DNA from: Massospora cicadina
Taxonomy: Eukaryota > Entomophthoromycota > Entomophthoromycetes > Entomophthorales > Entomophthoraceae
Assembly: GCA_022478985.1 (NCBI GenBank)
Contig: JAKSZP010009289.1
Coordinates: 144,991-208,990 of the forward strand
Reading direction: 5' to 3'
Length of the DNA: 64,000 nt
This document shows positions 1 to 64,000 of the stretch, piece after piece. The notes under the pieces were generated by a model. It was given only the letters and a program-made list of their open reading frames with translations. It had not been told where the DNA came from and ran no database searches. Each line of letters starts with the position of its first letter. Within the stretch, counting starts at the first letter, position 1. The position numbers and the translations under genes were made by a program.

Positions 1-480
1 TAAATTATTCCTGGGCATCAATATGTCAGTATACTCTGTACAAGCATGCAGAATTGGGCCATTTTCATCAAAAGGCACCAAGTGGTAACCTATCTCCATT
101 TGATTCCTGTAACGGAGATTGAATTGTTTCAAGAGTTTGGAACTTTGGTTGAGCTAGAGCTTCCTATTAATAAGTTACATTTTGTTCATAATGCCATATA
201 GTAGCCGATTTAGGTGAACTAAATGAACAGGAGAGAGACTGAGTTTGAGCATTATCTAAAATATACCACGAAATATTCTTAAAAGATGCTTCTGATTTGG
301 GATGCTCAAGAGGAATAACCCATATGATAGAGACTAGGAATCATATACCTATTTGATTGAGGGTGATTAGACGTCTAAAAATGCTGAGAAGGTTGTATCA
401 AAAGATATTAAAGAACTTCTCGACCATGGTATGCTAATACCATCCAAAAGTCCATGGGCTGCACCATTTCTATTTTGTAA
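1..480 (+). pseudogene. Gypsy E1: decayed protease/spacer region
   Basis: Upstream part of the decayed gypsy polyprotein (E1) whose reverse transcriptase starts near 480. The stretch has many stops and no frame longer than a few dozen codons. It is assigned only because it runs straight into the RT N-terminal block; by position it should hold the protease-RT spacer. The element is cut by the window edge, so its 5' LTR and gag are not visible. Confidence 0.4.
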
Positions 481-1047
481 AAAAACGGGAGCAATATGGT
501 TTATATTGACTACCAGAAGCTCAACAACACTACAAAAAAGGACTCCTATCCTCTTCCGCATATTGACAATGCCCTAGATAGGCTTTGGGGTGCCAAGTTC
601 TTCTCAGCAATGGATTTAATTAGTGGTATTGGAAGATCGGCATGCCTGAAGCTGAGCAAGAAAAGTGCACCATGTTACCCAGGAGTAATTATTTTAACTG
701 TTGAGGATGCCCCAACGACTCCGTAATGCTCAAGCAACCTTCCAGAGAGCAATGGACAACATATTGGGAGATCTTAAATTGGCATGTGTACTAGTATAAT
801 AGATGTTATCAACGTTTTCAGTCACGCTTTCAAGAACACCCAGAACATCTGGAAGAGTTTTCAAAAGGTTAGCAGCTTCAAATTTAAAGATCAAGCCCCA
901 GAAGGGTCAATTCTTTAAGGACCAATTAGAGTACCTTTGTTTTTTAATTAATAAAGAAAATCTTTGGCCACAACCAGCCAAATTGGAAGCAATATCTAAG
1001 ATGAAGAGGCCTGAATCCAAAAGTAACATTCAAATATATTTATTATG
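481..1047 (+). pseudogene. Gypsy E1 reverse transcriptase remnant
   Basis: Broken Ty3/gypsy reverse transcriptase, the enzyme that copies element RNA into cDNA. Readable blocks in order are IDYQKLN (fingers), YPLPHIDNALDRL, FFSAMDLISG (motif A with the first catalytic Asp), a shifted RNAQATFQRAMDNILGDLKLA (motif B region), then LKIKPQKGQFFKDQLEYL and FLIN. The YLDD box is not readable: near 795 the frame gives a stop where it should be. At least three frame changes and several stops occur. Wording is closest to gypsy D and B in this window, so E1 belongs to the same lineage. Confidence 0.8.
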
Positions 1048-1059
1048 ATTGGGTACTAT

Positions 1060-1620
1060 CTCTTTATTGTCTACTTTCTTAGATTGGAGAGCCCTTGTTT
1101 ATCTACTTAAGGATAAGGTCCCTTTTGAGTGGAATTCGGCCTGCCAGGAGTCATTCAACTGGCTTCATTTGTCCCTATTAGTTGCAACTGTATTGGATTA
1201 CCCTGATTTTTACAAAGAGTTTATTGTTCAGTCAGATTTCATTAACAGCATTTGGAGCAGTTCTGTCCCAAGTTGGAGAAGATGGCGAAGAGCACCCAGT
1301 AGCCTATGCTATTTGGACCCTAAATGCCCACAAGAGTAATTATATGGTGACAGAAAGGGATTGTTTGGCAGCTATATATGACTATAAACTGTTCTGAGTA
1401 TATCTTTATGGAACGCATTTTACCATGGTTATTGATCATGCATCCCTAAGCTGGCTTAATAACTTGAAGGAGCCAGAAGGACGTTTGGCTCAGTGAGTAC
1501 TTAAGCTGCAGGCTTATGACTGTACTATCAAGCATTGGGCTGGTTCTAAGCATCAGAATTCTTATTTCTTGTCTCGTCTGCCCATTGTAGCAACTCTCTG
1601 TCAGAATACAGATGCTTTAT
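1060..1620 (+). pseudogene. Gypsy E1 RNase H remnant
   Basis: Decayed RNase H domain following the RT of E1; in a live element it removes RNA from the RNA:DNA hybrid. Visible are FIVQSDF (the usual first Asp), HPVAYAIWTLNAHKSNY, VTERDCLAAIY (the Glu block) and GTHFTMVIDHASLSWL (the last Asp block), then LQAYDCTIKHWAGSKHQNS, which matches the usual tether ending in NxxADxLSR. Two frames are needed, and one in-frame stop follows DYKLF. Confidence 0.75.
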
Positions 1621-1759
1621 CTAGGAAATGGTTAGTGGAGCTTTTGCTGATGATCCCTAAACTTTGCAGAAAACTTATCTCCAAAATAAGAAAGGACAAC
1701 CAAATTATAAAGAGTCTTTTTCAAAGTAATTGATGGTAAGAAATTTATATTTACTCATC

Positions 1760-2770
1760 CCACAAACTGAGCAGATATTTTTATGGCTGCACATAAAGCC
1801 ACTGGCCACAGAGGCTTTAAGAAATCAAAGGAGCAACATAAGCAAAATTATTGGGAATTAATGCATTTTGACATCCAAAGCTTTTGAGTTGTTGCCTAGA
1901 GTGCCAAGGGGAAACCCCCTTTTGAAAAACTACTTTATATCAGCTTGTTTGGCCCAAATTCGCTTGCCACACTATATCTATATATATTTTTGGACCCCTC
2001 CCAATTAGCAATGTGAAAGCCAAATATTAGTGTGGCAATCAATCACTAAACAAAAATGGGTTGAGGCAGGGCTATATGAGACATAAGAGCCTCAACCACA
2101 GCTATGTTCATCTTGGAGAAAGTTGTTCATTGACATGGATGCCACATTTATATAAATGGATAATGGCACACATAACTGCAGTCATTCTCCAGAAACTCAA
2201 TGAGTTAATGTAAGTGCGTGGTTTTTTCAACTCCATTCCATGAAGAAAAAATGGTATATTGGAACGAGTTAATAGAACACTTTTCTATATCCTAAAGAAG
2301 CTGAAACCCAGAAGCCCACCAAATGGAGTACATTCCTCACTTTGGCCATTTTTGCCTATAACGTCTCTTACCATTTTTCCACAAAAATGTTTCTTTTTCA
2401 ACTTCTATATGGGGAACATACAGCTTTACCACCGTTGTCATATCCTTTGCTACATGAGCCCCAAGAGTTAAGCTATTCTCAGTATGTCAAGCGGCTTGCA
2501 GAAACCTTAATTAAACTGCAAGCCTAGGCTTTTGATATTTTCTAACTTTATAAGGCTTAATATATAAAAGATCAGAAAAATCAGTATGATCTTCCCAAAT
2601 TAGCTGTGAGTGATGAGTTATCATCTTATAATACCCATGTTTTGGGCCAAACTCACAAGTTTAATCGCATTTGGGTTGGCCCATTTGACTTAATTGAGAA
2701 AAACGTCAAACTTCACCTACACTAGAAAGGAAAAAATTTAAACATGTCTATAATCAACTCCAAGAGACTT
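1760..2770 (+). pseudogene. Gypsy E1 integrase remnant
   Basis: Decayed integrase. A GHRGFKKSKEQ block (H of the HHCC finger) near 1805 and a CLECQG block near 1895 mark the N-terminal zinc domain. The DDE core is hard to read; MERVNRTL near 2259 is the usual ERVN block that includes the catalytic Glu. In a second frame, QLLYGEHTALPPLSYPLL and SYSQYVKRLAETLIKLQA follow, and the C-terminal part near 2640 reads FNRIWVGPFDLIEK, a GPF/Y-like module. No chromodomain or clear 3' LTR follows. Confidence 0.7.
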
Positions 2771-2799
2771 TACTAAGAAGATTAAAAAGTGGGCCAATT

Positions 2800-4540
2800 A
2801 TAAGAAAAGAAAATAAAAATAAAAATAATAATACACATAATTGTAGGAAAATAATAAATAAGTAAAAAAGGAAAAAATATATAATAACCAAAATATATAC
2901 TAAAAAAGTATATAATATATAATAGTAATAAAGAAATTATATATATAATAAAATTGAAATTCATTGGTAAAAATAATTAATCTAAAGAAATTTTGTTTAT
3001 CCACTTTGGGGGAAAGGTGATTTGGAACGAGATTCCTCTTCACATGCCAATTCAGCCCAATATAGTTGCTGAGTGACAAGGAAAAGGGCCATAATGGCAT
3101 AGAGCCAAATGCGCCATGTACAAGTTGAAGCCAAATCACATTGAACAATTGGGAGGGAGGAATTAAACCATTAACTGTGATCCAATTGAGCCCACAATCA
3201 GTTGGAAACAAATGCCCAGGAGAATAAATTCAACTAAAAAATCAGTCTGGTACTGATACATTTCTGGGGTCACCAGTTGGATGTAATAAATTTGGGCTTT
3301 CCACCACTCAATAAAGGGGACATATGCAATAACTGGCTTGAAGGCATCCAGTTAAGAAACAATATGCATAATTTGGCCATGTAAGGCCAATTTCAGGAGA
3401 TTTTTTTTAGTACCAGATGGTTTTTCAGGAGATATTCATCCAAGTTATCTTGATGTAAAGCCTCAAAGGCTGCCCAAACTTCCAAGCAGAAATGAACATC
3501 CTGAACATCATGTTCTTTAGACCCAAGGATGAAGCAAAATCGGGCCTACTCCTGAGTAGCATGGGACCAGGAACTGAGGAACTCCTCCACAAAGCCATCA
3601 ACTTGGACAAAATCTTGAGGTCATATGGCTGTATCCTCAGCCAGAAAAAGATGAAGGGGGGCTATAAAGCTGATATTCAGCCCTCATTTGGTCAAAAAAG
3701 TTGACCCAAATGAAAAAAATTGGATGATCCCAGTACTGCATTGTATGCTTGAGTCATTGGAAAATTGCTTAGGGCGAAAATAAACTTTACCAGAAGAACA
3801 CCATCCCGATATATAGATTTCAGTGAAAAACTTGTCTTTCAAGAGTCAAAAATGTGGCCAAAAGTGCTGTCTGGAAAGATTGTTGAAAAGCGAGATTAAA
3901 ATTTGTAGCCAAAAGATAATTGAGTGTGCTCATTGGCAGGGTTAGTCTCCTCCTCAACAATAGTCTCAGGCCAAGTAGACGTTTTTATCGTCAGGACAGG
4001 AACAACTTAACCCAACTGAGACGCCCAGAGAAATCCTATGAACATATGCATCCACATAGTCCTCTCTATTTGAATAAAACAGCGATGTTGTTTAGGGTTG
4101 AGAGAAGTGACGAAATTGCGTTAGGCAAAAGAGGCACTGTTTACAGGCATTGAATATTAAAATTGGGAAAAGTTAGGGTTTATATTCCATAAAAGTAGTG
4201 AAATATTAGATTTTGATGGTTGACTCAAAAAAACCACTTTTAGAAAACCATCAATACTAATAGGTTACTCCCATCGATGGGTACTTTGATCCTTCCCGAT
4301 TTTTCTGCTTTATCTGATAAATCAGATTTACCTCTAAACCAACTTGTTTGCATCTTAATAGACTGACTATTGTAGCTAAAAATAGCTATGATATAATATG
4401 CTATTTTGATGAGGTTAGCTGACCAGGAGATGGCCATTACTGATCTAAAGCATAAACTAAAACTAAGACTAAATAGTAACATAACTAATTGTTTCAAACA
4501 AAAAGCCCAAATGAGCAATTGAATGAAACGCACCAAAAAA
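2800..4540. other. Gene-free stretch, A+T-rich
   Basis: No supported gene. 2800-2990 is nearly pure A/T (runs of aaat and tata). 3000-4540 has short open frames on both strands without recognisable motifs, plus one micro-retroposon at 3391-3433. It could hold the lost 3' LTR of E1 or the continuation of the L2 gene that lies to its right on the minus strand, but neither can be shown. Confidence 0.5.
3391..3433 (-). mobile_element. Micro-retroposon 1 with 11-bp target duplication
   Basis: A 21-nt insert (3402-3422; minus-strand sense ACCATCTGGTACTAAAAAAA) lies between two perfect copies of tttcaggagat (3391-3401 and 3423-3433). The insert is the same 3' tail found in four other places in this window, one base different here. 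A direct repeat around an A-tailed insert is the mark of target-primed reverse transcription by a LINE enzyme. Confidence 0.85.
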
Positions 4541-4549
4541 ACAACCAAC

Positions 4550-6246
4550 CAGGTGGGCAGTGGAGACCGCTTATCCCTACATGGCGGAAGGGAAGGGGGA
4601 TTGGGGGGCTCATCTTTGGCAGCAGCTATCTCTTTCCTGAGTAGGATTTTGTACCAAGAAAGATAGCAAGGGCGTCAGGGCATTGGCAGTATGTGTTTCA
4701 ATATCTCAGATGATTGTTACTTCCAAGTAATTGCCAATCATAAAAATGGCAGTAATATATGTGACTAAAGCTTTTTTGGCTTTAATGCGGGCATCTGGTA
4801 GTTTAACGAATGTGGCAATATTGGTTTGGGTAAACTTAGCTTTAAAATTCCGTTCTACATTGCCACTTTATGGATAGCATCAGTGACATTTTTGTGTAGT
4901 TGTATAATATTATCTGACTTTTTGGAGCAAGATTTTTGGGGATAACAGGAGGTGGAATTCTTCCTGCGAGTACCACCACTGATTTGGCAGTGGCTTTTTG
5001 GAGCGGACAGTAATCTGGTGTGGCAGTTGCTTCTACTGCAAGCTGGTGGTCGCTGTGGAATAGTTCAGCATTTGGTTTTGGGGCATATACTTGAGGGGGA
5101 ATTGTGCATCCCATTTTGCATTACAGAACTGGTTGACTTGAAGCGATGGTCCTTCAATGATATTAACTGACTCATCAATTTCATCCAAAAACTCCCATGG
5201 GTTCCTGCATGATTAAATTGGGGAATTGGCATATTGTTGTGGATTGATTGATTTTGTTGGAGGTTGCATGGGATCTAACTGGGGTCCAATCCTGCACTTT
5301 ATTGGAAGAATCATGTGTGTCACTGGGGCAAGGTGGAGGCTGATTGGTGGCTGCAGGTGCCGCTGCAGCAACAGTCTTTGGGGGAGGGGGAAGTAGGATC
5401 ATACCTCATGCTGGAATTAGCATGGGGTGGATGGCGGAATGGTGGCAATTGAATGAACTATAAGCGTCGCTGGATGCTTCTAGATATGGGCACTTGCATT
5501 TTGAGTGGTCTAACTCAAAACAGGATAGACAAATTATCTGTCCGCCCTCAACGCGGGCCCAGAATGGATGGTCAGGGGCAAAAGGGATAGCGGTGTGAGA
5601 GGAAATTGATGGGGAAATTTTGTTCATTTTGGGGCTGGTTGTGGCATACGCCGAAGTCCCAGTGATGCGTGTGGCCCCATTTGGGACCACAAATTGCAAG
5701 ATGGGGTATGAGCCATAAGCTGCCAAACCTTCCACAGTTCCTGGTGGATCACCTCAGGGGGAAGGTGGGTAGGCAAACCTGAAAACTGCACCACCAAAGT
5801 GGTGTCCTCTGGGAGATGGGTCTAAGTTGTTGGGAGAGGGGTATCCTGGAAGACCAGGGGCACCGCTGCTGCAGTGGTGATATCAGCTTCACAGGTGAAG
5901 CTGAGATCAAAATACCTCTTATAAGGGCAGGAGTCAATAAAACAGGTGGGACGTATCACCGCCTGAGCCATTTCAATAATGGCTTAGAAGTTGTAGGAAA
6001 AAGTTTATCATATTTGACCCTGAGGCCAAATCTCATTTTGCTCCAGTGGAGCACCAGGGTAATCAGGGTGCAGCTTGTGTTTAACACGAGGTGGGCATTG
6101 AAATCCTTGGGATTAATGAATTGTCCCAAGGAATTGGTGTGACTGAGCAAGCCATTCTGAGAGCATTTTCCTGTTGGATGGAAAATGGCAGGGGGGGTTT
6201 CAATGCTGTCCCATACTGGGGCATCCAGTGGGGAATCTGATGACAT
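4550..6246 (-). pseudogene. L2 ORF1-like gene with CCHC knuckle, decayed
   Basis: Minus-strand coding-like sequence starting with an ATG at 6246 (MSSDSPLDAPVWDS), open for 96 codons and then continuing across several stops and shifts to about 4550. Near 5500-5540 it reads CLSCFELDHSKCKC, a C-x2-C-x4-H-x4-C zinc knuckle, preceded by HPFWARVEGGQII and followed by a Pro/Ala-rich region (LPPPPKTVAAAAP, near 5390). A knuckle followed by a low-complexity tail suits ORF1, the RNA-binding gag-like protein of LINEs. A related copy is at 33200-35310 on the plus strand. No reverse transcriptase of this family is seen, so a host RNA-binding gene is not excluded. Confidence 0.55.
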
Positions 6247-6249
6247 TGG

Positions 6250-7200
6250 AGAGAATCTATGGCAGGAGATTAAGTTTTACTTTTTTTATTAACCATATAA
6301 ATTACTCAAAAAGTTATGCCAAGCAGAAAGTGAGTGCTATGATGTAATATTATTATGGTCATTTATGTGATCCACTTAGGTGAACCAAGTAAATTTATGG
6401 CACAACCCAATTTCATTTTTTTTCTAATGCATTTACAATTAATGAATTCTAATTTTTATGTATGTCAAATATTATAATCAGCATGATAGTACTTGCACAT
6501 GAACAGCCTGAACAGGGATTACCCATTACTATTAAGAGGCCTGCCAATGTCCTGATTAGGGGTTCATCATTATTTGAATTCCAAATATTCTTTTTCTCAT
6601 TTATTTTATTTTGTCAGCTTTATAATGAAACATAATTGGGCTGGGTATGCAAATATGCAACACTGAGGTGCTAATATTAAGCCTTATAATCTTCTCAATT
6701 ATGAGAGTAGTAAATCCTCCAATTGGTATGAAACAATTGTAATTAAGTTAATTCAAGGGCTGAATTAATTTAGGGCTCTACTATTACTGCCATAATCCAT
6801 AGTGGATTGACATGGCTTTAATAAGCTCATCTAATAGATGAATCTGGCCAGGAGATTACCTAGAGGTTTTTATATTAGCACCTGGCCCTAGAATAAAAAC
6901 ACCATCTTTCTATTTAATCATAATTTTGTCTTATATCAACTTACATTAATTTGATCTTTATATTAAGAAGTGTAAACAAGAATCCATGGGAGTTTGTAAT
7001 TATTACCTGAGTATGGAGACTTGCCGATTAGAGAGGGGAAAATTATTCAGAAGAGACCAAAAGAGTCAAATATTAAAGTTTAGCTTTGTGAGCTTTAAAA
7101 TGGTTAGGAAATATCATAAGGCACATGGCATAATTGAAGATATATTGGCCAAAACTCCTCCCGACTATTAAAACAGGATTATACTTTATAAAGTGATTAA
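6250..7200. other. No gene recognised
   Basis: A+T-rich sequence with many stops in all frames. It lies where the 5' LTR and leader of gypsy B1 should be, but it matches neither the sequence after the B1 purine tract (from 18444) nor the LTR that precedes B2 (49958-51086). It therefore cannot be called an LTR. Confidence 0.5.
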
Positions 7201-7229
7201 ATCAACAGAAATCTAACAAGCCCTATATA

Positions 7230-8410
7230 GCAACTGACGCCGAAGAAAGCACACAAAGAACTCCAGTTGTGAAGTCAACTATTCCAAGAAATATGCTGAC
7301 TGCATTCACAGCCATTTTGGAGATGACTTCTGAAATCACTCCTCAAGTCAGTTGAGTAGCTGAACCAAGAGTGGTGGCTAGAGAAACTTCAGATGAATAA
7401 AAGCTAAACCAAAATTACCCACATTCAATTTGGATAACACCGCTGTGTTCTTTTGATTGTTTGACATGACAATGTTCTGGTATATCAATTGGCAAAAAAC
7501 TTTGACGGTGATGAACTGTTTAGACACCAACTGTCAGAATTTGGTGTTACCCCATCTAAAGTGGGAAAGCTGGTCATACTCTGAGGCCAAGGCGGCCATA
7601 GTGAAAGAATTTGAAAGTCCCATGTGTATATCAAAGCGCAACTAGGAATCTATGGGAATCAAATTCCTGAAAGAAAAGTTCTTTATAGATTTGCTAATCA
7701 ATTCTACCAAGTATTGCAGAGTTTTGGTTGGAGCAAACTAATGAATGAATTTGATGCATGGATCGCATTGCAAGCAGTCCTTTGGTCCTATTGCAATTTA
7801 CATTGAATGATGCCTTTCATTTTTGCAACTGAGATTACCACTTCTCAAATTGTGGAACATTTGAAGATATTAGGAGCTACATTAAATGCCCAAATAGAAG
7901 CTTCAAACTGAATCCAGTGCAAAATTTGAATCCTATGAAGGGAACTGAGAGTGTTAAGGAGTCCAACAAACGAACTGTGCTTGAAAAAAAAGCCTGAGGA
8001 GTTCAAGCGGACAGATAAGAAAGACAAACTGTTCTCAGTGAGGAGGAAAGGGGCACTTCGCTGTTTAATTCAAGAAGCCAAGGAACATATTAACGTGGTC
8101 CTGACAAAAGAGGCCAAAATTTCACCAGAATCAGGAAAAGGGCCCACGACTAGACGGTGAACAGTCTAGAGCTGCAGATAAACCTGTTCCCCCCATTATC
8201 TTGCATGAATAAATTGATATTATTGCTCTGTTTGTCAATGATGATGCGCAGAATCAACTTTATCAAGTGGTCAATTTGGACGCCAATGCAGTAACAAGAT
8301 CCAGAGTGAAGGGGATCAACTCTGAAATAATCAAGAAAGTTGCTCGCCCATATGTGCAACAACTAGCGGACAAGATTCAAGCCATTGAGAATCTGAAAAG
8401 TTGAAGAGGT
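7230..8410 (+). pseudogene. Gypsy B1 gag remnant
   Basis: Gag region (structural RNA-packaging protein) of B1, identified by DNA similarity to B2 at 51500-51797 and 59662-59760: shared stretches include caaatcactcctcaagt, ggtggctagagaaac and the block around 7500-7620. Short open frames (7457-7645, 7624-7806, 7951-8160) give fragments such as ELCLKKKPEEFKRTDKKDK, a basic stretch expected near the nucleic-acid-binding end. No zinc knuckle is readable. Many stops and frame changes. Confidence 0.6.
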
Positions 8411-8559
8411 TAAATTAGATTAGGAAAACATGTCTATTCCCCTTAGCACGATTAATAAATTGTTTCCTGATCTATTGGTGCAAATTATCCACACCCTCAA
8501 TTCAGCAAATAATGCTTCCATAAATTCAGTAAACACCATTTTACAATACTCCAAGTATA

Positions 8560-8720
8560 CATATATTGATGTACTGGTTAATTGAGTATAGGTGTGGACA
8601 ATATTTGACAGTGGAGTGCCTATCAACATTGTTTTGACCAAGATGGTGTAGAAGATGAGATTCTCGCCTGATTTGGAGCATATAAAAATATGGGACCGCT
8701 GGGCCAATACAGACATCTCC
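8560..8720 (+). pseudogene. Gypsy B1 aspartic protease remnant
   Basis: Near 8595-8640 the frame reads VWTIFDSGVPINIVLTKM. The FDSGxxxNIV pattern is the active-site loop of a retroelement aspartic protease (D-S/T-G), which cleaves the polyprotein. It sits between gag and RT as expected. Only this loop is readable; an in-frame stop follows shortly. Confidence 0.65.
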
Positions 8721-9626
8721 TGTAGAGTGTATAATGCTTTACCACTCTGATTTGGAACTTTATTGGTATCCGCCCAGAAATATTATTGGCCAACCTATAA
8801 CTACAATATTCTGATTAGGACCGAGTTTCTACAAAAGTACCAAGTTAATTGGAACTTTTAATAGAATACATTGAGCATATTGGGTCAGTTGTTAGAACTA
8901 GTATATCAGAGATATGGGAAACTCAACTGGCCAGGAGAAACAATTTTTATCAATTTTATCTACAATGACGTCATTGTCCCAATTTATTATCAATTGGTTG
9001 GGTAAAAACGAAGAGAAATGCTAACAGAAATCCCGGAAAATTGGGGAATTTCATAGAAAACTGAGAATTTGAGAACCATAACACCAGGATTGCAGGCCAA
9101 AGTCAACACAGAATTGACATTGGAGATACCTGAGCTGTTGTATGGTGGATTTGGTAGCCCCACAAAGAAGTCCAGAGTAGAGATATGGGTAACTCCTAGA
9201 ATATTTATAACAAGCCATGGAGAACTTTGAGTTCTCCTGGCGAATTTGAGTGAAAACTGATGAAGATCAAGAAGAATAATACCAATACATTTGTTCATCT
9301 AATCTGTTGGAAGAAATTAAGGAAATTCCACTGTTTTTGGATCCTTGATGAGATGGGATTACTGGCAGGGGTGACCAAGAGCATCAATCTATTGGGCAAT
9401 TATGATTAACTCGCTGTTCTAATAGAAAGAAAGCAGAAGGAGGTGCTGGACTATTCAAAAGTATCATGAAGTATCATCCAGGACAAGCTTGATTTGGTAT
9501 GTGTGAGGAATAATAACCATAAAGTTGACACCAGGGAGAATTTGCAAATAAGGATGAGATTAATTTGATGGTTGAAGGCTGCCAAAGTGGTAATGGAAGA
9601 AGAGTTCACAAACTAGTGAAGCACGG
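8720..9626 (+). pseudogene. Gypsy B1 protease-RT linker
   Basis: Decayed linker between protease and RT. It aligns with B2 at about 59780-60225: both contain a line on matching sequence such as gaagaa...acaaactagtgaagc just before the start of the RT. The element D insertion point (target cacgg, 9622-9626) lies at its end. Confidence 0.6.
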
Positions 9627-10182
9627 TGTTATAAATTAGAAGTATTCCAGAGATACGCCAAAGGGTTTCTGCACAGGGTTCAGCCCACTGAGCATAAGGA
9701 CCATAGATATGAGGATTGTTGTCCTTAAAACAATAGTATAAAATTTTTATAAGTTGGAGCACTTGATCCCACAACACCCTTTTTATTTAGTATAATAAAT
9801 ACAGCAGATCCTAACTGTTCCGCTCACTATAAACTATTAACAACCTCTATCAATCATCTCATCTCACATATATCTCAGCGACTTTGGATGATACCATTTC
9901 CTTGGCTTAGTATTTCAGTTCGCCATATCACATTGGTTCCAGCAATTCTTCACTCATTAAGTTCATGATCACCTAATTCAAGGTGATTTACCACTATTCA
10001 TCATGCATCAATACTTCCTAACCCCCTCATATGGAAGTGATCGAATAACCATCCATTCTAATTTGATTTCTCCTCATCTCGAGGCGCTTTAAAATTGTAA
10101 AACATACTCAGGCTAAGCGGATTCTACACGTTCTGCCAAACTGACTCAGGGTTTATCATCCAGTCATATCAGAATTGTAACA
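9627..10182 (-). repeat. Gypsy D 3' LTR (left)
   Basis: 556-bp terminal repeat that matches 15110-15671 along its length (for example aacaa-ctatcaatcatctcatc, caactttggatgataccatttcc and the closing gggtttatcatccattcatatcag block, each with scattered differences). Begins tgttataaatt and ends aattgtaaca. In minus orientation this is the downstream LTR. Confidence 0.92.
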
Positions 10183-10195
10183 TTACCTTCCTTGA
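10183..10195 (-). promoter_or_regulatory. Gypsy D polypurine tract
   Basis: Immediately inside the left LTR the minus strand reads gtcaaggaaggtaa before the LTR start. A purine run at this position primes plus-strand DNA synthesis in LTR elements. It is short and partly interrupted by pyrimidines, in keeping with decay. Confidence 0.6.
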
Positions 10196-10289
10196 CTGGA
10201 TGATAAGGTTCCTATTGTTTATACGCCCAAAGGAACTTTGCTTGCACTAGGTTGATGATCCAACCGCTCATGAAGTCCTTTATAGTATA

Positions 10290-11090
10290 CACATCCATAC
10301 CTGTCTTCTCAATAACTTCGAGCAGCCCAATCCAGATACCGGCCAATTTGTGCTTCCTTTAAAACCATGTTGATCATGGAATAAAACCATGTCCCCTTCT
10401 TTGAACCATACTAACCCACTACGCCATACCTGATCAGCAGCTTGAGTCTTAATCTTATTGGCTAAACTTAACGAGAATACTTCAGGTTGCAATATAATTA
10501 ATGTGTCAGCTAGGGTCATCAAATAATGTTGGGGATCCATTCCGCTAGTATCTTCTACACAGGTGTATAGCAGCTCTGGAAGAGCATGGTGTTGTCCATT
10601 TATTCTTAAAAGTGACTCTTCCCCATGGCAGAATGATAACTTATATGTTAGGTAAAGATGGTGTTGGACATAAGGGAACTCCAATCTGAGGGTCAATCCA
10701 CTACTAATTTTTGGATTATGTTCACTAAAATCCCATTGACCCACTCAACCATTCCGTTGGGCTTGGGGTGGTATGGGGTTGTCAAAACCCCATGGATGGC
10801 CGTCTGCGCATTAAGCTTTGTGAGGATATGGGAAGTGAAGTTAGTTCCAATCATAAGGAGGAACTGAGGGCAGCCATACCGCTTGATATTGCATTCCATT
10901 AAAAATTTAGCCACTGTGACTGCCCAAAATCTTGTATCACCCTTGCTTCAACCTACTGGGTTATGTGGTCAATTGCCACCTAAATGTACTTGGACCAGTT
11001 AGCTTTTGTTGGAAGAGGGCCAACGAACCCATTGAAACTGTAAGCCAAGCAAAATGAGGCTTCTCTAACCATTATGAGGACTTCTGGCAG
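10290..11090 (-). pseudogene. Gypsy D integrase remnant
   Basis: Decayed integrase. Reading leftwards on the minus strand, 10914-10693 gives FLMECNIKRYGCPQFLLMIGTNFTSHILTKLNA, then HGVLTTPYHPKPNGMVEWVNGIL. The first part is the second catalytic Asp block (normally DNGTNF, here MIGTNF) and the second is the YHPQxNGxVExxN block with the catalytic Glu. C-terminal frame 10744-10280 includes YLMTLADTLIILQPEVFSLS and WFKEGDMVLF, the usual basic/GPY-like tail. No chromodomain is seen. Confidence 0.8.
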
Positions 11091-11329
11091 AACAGCTTAT
11101 CCACTTGGCACTGGTGGCAGAATAAGATAATATTGAGCAAATCAAAGTTCATGCTTTCCCAGTAATACCGAGGTTGTAACAATTCCATTTTCTTTTGCAC
11201 ATACCATATCCAATGGCCCTATGTGCGCTCATGATAATATTAGGCTGTGATGAGGGTTATGGAAAGTTCACTGTTGATTGCTGACCCGCTTATACACATC
11301 ACCGTTCCATTGGAAAGTATTGGCTTGCA

Positions 11330-11980
11330 TTTCATTCAACGCCTTAACAACTCACAGCTGCTCATCATTGTACTTACCGCTAAGCATTTTATTGTAAATA
11401 GTTTCACATAGATCTACCATCACTGCAATTGTTGGCAATCTTGACAAGCAGTCCTCATTCTGGTGTTTGCTCCCAGTTGGTGAGGAATCATAAAATTGTA
11501 AGCCTTCAGTTTAAAGGACCATCGGGGCTAGACGCCCCTCAGGCTCCTTAAGGTTCTGCAGCCAGCGTAACAAGGCATGATCTGTTATGTCTTTAAACTT
11601 TATGCCATGAAAATATACTCTTAAATTCTTGTAAGCGTAAATCACTGCTAAGCCCTTTCACTCAGTCATGGTATAATTAAATTCATGGCTATTTTGGCTT
11701 TAACTGCAGTAAGCCACTGGGTGCTCCTCCCCTTCATCATCTTTTTGGGACAGAACTTCCCCCACAGTGTAAAGGGATTCATCCATCTGAACAACTTATT
11801 CCTTTTTAAAATTTGGGTAGTGTAGCACTGGCGCATTGATCAATGCCATTCAAAGTGTATCAAAGGAGTGTTGATGGCTTTCCATCCATTCAAATGTGGC
11901 ATCCTTTTTTAATAACTCAAACAGGTGACCTCCAATACGACTAATTACATATAAAGCTGCGATAGTAACTGACCATCCCT
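11330..11980 (-). pseudogene. Gypsy D RNase H remnant
   Basis: Minus-strand DNA corresponds block for block with the RNase H of E1 and B: cagtaagccactgggtgctcctc (11708-11730) encodes the HPVAY region, and 11500-11600 encodes the LxxLQAYD/HxAGxxHxxxD tether. No frame stays open for more than about 40 codons, so the call rests on order and on similarity to the other copies. Confidence 0.65.
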
Positions 11981-12086
11981 ATAATACTTGTATATCTCGC
12001 TTACTGTTTGGAGTAGTCATCTTCTGGATGACCTCCACCTTGGCTGGTTGGGGCCACAGCACTGTTGCATCTACCATAAACCTGAG

Positions 12087-12760
12087 TTATTCAAGCTGAT
12101 CATTGAAAAAGTGGCAATTCCTGGGCTTTATTTTGATGTTGGCTACAGCTAACCGGCGGAATATCTCTTCCCAAATGGGTAAGTGCTCAGAAAACGTGCG
12201 GGAGAAAAAGTTGATATTGTCAAGACATACAAGAATGCATGACAGCTTCAAGTTGCCAAGGACAGTGTCCATCGCCCATTGGAATGTAGCCAGGTCATTA
12301 CACAGCCCTTTAGGCATATGCGTCAGTTGAAAAGCCCTTTTGACGTGATAATGGCGCATTTCTCCTGTTTTGCTGCAGGTAATTCGATCTGCCAATAGTC
12401 AGATATCAAATCCATCACGGAGAAGTAATGAGCTCCTCCCAACTGGTCCAAAGCATCATCTATTCGTGGCAAGGGGTATGAGGCCTTTTTCAAAATGCTG
12501 TTGAGCTTGCGGTAGTCTATTACTACCCAGTTGGTATCATCCTTAACTTTGACAATTAAGAAAGGGGAAACCCACAGGCTATTTGACACTTTGAGCATTC
12601 CTTGCTCAAGCAGACTATTTCTTTCTGTTGTAACAACTTCTTCCGCTGCTTTAGATTGACGGATTGACTGAGATATGTTGGGGGGATGATCCTTAGTGTC
12701 CACTTGACGGATAACTCCCTGCATGCACTGTAAATCATGGTCATTGACAGCAAGGATATC
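12087..12760 (-). pseudogene. Gypsy D reverse transcriptase remnant
   Basis: The best-preserved part of D. Frame 12724-12323 (133 codons) reads KAAEEVVTTERNSLLEQGML, SPFLIVKVKDD, VVIDYRKLN, YPLPRIDDALDQLGG and YFSVMDLISDYWQIEL, with motif A Asp present. Frame 12395-12087 continues with HMPKGLCNDLATFQWAMD, CILVCLDNINFFSRTF and IKPRNCHFFNDQLE. The YxDD box is therefore CLDN, with the second catalytic Asp replaced. One frameshift joins the two frames near 12325-12395. Confidence 0.9.
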
Positions 12761-13249
12761 TTTTTAAATTTGAAACTAGGCTTCCGCTTGATCTTTCTGG
12801 TCTTCTGTTATCCTCATTGAACTTTCATGCATTACAACTGCCATTACACTGAGATATGGATTGATGGACAGACCAATTCATCCAGAGAACTGAACTCATG
12901 AACCTGGAGGACCTCCTCAAATGGAATAAAATATAAATACGCCATTATCCGGTGTCAGCATATTTGAATCAGTCCATTCTGGAGATTTGCTACCAAGATC
13001 TTGATCCCCCAAATGCCCCAGAAATATAATGCTTGGGGCCACATGGGGCTCAAGCCACAAGTGCTGATAGGGCCCAATGACCTCCCATATAACCCATCAA
13101 GCAATTCCACCTCTAACTCTGTGTTTGTGATTCTTTGGTGTCCATAGGGGTTATATATATGGCCAACAGCTCCAAGCGGTAGCCCTTGAAATTCAAAATT
13201 TGATGGAGAAGAGCCTGGGTCTTGCACTTTAGTCGATAGATATGAACCA

Positions 13250-13690
13250 GAATCACCCATCACTATATGCAAAGTTAATGTGACCCATGTGCACCAGATC
13301 CTTCAGCATTCCGCTGTAAGTGAAGTAGATTGGGGTCTGCTGCCCCAGAATATTAAAGGTCTCCGGTGTCAAATCAACAAAAGGCCCCAAAGTGGCGCAT
13401 AAAAGCAGTTTCATTAACAGGTCATAGTTATTGTTTGGTAGCACTATGGCTGGAGCTACAATGACAATTGACCCAAACTGCAAGGGTAGCATGCTTTACT
13501 TCCTTCAGAGACCGTGCTTTATGCGCCTGCAGTCCAATACACCATATGATGTTCAACGTCAGGTTTTAATGCCAACTTCGCCACCAACTTTTTGAACACT
13601 ATGTTGATTGGGGCACCCAATTCAGTTATAGCGCGGACTTGGATTTTTGCTATGAGAATGTCACATTAAGTGTACTCAGTTTAAGATGCA
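13250..13690 (-). pseudogene. Gypsy D protease region
   Basis: Lies between the zinc knuckle and RT of D, where the protease belongs. Frame 13492-13253 gives FGSIVIVAPAIVLPNNNYDLLMKLLL and DLTPETFNILGQQTPIYFTYSG; an LP-N-YD-LLxK pattern after the active-site loop resembles gypsy proteases, but the D-S/T-G loop itself is not readable (upstream HSVQKVGGEVGIKT region is shifted). Confidence 0.45.
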
Positions 13691-13929
13691 TTTTAATCAT
13701 ATAAAACGTGGACATTTAACGGATTCCATTTTCCTAGAAGCTCATAATACCCTCCCCAACTTTAAGGTGTTTTTTAACAATAACGTCCACAGGGAGAGCA
13801 GCGTTTACCCATTTTAAGAGAAGCGGGTCAGCAAATGGACCTGGTTCATCTGTAGAAAGTTGGTCAAACATTTGACAGGCATAATGCTTTGATTGCTCCT
13901 GGGGACTCCTTCGGCCATGTACTTGAATT

Positions 13930-14960
13930 ACTCTCATTTCAGCACATTCACCCCTCCAAACAGCTGCTGATATAGGAAGGCGTCGTCATAATGAGGTTCT
14001 TTCACTGAATGTTGGGGATAAGGTTCAGGTGGGACGTTTTGAGTCAGAATAGAGGAGGTAGAGAGTCCCATCTCTACTCCGCTCTCACTTTTCCTGATTT
14101 TACTGCTTCTGAGGTAAGTAATGGACCCTAAAAATTGAGGCAACTTCTGGCCAGATGCCCAGAGCTACCGCACAAAAAAACAATTTACCCCATTAAACCT
14201 GCGTCCTTTATTATTGTACGATGGGCCACCCCAAAAGTTGTACTGGGGTCAAGCGGTGTAAACATGCCCTGCCCAATAGTTGAACTGCTTATGGAAACTT
14301 GTTTGGGAGCGAGATGTGTAGTGATAATAAGGCCAGGGGCTACTAAATGGATGGTGAACAAAAAATGATAATTTCCCTAAATAGGAAAATCCAGCAGTGA
14401 GGTGACAGGCTTCCAATCTATATTTGGTGGAGGGAAGGTAGCGGATAGATGGTGTAAAATTTGAACGAGTTTAAGCAAGGGTACATCATCCTCTAAATAT
14501 AGAGCCATGGTATTGAAAAGCTCAGGGTATGGTTTCGCAGCATAAGTCAATGCTATACATATGTCAGATTTGGTTAAAGTCCCTGTCCCTGTTAACACAT
14601 GGGCTTCTCCCATAAATTGATCAGCAAACGTGGTGAGGGTCTCATTATGCTGAAACCCAATGGTCAAGAACTTGGCCTTATGCTGCACATCAATAAAGTT
14701 ACTCCAAACAACCAAAGCACAGTTTCTACACTTCTTGATAGTTAACAGAACTCTTGGAAAGATAGTAAGTAACTTTGTTGGCGCTACCAACATCCAATGT
14801 GGATACTAATAATTTGGCTTTATGCCGATCTGAAGCTCCTTCTACTACATACTCAAATTTCTTAAAGAATCCATGGATGTTCCCATCACGATCAAACGGA
14901 GGCAGCTTATCAATACGAACCTCCTATAGAAATTCTCTCTTCCATTAAAGCACAGCGTTC
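13930..14960 (-). pseudogene. Gypsy D gag remnant with CCHC knuckle
   Basis: Starting near 14940 the minus strand reads RIDKLPPFDRDGNIHGFFKKFEY, a typical gag opening (PFDGxNxxxFxxxFE). It continues as VEGASDRHKAKLLVSTLDV and the 138-codon frame 14793-14377 (KFLTIGFQHNETLTTFADQFM). Around 14140-14178 the sequence encodes CGSSGHLARSC, the second half of a C-x2-C-x4-H-x4-C knuckle. The first Cys is one base out of register because of a T-run (7 nt). The 14143-13934 frame after the knuckle leads towards the protease. Confidence 0.8.
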
Positions 14961-15087
14961 ATGGCAAGCTTCAGTTCCGCATATTCAATGGTTGCAGCAT
15001 GTCAGGAAGATTTCTTTTCAAAGCAAGCCTGATATGACATGGCCAGTGACTGAGGAATTTTTATTGCTTTTTGTGATTGATAAATGA

Positions 15088-15108
15088 GCCCCCCTGTAGT
15101 GAGCATCA
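15088..15108 (-). promoter_or_regulatory. Gypsy D primer-binding site
   Basis: Next to the inner edge of the right LTR the plus strand reads ccccctgtagtgagcatca. Read on the minus strand it is TGATGCTCACTACAGGGG, one base from TGGTGCTCACTAC found in the miniature LTR element (56546-56566) and near-identical to that in B2 (51089-51106). The complement ends in CCA, as needed for pairing with a tRNA 3' end. The tRNA itself is not identified. Confidence 0.8.
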
Positions 15109-15109
15109 C

Positions 15110-15671
15110 TTTTATAAATTCAGTGGCTTTCTGGAGAGACGCTAAAGGGTTTATGCACAGGGCTCAGCCCACTGAGCAATAGGACCATTAATATGGGGAT
15201 CTTCATCCTCAAAACAAAAGAATAAACTTTTTAATTTAAATGGAGATTTTGCTCCCACAACACTTTAATTATTTTTTATAATAGCTACAGTGGATCCTCG
15301 CTGTTCCGCTCACTCTAAACTATAAACAACTACCTTTATCAATCATCTCATCTCTTACATCTCAGCAACTTTGGATGATACCATTTCCTCAGCTTAGTAA
15401 TTTCAGTTCGATATATTTCATTCATTCTGGAAATTCTTCATTAATTAAATTCATGATTGCCTAATTCAAGGCAATTTACCACTATTCATCATACATCAAT
15501 ATCTCCTATTTTGCCTTATATGGAAGTGATCCAATAACCCTCCTTTCTAATCCAATAGCGCCTCTTCTCAAGGCGCTCTAAGATTGTAACTCATACTCAG
15601 GCTCAACAGATTCGATTCATTCCGCCATACTGACTTAGGGTTTATCATCCATTCATATCAGAAATACAACA
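15110..15671 (-). repeat. Gypsy D 5' LTR (right)
   Basis: 562-bp terminal repeat, partner of 9627-10182. Its outer end is atacaaca, followed directly by the target copy catgg. The inner start has decayed from tgttataaatt to ttttataaatt. Visible divergence between the two LTRs is large, so D is old. Confidence 0.9.
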
Positions 15672-16310
15672 CATGGGCTTCTAGTTCTATTTTAAAGTCC
15701 CTGGCAGAGCCCTATCCTGATAGTGAAGAAGAAGGACGGCCCATATTGGGTGTTATCAATTATCAGACGCTGAATAAGATAATGAAGAAGGAGATATTTC
15801 CGATATTACAAATTGATGATTTATTATTTCAATTTGGAGAAGTGAATTATTTCTCTGAAATGGATCTAATATTGGAATACTAACAAAAGATTTCCAGAAG
15901 AAGGCCAAGAGAAGCGTGTAATCATCACCGCACAGGGGATGTATCAACCGACTAGGATGCCCTAAAGTCTTTGAAATGTGCCTGCAACATTCCAGAGGGC
16001 CATGGATCCCATATTGAACGACTTGAAGTTGTCATGCATCCTGGTGTACTTGGACGACATAACTGCATTTAGTAGGACATTTACTGACCATTTTAAACCA
16101 CTTGGAAGAAGACTTCAAGAGACTGTCCGCAGCTATTCTGAAGATTAAGCTGAGGATTTGCCACTTCTTCAAGAGAGATTTGAAAGATATGGGATTCATT
16201 ATCAACTCTAGTGGACTGCAGCCGCAAGCCCAGAATATTAAGGCCATAAAGTGAATGGCCATCCTGAGAAGTGTCCAGGATACCCAATTGCTCCTTGTAA
16301 TGGTCAGATA
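15672..16310 (+). pseudogene. Gypsy B1 reverse transcriptase remnant
   Basis: Resumes B1 directly after D. The DNA reads in step with B2 60228-60800: gggcttctagttct, tattgtgaagaagaagga, tatcagaagctgaataagat and ccatggatcccatattgaacgacttgaagttgtcatgcatcctg in B1, each within a few bases of B2. Motifs in shifted frames are YQxLNKIMKKE, EMDLI (motif A) and a CILVYLDDI-type block at about 16037-16063 (ctggtgtacttggacgac encodes LVYLDD). Many indels. Confidence 0.85.
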
Positions 16311-16810
16311 CTACTGAAGATTATATGGAATTTTGAAATAATTGCCAATTTCTCTTTCATTTGCTGAAGGATCTGAAGAAAGGATTCATTTGGAATAAAG
16401 AGGCCCAGAGTTCTTTTGATAAGTTACGCCAGTATTTGATAGATTCTCTCATATTGAAATATCCAAAATTTCAATCAGAATTTATATATATACCAATGCT
16501 TTATTAATGGCAATTGGTGCCATCCTGAGTCAAGCAGATGAGCTTGGGCATGAGCATCCGGTAGCTTATGTGATCCAGACATTATCAACAGCATAACGGA
16601 AATACACTGTTAGTGTTTATAAATGCCTTGAGGTGATTTATGCATTTAAACAACTTTGGGTGTATATCCATGGAACGCACTTTAAAGCGATGGACCATTC
16701 CTCGCTGCTTGGCTACATAATTTAAGAGAACTGGAAAGATGACTGGCTTGATGGGCATTGAAGCTACAGGCTTACAAGCATGAGAAAGTTCAACAAGTGG
16801 GAGCTTCTCA
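16311..16810 (+). pseudogene. Gypsy B1 RNase H remnant
   Basis: Aligns with B2 60890-61390. Recognisable DNA blocks are cttgggcatgagcatccggtagcttatgtgat (HPVAYV region, 16540-16575) and gtgtatatccatggaacgcactttaaagcgatggac (VYxHGTHFKxMD region, 16649-16684). The tether LQAYKHEKVQQVGASHHNADGLLRL (16758 on) retains the ADxLLRL ending, so this short piece is open. Confidence 0.75.
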
Positions 16811-16979
16811 CCATAATGCGGATGGCTTATTAAGGTTACAAATGTCTCAAGTGTTATACCAGCAAGAAGAAGAGCTATACCAGAATATGATCATAGGGGA
16901 AATTGTGAATGAGCCCCAAGAAATCCAAGATGCGCTTTGGAAAGTGATAGAAAACACTAATAATAAGGCTGTATAAGTT

Positions 16980-17760
16980 TTTAAGATGATCAACGGGAAA
17001 CAATTATTATTCCCAAGACCATCAGAATGAGCAGCAATCGTTCATTATGCGCATAAGGTTGTCAGGCATGGAGGCCTGAGGAAGACGACCACTCACATTC
17101 ACCAATACTATTACTAGGAGTCTTTCTACTACAATGTAGCGGAATATCTGGCTTGTTGTGTGGAGTGCCAGTTGCACAATCCTCACATGAACACGACTGA
17201 ATATTGAATGGTCTGCCCTGGATTTTCTTGGCATTTGATGTCAATCAATGTGATAATACCATTAACCATTAGTACAGGGGGAGTCAAATACATCATAGTT
17301 GGGATTGACAATCTGACTAGATGGGTTGAGACGAAGACCCTGGAAAAAGTGGATGCTAAAGCACTGCAAGTTCTAACCTGGATCAAGTTGTATACTGCCA
17401 TGGATGCCTGAAAGTCTTGTTTAGTGGGACAATGGGACAAATTTCACATCCCACATGATCCTAAGATTGAATGAGTAATGAGGATCCAAGGAGTTGTGTC
17501 AGTACCATACCAGCCAGAGATGAGCGGTCTGGTAGAATGAGTCAATGGAACGCTGGCTGTGACGCTGAAGAAGCTTGTCACAGGGAAACTTCCTTATGGG
17601 GAACACACCTTAGTTTGGTGACGTTTGTGTATAACATAAGTCACCATAAGGCAATGGGAAAACGCCTTTCAAATTATTGTATGGAAGAAAGGCTGCGTTA
17701 CCACCAATTCTATATTCAGTGGTTGAACCAACATTAAGTATGAATTTTAAGCAGTACTGA
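16980..17760 (+). pseudogene. Gypsy B1 integrase remnant
   Basis: Integrase of B1. Near 17043 the frame gives HYAHKVVRHGGLRKT (His part of the HHCC finger) and near 17155 CCVECQLH (Cys pair). The core reads GVKYIIVGIDNLTRWVETKTL (17280-17345), the usual VVIDHxTRWVE block. The D2 block at 17434 is shifted, and PYQPEMSGLVE then stop then VNGTLAVTLKKL (from 17506) carries the catalytic Glu. Stops and shifts make it inactive. B2 61540-62530 is the counterpart. Confidence 0.85.
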
Positions 17761-18081
17761 TCTGATTGTCAAATATCCTGATTAAGATGCAATTGCAAGC
17801 ATTTGATACAGCCTGAAAGAAGAGAATTAAGGAAAAAACAATGGACGCTAAGTTTTGGCTGGCACTATCAGAATACCACGTAGGCGAAAAGTTGCATAAA
17901 GTGATATAAATGGTTTTGGAAGAAGAAACAAGCTAGATTTGTTGTGGGAAAGTCCATTTGAAATTATCACCAAGATGGCAATGGACGCCTATTCCATCAG
18001 AACCTCTTGGAAGAAAAAATTGTAAATCAAACCCATGCTAAATATTTAAGGCAGTGGATCATAAAAAGATTGTTCCCAAAT

Positions 18082-18443
18082 GACTTCTGAATAATTAAGA
18101 TGGGTATGTCCTGATAATTTTTGATTAAGTCCTAAAAAGGGACCGCTGAACCAAAATAGATGTTATTTCTTTAGAATAAGACTCTGAACCATAGAAACTG
18201 GTAGGTAAGAGTATACCTAGGAACCATTTTGGGGGAATTAATAAAAAAAGATGGACCGCTGAACCAAGTGAAGGTCATGGCCCATATAAAAAAGAGAAAT
18301 TTATAAAAGATTGATAAAAATATAGCAAAAAAGAAAAACTTAAAAAAAGCACATATAAAAAAGATATATTTTTATATTTTTATATTGGTTATCCTCGACT
18401 CAGGTTAATTCTGCCTATGTCGCCTCTTGAGGAGAAAGGAGGA
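18082..18443 (+). repeat. B1 3' noncoding region with four GACCKCTGAACCA units and purine tract
   Basis: Between integrase and the purine tract lie four degenerate copies of a 13-mer, GACCKCTGAACCA, starting near 18082, 18141, 18180 and 18254. B2 has four at 63456, 63512, 63553 and 63627 with almost the same spacing (59/39/74 against 56/41/74). The block ends with the purine run aggagaaaggagga (18430-18443), followed by tgtatagcag, the presumed LTR start. Confidence 0.75.
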
Positions 18444-18630
18444 TGTATAGCAGTAGGGGTGGATAAGCCATCAAATCTATGTGAGATCAGATGCTAGCAA
18501 GAGCTATAACTACTCAAAGCCAAGTTCATTAAGTGTAGGCTGACTCTTGTGAAATGCAATGTGGGTAAGAGAAATTATGATATTGGTACAAATTAAATGT
18601 GATACCCTGGATTGGGGAGAAAAACAATAG
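18444..18630 (+). repeat. Start of presumed B1 3' LTR
   Basis: Begins TGTATAGCAGTAGGGG right after the purine tract and matches 63811-64000 of B2 up to the window end (last shared block gataccctgga.tggggag at 18601-18620). Its true right end is unknown because B2 runs out of window. No matching 5' LTR is found left of B1. Confidence 0.6.
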
Positions 18631-18639
18631 AACAAGAAG

Positions 18640-19570
18640 AGAAATTTGGAAATTAACCTCAAGTAATCATGATAAGGCACCAGAGCCAGAAGTTTGGTCT
18701 TGAGTGCTTGCCAACAGGCTTTGTCAAGGACATTGGACATATGAGCCAGCATCAAGCAAGGTATACTAGGTGGGGGTTGCCGAATCATGCCCCATATCAA
18801 AGCCATAAATGGAAGATACCAATGGGATGCACCAGAAATGAGATAGTCTTGTAAGCAGCAGATGGCATCTTGCAGAAGACAACTACAAACTTCTTGGATG
18901 CAAAAGCAGAATGAGCAATGAAATCTGGGAGAGGATGGAAGCTTTGTGGCCCAACTTTGAAGAACTTAGCCAGCGAAATGAAGGGCATAATCTGTAATGT
19001 CTTGGTCTAGGATGTTTATAATATTGGAGGGGTTCAGAGCTATGAACAGAAACTCAGTCACCCAGGTCCTCAATTCTTTATATGGAGTCGAAAAATTTTG
19101 CAATAAACTATGACCAGTTCAGTTTTCAGAACAGCCTGTTTATAGAATTAGCTGAGTTGAAAAAAGTAACTTCAGAAGCAAGTCAGACACAGTGAGGAAA
19201 GGATCAATCAATATCAGAGAGTATTGTTTCAGGAGACTAACGATGTAGTTAAGAGTATCTGCAAAAGGTGCTGAATTCAGGAGAGTATTGAAATCTAATT
19301 TAGGAATTGGCAGAAGAGGGAGGATTGGCTTTGAGTTGTTTGAGATGATTACTAACCTGGTTTTGTCAGAGTTGGATACTGTTTCCAGTAGTTCCACGGA
19401 AGGAATATCTAGGGGTGCTTGACTAGGAAAATGAGTCCTAGAGGGACCATAGAATATATTTCTTCATGAAAATTGACTCAACAGTTGGAAAAGACAAGAT
19501 CTTTATTAAACAGGCTGTTGAGCAGGTGCTGGTGCCAAGATTCCAAATTTGACATATGAGCTGGATGAGA
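18640..19570 (-). pseudogene. Unassigned coding-like sequence
   Basis: On the minus strand several long fragments follow each other with only a few stops. 19397-19140 reads MELLETVSNSDKTRLVIISN and DFNTLLNSAPFADTLNYIV. Then YKELRTWVTEFLFIALNPSN, DYALHFAGKVLQSWATKLP and, in 18806-18510, MALIWGMIRQPPPSIPCLML, HMSNVLDKACWQALKTKLLA. Amino-acid use is protein-like and helix-rich. I recognise no domain. It may be a decayed host gene, an internal part of an element, or sequence carried in the B LTR (its left end touches the B1 3' repeat). Confidence 0.4.
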
Positions 19571-20400
19571 GGGGGGATGTCAGACTTTTATAATAGTGAA
19601 CATTATTCACTTTAGTATCAATTAAACTCTAATTTCGGAGAAAATAATTTCAAAAGTAATGAGCTAAGCTTCTAGGAAAGAATTAAGAATAAGCATAGCA
19701 AAGAAGTTATTATGAGAAAATAATGTTGGGATTATCCCTTTTTTGGGGAAGCCCCAACTAGCGGTCATGACCTGCCTATGTGCGGATGCCAGATTGGGCT
19801 CCCCATTAACTTTGGTTGAGCCTAATTGGAAGTATTGGGGATCGACCCCAATAATATTATAAATAAGTTATTAATTTGACACTGGCAACTAATGCTAAAG
19901 ATGTCAAAGCTCAATTGGGTCACGGCAAAATCCATTTTGGCACAAAGACCCCAATCAATTAAACCTTTTGGGCGCACCAGCGAATTATGCTGAGGATGCT
20001 CCCCATACACATATATTAATTATTTATCTCAGTTGGAAATCAACTCTGAGATTTCCCAGTCCTGATCCAATTCTATCCTGGAGGTCCTATAAATACTTTG
20101 AGGCTTATTTCAATAGAATTACCATTTCTCTCTTATCTACTTTCCATTTTTAGCTTAACTTAAGGCCTTTATGGACTATTAACATGCTGGGTGCTTCAGT
20201 GCTATGAATAATAGGGGCTAGGTTGGAATTTGCTTTCCCAAAGCCCTGACAGTGGTGCTCACTAAAGTGGCCCCTGATTTCTCAGCAAGAGCTAATTCAA
20301 GGAAGAAGGAGGGGCAGTCCCTGGCCTCTAATATAAGAGGGCAAGCCAGGATGAGGGTGGGTTAATGCCCTAAAACTAGCCTGGGTGGACAAGCTTAGGT
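19571..20400. other. No gene recognised
   Basis: Mixed sequence with no motif I can name. 19740-20100 is somewhat less A+T-rich (tggggaagccccaactagcgg, gtcctataaatactttgaggc with a TATAAATA box at 20089), which could be LTR promoter sequence, but no partner repeat was found in the window. Confidence 0.4.
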
Positions 20401-20407
20401 TACTGGG

Positions 20408-20640
20408 TTGTCATCTCCAATGCCAGCTCTTATGCTGATGCTGGCCCCAGTCCAATTCCAGGAACTCCTCCCAATGCCGGTTCCAGTTCTAATGCCAGGT
20501 ATCACCCTAATTCTGGGACCTCCTCCTGATGCTGGCCCCAGCGCTGATTCTGGATGTAACCCAGATGCCGGGACCTTCTCCCAATGCCAATCCCAATGCT
20601 GGCTCTACACTGATGGCCCCTCCTTGGCTAAGACCATTAG
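20408..20640 (+). repeat. Degenerate Asn/Ala/Gly/Pro-rich coding minisatellite
   Basis: The motif ccaatgccgg and variants (aatgccagctc, gatgctggccc, gatgccggg, aatgctggc) recurs about every 24-36 bases. In two overlapping frames it encodes repeats such as PPNAGSSSNARYHPNSG and DAGPSADSGCNPDAG. This looks like a decayed repeat-rich protein segment (cell-surface or gag linker type). One frameshift separates the halves. Confidence 0.55.
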
Positions 20641-20869
20641 TCCTTAGTTTGACATCATGGATGTCAAGTACATTAGGTATCATTGTGTATCTATTATGTC
20701 AGTGTTCTCTACACAGGAGTAGAGTAGAGGAGTCAGGGCTATGCGCCTCACGTATAATAAATGGAAGGAGATTTTCCTAGTTGCCTACTGATAGATGTTT
20801 TTTCACATAATAACTACTGTGAAATGGAGCTCCAGTCCAACAGTATTATCATTACAAGTTTTTGAGAAA

Positions 20870-22640
20870 TTTCACTAAGGTTCTGTTAACATACTCAGCT
20901 AATCTGTTGGTCTTAAAGTGATATTGTGATTCTCAAGGCTCTGCATAGCCGCCACATAGCCCTAATCTTCCATACAGCGGGGATCAAGGCTAATACTAAG
21001 CTTAATAAAATATACGTTATGAAGGCAATGACTCTCAAAATGGCATTTGAAGATTTAGATGCTAATAAACCTCTTAAACTCTAGAATGGAGGAGGCAAGG
21101 CCAAGCGGTAATGGCAATTGTACCAATTAAAGGATGTCAATTGAATTCAAAAGAGCATAATAGTGTTGATGGCCATGACAAATGGTGGCACAGTGAATCA
21201 GAATCTGCTAAATCAATTCTATGCAATGGGAGATCATCAAGAACCACGGAAAATTGCAGTTCACTGAAACATGAGCTGCCAACCCAAATTACACCAGAAA
21301 AGGGATTCTTGAGAGTTGAACAAAAGTGCAGATTAGCAAATCAGAAGACGCTGAAAGTGAAGTAATTAATATAATAGATTTCAATAAGGATGAGACAAAA
21401 ACGCTGAGCTAAAATTTGTTATTGAAGTATAATGAATTATGGAAAAGTTTTGTAATGTTTGAGGTACTTAACAGATGGTCTAGAATAGGCCCAACAAGAA
21501 TATCAGAAGTTGAAAATCTTGAGACAAATTCACAGATAAGCTGCCAACAATGAGCTCTGTGGCAACAAGTTTCCCCATTTTCCCCATTTTATAGTATAAA
21601 TGCAAACTGACGAAGGTGCTTAAGGAAATTTGCTTCTAGAATATATAATAAAAACCTAAATTGGTAAATAAATTTATAAATCTAAAAATCATTCTATCAA
21701 AAATTTTGATAGGTACTCTAAATTTGTAAAAAATAGTTTTTTTCTTGAACTTTAAAAAGGCTGCCGCCTCTCTTTAATCCCCCTCTAGTAGATTGACAAT
21801 ATTTCTAAGTGTCAGCATTATCCTTACCATATTCCAAGGATATATTGACATTCGTTTTTAATCCAAAGGACTAAGGATTTGAACATCACCACACTCTTAG
21901 CTTGTGGGTCCTTACCTAGGCCCTTCTTTTTAACTGTTTATTGGCAATGTGGAAAGATCCTGTCTTTCACAGATATAAGGACATTAGTGTTCTGCAAATT
22001 GCCATTATCTTGTTTAGCTTAAGGAATTGCAAGGCGAGTTGTTCCTATTATCAATGAGTATGAACTGTGGGCAGCTGAGCTGTTAAATAACGCGCTCCAT
22101 TATAATTTTGCAGCAGTTACCTCTCCTAGGTATAAATTGCTCATGCCTCTACCCATCTCATCAGGTGGTCTTTTAGACCATGGTGTACTTGAAGCAATTT
22201 TAACTAGTCAGAATGGGTCCCACCATGTTGATTGTACTGGGTGCCACACAAACTGGGGTTTCATCAGGCAATAGGATGTTTCTTATATAGGGCTTCTCCT
22301 CTTGGAATTGATGGCAGAAGGAAATTGTTTTAAGGACATCAAAGTGCATGTTCTCCCAGTATTATTACAATCAAGGAGTTTTTAGCATCTATTGTAGCTT
22401 TCAATGTCCTAATGCCTTATGCGCATTTATGATGATGTCCAGTTGATAATAAAGCCTCATCATTCTCAAGTTATAAACCGTCATTTTCTTGTATAGCTTG
22501 TCATTTTTATAGAAAGTATTGGACTCCATTTCATCTAGGGCTTACATGACTTGAGATGGTTTGTTGGCATACTTGCTGCAGATAATCTTTTTGTAATTTA
22601 ATCAATGAGGTATGTCATGATGACATTTCAGACAATTAGA
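20870..22640 (-). pseudogene. Gypsy C integrase remnant
   Basis: Near 20940-20875 the minus strand reads ENHNITLRPTD then LAEYVNRT in neighbouring frames, the decayed equivalent of the YHPQTNGLxEyVNRT block around the catalytic Glu. Upstream (22640-21950) DNA matches integrase-core sequence of D in order (for example the ...catgttctcccagtattattacaa... segment at 22347 beside D 11153). Unreadable as protein elsewhere. Confidence 0.6.
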
Positions 22641-23469
22641 CGTTTGACTAGTAAGTAAGAATAGCGCAAGGTTATATAGTTCTTATTTTATTGATAGGAT
22701 TCCCCATGTCAATCTTCAGAGATATTGGGTTGGTCAGAGTAATTATTTTACTCCATGTATTCATCCAAATAGCTCGGAACAAGTTGGCAAGGTTACAGTG
22801 AACCCTCATTTGAATAGGACCACTGGCTCAAAGTCCGCCCAAGCATCAGCTTGAGTTTAGTGAAAAACTAACAGAAACCAACCCCCTTTAATCACCTGAA
22901 GGGGTTCTAGAGGATGAGAAAATTTTATTAGCAATTAATCATTAGGACCTCAGGTAATTGGCCAAGATGAAAATATTTTCAAAAAATAAACTGATTGGAT
23001 CAGGTATATTAAATAAATTTTGCATGGGTTCGTCATCCCTACTAGTGAACTAACGCCCAAAATTCATCTCTAGCTAGGTGATAAGATGTTTTAAGAGTTT
23101 TGATAGGCTAAATCGACATTTATCTAATTTGTGCTGGCCTCAGCTTATTATAAATACTCTATTATCCTGCTACTAGCCTGGGGTTTACTTAAAAATAGCA
23201 GGCGTAATTCAAAAAGTATCCATTATTTTACTAATCACACTAGTGATAATATCTCAATTTTATATTAAGAAATTTATATTTTTTGGGGGATAAAGTTTTC
23301 CTATTAAATACCTCAACAGCAGTTTGGGCTTTGATACTCCTATAGATGCTATCTTTTTGTTAAAGTCTTGTGCAATAAGCACTAGTGAGAATTAGTTACC
23401 CGCTATGATTTCAATATGGCACCAGTTGGTAGTCTTAATAAGTAATTAGCATTCTGGTGCTTCATTCCA

Positions 23470-23900
23470 AGATGATAAATCATTACACTGTTGTATTCTT
23501 AGAGTTTAAGAGTCTTTTGTGTGAGGTATTTTATCAGCTCATAAAATTATGTAGCCAGTGAAAGGAGGCGCGGTCAGTCACATCCATAAATTTCACTTCA
23601 TGGTGTTATATTTGGAACTGTCTGTATGCATAAATTTAGAAAAGCACTCCCACTCAGCCACAGTATAGTCCCAGTTGTGGCATTTTTTCTATTCAGCTGC
23701 AATAATTGATGGGATGCTCTATGACGTTGTCATACTATTGTAATATATGGATCCAACAGCAGAAAGTGAGGCGTTGGTCTTTATGATAATTTTTTTAAAG
23801 TCTAGATATTGCAGCGCTGGTGAAATGATCAACATTATTTGGAAAGTATAGAAGGCTTATTGACATTATTCCATCTAAATGAACTAGAATTCTTCTTTAA
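23470..23900 (-). pseudogene. Gypsy C RNase H remnant
   Basis: The minus strand reads HNWDYTVAEWECFSKFMHTD around 23690-23630, the decayed form of the NYTVxERECLAVIYA block of RNase H. Just upstream, gagcatcccatcaattattgcagctgaat (23690-23720) stands for the HPVAY region. Follows RT in the expected order. Confidence 0.65.
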
Positions 23901-24049
23901 TAGTTTGAAAAGCAGTTTCTAATACAGCTAAAGTTAGATATATCCCTTCTGTAGTACCTGACCATACATAAATAAACTTGAACTTCACATTATTAATTGG
24001 ATGAGCCATATAACTGATAGCTTCTATTTAAGTATCTCTGACTTAGTCC

Positions 24050-25770
24050 TTTAGCGTCTATCATAAATCAAGGTAATTTAGCTGAATTCTTGAAAAAAGT
24101 GCAATTTTATGATTTAAGTTTTATGACAGCTGCTGAAAGTTGGCGGAACATCTCATCTATATGTCCTAAATGCTCCAAAAACATCAGCGCAAATAGATTT
24201 ATATCATTGAGGTAATCAAAATAACACATGACAACTTAAGGTCCCTATGATGGTATCCATGGATTACTAAAATGCTCTAGAGCGGTTCATAGCCCCTGCA
24301 GCAATTAGTGTTCTGTAATAGTCCCCTAGACGTAATTATTGTGCATCTGCTGGGATTTTTGCCCATATTCCCAACTGACTAGATTACCAGGGATTGCTAG
24401 GGGATAATTTCCTAATGTGAAGTGAATTGTATATCAGTTGACCCTTATTTCAGGGTATATTGGATAGGTAATTTTAAGTTATTCTCCAGGTCAGATCCAT
24501 CAGGGATCAATACAGATGAATGCTTAAGATCTTTTCATGCAGAGTTGCTGATGAAATAGGGGCATCTGATAGTTGACTAAATATCAGGTGTACCAATTGG
24601 GATCAGTCAGGTTACATCACTGACCAATTGGGAATTTAAGGATTAAGTTGCAAGGCGAATTATGCCACCTGAAACTAGCAGATCAATCAGTTGATTTGTC
24701 ACCTGACTTAATAGGTAACGAGTTCCATTATCCAAGCAGGTCGCTTGCTAAATATGGTTGGTTCACTGGATTGAGAGGACATTGTTAGAGACAAGTTTTC
24801 TGACTATTTCTGTTTTAGGTCTCATGATGTCCAATGATGGAATCATAGCTAGGATGGGGAAGACCATTGCTGCTGAGATGAGGATGGGTAATTTGATGGC
24901 ATCAGCTGCTGTATCATTGAGGAGGTGCCAACCGATGGTTGGGTGCCAAATTCCCCACTATAAATTACCTAAAGAATTCACTAATAAAGAAAGGAAGTAA
25001 TTACCAGATCAATACCAGAGTAAATTTATGTATACTTTATTAGAATCCAGTTTAAATTATATTTTTTTCTCAAGGAAATTATTGCTGTGTGCTCTAATTG
25101 AGAGACTCTTTAAAATAAAGAGTAAGGATCTGAGCTTGGATCAAAAGAAGAAGCTAAATCAAATCAGGGATTGGTGCTAGCAGTGTGTCAAACAAGAGAA
25201 ACTGTAAACAGGGATCTGAGAATAGAACGAGTTGGTGGTACCAGGGAACAAATCCCTATTCAGAACATCATAAGTATTTTGAGAGGAAATACTTGCTGAG
25301 CGTTGAACCAAAACCTAGTACTTCAATATACTTATGGATAATAGTCTTCAGACTATTATCAACGATTATAACAACTACTATCATACAATGCAGAGAATTT
25401 CACATAACCTGAACTTGTGTCAGATAATATAATTATAGGGGTTATTAACTGAGAATAGTTAGAAAACCTAAAAATTTTAGCAGCACTCTCTTATTTAGCT
25501 TCAGGTAGCTCAATTGCTAGTAACATAAGATCAGGTTTATTTTAGAAAAATAATGGCGCCCCCATGAGGTCTAATGCATCATCAATACTAGGCAGCGGAT
25601 ATGATTCTTTTTTGGTGTAGTTGTTAAGTTTTTGGTAGTTGCTACCACTTGGTTTAACCTATCCTTCTTCTAACAATCTGCATGTGGAGCTAAGGGTATT
25701 ATTTAAAGCTACCGCATCCCCTTTTAAGTAGTTTTCAAACTTTTTGGAAACTACCTACTCTGCATCTCAG
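24050..25770 (-). pseudogene. Gypsy C reverse transcriptase, split by a solo LTR
   Basis: Right part (25770-25483) gives YPLPSIDDALDLMGAPLFF and LLAIELPEAK; left part (24347-24050) resumes with CTIITSRGLL in the same motif order as D (EKCAIITSKGLF), then the catalytic-box region (YLND in place of YLDD) and GHIDEMFRQLSAAVIKLK. The point of interruption, between ELPEAK and KCxIIT, shows that 24348-25482 was inserted into an existing RT gene. Confidence 0.85.
24348..25482 (+). repeat. Solo LTR of the B2-type 5' LTR family
   Basis: 1135-bp sequence starting TGCTGGGATTTTTGCCC and ending ATTTTAGCA. It matches the LTR at 49958-51086 throughout (for example the blocks at 24758-25000 and 50341-50580 and at 25185-25260 and 50787-50860). 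Flanks are gcatc on the left (24343-24347) and gcact on the right (25483-25487), an imperfect 5-bp duplication. No internal region or second LTR is attached, so it is the product of LTR-LTR recombination. Confidence 0.85.
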
Positions 25771-27000
25771 AAGAAGAGTATTATATTAAACTGGATTGGG
25801 AGTGAGCACCTGTTGGCAACTGGTGACCAACGCTGAGAATGCATTTCAAGTCATGGTTATTGGTACTAAAGAATTATCAGTATTTTTAATAGTGCTAATG
25901 ATCAGATCTTTTGCTCCTCTGATAATTATTAAAATTTATTGAACCATGGTCAATATGCAGGCGGGAATTTTGTGCAAAGGCCAAACTCTTCTAAAGAAAG
26001 GTTTTGTATATACTGTGGACGTCATTGACAGGGACTAGTGAGTTAGGCTACCTCCTGAAGCCTCTTGACTACAAATGGTTCCTTCTTCATGTTTTCCAGC
26101 AGCACTTTTATCTCTCTCAGCCCAGTTAATATCATTCCTGGGGCCATGAGGGGTTTGATACAGGATTGTAAATTTGTGAAAGATATTCCACATATAGTCC
26201 CTCTGGTTATATATTTGAGCTCAGTCCAAAAAATTTAATGTGGCAGAAAGGTATTTAAATTTTGCTCACGGACTATAGAGGCAGCCCCTTATACTTGTAC
26301 TTAGTTAAGGAGGAACTTAGTCCTCTTTTTCAGTACTGGTAGCAGACGGTTACATCCTCCTTCCTGATATAGGAGTTTAATATAGGCAGTTTGGTAGGTA
26401 TCCTTTAGCACGACGCTTAAAGTAAAATAGGCCAAGATTTTTTGTTCAAAAATCTAAAATGATTTTTGGCTATGTTGACTAACATGATAAAGTAGTACAT
26501 GAATGCTGCTCTAATCAGCATGTCATAGTTTTGGTTAGGAACACAAATGATGACACGGATAAAGCAATTGACCCAAAGTCAAGAGGCAACAAAATTTAAG
26601 ACCCTTCCAAGATGGTTTATTCCATAACAGCTGTCCTATATACCACCTAGTGCTCCAAGTCTGGTTCCAATGGTAGCTTGGCCTAGTGTTTTTGATACTA
26701 TGTGAACAGGTGTTCTGGTTTCTGTGTCCACATTTTATTTAAATTTTGCCAAAAATCAAAATAGATACACTCAGGATAAGAAGGCCCTCAATTTTTGAAC
26801 ACGCAAATCCAGGGAGTCTTTTTTATCAAGGAAACATTTTGTGCCATAAACCCAATCTGTGGTTACTCCTTGGTGATCACTTCTATGTGGATTGCATTGT
26901 GAAATCCTTCAAGTGATTGTATTTCAAGCATGGTTGAGGTTCATCCTAAGGGTTTTGCTCCAGTATCTGGAAGGCGTAGCTTTTCTAGGTCTCCAAGAAG
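25771..27000 (-). pseudogene. Gypsy C protease and linker region
   Basis: Lies between RT and gag of C. Pieces such as AKDLIISTIKNTDNSLVPITMT and VICVPNQNYDMLIRAAFMYY (near 26550-26500) resemble the D protease text VLPNNNYDLLMKLLL. No D-S/T-G loop is legible. Many stops. Confidence 0.4.
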
Positions 27001-28520
27001 ACCTCCTTTCCTGCCGCTTCCTTAGACTGGTAGAAGTTCAGTACATGTATGTCATTGGAGATTAACTGGTACAGCATCTCGTTGCTGGGGGTGCCAAGTC
27101 TATTATATAACAGCTTTTTGTCTTCATTCAGGACATTTGAATTCAAAGCGGCGGAGGTGGAAGGTTTCTTTTCTAATCCATCTAGTCTTTTTCTTGGGCA
27201 TACAGGTTTATCTGTATGAAATGATGTGCCGCTTAGCCAGGCAGTGTACTTTGAAGTGTCCTCATTTCACGCATTGGTGGCATTTCAATCTAGAAAATCA
27301 CATTTATGAGCATTTTTTAAAGGTATTGTTAAAGAGTTGGTAGTGTTCTATGAAGGATTATAGGCTACCCAGCAGGGTGCAAAAGAGGGTGACCCAGTGA
27401 TTGTTATTGGTGGCTTCCTTTCTGAGGTGGCCAATATGAACATCACACCACTCTTCGCAGGTAGTTGGCCTTTTTTTGAGTAGGGGTATGTCTAACCAAA
27501 GAACTGGCCATTAATTTTAAGAGCTTGCAGTGTGGTTGCATTGCAAAAGTTACTGCAATCCCAAAGCTGGCCTCAGATAATATACCAACCCTTTACTAAT
27601 AAATGGACTTTCAAATGTGAATTAATTAACAAACTTGGTTGAGGTTTTATTCCATAGGGTCTCTGATATTCAAGAAGTTAGCCTTTTCTGGGCCAGGTTA
27701 ATATGCCCTCATATATTTGTAGACCCATGTCCTTGACTTCCATAGGTTATATAGCTGTCCTTCAAGTAGTATTTTACCTGGTCAGCGCCCTCAAAATCTA
27801 ATGTAGATATCAGTAGTTTCACATTTTGGCAGTTCAAAGCTCCTTTTATGGCAATTTTAAAGCACATGAATATTCTGTGCATCTTATTCATATTAATTTA
27901 TGGAGGCAATTTTTGATGCATATACTCTCATTTCAGCCAGCGCTGTGAAATATAGGAATAAAATGTGGTGCCTCCCTCTTGATGAAGGTTGAGCCAATGT
28001 GCAAAGTGTATACAGGTTTAGAAAAGGAACTTGAGTTGTACAATAACTTTTGTGGAGTAGTAGGTTCATTGGCTGACATTATAAAAAGACCAAGGAGATA
28101 CTCTGGGGAGGCATAGTTCTCATCCCTAGAGCCATCGCTGTCCATAAACTTACTTTCATCACTATCTTGATTGGTGAAAAGTCTTTAGCAATTTCTTTAG
28201 CCTTGTTCTGGTTGCACTGACATTGCCTTTCCTCAAAATTTCATTTTTGTCAACGATTTTGTATTAGAAATACCAACGATATTTCTTTCAGAATCTAATC
28301 TCTTATTGAGGCAGTGCAGTTGCTCAATATCGTCATTGTGAAATCCTTTTTAACAGTAGTTTTAGCACCCAATTTTGCAAAATTTGGCAGGGCGCATCCT
28401 TGATTTAGTCAAAGAGGAACTTTTGTTCCTATAGTAACTCATCGTTGGACCAATTAAGGTATCCAAGTTATTCTTAAGCTCAGCATATTCAATCAATTCA
28501 GTGAATGGAAGGTGCTTGGC
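27000..28520 (-). pseudogene. Gypsy C gag remnant
   Basis: Near 28470 the minus strand reads EYAELKNNLDTLIG, parallel to the EYAELKLAMNAVL start of D gag. Frame 27891-27709 (IFMCFKIAIKGALNCQNVKLLISTLDFEGADQVKYYLKDS) parallels FFKKFEYVVEGASDRHKAKLLVSTLDV in D. A decayed CHKC-like knuckle is suggested near 27270 (NATNAxNEDTSKYTAW). Broken by several stops and shifts. Confidence 0.65.
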
Positions 28521-28799
28521 CTTGGCTCAGTTTATGCTACTGAGTGCCTCTAACACGCTCTAACTGGATTTGTAATTTTCTGCACTCCACAGAACTGGGA
28601 ATGAGGTTTTTGGAGTTTTGGCTGATCTTTGATTACTTAATTATCCATGGAGTTAGCTAAGATTGACTTCTAAAAAATCTGTGTGGACATGTAATGCGTC
28701 AGTCTAAGATGGTAATGATTCCCTGATGCACACTATGCCATTGTTGATTCTCATCACCCAGTTGGTCATCTCTCTAAAGAAAACGCTTGGTATTAACCC

Positions 28800-29450
28800 T
28801 CAACATGTTGATATCTCAAACCTATTCTAAATTTAAGCGCGATGTTTAAAAAATTCCATATATCCCGTGGGAGCTCCATATTCAGCTGAAGTACCTTTTG
28901 GTCCATGCAGCTGTATACATTGATAATGCATTCATGAACTTACACAACCTCTCCTATAACCTTTGTGAAAATTTGATCAAAGCATTCCACAGAAGTCAGT
29001 TATTTTTCTGTTGAGCCTGAGAAAATCTCATGATGTTGCTGATTTTATGTTGTGGCAGGACAACACTCATAGTAGCTGCTAGATTGAAGGTTGTACGTAT
29101 GCAACAAGGTATTCAAGTATGTTCTTCTGAGAGTTGAGGCGTCTTTTGAGGCTAGTAGTGCTGGCACTAGATATGACATGTACAGATCATAACTCTAAGC
29201 TCGTTCTCTTTGACTAAAGATCATACTCATGAAGTTCTCTATTAAGTCTCTTTTATAAAGCTAGTACCCTCTAAGGAGCCACTCCATGAAGTTACAATTC
29301 TGCTCATATGTGACTTTAGTTGACCTCCCTTGTTGTGATAACTCCATCTTCAAACAGGCTGCAAATTGTAGCTCTGTCAGGGCGTCACCTGTTTCATGTG
29401 AAGCTCTCATGGTGAAAGGGAGTGTTTTCTGATTCAAGTTATCCATAGGC
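28800..29450 (-). pseudogene. Unassigned coding-like sequence upstream of gypsy C
   Basis: A frame begins at an ATG at 29446 (MDNLNQKTLPFTMRASHETG) and runs 61 codons to a stop; text with protein-like composition continues across stops (YKRDLIENFMSMIFSQRERA, LHTYNLQSSSYYECC, VLQLNMELPRDIWNFLNIAL). I do not recognise a domain. It lies where the 5' LTR of C should be, so it may be a separate insertion or a piece of host gene. Confidence 0.35.
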
Positions 29451-31155
29451 GCGCGTTATACTTTGCTCTGAAGCCCACAAGGCCTTGACAGAGTTAATAA
29501 GATTGCTGCAGGAGCCTGTCATGGCTTTGAGATATTAGTTATTTAAGGTGAGTCATCAGCCCCTTCTAGTAATCAAAATTGTAACAAAATGGCTACAGTT
29601 GTCTTTACTTGAGGATCTGGCGGACATTAAGAGTTATGTTTTAGCACAATTGCAACGAGAGCTTTATGACAATTGACGTCCCTCAATAATATGTTAAAGA
29701 TGAAAGTAATATGTTGTAGATATGGCTTTTTATAGGCAGATCTGCGTTACATTTTTGGTTACAGGAACAATAAAGGTGCACCTCTAGCTTTCTAATCTCT
29801 CACTTTGGTAAAATCACGCTGCCATTTAATCAATCTAACTCTGTCTGTCATTTTTGTACTTATAATCATGGTAATTAGTGATTCATCAGTCAGTTCTTAG
29901 CAGTCAGCCATTGTCTATTAGGGTTAACGTGGTGTATAACTTGGTTTCCTCCAATTAGAGTTCTTGACTTGGCCAATCATTCTCAATATTTGCATGATGG
30001 ATTTTTTTAGTAAGGATTTTTCCATCAAAGGAGTCCACCATTGTCCTATTATAAGTCAATTATTGACAATTTACATCAACCTAAATCAAATTTATCAATA
30101 AAAAGTTTATTTGTGATCTTAACAAATAGCTAATGAACCATTGGTCATTAATTTAGACTTATCATCCAGCCATATATAATTTACCAACATGAAAAATTGG
30201 GTGACATCACGTCTAGGGAATCCCCTGAAGACTGACAGTCAAAATCTTCCTTTTTTCAAGTTAGATTGAGAACAAGATGGTTTACTTTTGTTGATTATTG
30301 GCTTCCTGAATTTTTTATGCAATCCTTTAACTTCTTATATCTTAGTGGCGTAAACAGCATATTTCCGTTGTCCTCTACTTCTAAGTTGTTACCTTTGTGA
30401 AATTTTTATCCTCAATTTTTGTGTTTAATGGTGGATGATCAACTTTGACTTTTTTTGACACATCCTTGTTTGCCATTTTCATCCTGACAGATTATTAATT
30501 AAACACACTCATCTCACCTGTGCATATATTCTAATTTGCTGTTAAAATTGAATCATAGTTTTCAAAAGGTTTGGTAATTTAAGGATCAGGGAATACTAAG
30601 TTTTCTTTGATTGTAAATTCCATTTCCATGTAATTATATAAGTGACCTAGCAACTAACATGACTATGGCTTGAAGCTCTTTAGCTAATAAATTGTAACCC
30701 ATCTTCTTAGGTTCATGGCGATGGCCATAAAGCAAGACATATTTCTTTTTTTTCTGTATAAAAGTTGGCAAAATAATTTGGGAGGTGAAATGTTTTTATT
30801 AGAATATTGGGTAACTGGAAGAAAAAAAAATCTAATGCCCTCATTTTTAAGAGCACTGACATAGATAAAGGGAATGAGTTTGTGAATTGACAACACAGTT
30901 CTTGATTACAGCAGAACTTCTTGTGGTGCAAATAGTCCTAGGTTGTGTTTGGGGTGAAAGGGTCAAATTAAGAAATTTCAGGAGAACTGGGGCGGGAATG
31001 ATATTAGGTTATGTCATAGTTAGCTTGTCCCCATTTTAGCTTTCTAAAAATTCAAAAAATTTCTCAAATCAAAACATCACACTCTAATAAATCCAGAACT
31101 TAATTGACAGCAGAATTACGTAAAATAGTAAAAATACTTTGGTGAAATAAAAAAG
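29451..31155. other. No gene recognised
   Basis: A+T-rich stretch with short frames only (for example 30896-30684 and 30931-30713 on the minus strand, which overlap in different frames and are unlikely to be real). No terminal repeat, knuckle or RT motif was seen. Confidence 0.5.
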
Positions 31156-31464
31156 GGAAAGGAAGGGGGAGGATACCCTAGTGGTAGAATAGGGACCTCT
31201 ATTGCTGCCTCCCAGTTTGATTCTGGTACAGGAACTTTGGGTAGGGGACGATTATGACTTTGTTGGCGTTGTGCACCAATTCCCCAAGCCAAGATAGCAA
31301 ATAGCAAAGGCGGTCCATGGAGTTCCTGGCCTATCATATGCCGTGCATGGAGGTTTTCTGGATTTTATCCTCCTTTCCCATTCATTCAATTTCCCCTTAA
31401 TCAGTGCGGTATCATCCCCAGGTCAGCCCACCTCAAATAAAATAAAATAAAATAAGGAAAGGAA
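31156..31464 (+). mobile_element. SINE-1, tRNA-derived, with target duplication
   Basis: About 290-bp retroposon. The head carries a polymerase III A box (ACCCTAGTGGTAGAATAGGG, about 31175-31194) and, about 20 bases further, a B box (CAGTTTGATTCTGG, about 31213-31226), as in tRNA genes. A unique body follows. It ends with CCACCTCAAATA and a (AAATA)n tail at 31433-31455. The core ggaaaggaa flanks both sides (31156-31164 and 31456-31464). It needs a LINE enzyme to move. Confidence 0.8.
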
Positions 31465-33116
31465 AGGCAGATTTGGGTTAAATTTTCTAAAATATATGTC
31501 AAAATTTAAGGATCATACAATAAAATTAAAGTAAAGGGTATTTAGGATTTGGGACTTGGGGGAATTAGCATCATTATGGGAAAACTTACCTAGATTAACA
31601 TTTGAGATTTTAATATTGAGAATGAGGAATCACTGAACACAAGATACTAATATCACAACATAGAACCAGATAAGCAAGGTGGAAAGAATTAGGCCTTTAT
31701 AATAGAGAGCAACATGAACAACCTGGCTTATTGCCCTTTGTGGAAATCCTATAAAATAATAAGAAGGAATAGAAAACTTTCCTATTGCCTTGATTATTAT
31801 ACAGACTTCAATTATCTTTTTTTATATAAATTTATCTATTCATCAATTTTACCAATGTTAGTAGTTATTATTTCTTATGGATTTTTAGTTATAATGAGTT
31901 TTGTTAATTAAGAAAGTGGGGCGGCGGCCACAAAATACTATCCTTCATGTGGACTAGATCCACAAAATTTTTAAGGCAAATCTCAAGTGTTAAAGACTAA
32001 ATAGTCCTTAGATTGATGCATGGCTCAGTTCAGCTTAATGGTGAAGCATGGAATCTCATACATTTATTCAGAAAACAGGCAATCTTGCTAACTTTCCTTG
32101 TAAAAAATCAGTTAGCAAACTTTTTTAAACTTAAACTGCTCAACTTGTCAGGAGAGTCTCTTTAACTCCCCAATCTCCTAAAAAGTGATGTGGGATCCAA
32201 TATAATATCAACAGGAATTTGTCTAAAGACTAAGTAAAATATCACGCGTTAGTAGTTTTTGTCCTATTACTTGAGTTTGGGGTCAAAGTATTAAAAGGAA
32301 AGTAAGATCCACCAAGATAAGTATAAATTAGACTGATAATATGTCTCCACAGTAATTAATCAAAGTTAGTAGTAAAAACATATACTCAGAGGTGCTTCAC
32401 TAATAAGTGGTTCAGATTTTTTTGGAGGAGGGGATCAGGTCTACATACAATATAAAAATTTTAAAATATCCTAATTGTTTAATACCTCCTCTTAATCTGC
32501 GGTAAGGACTTACTAAAGAAACATATTAACACATAAAGATCTAAAATATTTCCTTTTAATAGGAGCAATTTGACTAGCAAAGAATTCAGACATAATAAAC
32601 AGTTTAACAAGATATCAGGTTAGTCTAAGTCCTTGTATTTTTTCTTGAAAAAAAGTTTTTATAATGTGATTGAATTACCTCTCGCGGTTATACTTTATCT
32701 TAAATCTGACCATACATGAGTCTAAGATTTGAGAGAGTATATCAAAACATGTTAGTGTTAGATATGAAAGGAAATCATGTTTCTGCGTTAATATGACACC
32801 AATAATCGCCTTTATCCACCATATTTGTTGATCTAGTGCTTTAATCAACTTATTTAAAAGACCATTTGTAGACTCTTTACCAGCTCAGTCATGCTTGGAC
32901 CTCACCCATTGTTAATCAATGTATTATATAAAATTTGGAAAAGCGGCCAAATTTGTGGTTCTGTATTAATAATTTTTATTTATACATAACCAATTAACAT
33001 CTGAAATTATGACTCTATATAGGACATCACCTATGGATAACATCAATATAAGCCAATATAACAGACTAACAAGAATTTATCTATTAATAGGATAATTTTT
33101 AGGTACTTTGATATAG
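31465..33116. other. Mostly gene-free; possible integrase scrap at 32820-32960
   Basis: A+T-rich. The minus strand at about 32905-32820 reads KESTNGLLNKLIKALDQQIW, which resembles the E-R-x-N-GxLxxxLxK block at the end of a gypsy integrase core. Nothing before or after confirms it. The rest shows no gene. Confidence 0.3.
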
Positions 33117-33168
33117 TTTATAGTAGACTCTTTTTTTTTAGTACTAGATGGTTTTATAGTAGACTCTT
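33117..33168 (-). mobile_element. Micro-retroposon 2 with 16-bp target duplication
   Basis: Perfect direct repeats tttatagtagactctt (33117-33132 and 33153-33168) enclose exactly 20 nt, tttttttagtactagatggt. The same 20-nt insert is found at 38572-38591. Sense is the minus strand, with the A-run at its 3' end. Whole insertion plus duplication, no other sequence. Confidence 0.93.
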
Positions 33169-33199
33169 ACTTTTTATATGTAATTCTTGTTCTGTGATT

Positions 33200-35310
33200 A
33201 AAAATCATTATGTTTTATTAATTTATCTTTTGTTTTGTCCAAACTTTGGACAAATTATAAACTTGATAATTTTATTTATCCAACACTTGTTGCCATGCTA
33301 CTCTTCCATTTCATTGTTGATGAGCTTGACATATGCTTCCCCACATAGGGTGGTGGTGCGCCGCCTCCTGATGTTTTTAGCCACTTCCAAAGTGTTCCAA
33401 GGCTGGTTGTGCTTTCCCTCCAGATTCTCCAGTTAATTTGTTGTACCTTAGTACTTAGAACTCCAACTTACACGCTCCCAGGTGGTGTCTTGAAGCCTCC
33501 TTGTGCTCCTCTGAAGCAACATGCAATTTGACCTTGGGTTATCTATGAAACCCTCTTTCCTACAATGATGTGATAATCATCAAAAGGCCCAGGTAATAAT
33601 AAAACCATCCAGCTTCATTGACTTATGCACCTTCATGATGTAATCACCTTAGCACCTCTTGTGAATTTAATGCTGCAATAATCGTGAAGGTTCCATCTGA
33701 CTATAAATACATCCAAATACCCATCATGTGCTCTTAGTTGCATTCAGATTCAACACTCAAGGTACAGTTTTTGGGCTTTCCCACTCACCTCACTCCAACA
33801 TGCTTTACCTTGAGCTCTTTGCAGTTCTGAGTGCCTAGGGATCAGACTTCATGCTGAATTTTATAGTTCTTGAATGGGCCAATCCCCTTTTTGTGCCTTC
33901 ACCTTTGCAATAATCTGCTACCATAATGGTAAAATCACCTTAATGTTCCCTGCTCCACAATTCAATCTGTACTTGACCATCATTCTATCCTGCAAAGTTA
34001 GGATTACCTCAAAGGCAATAAGTCAGGTAGTGCCTGCTACCTTCTTTATTATTAAAACTTATCTACTATCCCCACCCTTCCTAATTGGTTGTATGTTGAA
34101 AATATTAGGCTCTTTTTGTATAGAAATCCCTCAACTACACGCTCAAAATGGCATATTTTTCTCCAGGTATAGTTCTCCCATACCGCTACCCATTTTTTTC
34201 TGAATTTCACCAATTTTTTATATGCACAAAATCCCAGTCTTCAATCCTATATCTCTTTAACTAATTTTCATGGTATGGTAATCAAATTTTGCTAGGTTTC
34301 TAATTTACTGTCCGTTAATTCTGGTTATCCTTTTAATAGTACTCCATACCTTTTTCAAGTCACTTTTATTTTGGCAATCAAAAGCTGAGCCAAAAAAGAT
34401 GAAGTGAAACAATAAAAATCAAAAATATCTTGTTACTTAATTATGGATCACCTAATCCTGAATGCCCCATCATTTCTCTCAACCACAATTAATTCAAAAT
34501 TTTACAATCTGGCCTTTTTTTACTATTCATAGATCTCAAACCTGAAGTCTAAGGAGAGGATGAAGCACCCAAGAACAGAGTTTTTAAACTCCAAAGCACA
34601 ATATATTTATCTAGGCTACAACCTTCACAAATGAGGACAATGTCTGATTTCCGTTTCCCTTTCCCCAAGTTTTTAAATTTATCATTACACTAAACTGTTT
34701 GGGGGTTCCATTTTTAGACAAAAGCATTTTGTGCATCATGGCATGTATCTTGTCTAGCATGTTCCAGCCAAATGGGTGATAACTTATTGGATAGAGGTAT
34801 TTTTATCCAGAACCCCTTTTTCTTTTGGTGCCTCAGGATGTTCAACAAGAACTGCGTGGTAATAGCCAAAGTGAACTTGGCTCCCAGGTTTTCACATCAT
34901 GGAGGGTGGACAGGTTTCTACCCATCATGCTATGGGTTGGACCACTCATATTTCAAATGCCCCTCCCATACCATCACTGCAATTACATTAGGACACCAGC
35001 TTTATGATTAATTTGTTACCAACATGGCAAATTTTGCTGACTAAAGATTGATCCTCCCCTTCCTCCAAAAATATAGATGCAACCATGCAATCTCCAAACA
35101 GTCAGGTCTCCATTCAATGAGTGTATCTCAAACAATTTTCCTTTTCCTATCAGCAATCCCCCACCACAATCAATTGGGATGGTGCAGGGACCACTATTTA
35201 AAACACCAATGCCTAGGGTCAAACCCAACTCAACCCATGTGTTGATGAACCAATTTTTGTATAAATAAATCATTAGATAAATACTTTTTTGCTTCCATAT
35301 TGGGTACACT
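33200..35310 (+). pseudogene. Second L2 ORF1-like copy, decayed
   Basis: Plus-strand relative of 4550-6246. Around 34905-34970 DNA is nearly collinear with that gene over the knuckle: both read gaggg.ggacag, then the Cys pair, ttggaccactca and a final tgcccc. Here it translates YPSCYGLDHSYFKC, with the first Cys replaced by Tyr (a single G-to-A change). Downstream a Pro-rich tract (NPPPQSIGMVQGPLFKTP, 35140-35200) again follows. The 109-codon frame at 33874-34203 lies upstream. The N-terminal match to the other copy is weak. Confidence 0.55.
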
Positions 35311-37470
35311 CATTCATGACACGGCCAATTCAAGAGATTATGGCTAATCTCTCCGATTCTTCATGATGCTAAATTTAATCTTTTCTATATTGCACCAAAT
35401 CTATGCACTGCCCTGTACCAAAATAACAATCAGCTTTTAATGATAGTAGTAGCCTCAACCAAATGCTACCCACTCTGTAGCGCAGTTGTAAGATCTGCCA
35501 CCTTACTGTTTATTGCGGGCCCCTTCTCACTAACCTTCTGACTTCTCTGTCAATGCTAAGTTTGGTTTATTAAATTCAAATCAAAGCAACCATAACAGTC
35601 TTTGATGTCACTACAGCAGAAAGATTCAACACAAAATCAAATATAAAGCACTCAAGTTTTGCTACGTTTGCCTCCCAATTAAAGTCCACATAATGTAGAA
35701 CCCAACAGAACTAAATTTTTTCCTACTATATTCATTGTTATCCTTATATTAACAACTTATCATTCAACAAAATTGAAAGCTATTCTATATATGTCCCCAA
35801 TCCTCTGCTTTTCACCACGACTCACAAGTTCTTTGGAAATGCAGCCGCTAAGGGTGTGCCCAACCCCCTGCCCCCTCTGACATAGTAAACAGCGTTTTGC
35901 TAATACTAGCCTAGTTAGAAGCTTTGTTGTATACTCTATTTACCTCGCTCCCCAGACCCTCAAGTGTGCCTTCCTTATTCACATACTCTTAAATTAAATG
36001 TTAAAAAGTATACTTCATTAACAATAGTAAAAAATGGTTTTTGTATCTTTTTTGATATAACGTATACTTACATATCTTTATAAACTAATAATGACCTTTT
36101 TATAGTAAAAGTTACAATACTTTTATAGCTACCTGTACTCTCTGAGTACATTTTATCCTATTAATTTTAAGTATATATGAGCCAGATAATTTAACTCCAT
36201 ATAGATAGTTTGTTCAAAGTAGTCTCAATGATAGCATTTTGCAATCCAAATGACATAGTTGCTTCACCATGATTTGTTTTGATAGATTAGTAGGTTTGAA
36301 ATCATTAGAAGCAATTAGAAGTTGATATAATAGTGTAGATAGTCAAATTATCTGTTAGCTCAAAAACGTATATCTATAATATAATTTTATAATTACCCTT
36401 ATTACTATATTTATATATGCATTAGAAGGCAAAAGTGGAAGTAAAATTATTATTTCATTAAAAATTGTATGACTTTCAGGATTGGTATTTGCCAAGATAA
36501 CTGGGTTTTAAGTTAGTGTGCCTTAGCACCCTTAATAGCAACTATAAACTACAAGTTGACACTATACCCAAGGGAGTAATTATAAAACAGATTGAGGGAG
36601 TATAATTGAGTATTATGCAACATTTGGGCTATAGTTGATATATTTGTTTAATCATTGTAAGCTCCCTTGACAGCTTTAGAAATTTAGTTTTCATTTATAA
36701 CACTTCTATATATAGTTTGATTGTGATGCCCCTCCATAGTCCTCTATTTTTAATAGTGGAAGATTGAGATTGGTATATATTCTTGAGCTTGTTAGTTTTG
36801 GAAAAAAGGTTTATATTACAGGAAATGTGAAAAATAACATAATGCCCTAGTTTAGCATTATTTAGGTTTTATAGTGACATGGGAAAATTTATACTATGTT
36901 ACAGCTCATAATGGTATTGTTATTCTTAAAAGCTATTCTTAAAAGCCATTCTTATGGAATTATGCACTCTTTGGTCTAACAACATTAGAACTTACTAATA
37001 CAATTGTCCCTTAATTTAAATCACTTATAACTATTTTAAAAGAAATTTAAGAGGTTTCTTCTCCAAGACCAACGTTAACAGTTTTTGCAAGCACAAAGCC
37101 CTAGGCTTGATCTGTACTGTAGAGGTTTATTCCATTTTCTATACTATCTTTAAAGCTTACTTTCACTCATTGTAGACTTTTCAGATTTATAAATATAAAA
37201 CTATGCTTATTTGGGAGTTATGGTGTTTTGGGATTAGACTTGGTATTGAGGTTTAAGACTTAAAAAAAGGTCAGCAGCCACCTATTGTCCATCCATGGCA
37301 TGTCTCAGGTCATTCAACTTGGCCAGAGGAAAGGTTTATGGGTTGTTATCTCTCTTAATCTTATACAGGCCCAAGGTCTGGTCCAAAAGATAAAATTTAA
37401 ATTTAATTGGGTAAGGCTGACCATAAGATGCACACTTCAAATATGTAAACTAACAAGCACTAATATGAGC
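35311..37470. other. No gene recognised, very A+T-rich
   Basis: Long stretch with stops in all frames. It contains a small tandem repeat (attcttaaaagct, twice, at 36922-36950) and a tRNA-like A box (TAGCGCAGTTGTAAGA, about 35478) without a clear B box. Nothing else supportable. Confidence 0.5.
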
Positions 37471-38350
37471 TAGAGGCGCCCCAGAGAAGCTAACGCTGTC
37501 TCCTGTTTCCATCGGGAACGCCAAATAAAGGAAGAGGAGTATCATGAGTAAAAGGCTTGCGCCATTATTAAGCACATATGAAGGAAAGGGTCTGAAGTGA
37601 TGAACCAAACTGAAAACCAGGATAAGTCAACCGTCATTGACAGGATGGTAGATAACCAAACAACCATGCTTGAAAGTTGTCAATAAGGTGTGGCTGGAAT
37701 TGGCGTACAGCTTTCTGAAGGGTGGGAGTAGAGCCTGAAATGGCATCTAAAACAACCGTGTGGATAATCCATATTTTAATTGCTACCACTAAGGATTGGA
37801 GGAAAGGTTGTATAGGGTAATTCAAGGACAAGGCGAAGATGACATTAGATAGGTTGAAGAAATGTGTTTGCTCCTGGCAAAAAAGACATTAACCTCACGC
37901 CAAATCGCTTTTGACGGAGGGCACTCTTCCAGGCGGTGGACCAAAGTCCCATATTGGTCACAACACTTGAGGAGTTTGATGCGTTGGATCGCTCAACAGT
38001 AAGAGATACCCGTTTCAAGCAGCTCCACACATGGGAGCAAACATGCGGCTTTATAAGAGGGTGATGGGCAGACTTCCAGATGGCATTCTGGGCTTCTAGG
38101 GAGTAGGGAATGTCCAACATGTCCAGATAATCCACTCTGGCCATGATATGGGACCTCCCAAGGTATCATACTGTTAAGAACGGCTTGGATTTGTACTTTC
38201 TGTGTGAGGAGGGGATTAGGGAGACCCCTCTGGGAGATGTGCCCACTAAAGCAAATTCTCTAATATGCGCTCCACATGGAGAGGAGAATTCGTTTGAAGA
38301 GGGCGACGTCACATGTGGTCCATCAGCAGAGGGATGTGAGGCAAGATATC
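37471..38350 (-). pseudogene. LINE copy 1 C-terminal region
   Basis: Downstream of RT. Frame 38144-37845 reads ARVDYLDMLDIPYSLEAQNAIWKSAHHPLIKPHVCSH, and 37831-37634 gives LNYPIQPFLQSLVVAIKIWIIH. In copy 2 the same zone holds RRDVMRLLCQEREQAFSLSK, the zinc-binding zf-RVT-like module common after LINE RTs. Broken into at least three frames. Confidence 0.7.
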
Positions 38351-38554
38351 TTAACAGAGAATGGGGAAGGGTAGGAATTCTGAGGCCCAGGGTGTGGGAA
38401 AATTGGTGCAGGCCACGCGTGACCAGTGTTGGGCTTGGATTGTGGGGCTGGTGACTGCAACGATCAAGGTGCCAAGTATTTTGGTGGCATGGGCCTCAAA
38501 GTTATGTAAGCCCATACCACCACTATGGCAGGGCAAATAAGACATCCAGGAACA

Positions 38555-38608
38555 CTGAAGGTGGGAAGCTTTTTTTTTAGTACTAGATGGTCTGAAGGTG
38601 GGAAGCTT
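38555..38608 (-). mobile_element. Micro-retroposon 3 with 17-bp target duplication
   Basis: Perfect direct repeats ctgaaggtgggaagctt (38555-38571 and 38592-38608) around the same 20-nt insert as at 33133-33152. LINE copy 2 at about 44095-44115 (cacagggggagggcggcctaacc) has one copy only and no insert, so it is the empty site. Confidence 0.95.
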
Positions 38609-39733
38609 AACCAAAGCCGCCCTTGCAGGAGGGCATATAACGAGATGAAGAAAGATGGGATAAGGCAATAGTCTGAGTCTCAAACCAAACTTTTGATAGG
38701 AGCATAAAGTTGGCCAGCACTGTATTGCATAGTAGGGAAGTTTGGTGGGCCTGAGGGAGGCGATGCGTTTTTTGACATTGTCCAGAATATGGTTCTCAAT
38801 CACCAACGAGGCGTACTTCCCGCCCCCAGCTACACACCTAAATGGCGTACCAGACCAGCAGTGGGTCTTGGCATGTAGGGAGAACAAGTGGGGTGGTATG
38901 GGGTGGGCGAGGAAAGCGAACCTGTGAGCTAGCTGCTGAAGCAGGTAGGAAATTGGGTGCTGGTGAACACCGGGCTTGGAACTGACAAAGGAGAATGATT
39001 TTGGTTTTGGAGGCGTTAAGTGTAACTTTACTTACCATGGAGAAAACCTGGATAGTAGCCTCACGCATGCAAGTATCTTGGATGTTAGACACCCCAACCA
39101 CACAACCATCAGCAAAAGCCAAAATCTTAACCAATGATTGGCCTTGCACAAGGAAACCAGTAAGGTGGGCATTCATGTTGCATAGAAGTTGATCAAGGCT
39201 GAAGCTATACAAGAGTGGGTTCAAAGGGTCCCCTTGGAGGAGGCTTCTTTGAGGACGAAATATGTTAATGAAGAAGCCAGGGCCACACACAGCCATTGTG
39301 GCAGATTCCTTAAGCAACACCACCCAATTAAGGAACCAACGGGGGAGGTGGAACTTGTGGAGGCAGGCTTTAAGGTAATCCCAGTTGACTCTATCATAAG
39401 CCATCTGCTGGTCTTAAAAACAAGTGCCCTAGTAGCCGTGGATTGCCAAACGTTGGCTACATTGTGTATGAGGTCCAATATAGACCGCTTAGAAATAAAA
39501 CCAAATTTCTCAAAGGAAATGATATCAGAGGCAACTTCCACTAGACGGTTGGCCATAATTTTAGTAAATAATTTAGTATCTGTATTAATAAGTGAAATGG
39601 GGCGCCAGTTGGCCAAGTCCAGCTTAGCCCTTTTTTATAAAGCGTTATTTTGAAAGCCTCCTGGCCCCCAGGAAGGAGGCGCATTTCTTGCAGACAATGT
39701 TTCATTATGGCAAGCAACAAAGAGGAGAAATAA

Positions 39734-39898
39734 TTAAAATATCTCTTATATAAAGGGTGGTTAGCCTGGTAGATAAAACTGCTTCCACTCTAGTGCAGGT
39801 TTTGAGTTTGAAACTTCTACTGGCTAGGAAAATTCTTAGTGTGGTATATTTGTCCCAAGGTCGATCCACCTCAAATATTTTTTAAAATATCTGTTATA
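39734..39898 (+). mobile_element. SINE-2, tRNA-derived, inserted in LINE copy 1
   Basis: 131-bp retroposon (39751-39881) between 17-bp duplications ttaaaatatctsttata (39734-39750 and 39882-39898, one mismatch). The head shows an A box (TTAGCCTGGTAGATAAAAC, about 39760) and a B box (GAGTTTGAAACTTC, about 39808). The 3' end is CCACCTCAAATATTTTTT, the same closing motif as SINE-1. LINE copy 2 near 45230 (caattaaaataatttttg) lacks it. Orientation is opposite to the host LINE. Confidence 0.93.
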
Positions 39899-40299
39899 GG
39901 CTCATAAGGAATCCCATCTTGACCTGGGCATTTCCTGTTTGGTGCGCTGCAAACGGCATACTGAGTTATTCCTAAGAAATTAAATTCATCAACTCTGGGT
40001 TTTGGAAATGGTGCAGATATGTGCACTTACAAGAAATTTGTCAACTTCAGCTGTTCAACTGGATCAGAGCGATACAATTCAGAGTAGTAATTTTGAACTT
40101 CATTTGCCACTTCAGCTGGAGTATCTGCGATGGAGTGGTCCAGCCGCCTCACCTGTGTGCAGGCCAAGCTCTGTCATGGTGCAAGGAATTTTTGGAAAAA
40201 ATATATGGAGCATGTGTCACCTGCCATTATATTTTTTGCCTTATATTGCACATATTTACGATGTTTGTGTTGTCTTACCAGTGCGTTGAGATGAGCAGA

Positions 40300-41320
40300 C
40301 TATTCTTCCCACTTACAACCCCAAGCTGGGCTGTAGCCTACAGCTGGGATGTTATACTCCAGGTGGTCCTCTCCTACAAGTGTTTGCATAATGAATGCTG
40401 ATGAACCCTGAGAGCGATGTGAGGAGAGATGGCATGTCTGGAGGTTGGTGTTCGCATTGAAGGTTGACCAGGTAGTAAGTGAGTCTGCACAGAACAGTGT
40501 GGTGAACTCTGGTGCCAAAGTTTCAGCATCCACCCATGAGGTAAACCAGGCGACGTGATCTCGGCTGGACAAAGTTTGCACCATTTTGGCGCCTGTGCTG
40601 TTGGGTGTGACAAAAAGAAGGAAATCAACACCAACCTGTGGTCAGAGAAATTGAATTTTTGTCAATGTAAAATGTGAAATCTGGGGGCAAAAATTTAACG
40701 GTTCAAGAATAAGTTTAATGTGGGACATAGACCTCAGCTGACCGTTGTGCACGTGGGGTTGACATGTTGGGAAACAGAAGTGCATGTTTAGATATGGTAT
40801 CAAACAGCCCAAAAGTGGCTTTTAGAATGTGAAGTTCTACATGCCCCTGTAGGGGGCAGGTGATAAGGCCAGCGTTTGGTGGCTGAGTTAACCCAGCAGT
40901 TCGTGTCACCCATCGCAATTGGGTTATGGGGAAGTGGGAGGGAAGTAATGACTGAGAAGAAAACCCAGAGAGCCCGCACACAGATTGTGTCATATATAAT
41001 AACAATAGTGTGCATTTTGTCATCCCATGAAGAGAACACTACAAGCACATGGCCATCAAGGTAAAAATCTTTAGAAATGAATTTAAAGTTATGGGATGCA
41101 TGTATAAGCACCCCACAGTGCGGCAACCAGAAAGAAATGGAAGGGAGGAGCATTATTGCCCATGTTTCCTTGGCACCGTGTGAATAATGGGTTTCCTGAA
41201 TGGCAGGATACCCACAGGTAAATAATGTCTAAAAAACTCAGTTTCCTAGCCTGGGATGGCGAGGTTTTGAGTCCAGCTATGTTCACCATCCTTATTGTGA
41301 AGCTCCACCCCATTGCACCT
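40300..41320 (-). pseudogene. LINE copy 1 endonuclease
   Basis: Apurinic-type endonuclease that nicks the target DNA. From the right it reads MVNIAGLKTSPSQARKLSFL (41290 on), PIAMGDTNCWVN near 40915 (the GDxN catalytic block), then FNFSDHRLVLISFFL near 40650 (the SDHxxI C-terminal block with the catalytic His). Frames change at least three times. Copy 2 counterpart: 45830-46750. Confidence 0.85.
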
Positions 41321-41649
41321 TAGGTTCTATGGGAAGGCCCCTTGGCCTTCTTGGCCTTCCATTGGTGCTTTCTCAGCAGCAGAGTAGCCCACGTTTGGTG
41401 CACTTTTTTATATGTGGGCTTAAGGTGATCTGTCACTTTGGATGTAGTTGTGGTTTTGGTCTTCTTTTTTGCTGTTTTGGTTCAAATTACAAATTGCTGT
41501 GTTCCTGCGGTGCATCAATGGAGGTCAACAGAAAATTTGGAGGTAAATGGGTGATAAATTCAGTTTTATTTGGGAGGTAATCTTGCTCAGGTAAATCTGA
41601 CTCACCCATTGAGTCCTTAGGTGGGTTGGCTTAATCTGATTGGTGAATG

Positions 41650-42560
41650 GATTCATGAGCCGCTTCAGCCATAAATTGACTTGATGTCATCTGGGGTCAG
41701 AGCAGGCAGGATCATGGATGCAGCAATGGCTGCTGCTCTTCGCGCCTGCTTGGGCTTCTTACACTTCTGCGGGGACACTTGTTTGACCTGAATGTAACAC
41801 CCATGTTCGCTCCATGAGAAGGTGGCATAGGTGTCTATAGCCAGTTCATAATGGGTTTCTGCACTGTCAATTACATTATGTAGGATTTCGTTTTGTGTAA
41901 TGCCCTCCTTTTGCAGGGAAAGCGTGGGACTTGTGGCCAAAAGCGTGACAAAGGTGCACATAGGGGGCGCGGTATCCACTGTGACGTGGATTGGGTGCAA
42001 TTCCAGCCTGTCAATGAACACAATTGCTGTGTGGGTGATTTGGGTTAAATCTTTCACAATGACTGAGGATGAGATGATCAAAGCAATCACTTTGCCCGTG
42101 CACAGGCCCAGAATGAACATAAAGCGTTGCATTTCAAAGGAGTGAATTTTCTATAGCTTTTAAGCCCTTCCTTAAGCTGGAGCTCCAGCACTGTGCGCTT
42201 CATTGTTATGAGGATAAAGTCAAACGCTACAAAAATTTCAGTTTAATTTGGTCCACCAAGTGCACTTTGTCTCAACCACCCATTGACCATCTTGGAGGTC
42301 TACCACTACATACACCTGTGAAGCTTTGTTAGTTTCTTTTTTATTTTCAAACCCTAATCCAACCAAACGCAGGTCATGGAGTGTGGTGCAATATATACTG
42401 CTTTCGAAAATGGTTGTGCACATCTCCACAGAACTTTTCCCAAAGCGCTGTATGATTATTATCCAGGAAGACTTGAACCCGTGCTCCACTGATGACAGGG
42501 GCTGGGAATGCGGAGTCTTGATAAACTGGTTACACTTTGCTTGAAAGCTAGATATACAGG
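41650..42560 (-). pseudogene. LINE copy 1 ORF1 with decayed CCHC knuckle
   Basis: Gag-like RNA-binding protein. Frame 42132-41665 (155 codons) reads HVTVDTAPPMCTFVTLLATSP; copy 2 shows that this is a shifted CTFCHAFGHKVHTC knuckle. After it come ITQNEILHNVIDSAETHYELAI and a basic stretch QKCKKPKQARRAAAIAAS. The N-terminal part (42489-42238) has QVYVVVDLQDGQWVVETKC. ORF ends just before the endonuclease. Confidence 0.8.
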
Positions 42561-42790
42561 GAAAAACTAACCGCTGTTTTAAATTTTATCTAGGCTGCCA
42601 GTGTCGCCAGGGCTTTACAAACTTTAGACAGTGAAGAGCCCAATCCTGTGCCCTTTACTTTGCTAGCCCAACTGCTACCAGACATTGGGTGCACGCTAAT
42701 CTCCTCAAAGAGATTAATAAGCTTACCTAGACTTGAATCAAATTTTTTGCAATTAGTGATTTCAACGAGAGAGAAAAGCTTTTGATCCAC

Positions 42791-43010
42791 TAGGTAGATG
42801 AAACCAAGAACCTTAATAGAACTAAACTTTTATATAAGATATTCTTTACTACTATAATTAATCTTATCATAGAAAGTATATTTTTTAAAAAAAAGTAAAT
42901 CTTGATTTTCCAATACTTTTCTCTAAATCACCTTTAAAGCTTTATTTGGGGAAGGCAGATCATGGGATGGGAACTTCCTATATACATCAACTACAAAACT
43001 TTAAGAAAAC
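42791..43010. other. Spacer between the two LINE copies
   Basis: About 220 bp of A+T-rich sequence separating the 5' end of copy 1 from the 3' end of copy 2. I see no direct repeat that could be a target duplication for either copy. Confidence 0.6.
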
Positions 43011-44050
43011 AAGAGGCACTCCAGAGGAACTGAAGCTACCTCCTGTTGCCAGCAGGACTGCCAGTGGAAGAAAGAGGGGAAGTTACAGGGGAGATTTGGG
43101 CCAAAACTAAACACAAATGAAGGAAAGGGTCTGACGAGAGGAACTAGATGGGGAACCAGGATGATTTTAACTGGCATTGCGGGATGGCAGGTGGCTACAC
43201 AAACAATCTTGAAAATGCTCTGTGAGGTGGGAGTGGAAGCAATGCACAGCTTCACGGATGGTTGGGTAGTGCCAGACAGTGCATCAAGGACAATAGTGTA
43301 GATCATGCATAGCGCTATTGCAACAATTAATGTGTGGAGTGATGGGTGGATAGGAGAGTTCATGTAAAAGGCGAAGATATTTTTAGACAGGCTGAAAGCC
43401 TGCTCACGCTCCTGGCATAAGAGGCGCATAACATCCCGCCTGATCGCCTGTGATGGCGGAAATTCTTCCATTTGATGGAATAATGACCTGTATTGACCGC
43501 ATAAAAATCATAAAGTTTGAGAGGCATTGGAATGCTCAGTCATGCGGTACACCTTTCTCAGGTACCTCCACACATGAGCGCGAATCTGGGGTTCTAAAAT
43601 AGGATGGTGAGTGTACCGCCAGATGTCCTTTTGGGTCTTCAAAAAGTATGGGATGTCCAGCTTGTCAAGGTAGTCCACACGGGTAATTTGGAGGGACGTT
43701 GGGTACCAGGTTGTTCAAAACGACTTGTCCATGGAAATCTTGTTTGAAATGGGGAGTAGGGCGACCCCTCTGGGCGGTGTGTCCTCAGTTGTTGATTCTC
43801 CACCCAGCACTTCACATTGATAGGAGAATTCGTTTAAAGTGGTGCAACGTCACATGTGGGCTCGAGGCAGAGGGATGAGAGGTCAGATAGTTAAGTAGCG
43901 AATGGAGGTGGTTAGGATTATGTAGGCCCAGGGCGTGTGAAAAATTGGAGTGGCCCCGCGTGACCAGTGTTAGTATGGGAGTGTGGGGTTGGTGACTTCA
44001 GCGATCCAGTTTACAAGTATTTTGGCGGCATGGGCCTTAAAATTGAGCAG
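43011..44050 (-). pseudogene. LINE copy 2 C-terminal zinc module
   Basis: Frame 43471-43001 (156 codons) reads MEEFPPSQAIRRDVMRLLCQ then EREQAFSLSKNIFAFY and LHTLIVAIALCMIYTIVLDAL; just upstream FLCGQYRSLFHQ supplies the Cys of a CxxC/H type zf-RVT module. This is the end of the RT polyprotein. Confidence 0.75.
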
Positions 44051-44099
44051 GCCCATGCCACCACTATGATATGTGCCAAACATGTCATCCAGGCGCACA

Positions 44100-45350
44100 G
44101 GGGGAGGGCGGCCTAACCAAAGCCACCCTTGTAGGAGGGCGTACAAAGAGTTTATGGAATAGTGGGAAAGGGAGAAGAGTAAGCTAAAAACCAGACTTTA
44201 AACAGGAGCATAAATTTGGCAAGCACAACCTGACCTGGGAGGGTAACCTGGTGGACTCTGAGGGAAGCGATGCGTTTTGTGACATTGTCCAGAATATGGC
44301 TCTCCATTGCCAATGGGTTACCCTCCCGCCTCCAACCACACCCCCAAATGGCGCACCAGACCATCAGTGGTTTTTTGGCACAAAAGGGAGAACAAGCGGG
44401 GTGTAATGGGGTTTCTGGGAAAGTGAACCTGAAAGCTATCTGCTGAAGCAGGCTTATTATGGGGCGCTGGTTACCTGTGGGCTTTATACCAGCTGAGGAT
44501 AATGATTTTAATTTTGGAGGCATTGAGAGCAGCTTTAATGACCCTGGAGTAATCCTGGATAGTAGCCTCAAGCACACAAGCCTTTTGGTTGTTAAACACC
44601 CCAACCACAAAATTGTCTGCAAATGCCATCATACTAACAGGTGCTTGGACTTTCACATGGACACCAGCAAGGCGGGCATTTACATTGCATAACAGTGTTA
44701 GAGGCTAAAGTTATAAGAGTGGACTTAAAAAATCCCCTTAGTGGAGACCCCTTTGAGGGTGAACCACTTCAGTGAGAAAACCAGGGCCTTGCACAGCCAT
44801 AGTGGCAGACTCCATTAGAAGCATCACTCAATTAATGAACTGGTAAGGGAGGTGGAACTTGTGGAGTCAGGCTTTGAGGTAATCCCAGTTGATCCTATTT
44901 TTCTTTTGTTGATCTTAATACACAAGCGCCCCAGTAGCCATGGATGGCAGATATTAGCCTCGGTGTGAATTTTGTCCCATATTGACCACTTGGGGATGAA
45001 ACCAAATTGCTCAGAGGAGATTACTTCATAAGCAACTTCCCCTAGGCGGTTGGCCATGATCTTGGTGAATAACTAAGTATCAGTATTAGTAAGTGATTTG
45101 GGGCGCCAATATGCCAAGTCATTATTATAACCTTTTTATACAGCGTTATCAAGTATGCCTCCTGGCCCCCAGGAAGGAGGCGCATTTCTAAGAGACATTT
45201 GTTCATTGAGGCAAGCAGCAGAGATGAGAAACAATTAAAATAATTTTTGTAGAACTCATATGAAATTACATCTGGACCTGGGCACTTCCTATGCGGTGCA
45301 TCACAAACGGCATACCAAAGTTTGTCCCAAGTAATTAAACGCATCAGCTC
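44100..45350 (-). pseudogene. LINE copy 2 reverse transcriptase
   Basis: Motifs: CPGPDVISYEFYKNYF (45290, the GPDxxxxEFYK block), MRLLPGGQEAYLITLYKK, MANRLGEVAYEVISSEQFGFIP (45057 on), and AFADNFVVGVFN (44625), in which the FADD box is FADN. Motif A is lost: the sequence near 44900 has an interrupted form of AYDRVNW. Frame 44622-44152 covers the palm end and thumb (SHILDNVTKRIASL). Confidence 0.9.
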
Positions 45351-45776
45351 CAGGTAATAGTAAATGGTGCATATATATGTATCATTGAGAAACTCATTAA
45401 TTTAGGCCAGTTTGACTTGTTTGGACTTTTTAAAACTCAGAGTAAAAGTTTTACTCTTTGACTTCCACAATAGCTGGAGTTTCTTCAACGGAGGTGTCTG
45501 GCTGCCTTACCTGTGTTCAGGACAAGCTCTGTTGCAGTGCAAAGAATCTACAAAAAAGTAGGTGAAGCACATGTCACCCGCCATTATAATTTTTCCTTAT
45601 ACTGAACACAAACGCAATATTTGTGTTGTTTTACCAGTACGTTTAGATGAGCAGACATGTCTGCCCACTTACTCTAAGCCAGTCTGTATCCTGCGGCAGG
45701 GACATTTGACCCCAGGTGGTCCACTTGCACTATCATGCACTAAATGACCGTCAAGACAGCCCAAGTGTGATGAGAT

Positions 45777-45861
45777 GAGATGTGGCGTGCCTGACATTGA
45801 TGAATCCCCCACTCGGGTTGGGACCATCTAGTAGTAAAAAAAAGAGATGTGGCGTACCTGA
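45777..45861 (+). mobile_element. Micro-retroposon 4 (49 nt) with 18-bp target duplication
   Basis: Direct repeats gagatgtggcgtrcctga (45777-45794 and 45844-45861, one mismatch) enclose 49 nt. This longest copy reads from a B-box-like ttgatgaatccccc, through actcgggttggg, to accatctagtagtaaaaaaaa. LINE copy 1 at 40425-40445 (gagagatggcatgtctgg) is the empty site. It shows that the 20-nt inserts are 3' ends of a tRNA-like SINE. Confidence 0.93.
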
Positions 45862-46760
45862 AGGATGGTGTTCACTTTGAAGGTTGAACAGGTATCGAGT
45901 GGATCAGCACAAAATGGTATGGTGAACTCAAGTGCCAAAGTTTTGTTGTCCACCCATGAGGAAACCCTAGGTGACGTGATCTTGGCTGGACAAAATTTGC
46001 ACCATATTGGCACCTGTGTCACTGGGCTTGATAAATTGAAAGAAATAGAAATCAACCTGTGGTCAGAGAAATCATTTTTTTTCATTTTAAAATGTGCAAT
46101 CTGGGGGCAAAAGTCCAACGGGGCAAGAATGAGGTCAATGTGGGACATAGACCTCAGCTGAAAGTTGTGCAAATGGGGATGGGACATGTTGGGTAGCAGC
46201 AGTGCTTGTTTGGGGAAGGTATCATATAGCCCCAAGGTGGCTTTAAGAACGCAGAGTTCAACATGCCCCTGCAGGGGAATAGGCAATGAAGGCCAGCGTT
46301 TGGTGGCTGGGTTAACTCAGCAGTTCATGTCGCCCAGCACAAATGGATCAGGTGGAAGTGGGAGAAATGTTAAAGATGAGAGGAACTCCTGGCGAGCCTG
46401 CGCACGGATTGGGGCATAAATTTCAACAATAGAATGCACTTTGTCATCCCACGAAAAGGACACTACAAGGACATGGCCATTGAGTTACAAATATTTGGAA
46501 TTAATTTAAAACTATTAGACACACATATAAACACTCCACAGTTTGGTGACCAAAAGGAAGGGAGGGGAGGAGCATGCTTGCCTTTGTTTTCTTGGCACTG
46601 TGTGGACAGTGGGATTCCTAATTGACCAGGATAACCACAGGTAAATTATTCTTTAAAAAACTCAGTTTTCTAGCCCAGGATAGCGATGCCTTGAGTCCAG
46701 CTTGTTCAACGTCCCTATAGTGAAGGAGACCCCCATCACATCTTAGGTGCAATGAGATGG
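45830..46760 (-). pseudogene. LINE copy 2 endonuclease
   Basis: On the minus strand near 46340 the sequence encodes LGDMNC then a stop then VNPATKRW (GDxN catalytic block intact), then LILAPLDFCPQIAHFKMKKN and DFSDHRLISISFNL near 46080 (SDHxxI block). Frame 46286-45828 is open for 152 codons. Best-preserved endonuclease half in the window. Confidence 0.88.
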
Positions 46761-47049
46761 GCCCCCTTGCCCTTCAGCCGACTAATTTTACAGCACACTT
46801 CTCTTTGGCATCACGTGAGTTTTGTGCTACTGATTAATTGTCCTTAGGGAGTATTTTGCTGTGTGTTTATTGTCAGATTTGGAATTTTTGATTTATTTAA
46901 AATTTTTGAAATTGTATGCTCCTGAAGCGCACCATCGGTTGTTAATAAAAACTCAGTGGAGAATGGGATGGGGGAATCAGTTTTGATCAGTTCTTGGTAA
47001 TTTTGCTTGGGTAATCCGACTCATTCATCTGGTACACAGGTAGGTGGGC

Positions 47050-47990
47050 CATTCTGATTGGTGAGCAGATTCTCAAGCTGCTTCAGCTGCAAATGACTTG
47101 ATGTCATCTTGGGTCTGGGCAGGCGGTATCACATATATGGCCCTAGCTGCTTCCTTGGCCACAGCCCTATGGGCCTGTTTGCCCTTTTTGTGCTCTTGCA
47201 AGGACACAGATTTTACCTGAATGTAGCATTCCTGTGCACCCCATGGGAAGTCAGCATTGATGTTAATGGCAGATTCATAATGGGATTCTGCGCTACCCAT
47301 TGCGTTGGGGAGGATTTCATTTTAAATGATGCCTTCTCTGGAATGGCATGTGTGAACCTTATGGCCAAAAGCATGACAAAAGGTGCAGATAGGGGGCGCG
47401 CTATCTACCATAACCTGAAACAGGTGGGATCCTTGACTGTCAATATTTACAACTGCAGTGTGGGGGAATTTGGGTCAAAATTTCCACAATGACCGCGGTT
47501 GAGGTAATCACTGCAATTGCTTTTCCCATGCTAAGCTCCAGCATAAGCGTAAGGCACTGCATTTCAAAGTATTGTAGTTCCCCAAGATCTAAGCTCAACA
47601 AAGAGGTGGTGCTCCAGGACTTTGCAATTCACCGTTGTGGGTAGGAAGTCAAAAGCAACAAAAGTCTGATTAGATTTGGTCCAACGTGTGCACTTTGTTT
47701 CAACCACCCGTTGATCATCCAGGAGATCGACCACCACATGCACCTGTGCATCGTTGTCTACTGCTTGCTTAGTATAAACCCAAGATCCAACCATCTGCAG
47801 GTCATAAAGTGTGGTGCAACATATACTGTAGCTGGGAAGTGTTTGTGCACATCTCTGCAGAACTTTTTAATAAAGTGCTGTTAAGTTAACATCCATGAAA
47901 ACTTGAACCCCATGCTCCACTGATGACAGAGGCTGGGTATGTGAAGTTTTGATGAACTGGTTGCATTTTGCTTGCCAAGCTAAAATCTCC
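47050..47990 (-). pseudogene. LINE copy 2 ORF1 with intact CCHC knuckle
   Basis: At about 47395-47350 the minus strand encodes APPICTFCHAFGHKVHTCHS, a complete C-x2-C-x4-H-x4-C knuckle. After one shift, frame 47300-47073 continues GSAESHYESAININADFPWG and QEHKKGKQAHRAVAKEAARA (basic, Ala-rich tail) before the endonuclease. Upstream 47794-47564 holds QVHVVVDLLDDQRVVETKC, matching copy 1. Confidence 0.85.
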
Positions 47991-48214
47991 AGCAAAATAC
48001 TCACCACCATTTTCTTTTTTTATCTAGGCTACCAGCTTGCCAGGGCATTTATGAACTTTGTACTGTGCAAATACTGACCCTGTGCCCTTTACTGCGCTAG
48101 CTCAACCTTTACCCAATGTTGGGTGCACATTCATCTCTTTGTATTGATTATCAAATTTTATCAGACTTAAATTAAGTTTGGTTGCAATTAGTGATCACAA
48201 TGAGAAGAAAAAGT

Positions 48215-48645
48215 CACTTTTATCTATATCTTTTTTATCACTAGTGGAACCCAACCCAAAAGAGGATTGCCACACATCTTTATTTGCAAATGAGCCAAAT
48301 AAAGGGATTATTAGAAATAAAAAAATTCCTAATATAGCCCCCAAGTTATCAGCCTAGAAAGCCATATCAGAAGGTGAGGAAGTTTTGAGAATATTTTTTG
48401 ACTGATGTCCGCTTTAGCTGGCAGGCCATGGTGGACAACATAGGGGTTGGAGCATCAGCGACATATGGCATAAGGAGATATAATTGTGGGTTTACTTCAT
48501 TAATGAGGCTGGCAGTATCCATCGCCTCAACATATTGAGCAATTTGATGCTCAGCGAAAGTGATGAGAGCAGGCACACAAGTGAGAGACTTGATGCACTG
48601 GCGGGTTTGGGGATAATTGGGGGCAAACACACTTTTATCTATATC
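48215..48645 (-). mobile_element. Polyadenylated retrocopy of an unknown mRNA, 16-bp target duplication
   Basis: Perfect direct repeats cacttttatctatatc (48215-48230 and 48630-48645) flank about 400 bp. On the minus strand the insert starts abruptly inside a reading frame, carries 86 codons to a stop near 48367, then about 135 nt of untranslated sequence with an AATAAA signal near 48285 and a terminal A6 (48231-48236). Coding 3' end, polyadenylation signal, A-tail and duplication together are the signature of a 5'-truncated processed retrocopy made by a LINE enzyme. Confidence 0.85.
48367..48629 (-). pseudogene. Open C-terminal coding fragment inside the retrocopy
   Basis: Frame of 86-87 codons without an initiator Met: FAPNYPQTRQCIKSLTCVPA, then LITFAEHQIAQYVEAMDTAS and LINEVNPQLYLLMPYVADAP, ending KKYSQNFLTF and a stop. 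It is fully open, unlike most frames here, so either the insertion is recent or the source gene is. I do not recognise the family. The source could be a host gene elsewhere in the genome. Confidence 0.6.
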
Positions 48646-49957
48646 AACAGTATATTTTTAGTCAGCTTTCTACCTCATTCTGGAATTAATGAAGAAAAAA
48701 AGTATCCTAAATTTGACAAGATATACTAACAGATTTATTATAAATGCACACCATAGTAACCTGATATTAATATATTAATTCTCATTTTTATAATAGTAAT
48801 TTGGATAATTTCTAAAAATATACAGTTCTTGATTTATATATTTATTTCAGCGTTATATATTACTTTCCCAAAAATTTATACATATATTTTTAACTTCTTT
48901 TACATGAACTAAATTAAAAGAAAACTAATATCCTAATTTATCAATAATACATCAGTTAAGTTAAGCTTATAGAATTTTGAAATAGATCTAAGGTTACTAT
49001 CCCATAAGATTACCATCTTTTTTTCCAATATATAAAAGGTAAAGTAAACAAGACGGATTTTTTGGGAAAAATATACCATGCTGAGTCTATTTTAGACAAG
49101 ATGGTTTTTAAACCTGATTCAATCAAGACCCAACCCACAGTGGAGTAGGAACCACCCCACTATGCTATCCACCCCTCTTATTTCTATTTATTTTTAGCTA
49201 AATTAATAATCTTATATGCTTTTTGAGCAGCAAAAGCAAGCACCTTATGTTTATAAAAATGCTACAATTAATATTATATATATCACAAAATCTATTCCTT
49301 TAGAAATCTGCAATTATTGTTGACAAGTGATATAATTTATTGTTAAAAACAAAAAGTGTTTCTAAGCTAGCTAGATATTTATCTCTATCAGCTTATCAGT
49401 AAGATTATATGGCTAGTTACTGTGAAGAACATTGCCTTCCAATGGTTGCTGAACGCAGTTTGATAATAGGTCTTGAGTCATAGCTCTGAACAGAATAAAG
49501 AATATTGTAAAAATTTGCGTGTCCATTAAGTACATTGGCGTCATAGAATGAACAGAACCATCAAACTGAGTCCAAAATTGAATATTTACAATTTTAGATT
49601 CATTCCTAAAGAGTAGCACCATAAAAATGATACACTGTTTTAACTCTGAGGTTTTATTCATGATGTCTCAGGTTCAAGATATACAAATCCATAAAAGAAT
49701 TTTTTATTAAAAAAGCTTAGAGTTAATTCTGAATTTAATCACTTTGTTAGGATATTAGAATATAAAGGTTACTTATAGTATCTTCAACTTCTTGTTATAT
49801 AGTTTAGGAAGGGGTACTTTGGGTTAAACTCAGAAATGTACCCTCAGAGGCTGCGGACAGAAAGTCCCTTATGCCTATTCTAAGGATCTTGGACTTCAAA
49901 ATATTTTGCCTGAACCCACTCTAGACTGTCTTACAGGCAAGTGGGCCATTTGAAAAC
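48646..49957. other. Gene-free A+T-rich stretch with a SINE remnant
   Basis: No protein gene is supported. Apart from the SINE-3 remnant at 49091-49177, the region is A+T-rich with stops in all frames. Confidence 0.55.
49091..49177 (-). mobile_element. SINE-3 remnant, likely parent family of the micro-retroposons
   Basis: On the minus strand a tRNA-like head has an A box (GGATAGCATAGTGGGGTGG, 49171-49153) and a B-box-like TCTTGATTGAATC (49129-49117). It is followed only about 15 nt later by AACCATCTTGTCTAAAA. The micro-retroposon 4 insert has the same order: TTGATGAATC, a short linker, ACCATCTAGTAGTAAAA. The tail here has several differences and no clear duplication, so it is an old copy. 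Confidence 0.55.
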
Positions 49958-51086
49958 TGTTGAGATTTTTGCCCATATTCCTGGCCAATTAGATTACCAA
50001 GGATTGCTGGATAATTCTCTAATGTGAGGTGATTTGGATACGAGCTGACCCTGATTTAGGGGTAACTATGTTTGGCGGATTTTAAGTTATTCGCCTGGTT
50101 ATCTTGGGGATTGATCTGGGTGAATGCTTAAGATCTCAGAGGGCAGAGTTGCCGATGAGATAGGGGCATCTGATAGTTGATTAACTATTGAGTGTACCAA
50201 TTGGGATCAGTAGTTTCATCACTGACCAATTGGAAATTTAAGGATTAAGTTGCATGACAAGTGATGCTGCCTACAACTAGCAAATTGATCAGTTGGTTCG
50301 CGACCTGCTTAATGGGTAACAAGTCCCATTACCTAAACAGAAAGCTTTCCAAATATGGTTGGTTCACTTGGATCAAGAGAAGAACGTTAAAAACACGTTT
50401 TCTGACTCTTTCCATTTTAGGTCTCAAGAATGTCCAAAGATGGAATACTAGGACAAAATGGGGAAGACCATTGCTGCTGAGATGAGGATGGGTGATTCAA
50501 TGGCAATGGCTGCAGTTTCATTGAGGAGGTGTCAACTGAGGCTTGGGCGCCAAATTTCCCACTATAAATTCCCTAAAGAAAATACTAATATATTATCAAT
50601 TACCAGTTTACTTTTATTAGAGTATTATCTTAGTAAACTTTATCAGAACCTATTTTGTGTTCTATTATTTCTCAAGAAAATTGGTGCTGGTTGCGATAAT
50701 TGGGAGACTCTTTAAGGTAAAGAGTAAGGATCTGAGCGGGAGTCCAGAGAAGAAGCTGAATCAAATCAGGGATTTCTGCTAGCAGTGTGTCAAACAAGAG
50801 AAACTGTAAACAGGTATCTGAGAATAGAACGAGTTGGTGGTACCAGGGAACAATTCCCTATTCAGGACATCATAAGTATTTTGAGAAAAATTACTGGCTG
50901 AGCGTTGGACCAAAATCTAATACTTTAAATTTAATTACAGATAGCAGTTGCCATACTATTATCAACAGCTATAACAACTACTATCATACTCTGCGGAGAA
51001 TTTCACATAACCCAAACTTGTGTCAGATAATATAATTATAGGGGTTATTAACTGAGAATAATTAGAAAACCTATAAAATTTTAAAA
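49958..51086 (+). repeat. LTR at the 5' end of B2
   Basis: About 1.13 kb starting TGTTGAGATTTTTGCCC, homologous over its length to the solo LTR 24348-25482. Its right edge abuts a primer-binding site, which fixes plus orientation. Short frames inside it (50458-50715, 50787-51035) have close counterparts in the solo LTR simply because the LTRs are related. Confidence 0.85.
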
Positions 51087-51088
51087 TG

Positions 51089-51106
51089 TGCTGCTCACTA
51101 CAGGGG
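51089..51106 (+). promoter_or_regulatory. Primer-binding site of B2
   Basis: tgctgctcactacagggg just inside the LTR, one base from the TGGTGCTCACTACAGGGG of the miniature element and close to that of D. All three imply the same primer tRNA, whose 3' end would be GTAGTGAGCACCA. Confidence 0.85.
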
Positions 51107-51109
51107 TGT

Positions 51110-51797
51110 AGTTATGTAGAAGGGATTGGCACGTGATGTCATATAAAGATGAGATAAAAAACTATGGATGGAATTGGCAACCATTAATAAGAACGCCCCA
51201 AACTCAGCGGATCATCAAGAATTTGCATCCTAGGAAAAAAAAGTTGCTAAGATGGAGGAAGGGGTCAATAATGTCGCAAGTTTCAGAAATGAGCTACTTG
51301 GAAAAGTAACATTAGTGAAGAAGAATAAGTGACTTATCATCTAGTACTAAAAAAATGAGTGACTTAATTTGAGAAGTCTTATTTCTGAAAATGGAGTTTG
51401 AAGTGGATCACGTTCATTTAAGAGCATTCAATTTTGATATAAAGTGGCTGATAAATAGGTCAAGGAGTTGAAAACTCACAAATGTGAATGTGAGGCATAT
51501 GCAGCGATCAATGCCAAAGAAAGAACTCCTCATATGCTAATTGTAAAGATGACAACCCTAAGAAACATGCCGCCCATTTTTACTGCTTTTTGGAGAGGAT
51601 GCCCAAAATCACTCCTCAAGTGAGCTGAGTAGCTTAACCAAATGAGGTGGCTAGAGAAACCTCAGAGGAATTCAAAATGCCCCAAAATTGCCAACTTTCC
51701 ATTAGGATAACGCCCAGTTTTTTTCCAATTGTTTGTAATGTCAATGTATGGATATGGCGATCATCAAAAAGCTTTGATGGTGATGAATAGCCTAGAT
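51110..51797 (+). pseudogene. Gypsy B2 gag, first part
   Basis: Leader and gag N-terminal region. From about 51495 it aligns with B1 7230 on (blocks aaagaaagaactcc, ttttggaga, aatcactcctcaagt, ggtggctagagaaac). Interrupted at 51797 by chromovirus A; the next bases of the gene are at 59662. Decayed. Confidence 0.65.
51328..51366 (+). mobile_element. Micro-retroposon 5 with 9-bp target duplication
   Basis: agtgactta (51328-51336 and 51358-51366) flanks 21 nt, tcatctagtactaaaaaaatg: the 20-nt tail core with two extra bases after the A-run. It sits in the gag leader of B2. Confidence 0.85.
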
Positions 51798-52508
51798 TGT
51801 CAGGGCAAAGCCAGACATGAAATACATCCCTGATATATCAGTTCTTATTGATAAAATATATGATATATGTAATCAGCTTAAACAATTGAAGATGATATCA
51901 AAATCACATAGCAGATGAATAATGAGTCAGACGAGTTGATTCAAGCCTATAAAATTTTAATTGAATATCAGAACAAATGGGGCCAGGTCTTAGTAGTCCT
52001 AACTAGGCAGTTGTCTACTAGTCTAAGCTTTGGTTATCTAAGACAGAAAGAGCCTAAAGAATTTAAAGCTAGATAAGAATCAAGTAAGCCCTAAAGCTAG
52101 TTCAATTAGTCTGAAAAGTGTATATAAGCTAAATATTTCTAAAATCATTCCTTGCAGTCAATAAAGTTAAGATTCTTCTAAATACTTATTTTATTTACCT
52201 GCTTTTGATCATTAGTAAGGTACAAGGATCGTTATTATCAAGCATATATCAATTAAACAACTCTGAAAGTCCAAATAACTCCTCTAACTCAATTTCACAA
52301 TTACCCAATGTCACTGGTATATTGACCTTAACAGGGGTTGGTCTAGCTGAAGCTCTACAACCTATATTAGGGCCCAACAGACCCTTATTCACAGCTATTA
52401 TATTTCTCATCCGCATCCTTCCCTTGTTATACTGGACTCTTAGCTCAGGCATGGCAAGTTCACGAGTTGCTATGCCAGACTGGGTTAAAGATATTCCAGT
52501 CCCTGACA
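51798..52508 (+). repeat. Chromovirus A 5' LTR
   Basis: 711 bp. Contains a TATA box TATATAAG at 52121-52128 and a polyadenylation-type AATAAA at 52160-52165, so U3 is about 51798-52150. It is nearly identical to the 3' LTR except for a divergent patch close to the left end (about 51812-51825) and another around 51935-51985. Confidence 0.95.
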
Positions 52509-52633
52509 AATTGATTGGTAACCAAACAAAATATTACCACCTTTTCCTTATGCTACTAGGCGCAATAACTGTATATATAATGTTAAAGGCTTATAGTAAA
52601 ATTAAGGCGCGCTTAAATTTTTCCAAGTCTTAA
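52133..52633 (+). CDS. LTR-spanning hydrophobic open frame of chromovirus A
   Basis: One frame stays open from the end of U3, through R/U5, across the LTR end (52508) and into the internal region, stopping at 52633 (about 166 codons). It has no ATG until about 52450 (MASSRVAMPDWVKDIPVPD). Upstream text is hydrophobic: TGILTLTGVGLAEALQPILG, FTAIIFLIRILPLLYW. After the LTR it has YYHLFLMLLGAITVYIML. Two to three membrane-type segments are predicted by eye. The LTR part of the frame is also open in the 3' LTR. It may be a gag leader or an LTR-coded peptide; function unknown. Confidence 0.4.
   Translation: MFLKSFLAVNKVKILLNTYFIYLLLIISKVQGSLLSSIYQLNNSESPNNSSNSISQLPNVTGILTLTGVGLAEALQPILGPNRPLFTAIIFLIRILPLLYWTLSSGMASSRVAMPDWVKDIPVPDKLIGNQTKYYHLFLMLLGAITVYIMLKAYSKIKARLNFSKS
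52509..52530 (+). promoter_or_regulatory. Possible primer-binding site of chromovirus A
   Basis: Just inside the 5' LTR the sequence reads aattgattggtaaccaaac. TGGTAACCAAAC would pair with a tRNA 3' end of GTTTGGTTACCA, but it lies 8 bases from the LTR end. It is clearly different from the TGGTGCTCACTAC site of D, B2 and the miniature element. Confidence 0.4.
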
Positions 52634-53330
52634 TTAGATCATCTAACAAGGAACTCAGAAAGACCCAGCCAAGTGCAGACTGTGACAGTAGCTAATCATA
52701 CTATTCCCTTTAGCTCCACAGTAAACTTTCCTGAAAAGTTGACACTCTCATTTATAAAGGAAGGACTGGCTTTATTAAGTGCACAATTCAGAATCTACCC
52801 AACACTTATTAAAATGATGCATGCAAAGTGATGGCAATAGGTTCCCAACTCACTGGGGATGCACTTAGTTGGTTTGTATAGGCTCTTGAAGAAGATGAAA
52901 GTCTATGCAATGATTATGAGTCTTTTAAAAGTCGAATTTTAGCTGCTGCAACACCAGCTGGATCAAGACTAAAAGCACGTATAGATCTACTGAAGCTAAG
53001 ACTGGAAGATCGAGCTATGGAGAATTATACAAAAAAATTGATGCGTTTCATAAAGCTGATTTAGATTATGAGATGGATCCACTTCTCTTTCGCCAAGGCT
53101 TAAATGACTTTTGGACAGAATTGGTTAGACATCATCCAATCACTATGCCTCTTCAGGATTTAATTGAGACCACAACAAATCTGATTATTAAAGCACCTAC
53201 TAATTCAAAAAAATAAGGAAAAGAAACTTATCAGAACTAACTATCAGCAACGTTGGACCAAAGAAAAGCTATGTTATGATTGCCACAAGCCTGGTCATTA
53301 TGCAATGAATGCTCGGTAAAAACAGTTTCT
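52634..53330 (+). pseudogene. Chromovirus A gag with degenerate zinc knuckle
   Basis: From about 52640 broken frames give the gag body, for example KLMRFIKLI/KKIDAFHKADLDYEMDPLLF and FRQGLNDFWTELVRHHPITM (53080-53150). At 53268-53315 it encodes CYDCHKPGHYAMNAR, a knuckle in which the last Cys is Ala. The protease follows at once. At least five stops or shifts. Confidence 0.8.
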
Positions 53331-53648
53331 GCTAAATCTCCATTAAAGAACAATGTTAAGCCTTATCCTATTTTATATGTAGCTCTAAGCCATGATGAAT
53401 ATAAAGAATATACAGAGGCTTTAATAGATACAGGTGCATCTAGAAATTTCTTCTCTGATAAATTACTAGAAAGTTTAAAATGTACAAAAGGAATTGAATC
53501 GCCTGATGTAACTCTTGGGAATGGGAAGATTATCAACACCTATCGTTCTGATCAGCCCATTAGGCTTCATATTGGTTCCTATACCTCAGATGTTGAGTTC
53601 TGGGTGCTTAAGGAAACTACTCAACCAGTAATATGTGGATATAACTAG
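53331..53648 (+). pseudogene. Chromovirus A aspartic protease
   Basis: Frame open to a stop at 53648. It contains YTEALIDTGASRNFFSDKLL (53410-53465), with the D-T-G-A active site, and later VTLGNGKIINTY and VICGYN at the end, where the usual ending is LGxxWL. The protease cleaves the Gag-Pol polyprotein. The stop codon TAG at 53646-53648 follows GYN and interrupts the polyprotein before RT. Confidence 0.9.
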
Positions 53649-53657
53649 ACATGTCAG

Positions 53658-54700
53658 ATGAAACTTCAGTACCAGTATGAGAATCATGCCGTTGTTGTTA
53701 GCTTTATTGGGAAAAAGGAAATTTTGCCTTTGATTAAAGCAAGATGCTCTGGGCTGTTAATTTCTGATACTCCAATTATAGAGTTGGAGGCCTATAAAGC
53801 AACTATTCTTAAGTACTTAAGGCAATGGGTTTCAGTTTTCAGTGAAAAGGAAGCTAATCAACTACCCCAACATAGCCTATTTTATCATGAAATAGACTTA
53901 ATTCCAGGTAAACAGCCTACTAATGTCCCAATCTACAGCTGTAATCAACGGTAACAAAAAGCTTTGCGAGAATATTTAGATACCATGCTAAGCAAAGGTT
54001 TTATCAGAGTTTCATGATCCCAATGCTCATCACCACTTTTATTTGTGAGTAAGAAAGATGGAGGCTTACGTTCATGTGTCAATTACCAGAAGACTATTGA
54101 TATCACTATAAAAAACAGGTATCCCTTACCAGATGCAGACCACCTCAGCGACCAATTTTCTGGGGCAACAATATTTTCAAAAATTGATCTTAGAGATGCA
54201 TTTAATAAAATCCGAATCAAAGAGTGAGATGAGTGGAAAACTGCCTTTAAAACAAGATTTGGCCTGTATAAATATCTTGTAGTGCAATTGGTTTATAAAA
54301 CGCACCTAGCACATTCCAACAGATGATCAATACTGTACTAGGAGGCTACATGGACCAATTTTGTGTTGCTTACCTAGATGATATCTTAGTATACAGTAAG
54401 TCCAAAGAGGATCATCTCAATCATCTTCAACTAGTATTTGAGAATTTCAAAAGTTTTAATTTGTATGTTAAATTATCAACATGTGAGTTTGCACAAGAAG
54501 AAGTAGAATTCCTTGGTTATGTTGTAGGCAAGAACGGGTTTACAATGACACCAAGTAAAGTTGATGCTATTACTTCTTGGCCTACACCAACTAGCAGAAA
54601 GGAGGTGAGAAGCTTCTTAGGTTCAGCAAACTTTTGCAGAGATTTTATTAAGAATTTTTCAACAATTGCATTACTTTAACGCAACTCACCTCTGATAATG
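53658..54700 (+). pseudogene. Chromovirus A reverse transcriptase
   Basis: Blocks in order: VSVFSEKEANQLPQHSLFYHE then IDLIPGKQPTNVPIY (RT entry), LFVSKKDGGLRSCVNYQKT, YPLPDADHLSDQF, IFSKIDLRDAFNKIRI (motif A Asp present), FKTRFGLYKYL, TFQQMINTVL, FCVAYLDDILVYSK (intact YLDD at 54370-54385), FLGYVVGKNGFTM and VRSFLGSANFCRDFIKNFS. Stops at about 53954, 54227 and 54679 break it. All three catalytic Asp residues remain. Confidence 0.95.
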
Positions 54701-55240
54701 TAACTTTTAAATGGACATCAAAGGCAGAAAGATCCTTTAATGACTTAAAGAAAGCGTTTACTACAGCACCAGTTTTAGCAATGCCAGACTATGAGAGGCC
54801 ATTTGTGGTTGAAACTGATGCCTCTGGATTTGCATTTGGAGGTGTTTTACTACAGGAGGGGGATGATAAAAGGCTTTACCCTATAGCCTACTACTCAAAG
54901 AAGTTTATTCCAGCTGAATGTAATTACCCCATTTATGATAAAGAGATGTTAGCCATTGTTCAGACCTTGAAGCATTGGAGAAGATACCTATGTGGGGCTA
55001 AACATCCGGTTACCATTCTGATGATCATAAAAAACTTAACTTACTTCTTCTCTCCTCAACAACTAAATCAACGTCAAGCCAGATGGGCTCTCACTTTAGC
55101 TGACTATGAATAGAAATTGGTTATAAACCAGGAAAAATTAATTTAGTCCCAGATTTTTTAAGTAGAAGATCAGATCTTAACCAGATGAAGGGGAGATAGA
55201 AGACTAAAATACTCAAGTCTTACTAAAAACAAACAGAAAA
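54701..55240 (+). pseudogene. Chromovirus A RNase H and tether
   Basis: Frame 54781-55113 reads MPDYERPFVVETDASGFAFG (first Asp), YPIAYYSKKFIPAECNYPIY, DKEMLAIVQTLKHWRRYLCG (Glu) and QRQARWALTLADYE, followed by an in-frame stop. The next frame has LVPDFLSRRSDL (55145), the ADxLSR-type last Asp block. Complete domain, one stop. Confidence 0.95.
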
Positions 55241-55361
55241 TTAGATGGACTTTCTCACCTTGTCCTAGTAAAATGGGAGGACGAATTGATCAAAGCCCAG
55301 GAAAAAAACACCTTTTGCCAGAAAACCATATCTGATTTAAAGAATAACAACAATAGCATCT
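55241..55361 (+). pseudogene. Chromovirus A RNase H-integrase linker, left part
   Basis: Linker between RNase H and integrase, ending at the insertion point of the miniature LTR element (target catct at 55357-55361). It resumes at 57569 with ttggtaccaaaaggg. Confidence 0.75.
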
Positions 55362-56374
55362 TGTCAGAAAATCGACTTTGGGCTCTGCTAGTTGGCAGGC
55401 TAACCAGTACGAAGACTGTTTAATCCTTGCCATTTTATCTTAGGCATTGGGGCTAGCAGTACCAGCTAACCCCTTGGCATGTCACACGCACCATTTCAGG
55501 GATCCCCTTTAACCTAAACTCCAACCAACAAAATAAATAATAAACTTATAACAAAAGGTAGAATAGGCAAAGGGAGATAATTTATTGAAAGGGAAGCGCC
55601 AGGTATTTATACTATTTACAAAAGTGCTACTGCGCCCATCGCCGACCTATCAGCTCTTATGCTGGTTCTTCCAGCCAACCACTTCTCTTCTTCTTCTACT
55701 TCTTCTACTTCTTCTACTTCTACTTAATCTCTTCCCTGGCGTCGACCCTCTCGCTCTGTCCATCCCAATGTCTGAATTAGTTTTGGATCATCCTTGGCCT
55801 TAAGTCACAAGTGAGCCATACAAATATATAATTTAATTAAATGTCAAATTTGAATTTGACCTTCAAATTAATAATAATGTGCTGGAAACAACTTTGGTTG
55901 CTTACTTGACTCAAAATATTTCGTCATCTCACTGACATCAACTTCTTAATAAATGAGGCACTGGAAACAACCTCAGCCACCTCAAACTCATAATTGTTGG
56001 ATCTACCAACATTAGATAATTAGGCAGTGAACGTCTGAAGCGAATACATTAGCTTTCCATCAGAAATCATACAACAGACTACAAATGGCCATTGGCATCA
56101 ACCACTGATTCCGCTGACTGATTGGATCAATCTCAGCTATTAGTTGCCATAGATCCTTCTACTAATTTGGGTCACCGATTGGCCCCACTTGAACCTAAGA
56201 TACCAACCTCAGCGGAATACTAATTTCAGCTCAACCCAAATTGAGGAGCAACTAAACAGCAATTACATTTAAAGCACACGAGGTTCAGTGAATAAACCAT
56301 TCCACTGGGATTGGCTATATTATTCCAAATAATGTTAAATCATTGGAGGATTTCATCTGGTTAAAATCACGACA
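55362..56374 (-). repeat. Miniature element 3' LTR (left)
   Basis: 1013 bp. On the minus strand TATAAATA (55614-55621) is a plausible promoter box. A run of cttctt/ctactt triplets (about 55681-55726) is longer here than in the partner LTR. Its short frames (55585-55803) mirror those in the partner and are not regarded as genes. Confidence 0.92.
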
Positions 56375-56390
56375 TTTCCCCCCGCTTAAC
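56375..56390 (-). promoter_or_regulatory. Miniature element polypurine tract
   Basis: The plus strand reads tttccccccgctta right after the left LTR; on the minus strand this is TAAGCGGGGGGAAA, ending exactly at the LTR, a strong polypurine tract. Confidence 0.9.
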
Positions 56391-56545
56391 CATATGGTAA
56401 TCCTCCTACTTCCAAACTCAGCATGTGAGGCAGGCGTCCAGGGTTGCCCCTCCCCACCACCAACAACTGCTGGAACCAAACCACAGTGGCGTATCACCAC
56501 CACCTCTTAACCAACCGTTAGCTACTTAAGCACCAACCAGCAGAG

Positions 56546-56566
56546 TCCCCCTGTAGTGAGCACCAA
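56546..56566 (-). promoter_or_regulatory. Miniature element primer-binding site
   Basis: The plus strand reads ccccctgtagtgagcaccaa up to the right LTR. On the minus strand it is TTGGTGCTCACTACAGGGGG, one base inside the LTR edge. Its complement ends in ACCA, as expected for pairing with a tRNA 3' end. Shared with D and B2, not with chromovirus A. Confidence 0.9.
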
Positions 56567-57568
56567 TGTCGGAAAATTGACTTTGGGCTCTGCTAGTTGG
56601 CAGGCTAACCAGTATGAAGACTGTTCAGCCCTTGCCGTTTTATCTTAGGCATTGGGGCTAGCAGTACCAGCTAACCCCTTGGCATGTCACCTGCACCATT
56701 TCAGGGATCCCCTTTAACCTAAACTCCAACCAACAAAGTAAATAATAAACTTATAACAAAAGGTAGAATAGGTAAAGGGAGATATTTATTGAAAGGGAAG
56801 CGCCAGGTATTTATACTATTTACAAAAGTGCTACTGCGCCCATCGCCGACCTATCAGCTCTTATGCTGGTTCTTCCAGCCAACCACTTCTCTTCTTCTTC
56901 TACTTCTTCTACTTCTACATAATCTCTTCCCTGGCGTTGACCCTCTCGCTCTGTCCATCCCAATGTCTGAATTAGTTTTGGCTCATCCTTGGCCTTAAGT
57001 CACAAGTGAGCCATACAAATAAATAATTTAATTAAATGTCAAATTTGAATTTGACCTTCAAATTAATAGTAATGTGCCGGAAACAACTTCAGTCGCTCAC
57101 TTGACTCAGAATATTGGCATCTCGCTAATGTTAACTTCTTAATAAATGAGGCACCAGAAACAACCTCAGCTGCCTCAAACTCATAATTGTTGGATCCGCA
57201 AACATCAGATAATCAGGCAGCAAACATCTGAAGCAAATACATCAGCTTTCTGCCAGAAATCCCACAATGGACCACGAATGGCTGTTGGCGTTGACCACTG
57301 ATTCCACTAACTGATTGGATCACCTCAGCTATTAGTTGCTGGTGATCTTTTCTACTAATTTGGGGCCACCGATTGGCCCCACTTGAACCTAAAATACCAA
57401 CCTCAGCAGTATACTAATTTCAGCTCAGCCCAAATTGGGGAGCAACTAACGATCAATCACATTTAAAGCACACGAAATTCAGTCAGTAAATCATTCTGCC
57501 AGGATTAGCTATATCATTCCAAATAACGCTAAATCATTGGAGGATTCCATCTGGTTAAAATCACGACA
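56567..57568 (-). repeat. Miniature element 5' LTR (right)
   Basis: 1002 bp partner of the left LTR, with TATAAATA at 56808-56815 on the minus strand. Differences between the two LTRs are scattered transitions and a shorter triplet run. Confidence 0.92.
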
Positions 57569-58560
57569 CATTTGGTACCAAAAGGGTTATTCACTTAAAG
57601 GATATCTTCTACTTTAGAAACAGTGTCTCTATATGCCTGAGGGTCCTCAACAGCTAACTATATTATGCGAATACCATGACACAAGCATGGCAGGTTACCC
57701 TGGAAGAAATAAAAATGCTTTCACTTATTCAGAGAACATACCGTTGGCCTGGTTTGATAAAAGATGTGATCAAATACCTAGCTGGTTTTAAGACCTGTTG
57801 TCATAAAAAGGCTAGAAGAGGACAACCACAGGGCTTACTGGAACCTCTATGTATGGCAACAAAACCATGGGAATCATTTTTCTTGGATTTTATAGTTGAG
57901 TTACCAAATTCAAATGGTTACAATGCGATTTTAGTATTCGTTGATAGATCTACAAAGATGGCTCACTTCATACCTAATAAAACATCTGTAACAGCTAATG
58001 AAACAGCCCAACTAAGTATAAAAAAATGTCTTTCTTTTACACGGCATTCCCAAAGAAGTGATAACAGACCGTGGCGCTCAGTTTACATCGGTTTTTTGGA
58101 ATCAAGTAATGAAGGACCTAGGTATTAAAAAGATGTCTATCCATTTCATATCATCCTCAAGCTGATGGACAGACAGAACGCGTAAATCAATTATTAGAGC
58201 AGTATAAAAAATGCTATGTGAATTCCGAACAAAATAAATGAGAAGAGCCTATAACAATGGCCCAGTTCTGCTATAATAACTTGGACCATGCTTTTATAGG
58301 TATGTCACCCTTTAAAGAAAATTATGGTTATGATGTGAATTGGGGACCCAACTTCACTGAAATCTCAGAAAACCCATCAGGTAGAGACTTTATTAAAGAT
58401 ATTCAACAAACTCATGCCTTATGCTTTGAAAAATCTAAAAAGAGCAATCAGAACGTATAAGGATTTTGCTGATAAGAAAAGAGTACCTGGAAAGATCCTA
58501 GAAATTGGAGATGAAGTTTACCTAGATGCAAGAAATGTACCTATAAGTGTTCCATACGCA
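57569..58560 (+). pseudogene. Chromovirus A integrase
   Basis: Begins with LCEYHDTSMAGYPGR near 57662, where the second His of the HHCC finger is Tyr (GHPG to GYPG, a C-to-T change). Then YRWPGLIKDVIKYLAGFKTCCHKKARRG (Cys part), PWESFFLDFIVELP (first Asp), AILVFVDRSTKMAHFIP, ITDRGAQFTSVFWN (second Asp; frame change near 58040) and YHPQADGQTERVNQLLEQY (Glu). The end reads AQFCYNNLDHAFIGMSPF. Three frames; all DDE residues are present. Confidence 0.93.
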
Positions 58561-58918
58561 AATTAGCACACCAGTGCATAGGACCTTTTATGGTAGAGAG
58601 AATTATAGGTAAGGTAGCATATCAAATAGCATTACCCAAGGAATGGAAAATCCACAATGTATTTCACCGATCCATTTTCATAAGAAAGATGGTATCTCTC
58701 TACCCCATCAACAGATCATAACAGCTGCCCCTCTATTGATTAAAGGAGATACTCCAGAGTATGAAGTAAAAGCAATCCTTAAAAGTAGGAAGCATTATGG
58801 AAAGATTCAGTACCTAGTACAATGGGTAGGGTACCCTGTTGAAGAAAGTACTTGGGAACCAGAGGAAAACCTTAAAAATGCAAAGATTCTACTTCAAGGT
58901 TGGAGGAAAAAAAATTGA
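58561..58918 (+). pseudogene. Chromovirus A GPY module and chromodomain
   Basis: After the shifted CIGPFMVERIIGKVAYQIALP (GPF/Y module, 58575-58635), the frame 58643-58918 gives the chromodomain YEVKAILKSRKHYGKIQYLV then QWVGYPVEESTWEPEENL. The aromatic and acidic positions that bind methylated histone H3 (Y, W, W) are kept. This domain steers integration to heterochromatin in chromoviruses. It runs without a stop to TGA at 58916. Confidence 0.93.
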
Positions 58919-58946
58919 AGATGGCTTCAGCCTTAGTGGTGGATAA

Positions 58947-59656
58947 TGTCAGGGCAAATCCTGGCATTAAAGATATCCCTGATATATCAGTTCTTATTGA
59001 TAGAATATATGATATATGTAATCAGCTTAAACAATTGAAGATGATAGCAAAATCACATAGCAGATGAATAATGAGTCAGATGAGTCGATTCAAGCATATC
59101 AAATTTGAATCAAACATTAGAACACCGGGGCCAGGTCTTAGTAGTCCTAACTAGGCAGTTGTCTACTAGTCTAAGCTTTGGTTATCTAAGACAGAAAGAG
59201 CCTAAAGAATTTAAAACTAGATAAGAATCAAGTAAGCCCTAAAGCTAGTTCGATTAGTCTGAAAAGTGTATATAAGCTAAATATTTCTAAAATCATCCCT
59301 TGCAGTCAATAAAGTTAAGATTCTTCTAAATACTTATTTTATTTACCTGCTTTTGATCCTTAGTAAGGCACAAGGATCGTTATTATCAAGCATATATCAA
59401 TTAAATAACTCTGAAAATCCAAATATTTCCTCTAACTCAATTTCACAATTACCCACTGTCATTGGTATCTTGGCCCTAACAGGGGTTGGTCTAGCTGAAG
59501 CTCTACAACCTATATTAGGGCCCAACAGACCCTTATTCTCAGCTATTATATTTCTCATCCGCATCCTTCCCTTGTTATACTGGACTCTTAGCTCAGGCAT
59601 GGCAAGTTCACGAGTTGCTATGCCAGACTGTATTAAAGATATTCCAGTCCCTGACA
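58947..59656 (+). repeat. Chromovirus A 3' LTR
   Basis: 710 bp; TATATAAG at 59269-59276 and AATAAA at 59308-59313, as in the 5' LTR. Ends CCCTGACA followed by the tagat duplication. The purine-rich stretch ggaggaaaaaaaattgaaga lies about 30 bp before the LTR and may be the plus-strand primer, though it is not adjacent. Confidence 0.95.
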
Positions 59657-59661
59657 TAGAT

Positions 59662-60227
59662 ACCAATTGTCAAAACCTAGTGTTGTCCCACCTGATGGGG
59701 GACACTGGTCATACGCAGAGGCCAAAGCTGCCATTATGAAGGAATTTGGTAGCCCTGGAAGAAGTCCAGAATAGAGCCTTGGGTGGCTCCTAGAATAATA
59801 ATGCTGGGCCATGGGAAAATTTGAGTTCTTCTGGCAAATTTTAGTAAAAAGCTGATGATGATTGGGAAAATCAGATCGTCATGTTTGTTCACCTAATCCT
59901 GATGGCCAAACTGAGAAATTTTCAAGATTTTGAGACCCTTGATGATATTAGATTACTGGCCAGGGTAACTGAGAGTATAAATATATTGGTTGATTGAGAG
60001 CAACTCTCTAATCTGATGGAAAGACAGCAAGAGGAGGTGCTCAAATTGTTCAAAAAGTTTTTGGAAGTATTCGCCTATGACAACCAAGATTTGGGATGGG
60101 TGAGAGATGTGATCTACAAGGTCGATACTGGGGAAAATTTGCCAATCAGGATAAACCAATTCAATGGACAAAGGCGGCTGAAGTGGTGAGGGAGGAAGAA
60201 ATAGCAAACTAGTGAAGCGTGGGCTTC
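59662..60227 (+). pseudogene. Gypsy B2 gag end, protease and linker
   Basis: Continuation of B2 after chromovirus A. 59662-59760 matches B1 7524-7620 (accaa.tgtca.aa, ccaa.gc.gccat). Later, 59840-60225 matches the B1 linker up to the RT entry. The protease loop is not readable here. Compared with B1, several hundred bases corresponding to B1 7700-9150 appear to be missing. Confidence 0.65.
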
Positions 60228-60880
60228 TAGTTCTGTCTTCAAGTCCTTGGGCGAGTCCAATTCTTATTGTGAAGAAGAAGGATGGCTCTAATTTTTTGGT
60301 GATTGATTATCAGAAGCTGAATAAGATTATAAAGAAGGATTCATATCCCCTACCTTGAATCAATGATACACTAGATCAATTGGGAGAAGCAAATTATTTC
60401 TCCGCGATGGATCTAATATCAGGATATTGGCAAATTTATTTGCCAAGAGAAGTCCAAGAGAAATGCGCAATTTTCACCGCGCAGGGGCTATATCAACTGA
60501 CAAGGATGCCCCAGGGTCTGCGCAATGCGCCTTCGATGTTCCAAAGGGCCATGGACGCTATACTGAACGACTTAAAGTTGTCATGCATCCTGGTTTACTT
60601 GGACGATATCAATGTGTTCATAGGACGTTTACTGACCATTTGCACCACTTTAAGGAAGTGTTCAAGAGACTGTCCACGGCCAACCTGAAGATTAAGCCAA
60701 GGAATTGTCACTTCTCCAAGAAAGGGTTGAAATATCTGGGATTTCTGATCAACTCTAGTGGAGTTCAGCTGCAAGCCCAGAAGATCGAAGCCATAGGATG
60801 AATGTCTGTGCCAAAAAGTGTCTGAGATATCCAAGTGTTCCTTGGAATGGTCGTATACTATAGAAGATCTATTCAGGATT
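60228..60880 (+). pseudogene. Gypsy B2 reverse transcriptase
   Basis: Blocks: [20 protein letters not shown] (60255-60310), [32 protein letters not shown] (motif A), EKCAIFTAQGLYQLTRMPQG, LRNAPSMFQRAMDAIL, LSCILVYLDDINVF (intact YLDD, 60590) and NLKIKPRNCHFSKKGLKYLGFL. One stop after the YPLP block and one shift after INVF. This is the best-kept RT of the B/C/D/E1 lineage here. Confidence 0.95.
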
Positions 60881-61400
60881 TTGCCAGGATCACCGAGCCC
60901 TAATTCCATCTGCTGAAAGATCTGAAGAAAGGATTCATATGGAATGAAGGAGCATAGAAATCCTTCAATGAGTTTCACCAGTATTTGATAGATTCTCCAA
61001 TTTTGAAATATCAAAATTTTGATCAAGATTTTATTATACAAAATGATGCTTTGTAGACGGCGATAGGCGCCATATTGAGCCAACTAGATGAACTTGGGGA
61101 TGAACATCCAGTGGCGTATGTGAGCCTAACTCTCAGCCGCTGAGAGGAACTACACCATAACTGAGAATGAATGCCTTGCAGTCATTTACGCCTGTAAGAA
61201 GTTTCAGGTGTACATCCATGGAACGCACTTCAAAGTGGTGATGGACCACTCCTTGTTGCGTTGGCTTTACAATTTATGAGAACCAGAATGACAACTGGCC
61301 TGATGGGCTTTTAAGTTATAGGCTTATAATTATGAGATTGTCCACCAAATGGGGCTTCTCATCAGAATGTGGATAGCATATTGTAGTTACTAATGGTCCA
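60881..61400 (+). pseudogene. Gypsy B2 RNase H
   Basis: Reads FHLLKDLKKGFIWNEGA, YLIDSPILKYQNFDQDFIIQ, NDAL (the Asp block is NDA), AIGAILSQLDELGDEHPVAY and, after a shift, VHPWNALQSGDG for the VYxHGTHFKVVMD region. Clear order, several stops. Confidence 0.85.
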
Positions 61401-61529
61401 GATGGTATACAGCATATGTTTGAGTTATTCCAGAGAATGGTCGATGAAAATTTGGGAATAAGGTCCAAGAAATCCAAGGTGTGCTTCAAAAAGTGATGGA
61501 AAACACTGAGTCCATGGATGAACATGTTT

Positions 61530-62534
61530 TTAAGATGATTAATGGACTCGGTTACTTTTCAAAAGCCATCAGAAAATGCAGCTATTATTCTAGCCACTCA
61601 CAAGGTTGTCAGGCGCGGAGGCCTGAGAAAATGACCAACCATATTTTCCAGTACTACTAGGAGTCAATCAACTATGATGTCATGGACTATCTGGCTTGTT
61701 GCGTGAAGTGCCATTTGCACAAGCCACTTAATAATACAATTAGATACTGACTGGTCTGCCCTGAATTTTCTTGACATACGTTTTCCATTGATGTGATGGG
61801 ACCACTAACAATGAGCACAGGGGGAGTCAAGTGCATAATAGTTGTGATTGATCATCTGATGAGATGGGTCGAGACAAAGGCCCTGGCAAAAGTAGATGCT
61901 ACCAGTACTGCAAAGTTCATCCTAGATCAAGTAGTATACTGACATGGATGCCCGCAGGTCCTGTTGAGTGATAATGGGACAAATTTCTCATCTCATATGA
62001 TCCCATGATTAAAATGAGATAATGGAGATCTAAGGAGTCATTCCTTTACCCTATCAACTGGAGACAAACAGACTTGTGGAAAGAGTTAATGGGACATTGG
62101 CTACAATGCTGAGGATGCTGGTCACAGGAAGAACTTCTGCATGGGGAACGTACCTGAGTTTGGTGATGTTTTCCTACAATATCACTCATCATACAGCAAT
62201 AGGAAAAAGGCCATTTGAGTTGCTATACGAAAGGAAGGCCGCGTTGCTGCTGATTTTTATATTTGGTGGTGGAACCAATATTGGGGATGAGTGCTGAGCA
62301 GTACCTGAACCTATTAATGAATATCCTGATTGAAATGCAATTATAAGCATTTGATACAACTTTGAAGAAAAGGATACAAGAGAAAATGATGGACAATAAG
62401 AACTGACCAGCCTTATCAGAATACCAAATAGTCAAAAGAGTTGCCTATTGTGCTATGCATTGTTTTGGGAGAAAAAACAAATTGGATGTGTTGTGGTCAG
62501 TCCCATTTGAGATTATTGCTAAAATGGTGAGGGA
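61530..62534 (+). pseudogene. Gypsy B2 integrase
   Basis: HKVVRRGGLRK (61598) is the His finger; the Cys pair at 61700 is partly lost. The D1 to D2 region is shifted and stop-rich. LVERVNGTLATMLRMLVTGR (62070-62130) keeps the Glu block, followed by LSLVMFSYNITHHTAIGKRP and FELLYERK in the same open frame (62076-62297). The C-terminal part, LDVLWSVPFEIIAKMVRD, is interrupted at 62535 by a solo LTR. Confidence 0.88.
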
Positions 62535-63343
62535 TGTCACAGCTAGTGACATATTTCCTGGAATTAACCGCCCTTCTAAAGCCAAGTCCAACAAGCCCTT
62601 GGGACAGAGACCAGAACTCCTAAGGGTCACCAATGACCTATCTAAGGTCATTAACAAAACATGGATTTTGGCTTTACTAGCTGGGCTGAGGAAAACGGCT
62701 TATTTGAGGCAAGAGCCCAGGCGGGAATTAAACTCAACACCCAGAAAATCACAAAATTTGAGGTTACAAAATCTTTCCAAATTCAAAAAATACAATTCTG
62801 TTGAAAAACGACGAATTTGTGGCTCATATCAGAAACAAACAACCACTGGAATCTTTGTGAAGCAGCCCCCTATAAATTAAGTCCCAAGATGAAAAAGACT
62901 TTGCTTTTCTCAGATATTCTGATCACCCTAATAAAGTCTAGGAATTTTTGGGACAATTTACTGTATAATTTTTGTTCCCTTGATCAAAAAATATACTTCT
63001 CTGAGAATCTGTGATGGCTGGAGTTCGTTTTCTGCTCTGGTTTGCACCCCCTGCTGTACGTGAGTCCTTCACCCACTCCGCCGCCTATTCCTCCAGCTCC
63101 GCCTCCTTCTATATTTCTGGCCTTTGCCTTGGATCTTATTCCACCCTTCCCAGCTCCAGGGGCCTCTTGTCCTTGATGGTTGTGGCCAGTTTGGTGTGCG
63201 TTTTGCTCAAAAGATTTTTATGGAAACACAATACTGACCGTTTAGAACGTCTCTTTGTTTTGTTGGGTCACTTGGCCTTGTTGTATCACCTTTGGCCTGT
63301 GTCTTTCCCTCCAGCGACCTCCTGCGCTCCAGTTTCCCTGACA
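62535..63343 (+). repeat. Solo LTR in B2 integrase, perfect 5-bp duplication
   Basis: 809 bp beginning TGTCACAG and ending CCCTGACA, flanked by aggga on both sides (62530-62534 and 63344-63348). B1 at 17970-17995 (aagatggcaatggacgcctattcc) is the empty site. It carries an AATAAA at about 62930. The ends resemble those of chromovirus A LTRs (TGTCA...CCCTGACA), but the bodies are not alike, so it is a different family. Confidence 0.93.
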
Positions 63344-63394
63344 AGGGACGCCTATTCCATCAAGAATCACTTGGATGGAAGAATAGTAAATTGA
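63014..63394 (+). CDS. Open frame starting in the solo LTR
   Basis: 126 codons from an ATG at 63014, of which about 110 lie inside the LTR; the rest is B2 sequence past the LTR end. It reads MAGVRFLLWFAPPAVRESFT, a Ser/Tyr-rich patch, then LLSLMVVASLVCVLLKRFLW and LERLFVLLGHLALLYHLW, two hydrophobic stretches. In the parent element the frame would run from U5 across the primer-binding site. Base use is richer in C+T than around it. No family recognised; could be chance or a leader peptide. Confidence 0.35.
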   Translation: MAGVRFLLWFAPPAVRESFTHSAAYSSSSASFYISGLCLGSYSTLPSSRGLLSLMVVASLVCVLLKRFLWKHNTDRLERLFVLLGHLALLYHLWPVSFPPATSCAPVSLTRDAYSIKNHLDGRIVN

Positions 63395-63439
63395 GTCAAT
63401 GTTAAGTATTTAAAGCAATGGATTAATAAAAAATAATAT

Positions 63440-63810
63440 AAAGAGTTTCCCAAAAGACCACTGAACCATTATGTTGGTTATTTCCTATTGATTTGGTTAA
63501 GTTCAAAAAAGGACCTCTAAACCAATATAAATGGTTAAGTCTTAAAAAGTAAGACCTCTGAACCATAGAAAACTGGTAGGTCTAAGTATAACTAGGATCC
63601 AGTTTGGGAGATAAAATAAAAAGATGGACCGCTGAACCAAAACAAGGTTGAATCCCATGTGAAAATGTGAAAAAAATAAAAGATTGATAAAAATATTGGA
63701 AAAATTATTTAAAACTGCATAGAAAAACTGATATATTTTCTAGTTTAGTTTTTATTGATATCCTCAATTGGGGGTTGATTCCGCCTATGTTGCCCCTTGG
63801 GGAAGGAGGA
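63440..63810 (+). repeat. B2 3' noncoding region with four GACCKCTGAACCA units and purine tract
   Basis: Four 13-mers at 63456, 63512, 63553 and 63627 (gaccactgaacca, gacctctaaacca, gacctctgaacca, gaccgctgaacca), in the same register as B1. The purine run ggggaaggagga (63799-63810) precedes tggatcgcag, the presumed 3' LTR start, matching B1 18444. Confidence 0.78.
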
Positions 63811-64000
63811 TGGATCGCAGTAGGAGTAGATAACCTGACTAAATCTATGTAAGATCAGACACTACTGAGAGCTAGACCTACATAAAACCAAATTTGTTGA
63901 GTTGACGCAGATCCCTGCAAGAAAGTGACTAGGGGAAGGGAAAATGAAATGTCAGAAGAAGCCAAATATGATACCCTGGAGTGGGGAGGGAAGCAACAGT
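63811..64000 (+). repeat. Start of presumed B2 3' LTR (cut by window end)
   Basis: 190 bp homologous to B1 18444-18630 (shared aaatctatgt.agatcaga and gataccctgga.tggggag). It does not match the first 190 bp of the LTR at 49958. Confidence 0.6.

Follow-up and report, generated by a model that had tools for sequence, protein, structure and literature searches.

Very short A-tailed inserts in Massospora cicadina, read from sequence as 3' ends of one L1-type LINE family

Five very short inserts sharing the tail motif TACTAAAA, here called stubs, lie in 64,000 nucleotides of Massospora cicadina DNA (the whole stretch analysed, hereafter the window). They raise the question of whether such small units are elements of their own or remnants of something longer. 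The first-pass annotation had considered an undescribed element class, with the tail itself as the mobile unit, and, alternatively, a reverse transcriptase of very low processivity. With up to three mismatches allowed, ACCATCTAGTACTAAAAAA found five close matches in the window, as against a mean of 0.03 in 100 shuffled controls. All five inserts were present as annotated, with zero or one mismatch, and were bounded by direct repeats of 11 to 18 bp (repeat scores 10 to 17; Table 1). Only the right end of the insert at 51337 had to be moved, from 51357 to 51353-51355; the insert itself is real and its repeat matches at 12 of 13 positions. The 33 weaker tail-like matches in the window (four to five mismatches) displayed repeat scores of 8 at most.

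Table 1. Stubs, target duplications and LINE sequences of the window
Feature	Position	Strand	Remarks
3' copy of 11-bp target duplication ATCTCCTGAAA of 3402 stub	3391..3401	-	
21-nt stub AACCATCTGGTACTAAAAAAA	3402..3422	-	direct repeat 11/11 bp
5' copy of 11-bp target duplication of 3402 stub	3423..3433	-	
3' copy of 16-bp target duplication AAGAGTCTACTATAAA of 33133 stub	33117..33132	-	
20-nt stub ACCATCTAGTACTAAAAAAA, class I	33133..33152	-	direct repeat 16/16 bp
5' copy of 16-bp target duplication AAGAGTCTACTATAAA of 33133 stub	33153..33168	-	
LINE copy 1, different LINE family, RVT_1	37396..42777	-	host of 38572 insert
3' copy of 17-bp target duplication AAGCTTCCCACCTTCAG of 38572 stub	38555..38571	-	
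20-nt stub, class I, within LINE copy 1	38572..38591	-	repeat 17/17 bp; empty site in LINE copy 2
5' copy of 17-bp target duplication of 38572 stub	38592..38608	-	
LINE copy 2	42933..48211	-	about 70% identical to copy 1; host of 45795 insert
5' copy of 18-bp target duplication of 45795 insert	45777..45794	+	17/18, one mismatch to other copy
49-nt insert, start CATTGATG, class II stub within LINE copy 2	45795..45843	+	empty site in LINE copy 1
3' copy of 18-bp target duplication of 45795 insert	45844..45861	+	
399-nt insert	48231..48629	-	perfect 16-bp target duplication
5' copy of target duplication AATAAGTGACTTA of 51337 stub	51324..51336	+	
Stub TCATCTAGTACT plus A's	51337..51353	+	up to two further A's may be part of stub; repeat 12/13
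3' copy AATGAGTGACTTA of 51337 duplication, one mismatch	51354..51366	+	first A's may be tail

A scan of the window that ignored the tail and took only direct repeats beside an A-run (score at least 11) returned eight places: four of the five inserts (51337 was missed), 48231-48629 and three unrelated ones. Six order-3 Markov controls gave zero to four places at score 11 and none at 13, and the 3402 insert, with a repeat score of 11, is not distinctive by its repeat alone. The three unrelated places, at 18140, 18283 and 63454, are direct repeats near A-rich stretches whose inserts are unlike the stub family. Elsewhere in the window, a direct duplication of about 1 kb (55362-57568; 89.9% identical) lies between Ty3-like RNase H and integrase pieces, and each of its copies contains a CTT-rich microsatellite.

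LINE copies 1 and 2 stand head to tail (37396-48211), about 155 bases apart. As first proposed, they provide empty sites for two of the inserts: those at 38572 and 45795, each together with one repeat copy, are absent from the other LINE copy, and the junctions are gap-free. Deleting insert and one repeat raised the alignment score from 228 to 263 (38572) and from 189.5 to 248 (45795). Since, among 300 length-matched deletions at random, the top one scored the same or slightly higher (263 and 251.5, respectively), the score alone is not unique, and the argument is that insert plus one repeat matches the gap. This empty-site evidence comes from two paralogous sites, both in the window.

The assembly containing the window (1.47 Gb, 16,968 contigs) held 30,632 exact occurrences of the 17-mer ACCATCTAGTACTAAAA, the backwards-read control yielding none, and 34,559 occurrences of the 16-mer ATCTAGTACTAAAAAA (control, two). 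An exact 22-mer found no match in viral and prokaryote contig collections. The main sample consisted of the first 100 listed 17-mer places in contig order (the first eight contigs), and is thus non-random and restricted to exact matches; all 100 were unique sites, 40 taken with 5 kb of upstream sequence and 60 with 260 bases. Flanking direct repeats scored at least 9 in 87 sites and at least 11 in 84, while 20 runs with swapped right flanks left zero to four sites at score 9 and zero or one at score 11. This was the flank check proposed with the first-pass annotation. Neither outcome that it had named as fatal to its reading, tails without flanking repeats or tails lying all inside longer repeats, was encountered: 87 of 100 carried repeats and 10 of 100 lay in longer repeats.

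Target duplications averaged 16.5 bp and measured 12 to 20 bp in 80 of 84 sites. Past the first three bases they were perfect in 66 of 84 (21 of 1,138 bases differed), so that many insertions look young. They mostly began with A's, which is partly forced by the alignment to the A-run. At the 5' junctions, filler bases were missing in 62 of 87 sites and present in 25. The A-run, target A's included, was seven long in 48 and eight long in 23 of the 100 sampled tails (L001-L108). The starting point of priming seems fixed; mammalian L1 tails, unlike the short A-run of these stubs, are long. A C-run within the LINE tail was four to eight long in stubs and long copies (L002, L004, L061, L137 and others), varying as if by slippage during copying.

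Ten of the sampled tails belonged to long LINE copies. The long copies have one element in common; two of them, L021 and L022, were 98% identical over more than 4.8 kb. Its reverse transcriptase matched RVT_1 (3.6e-33, L021), and an APE-type endonuclease lay upstream (Exo_endo_phos 3.2e-9, from a scan of L022 alone); zf-RVT was also found (2.4e-6). Among solved structures, the reverse transcriptase best resembled 8c8j_A, labelled 'RNA-directed DNA polymerase' (1.6e-37), also a LINE-1 entry, then LINE-1 ORF2 chains (from 4.3e-37) and, more distantly, R2 proteins. The first ORF had no Pfam match; from its zinc-knuckle-like cysteines we take it to be gag-like. The element ends in ...AATTCAATAAACATCGATGAATCCCCCCTTGGGTTGGGACCATCTAGTACTAAAAAAA, an A-rich 3' end (A-run mode seven) with target duplications, as in L1-type LINEs. 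The 84 sites with repeat scores of at least 11 are nearly all stubs, and the long copy L006 displays a 17-bp repeat with a mismatch. The zf-RVT and PDB matches suggest that the parent belongs to the L1 clade. A published comparison of fungi gives L1 LINEs as 6.3% and unique to Massospora cicadina among those compared (PMC10515909).

Because this parent of more than 4.8 kb has the identical 3' end, the stubs are no separate class, and the suggestion of an undescribed one was dropped. Judged by sequence, they are the 3' ends of one L1-type LINE family. They displayed the features of 5'-truncated copies: a LINE-identical 3' end (itself part of the search pattern), a variable 5' end, the same subfamily variants and, at the two paralogous window sites, an empty counterpart lacking both the insert and one target duplication. 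The 399-nt insert at 48231 carries a similar tail (AATAAA, AATCC, GGGTTGGG, CTAGT, TAAAAAA) and probably derives from the 3' part of an older sister LINE; the only genomic occurrence of its tail 17-mer is the one in the window.

The number of bases before the A-run was distinctly distributed. Among the 100 sites, 63 had 12-24 nt (class I), two had 25-35 nt and 21 had 36-43 nt (class II), so that stubs of 12-43 nt made up 86 of the sampled tails; besides the ten long copies, four were unclear (L034, L038, L042, L060). Extrapolating from the first eight contigs, 86% of 30,632 gives roughly 26,000 or more exact-tail stubs genome-wide, and LINE-driven insertions that halt after about 20 nt and carry target duplications, as the first-pass annotation had supposed, are thus very many. 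In nested counts, GTTGGG lay upstream of the exact tail in 13,227 of the 30,632 places, GATGAATC accompanied it in 7,096, and TAATTCAAT, about 52 nt in, in 2,390. These counts miss variants, the TAATTCAAT pattern listing seven of the ten sampled long copies; on this basis roughly one tail in ten is long.

By construction, the 17-mer search is blind to stubs shorter than about 12 nt, and the searches covered inserts with an A-run and the 3' end. The 17 listed ATCTAGTACTAAAAAA places without the exact 17-mer comprised 16 inserts of 8-13 nt and one of 38 nt, and all but one, which scored 8, had repeat scores of at least 11 (here without a swapped control); one of them, L176, is the L037 stub already seen in a generic repeat scan. 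That scan covered 276,680 bases, and 31 of the 39 places that it yielded had the family tail. The other eight included family stubs of 10 and 4 nt with perfect 18- and 16-bp repeats, respectively, and one of 12 nt; the remaining five held inserts of 81-130 nt, unlike another LINE tail. Stubs of A's only may exist. At L042 (156-200), the insert consists of TACT and seven A's between perfect 16-bp repeats.

Class I ends were diffuse, spread over about 8-24 nt and mostly within the 3' arm of a predicted hairpin, whereas the class II end was sharp, at AATAA^ACATCG (about 38-43 nt), one base inside AATAAA. The class II stop was analysed in the 86 of 161 unique sites that have GATGAATC; of 100 listed GATGAATC places, 60 were newly added, 26 had come in with the 100-site sample and 14 were omitted. 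Upstream of GATG, the match to the template ended at 5 nt (ACATC) in 37 of these 86 sites, at 6 nt in 11 and at 7 nt in four; in 26 it extended over 40 nt or more. Eight further sites ended at 2, 3, 8, 10, 10, 11, 12 and 21 nt, the last being L022, with an internal deletion. Exactly one templated A stood at the start of 14 of the 20 alignable class II copies (of 21), six of the 14 sharing that base with the target repeat; L100 had no alignable start and L019 began inside it. In 19 of the 21, the start fell at or within three bases of CATCG, with insert lengths of 38-43 nt and C-runs of 4-8. As the start remained constant while length and C-run varied, the stop is fixed by template position and not by cDNA length.

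Each of the 30 long copies examined continued for at least 260 nt, and none ended at 44-260 nt. For 25 of them the upstream sequence covered only 260-286 bases, their true 5' ends lying beyond; in L118 the match ended near 290. The empty interval points to an early abort or a long run, and not simply to weak processivity, so that the very low processivity first suspected does not describe this enzyme. The subfamily variant TTGGG was found in 49 of 61 class II and 21 of 27 long copies (p = 0.78), and C-run lengths were similar. Class II and long copies thus seem to share one pool of RNA as their source, and with the same subfamily mix no separate master element is needed.

The reading that we consider probable is that target-primed reverse transcription of the LINE RNA aborts in the 3' tail, with an early turn to the second strand. 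The enzyme would nick the target and prime on a short A-run; the reverse transcriptase would copy a little of the LINE 3' tail and then usually stall, and the stalled complex would switch to second-strand synthesis, thereby fixing the stub. A first stop zone would correspond to the 3' arm of the predicted hairpin GGGTTGGGACCATC, and a second stop would lie one base inside the AATAAA signal. Complexes that pass about 43 nt would continue for at least 260 nt, and for kilobases in some copies. Such early aborts followed by long synthesis would be analogous to abortive initiation and promoter escape of RNA polymerases. For human LINE-1, premature second-strand synthesis has been proposed as a route to 5' truncation (PMC7617806).

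Predicted hairpins were considered as the only cause of the stops, but this view was not adopted. The predicted fold of the last 90 nt was modest (z -2.0; seven of 200 shuffles equally stable). No stop was found at the stronger upstream hairpin (positions 53-79) except L060 at 70, a class II copy with A-rich filler, and a stronger hairpin free of stops argues against plain RNA structure as sole cause. The second stop was also sharper than expected of structural pausing, and one 4-nt stub ended before the predicted hairpin.

A possible, if tentative, alternative is that cleavage of the LINE RNA at AAUAA^ACAUCG, or synthesis of an RNA starting there, yields a 43-nt tail RNA with a short A-tail, which ORF2p would take as template in trans. 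Its full-length copies would then be class II, its truncated ones class I, and long copies would derive from intact LINE RNA. On the tail RNA, the scattered 5' ends would fall in GGGUUGGGACC and the sharp one at ACAUCG. The near-exact class II 5' end, independent of C-run length (14/20; 37/86 at ACATC, 11/86 one further), favours such an RNA, and the 0 of 30 long copies ending at 44-260 nt is what two separate templates predict; the subfamily mix shared with long copies fits LINE RNA fragments. A tail that is itself the mobile unit, the other first-pass idea, is possible on similar grounds, the sharp 5' end at ACATCG suiting a short tail RNA as template. Class I, however, has no sharp 5' end and is three times commoner (63 against 21 in the sample), and no nuclease, ribozyme or promoter that could make such an RNA was identified, without a systematic search. 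The sharp class II end is better explained by a tail RNA than by aborted reverse transcription, whereas diffuse class I is not explained by it. The stronger form, in which the LINE's 3' end is set free as a separate RNA that starts with ACAUCGAUG, measures about 43 nt without its A's and is mobilised in trans by ORF2p about as often as the LINE or oftener, most copies being truncated to about 8-24 nt, we regard as rather unlikely. If true, it would make the tail RNA a retroposon of 43 nt, to our knowledge the smallest.

It is somewhat doubtful that a protein bound to the RNA, for example a polyadenylation factor on AAUAAA or ORF2p on a 3' stem-loop, acts as a roadblock behind the second stop. 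The stop does fall one base inside AATAAA, and the protein of stringent LINEs is reported to recognise a stem-loop at the 3' end (PMC4176376, PMC5135761); this is a positional coincidence only, however, and the sister tail occurs once in the genome. A roadblock would be an addition to aborted target-primed reverse transcription and not a full alternative to it. An origin by DNA processes (short DNA captured where the chromosome broke, internal deletions in long LINE copies, or a miniature DNA transposon) is very improbable. In its favour are the filler at 25 of 87 5' junctions and the scope of the searches, which took in inserts with A-run and 3' end. Against it, the target duplications, 12-20 bp long in most cases, adjoin the 5' end and the A-run without a gap, and 66 of 84 are perfect past the first three bases; no terminal inverted repeats were seen on reading the inserts; and at the two empty sites the complete insert is missing along with one repeat. 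Target-primed reverse transcription is, moreover, known to leave an A-run, duplications of about 16 bp and 5' ends that vary.

What causes the 5' truncation of LINE insertions is a long-standing question. In this one genome, some 26,000 or more completed abortive events appear to be preserved, many of them between perfect target duplications. The stub ends form a natural footprint of the first 50 nt of target-primed reverse transcription, with one stop at near-nucleotide resolution, and their pattern separates early abort from later processivity. Stubs of about 10 to 43 nt are probably overlooked by ordinary repeat-finding. The findings suggest that LINE activity can be grossly undercounted where annotation skips inserts below about 50 nt, and that a LINE can scatter short A-tailed inserts in very high number, with a net gain of about 36 bp per 20-nt stub.

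Several known kinds of elements resemble these stubs in part. A short non-coding unit that ends in a LINE 3' tail and A's recalls SINEs with a borrowed LINE tail, but the stubs have no more than 43 nt ahead of the A-run and showed neither a tRNA-like head nor any other known one, and the window, the only stretch scanned, gave no tRNA or Rfam match. The pol III-derived head with internal promoter that defines SINEs was not found, 43 nt being judged too short for A and B boxes. The SINE reading, which the 49-nt insert had raised, was rejected, since long copies have coding LINE sequence upstream. Miniature DNA transposons differ as well, the duplications here varying in length (12-20 bp in 80 of 84) and inverted ends being absent on reading the inserts. 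Stringent-type LINEs such as UnaL2 and ZfL2 have a recognised 3' stem-loop; the predicted stem-loops in the last 90 nt are a likeness, and membership is not claimed. An ultra-short human event is a 6-bp Alu insertion in SERPINC1, marked as the shortest in a table of PMC4859970 and associated with a 1.4 kb deletion; the 40 in the next column of that row is taken as its A-tail. As far as that table goes, such an L1-driven insertion is a single event, whereas here stubs are the main product of one family and have a very short A-run. In a narrow literature search, which does not establish absence from print, no family consisting mostly of stubs in two discrete zones was found. We know of none whose copies are mostly of this kind.

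The closest likeness is to 5'-truncated human L1 and other APE-type LINEs, which share the endonuclease and reverse transcriptase, the A-tail at the 3' end, duplications of the target measuring about 16 bp, variable 5' ends and occasional filler bases. The difference is that, in the sample, stubs no longer than 43 nt account for 86 of 100 tails and fall into two zones, of which one is nearly nucleotide-sharp, and the zones are followed by an interval, up to at least 260 nt, that is empty of ends. Truncated LINE copies are already known, and this stub-dominated family is an extreme form of LINE 5' truncation.
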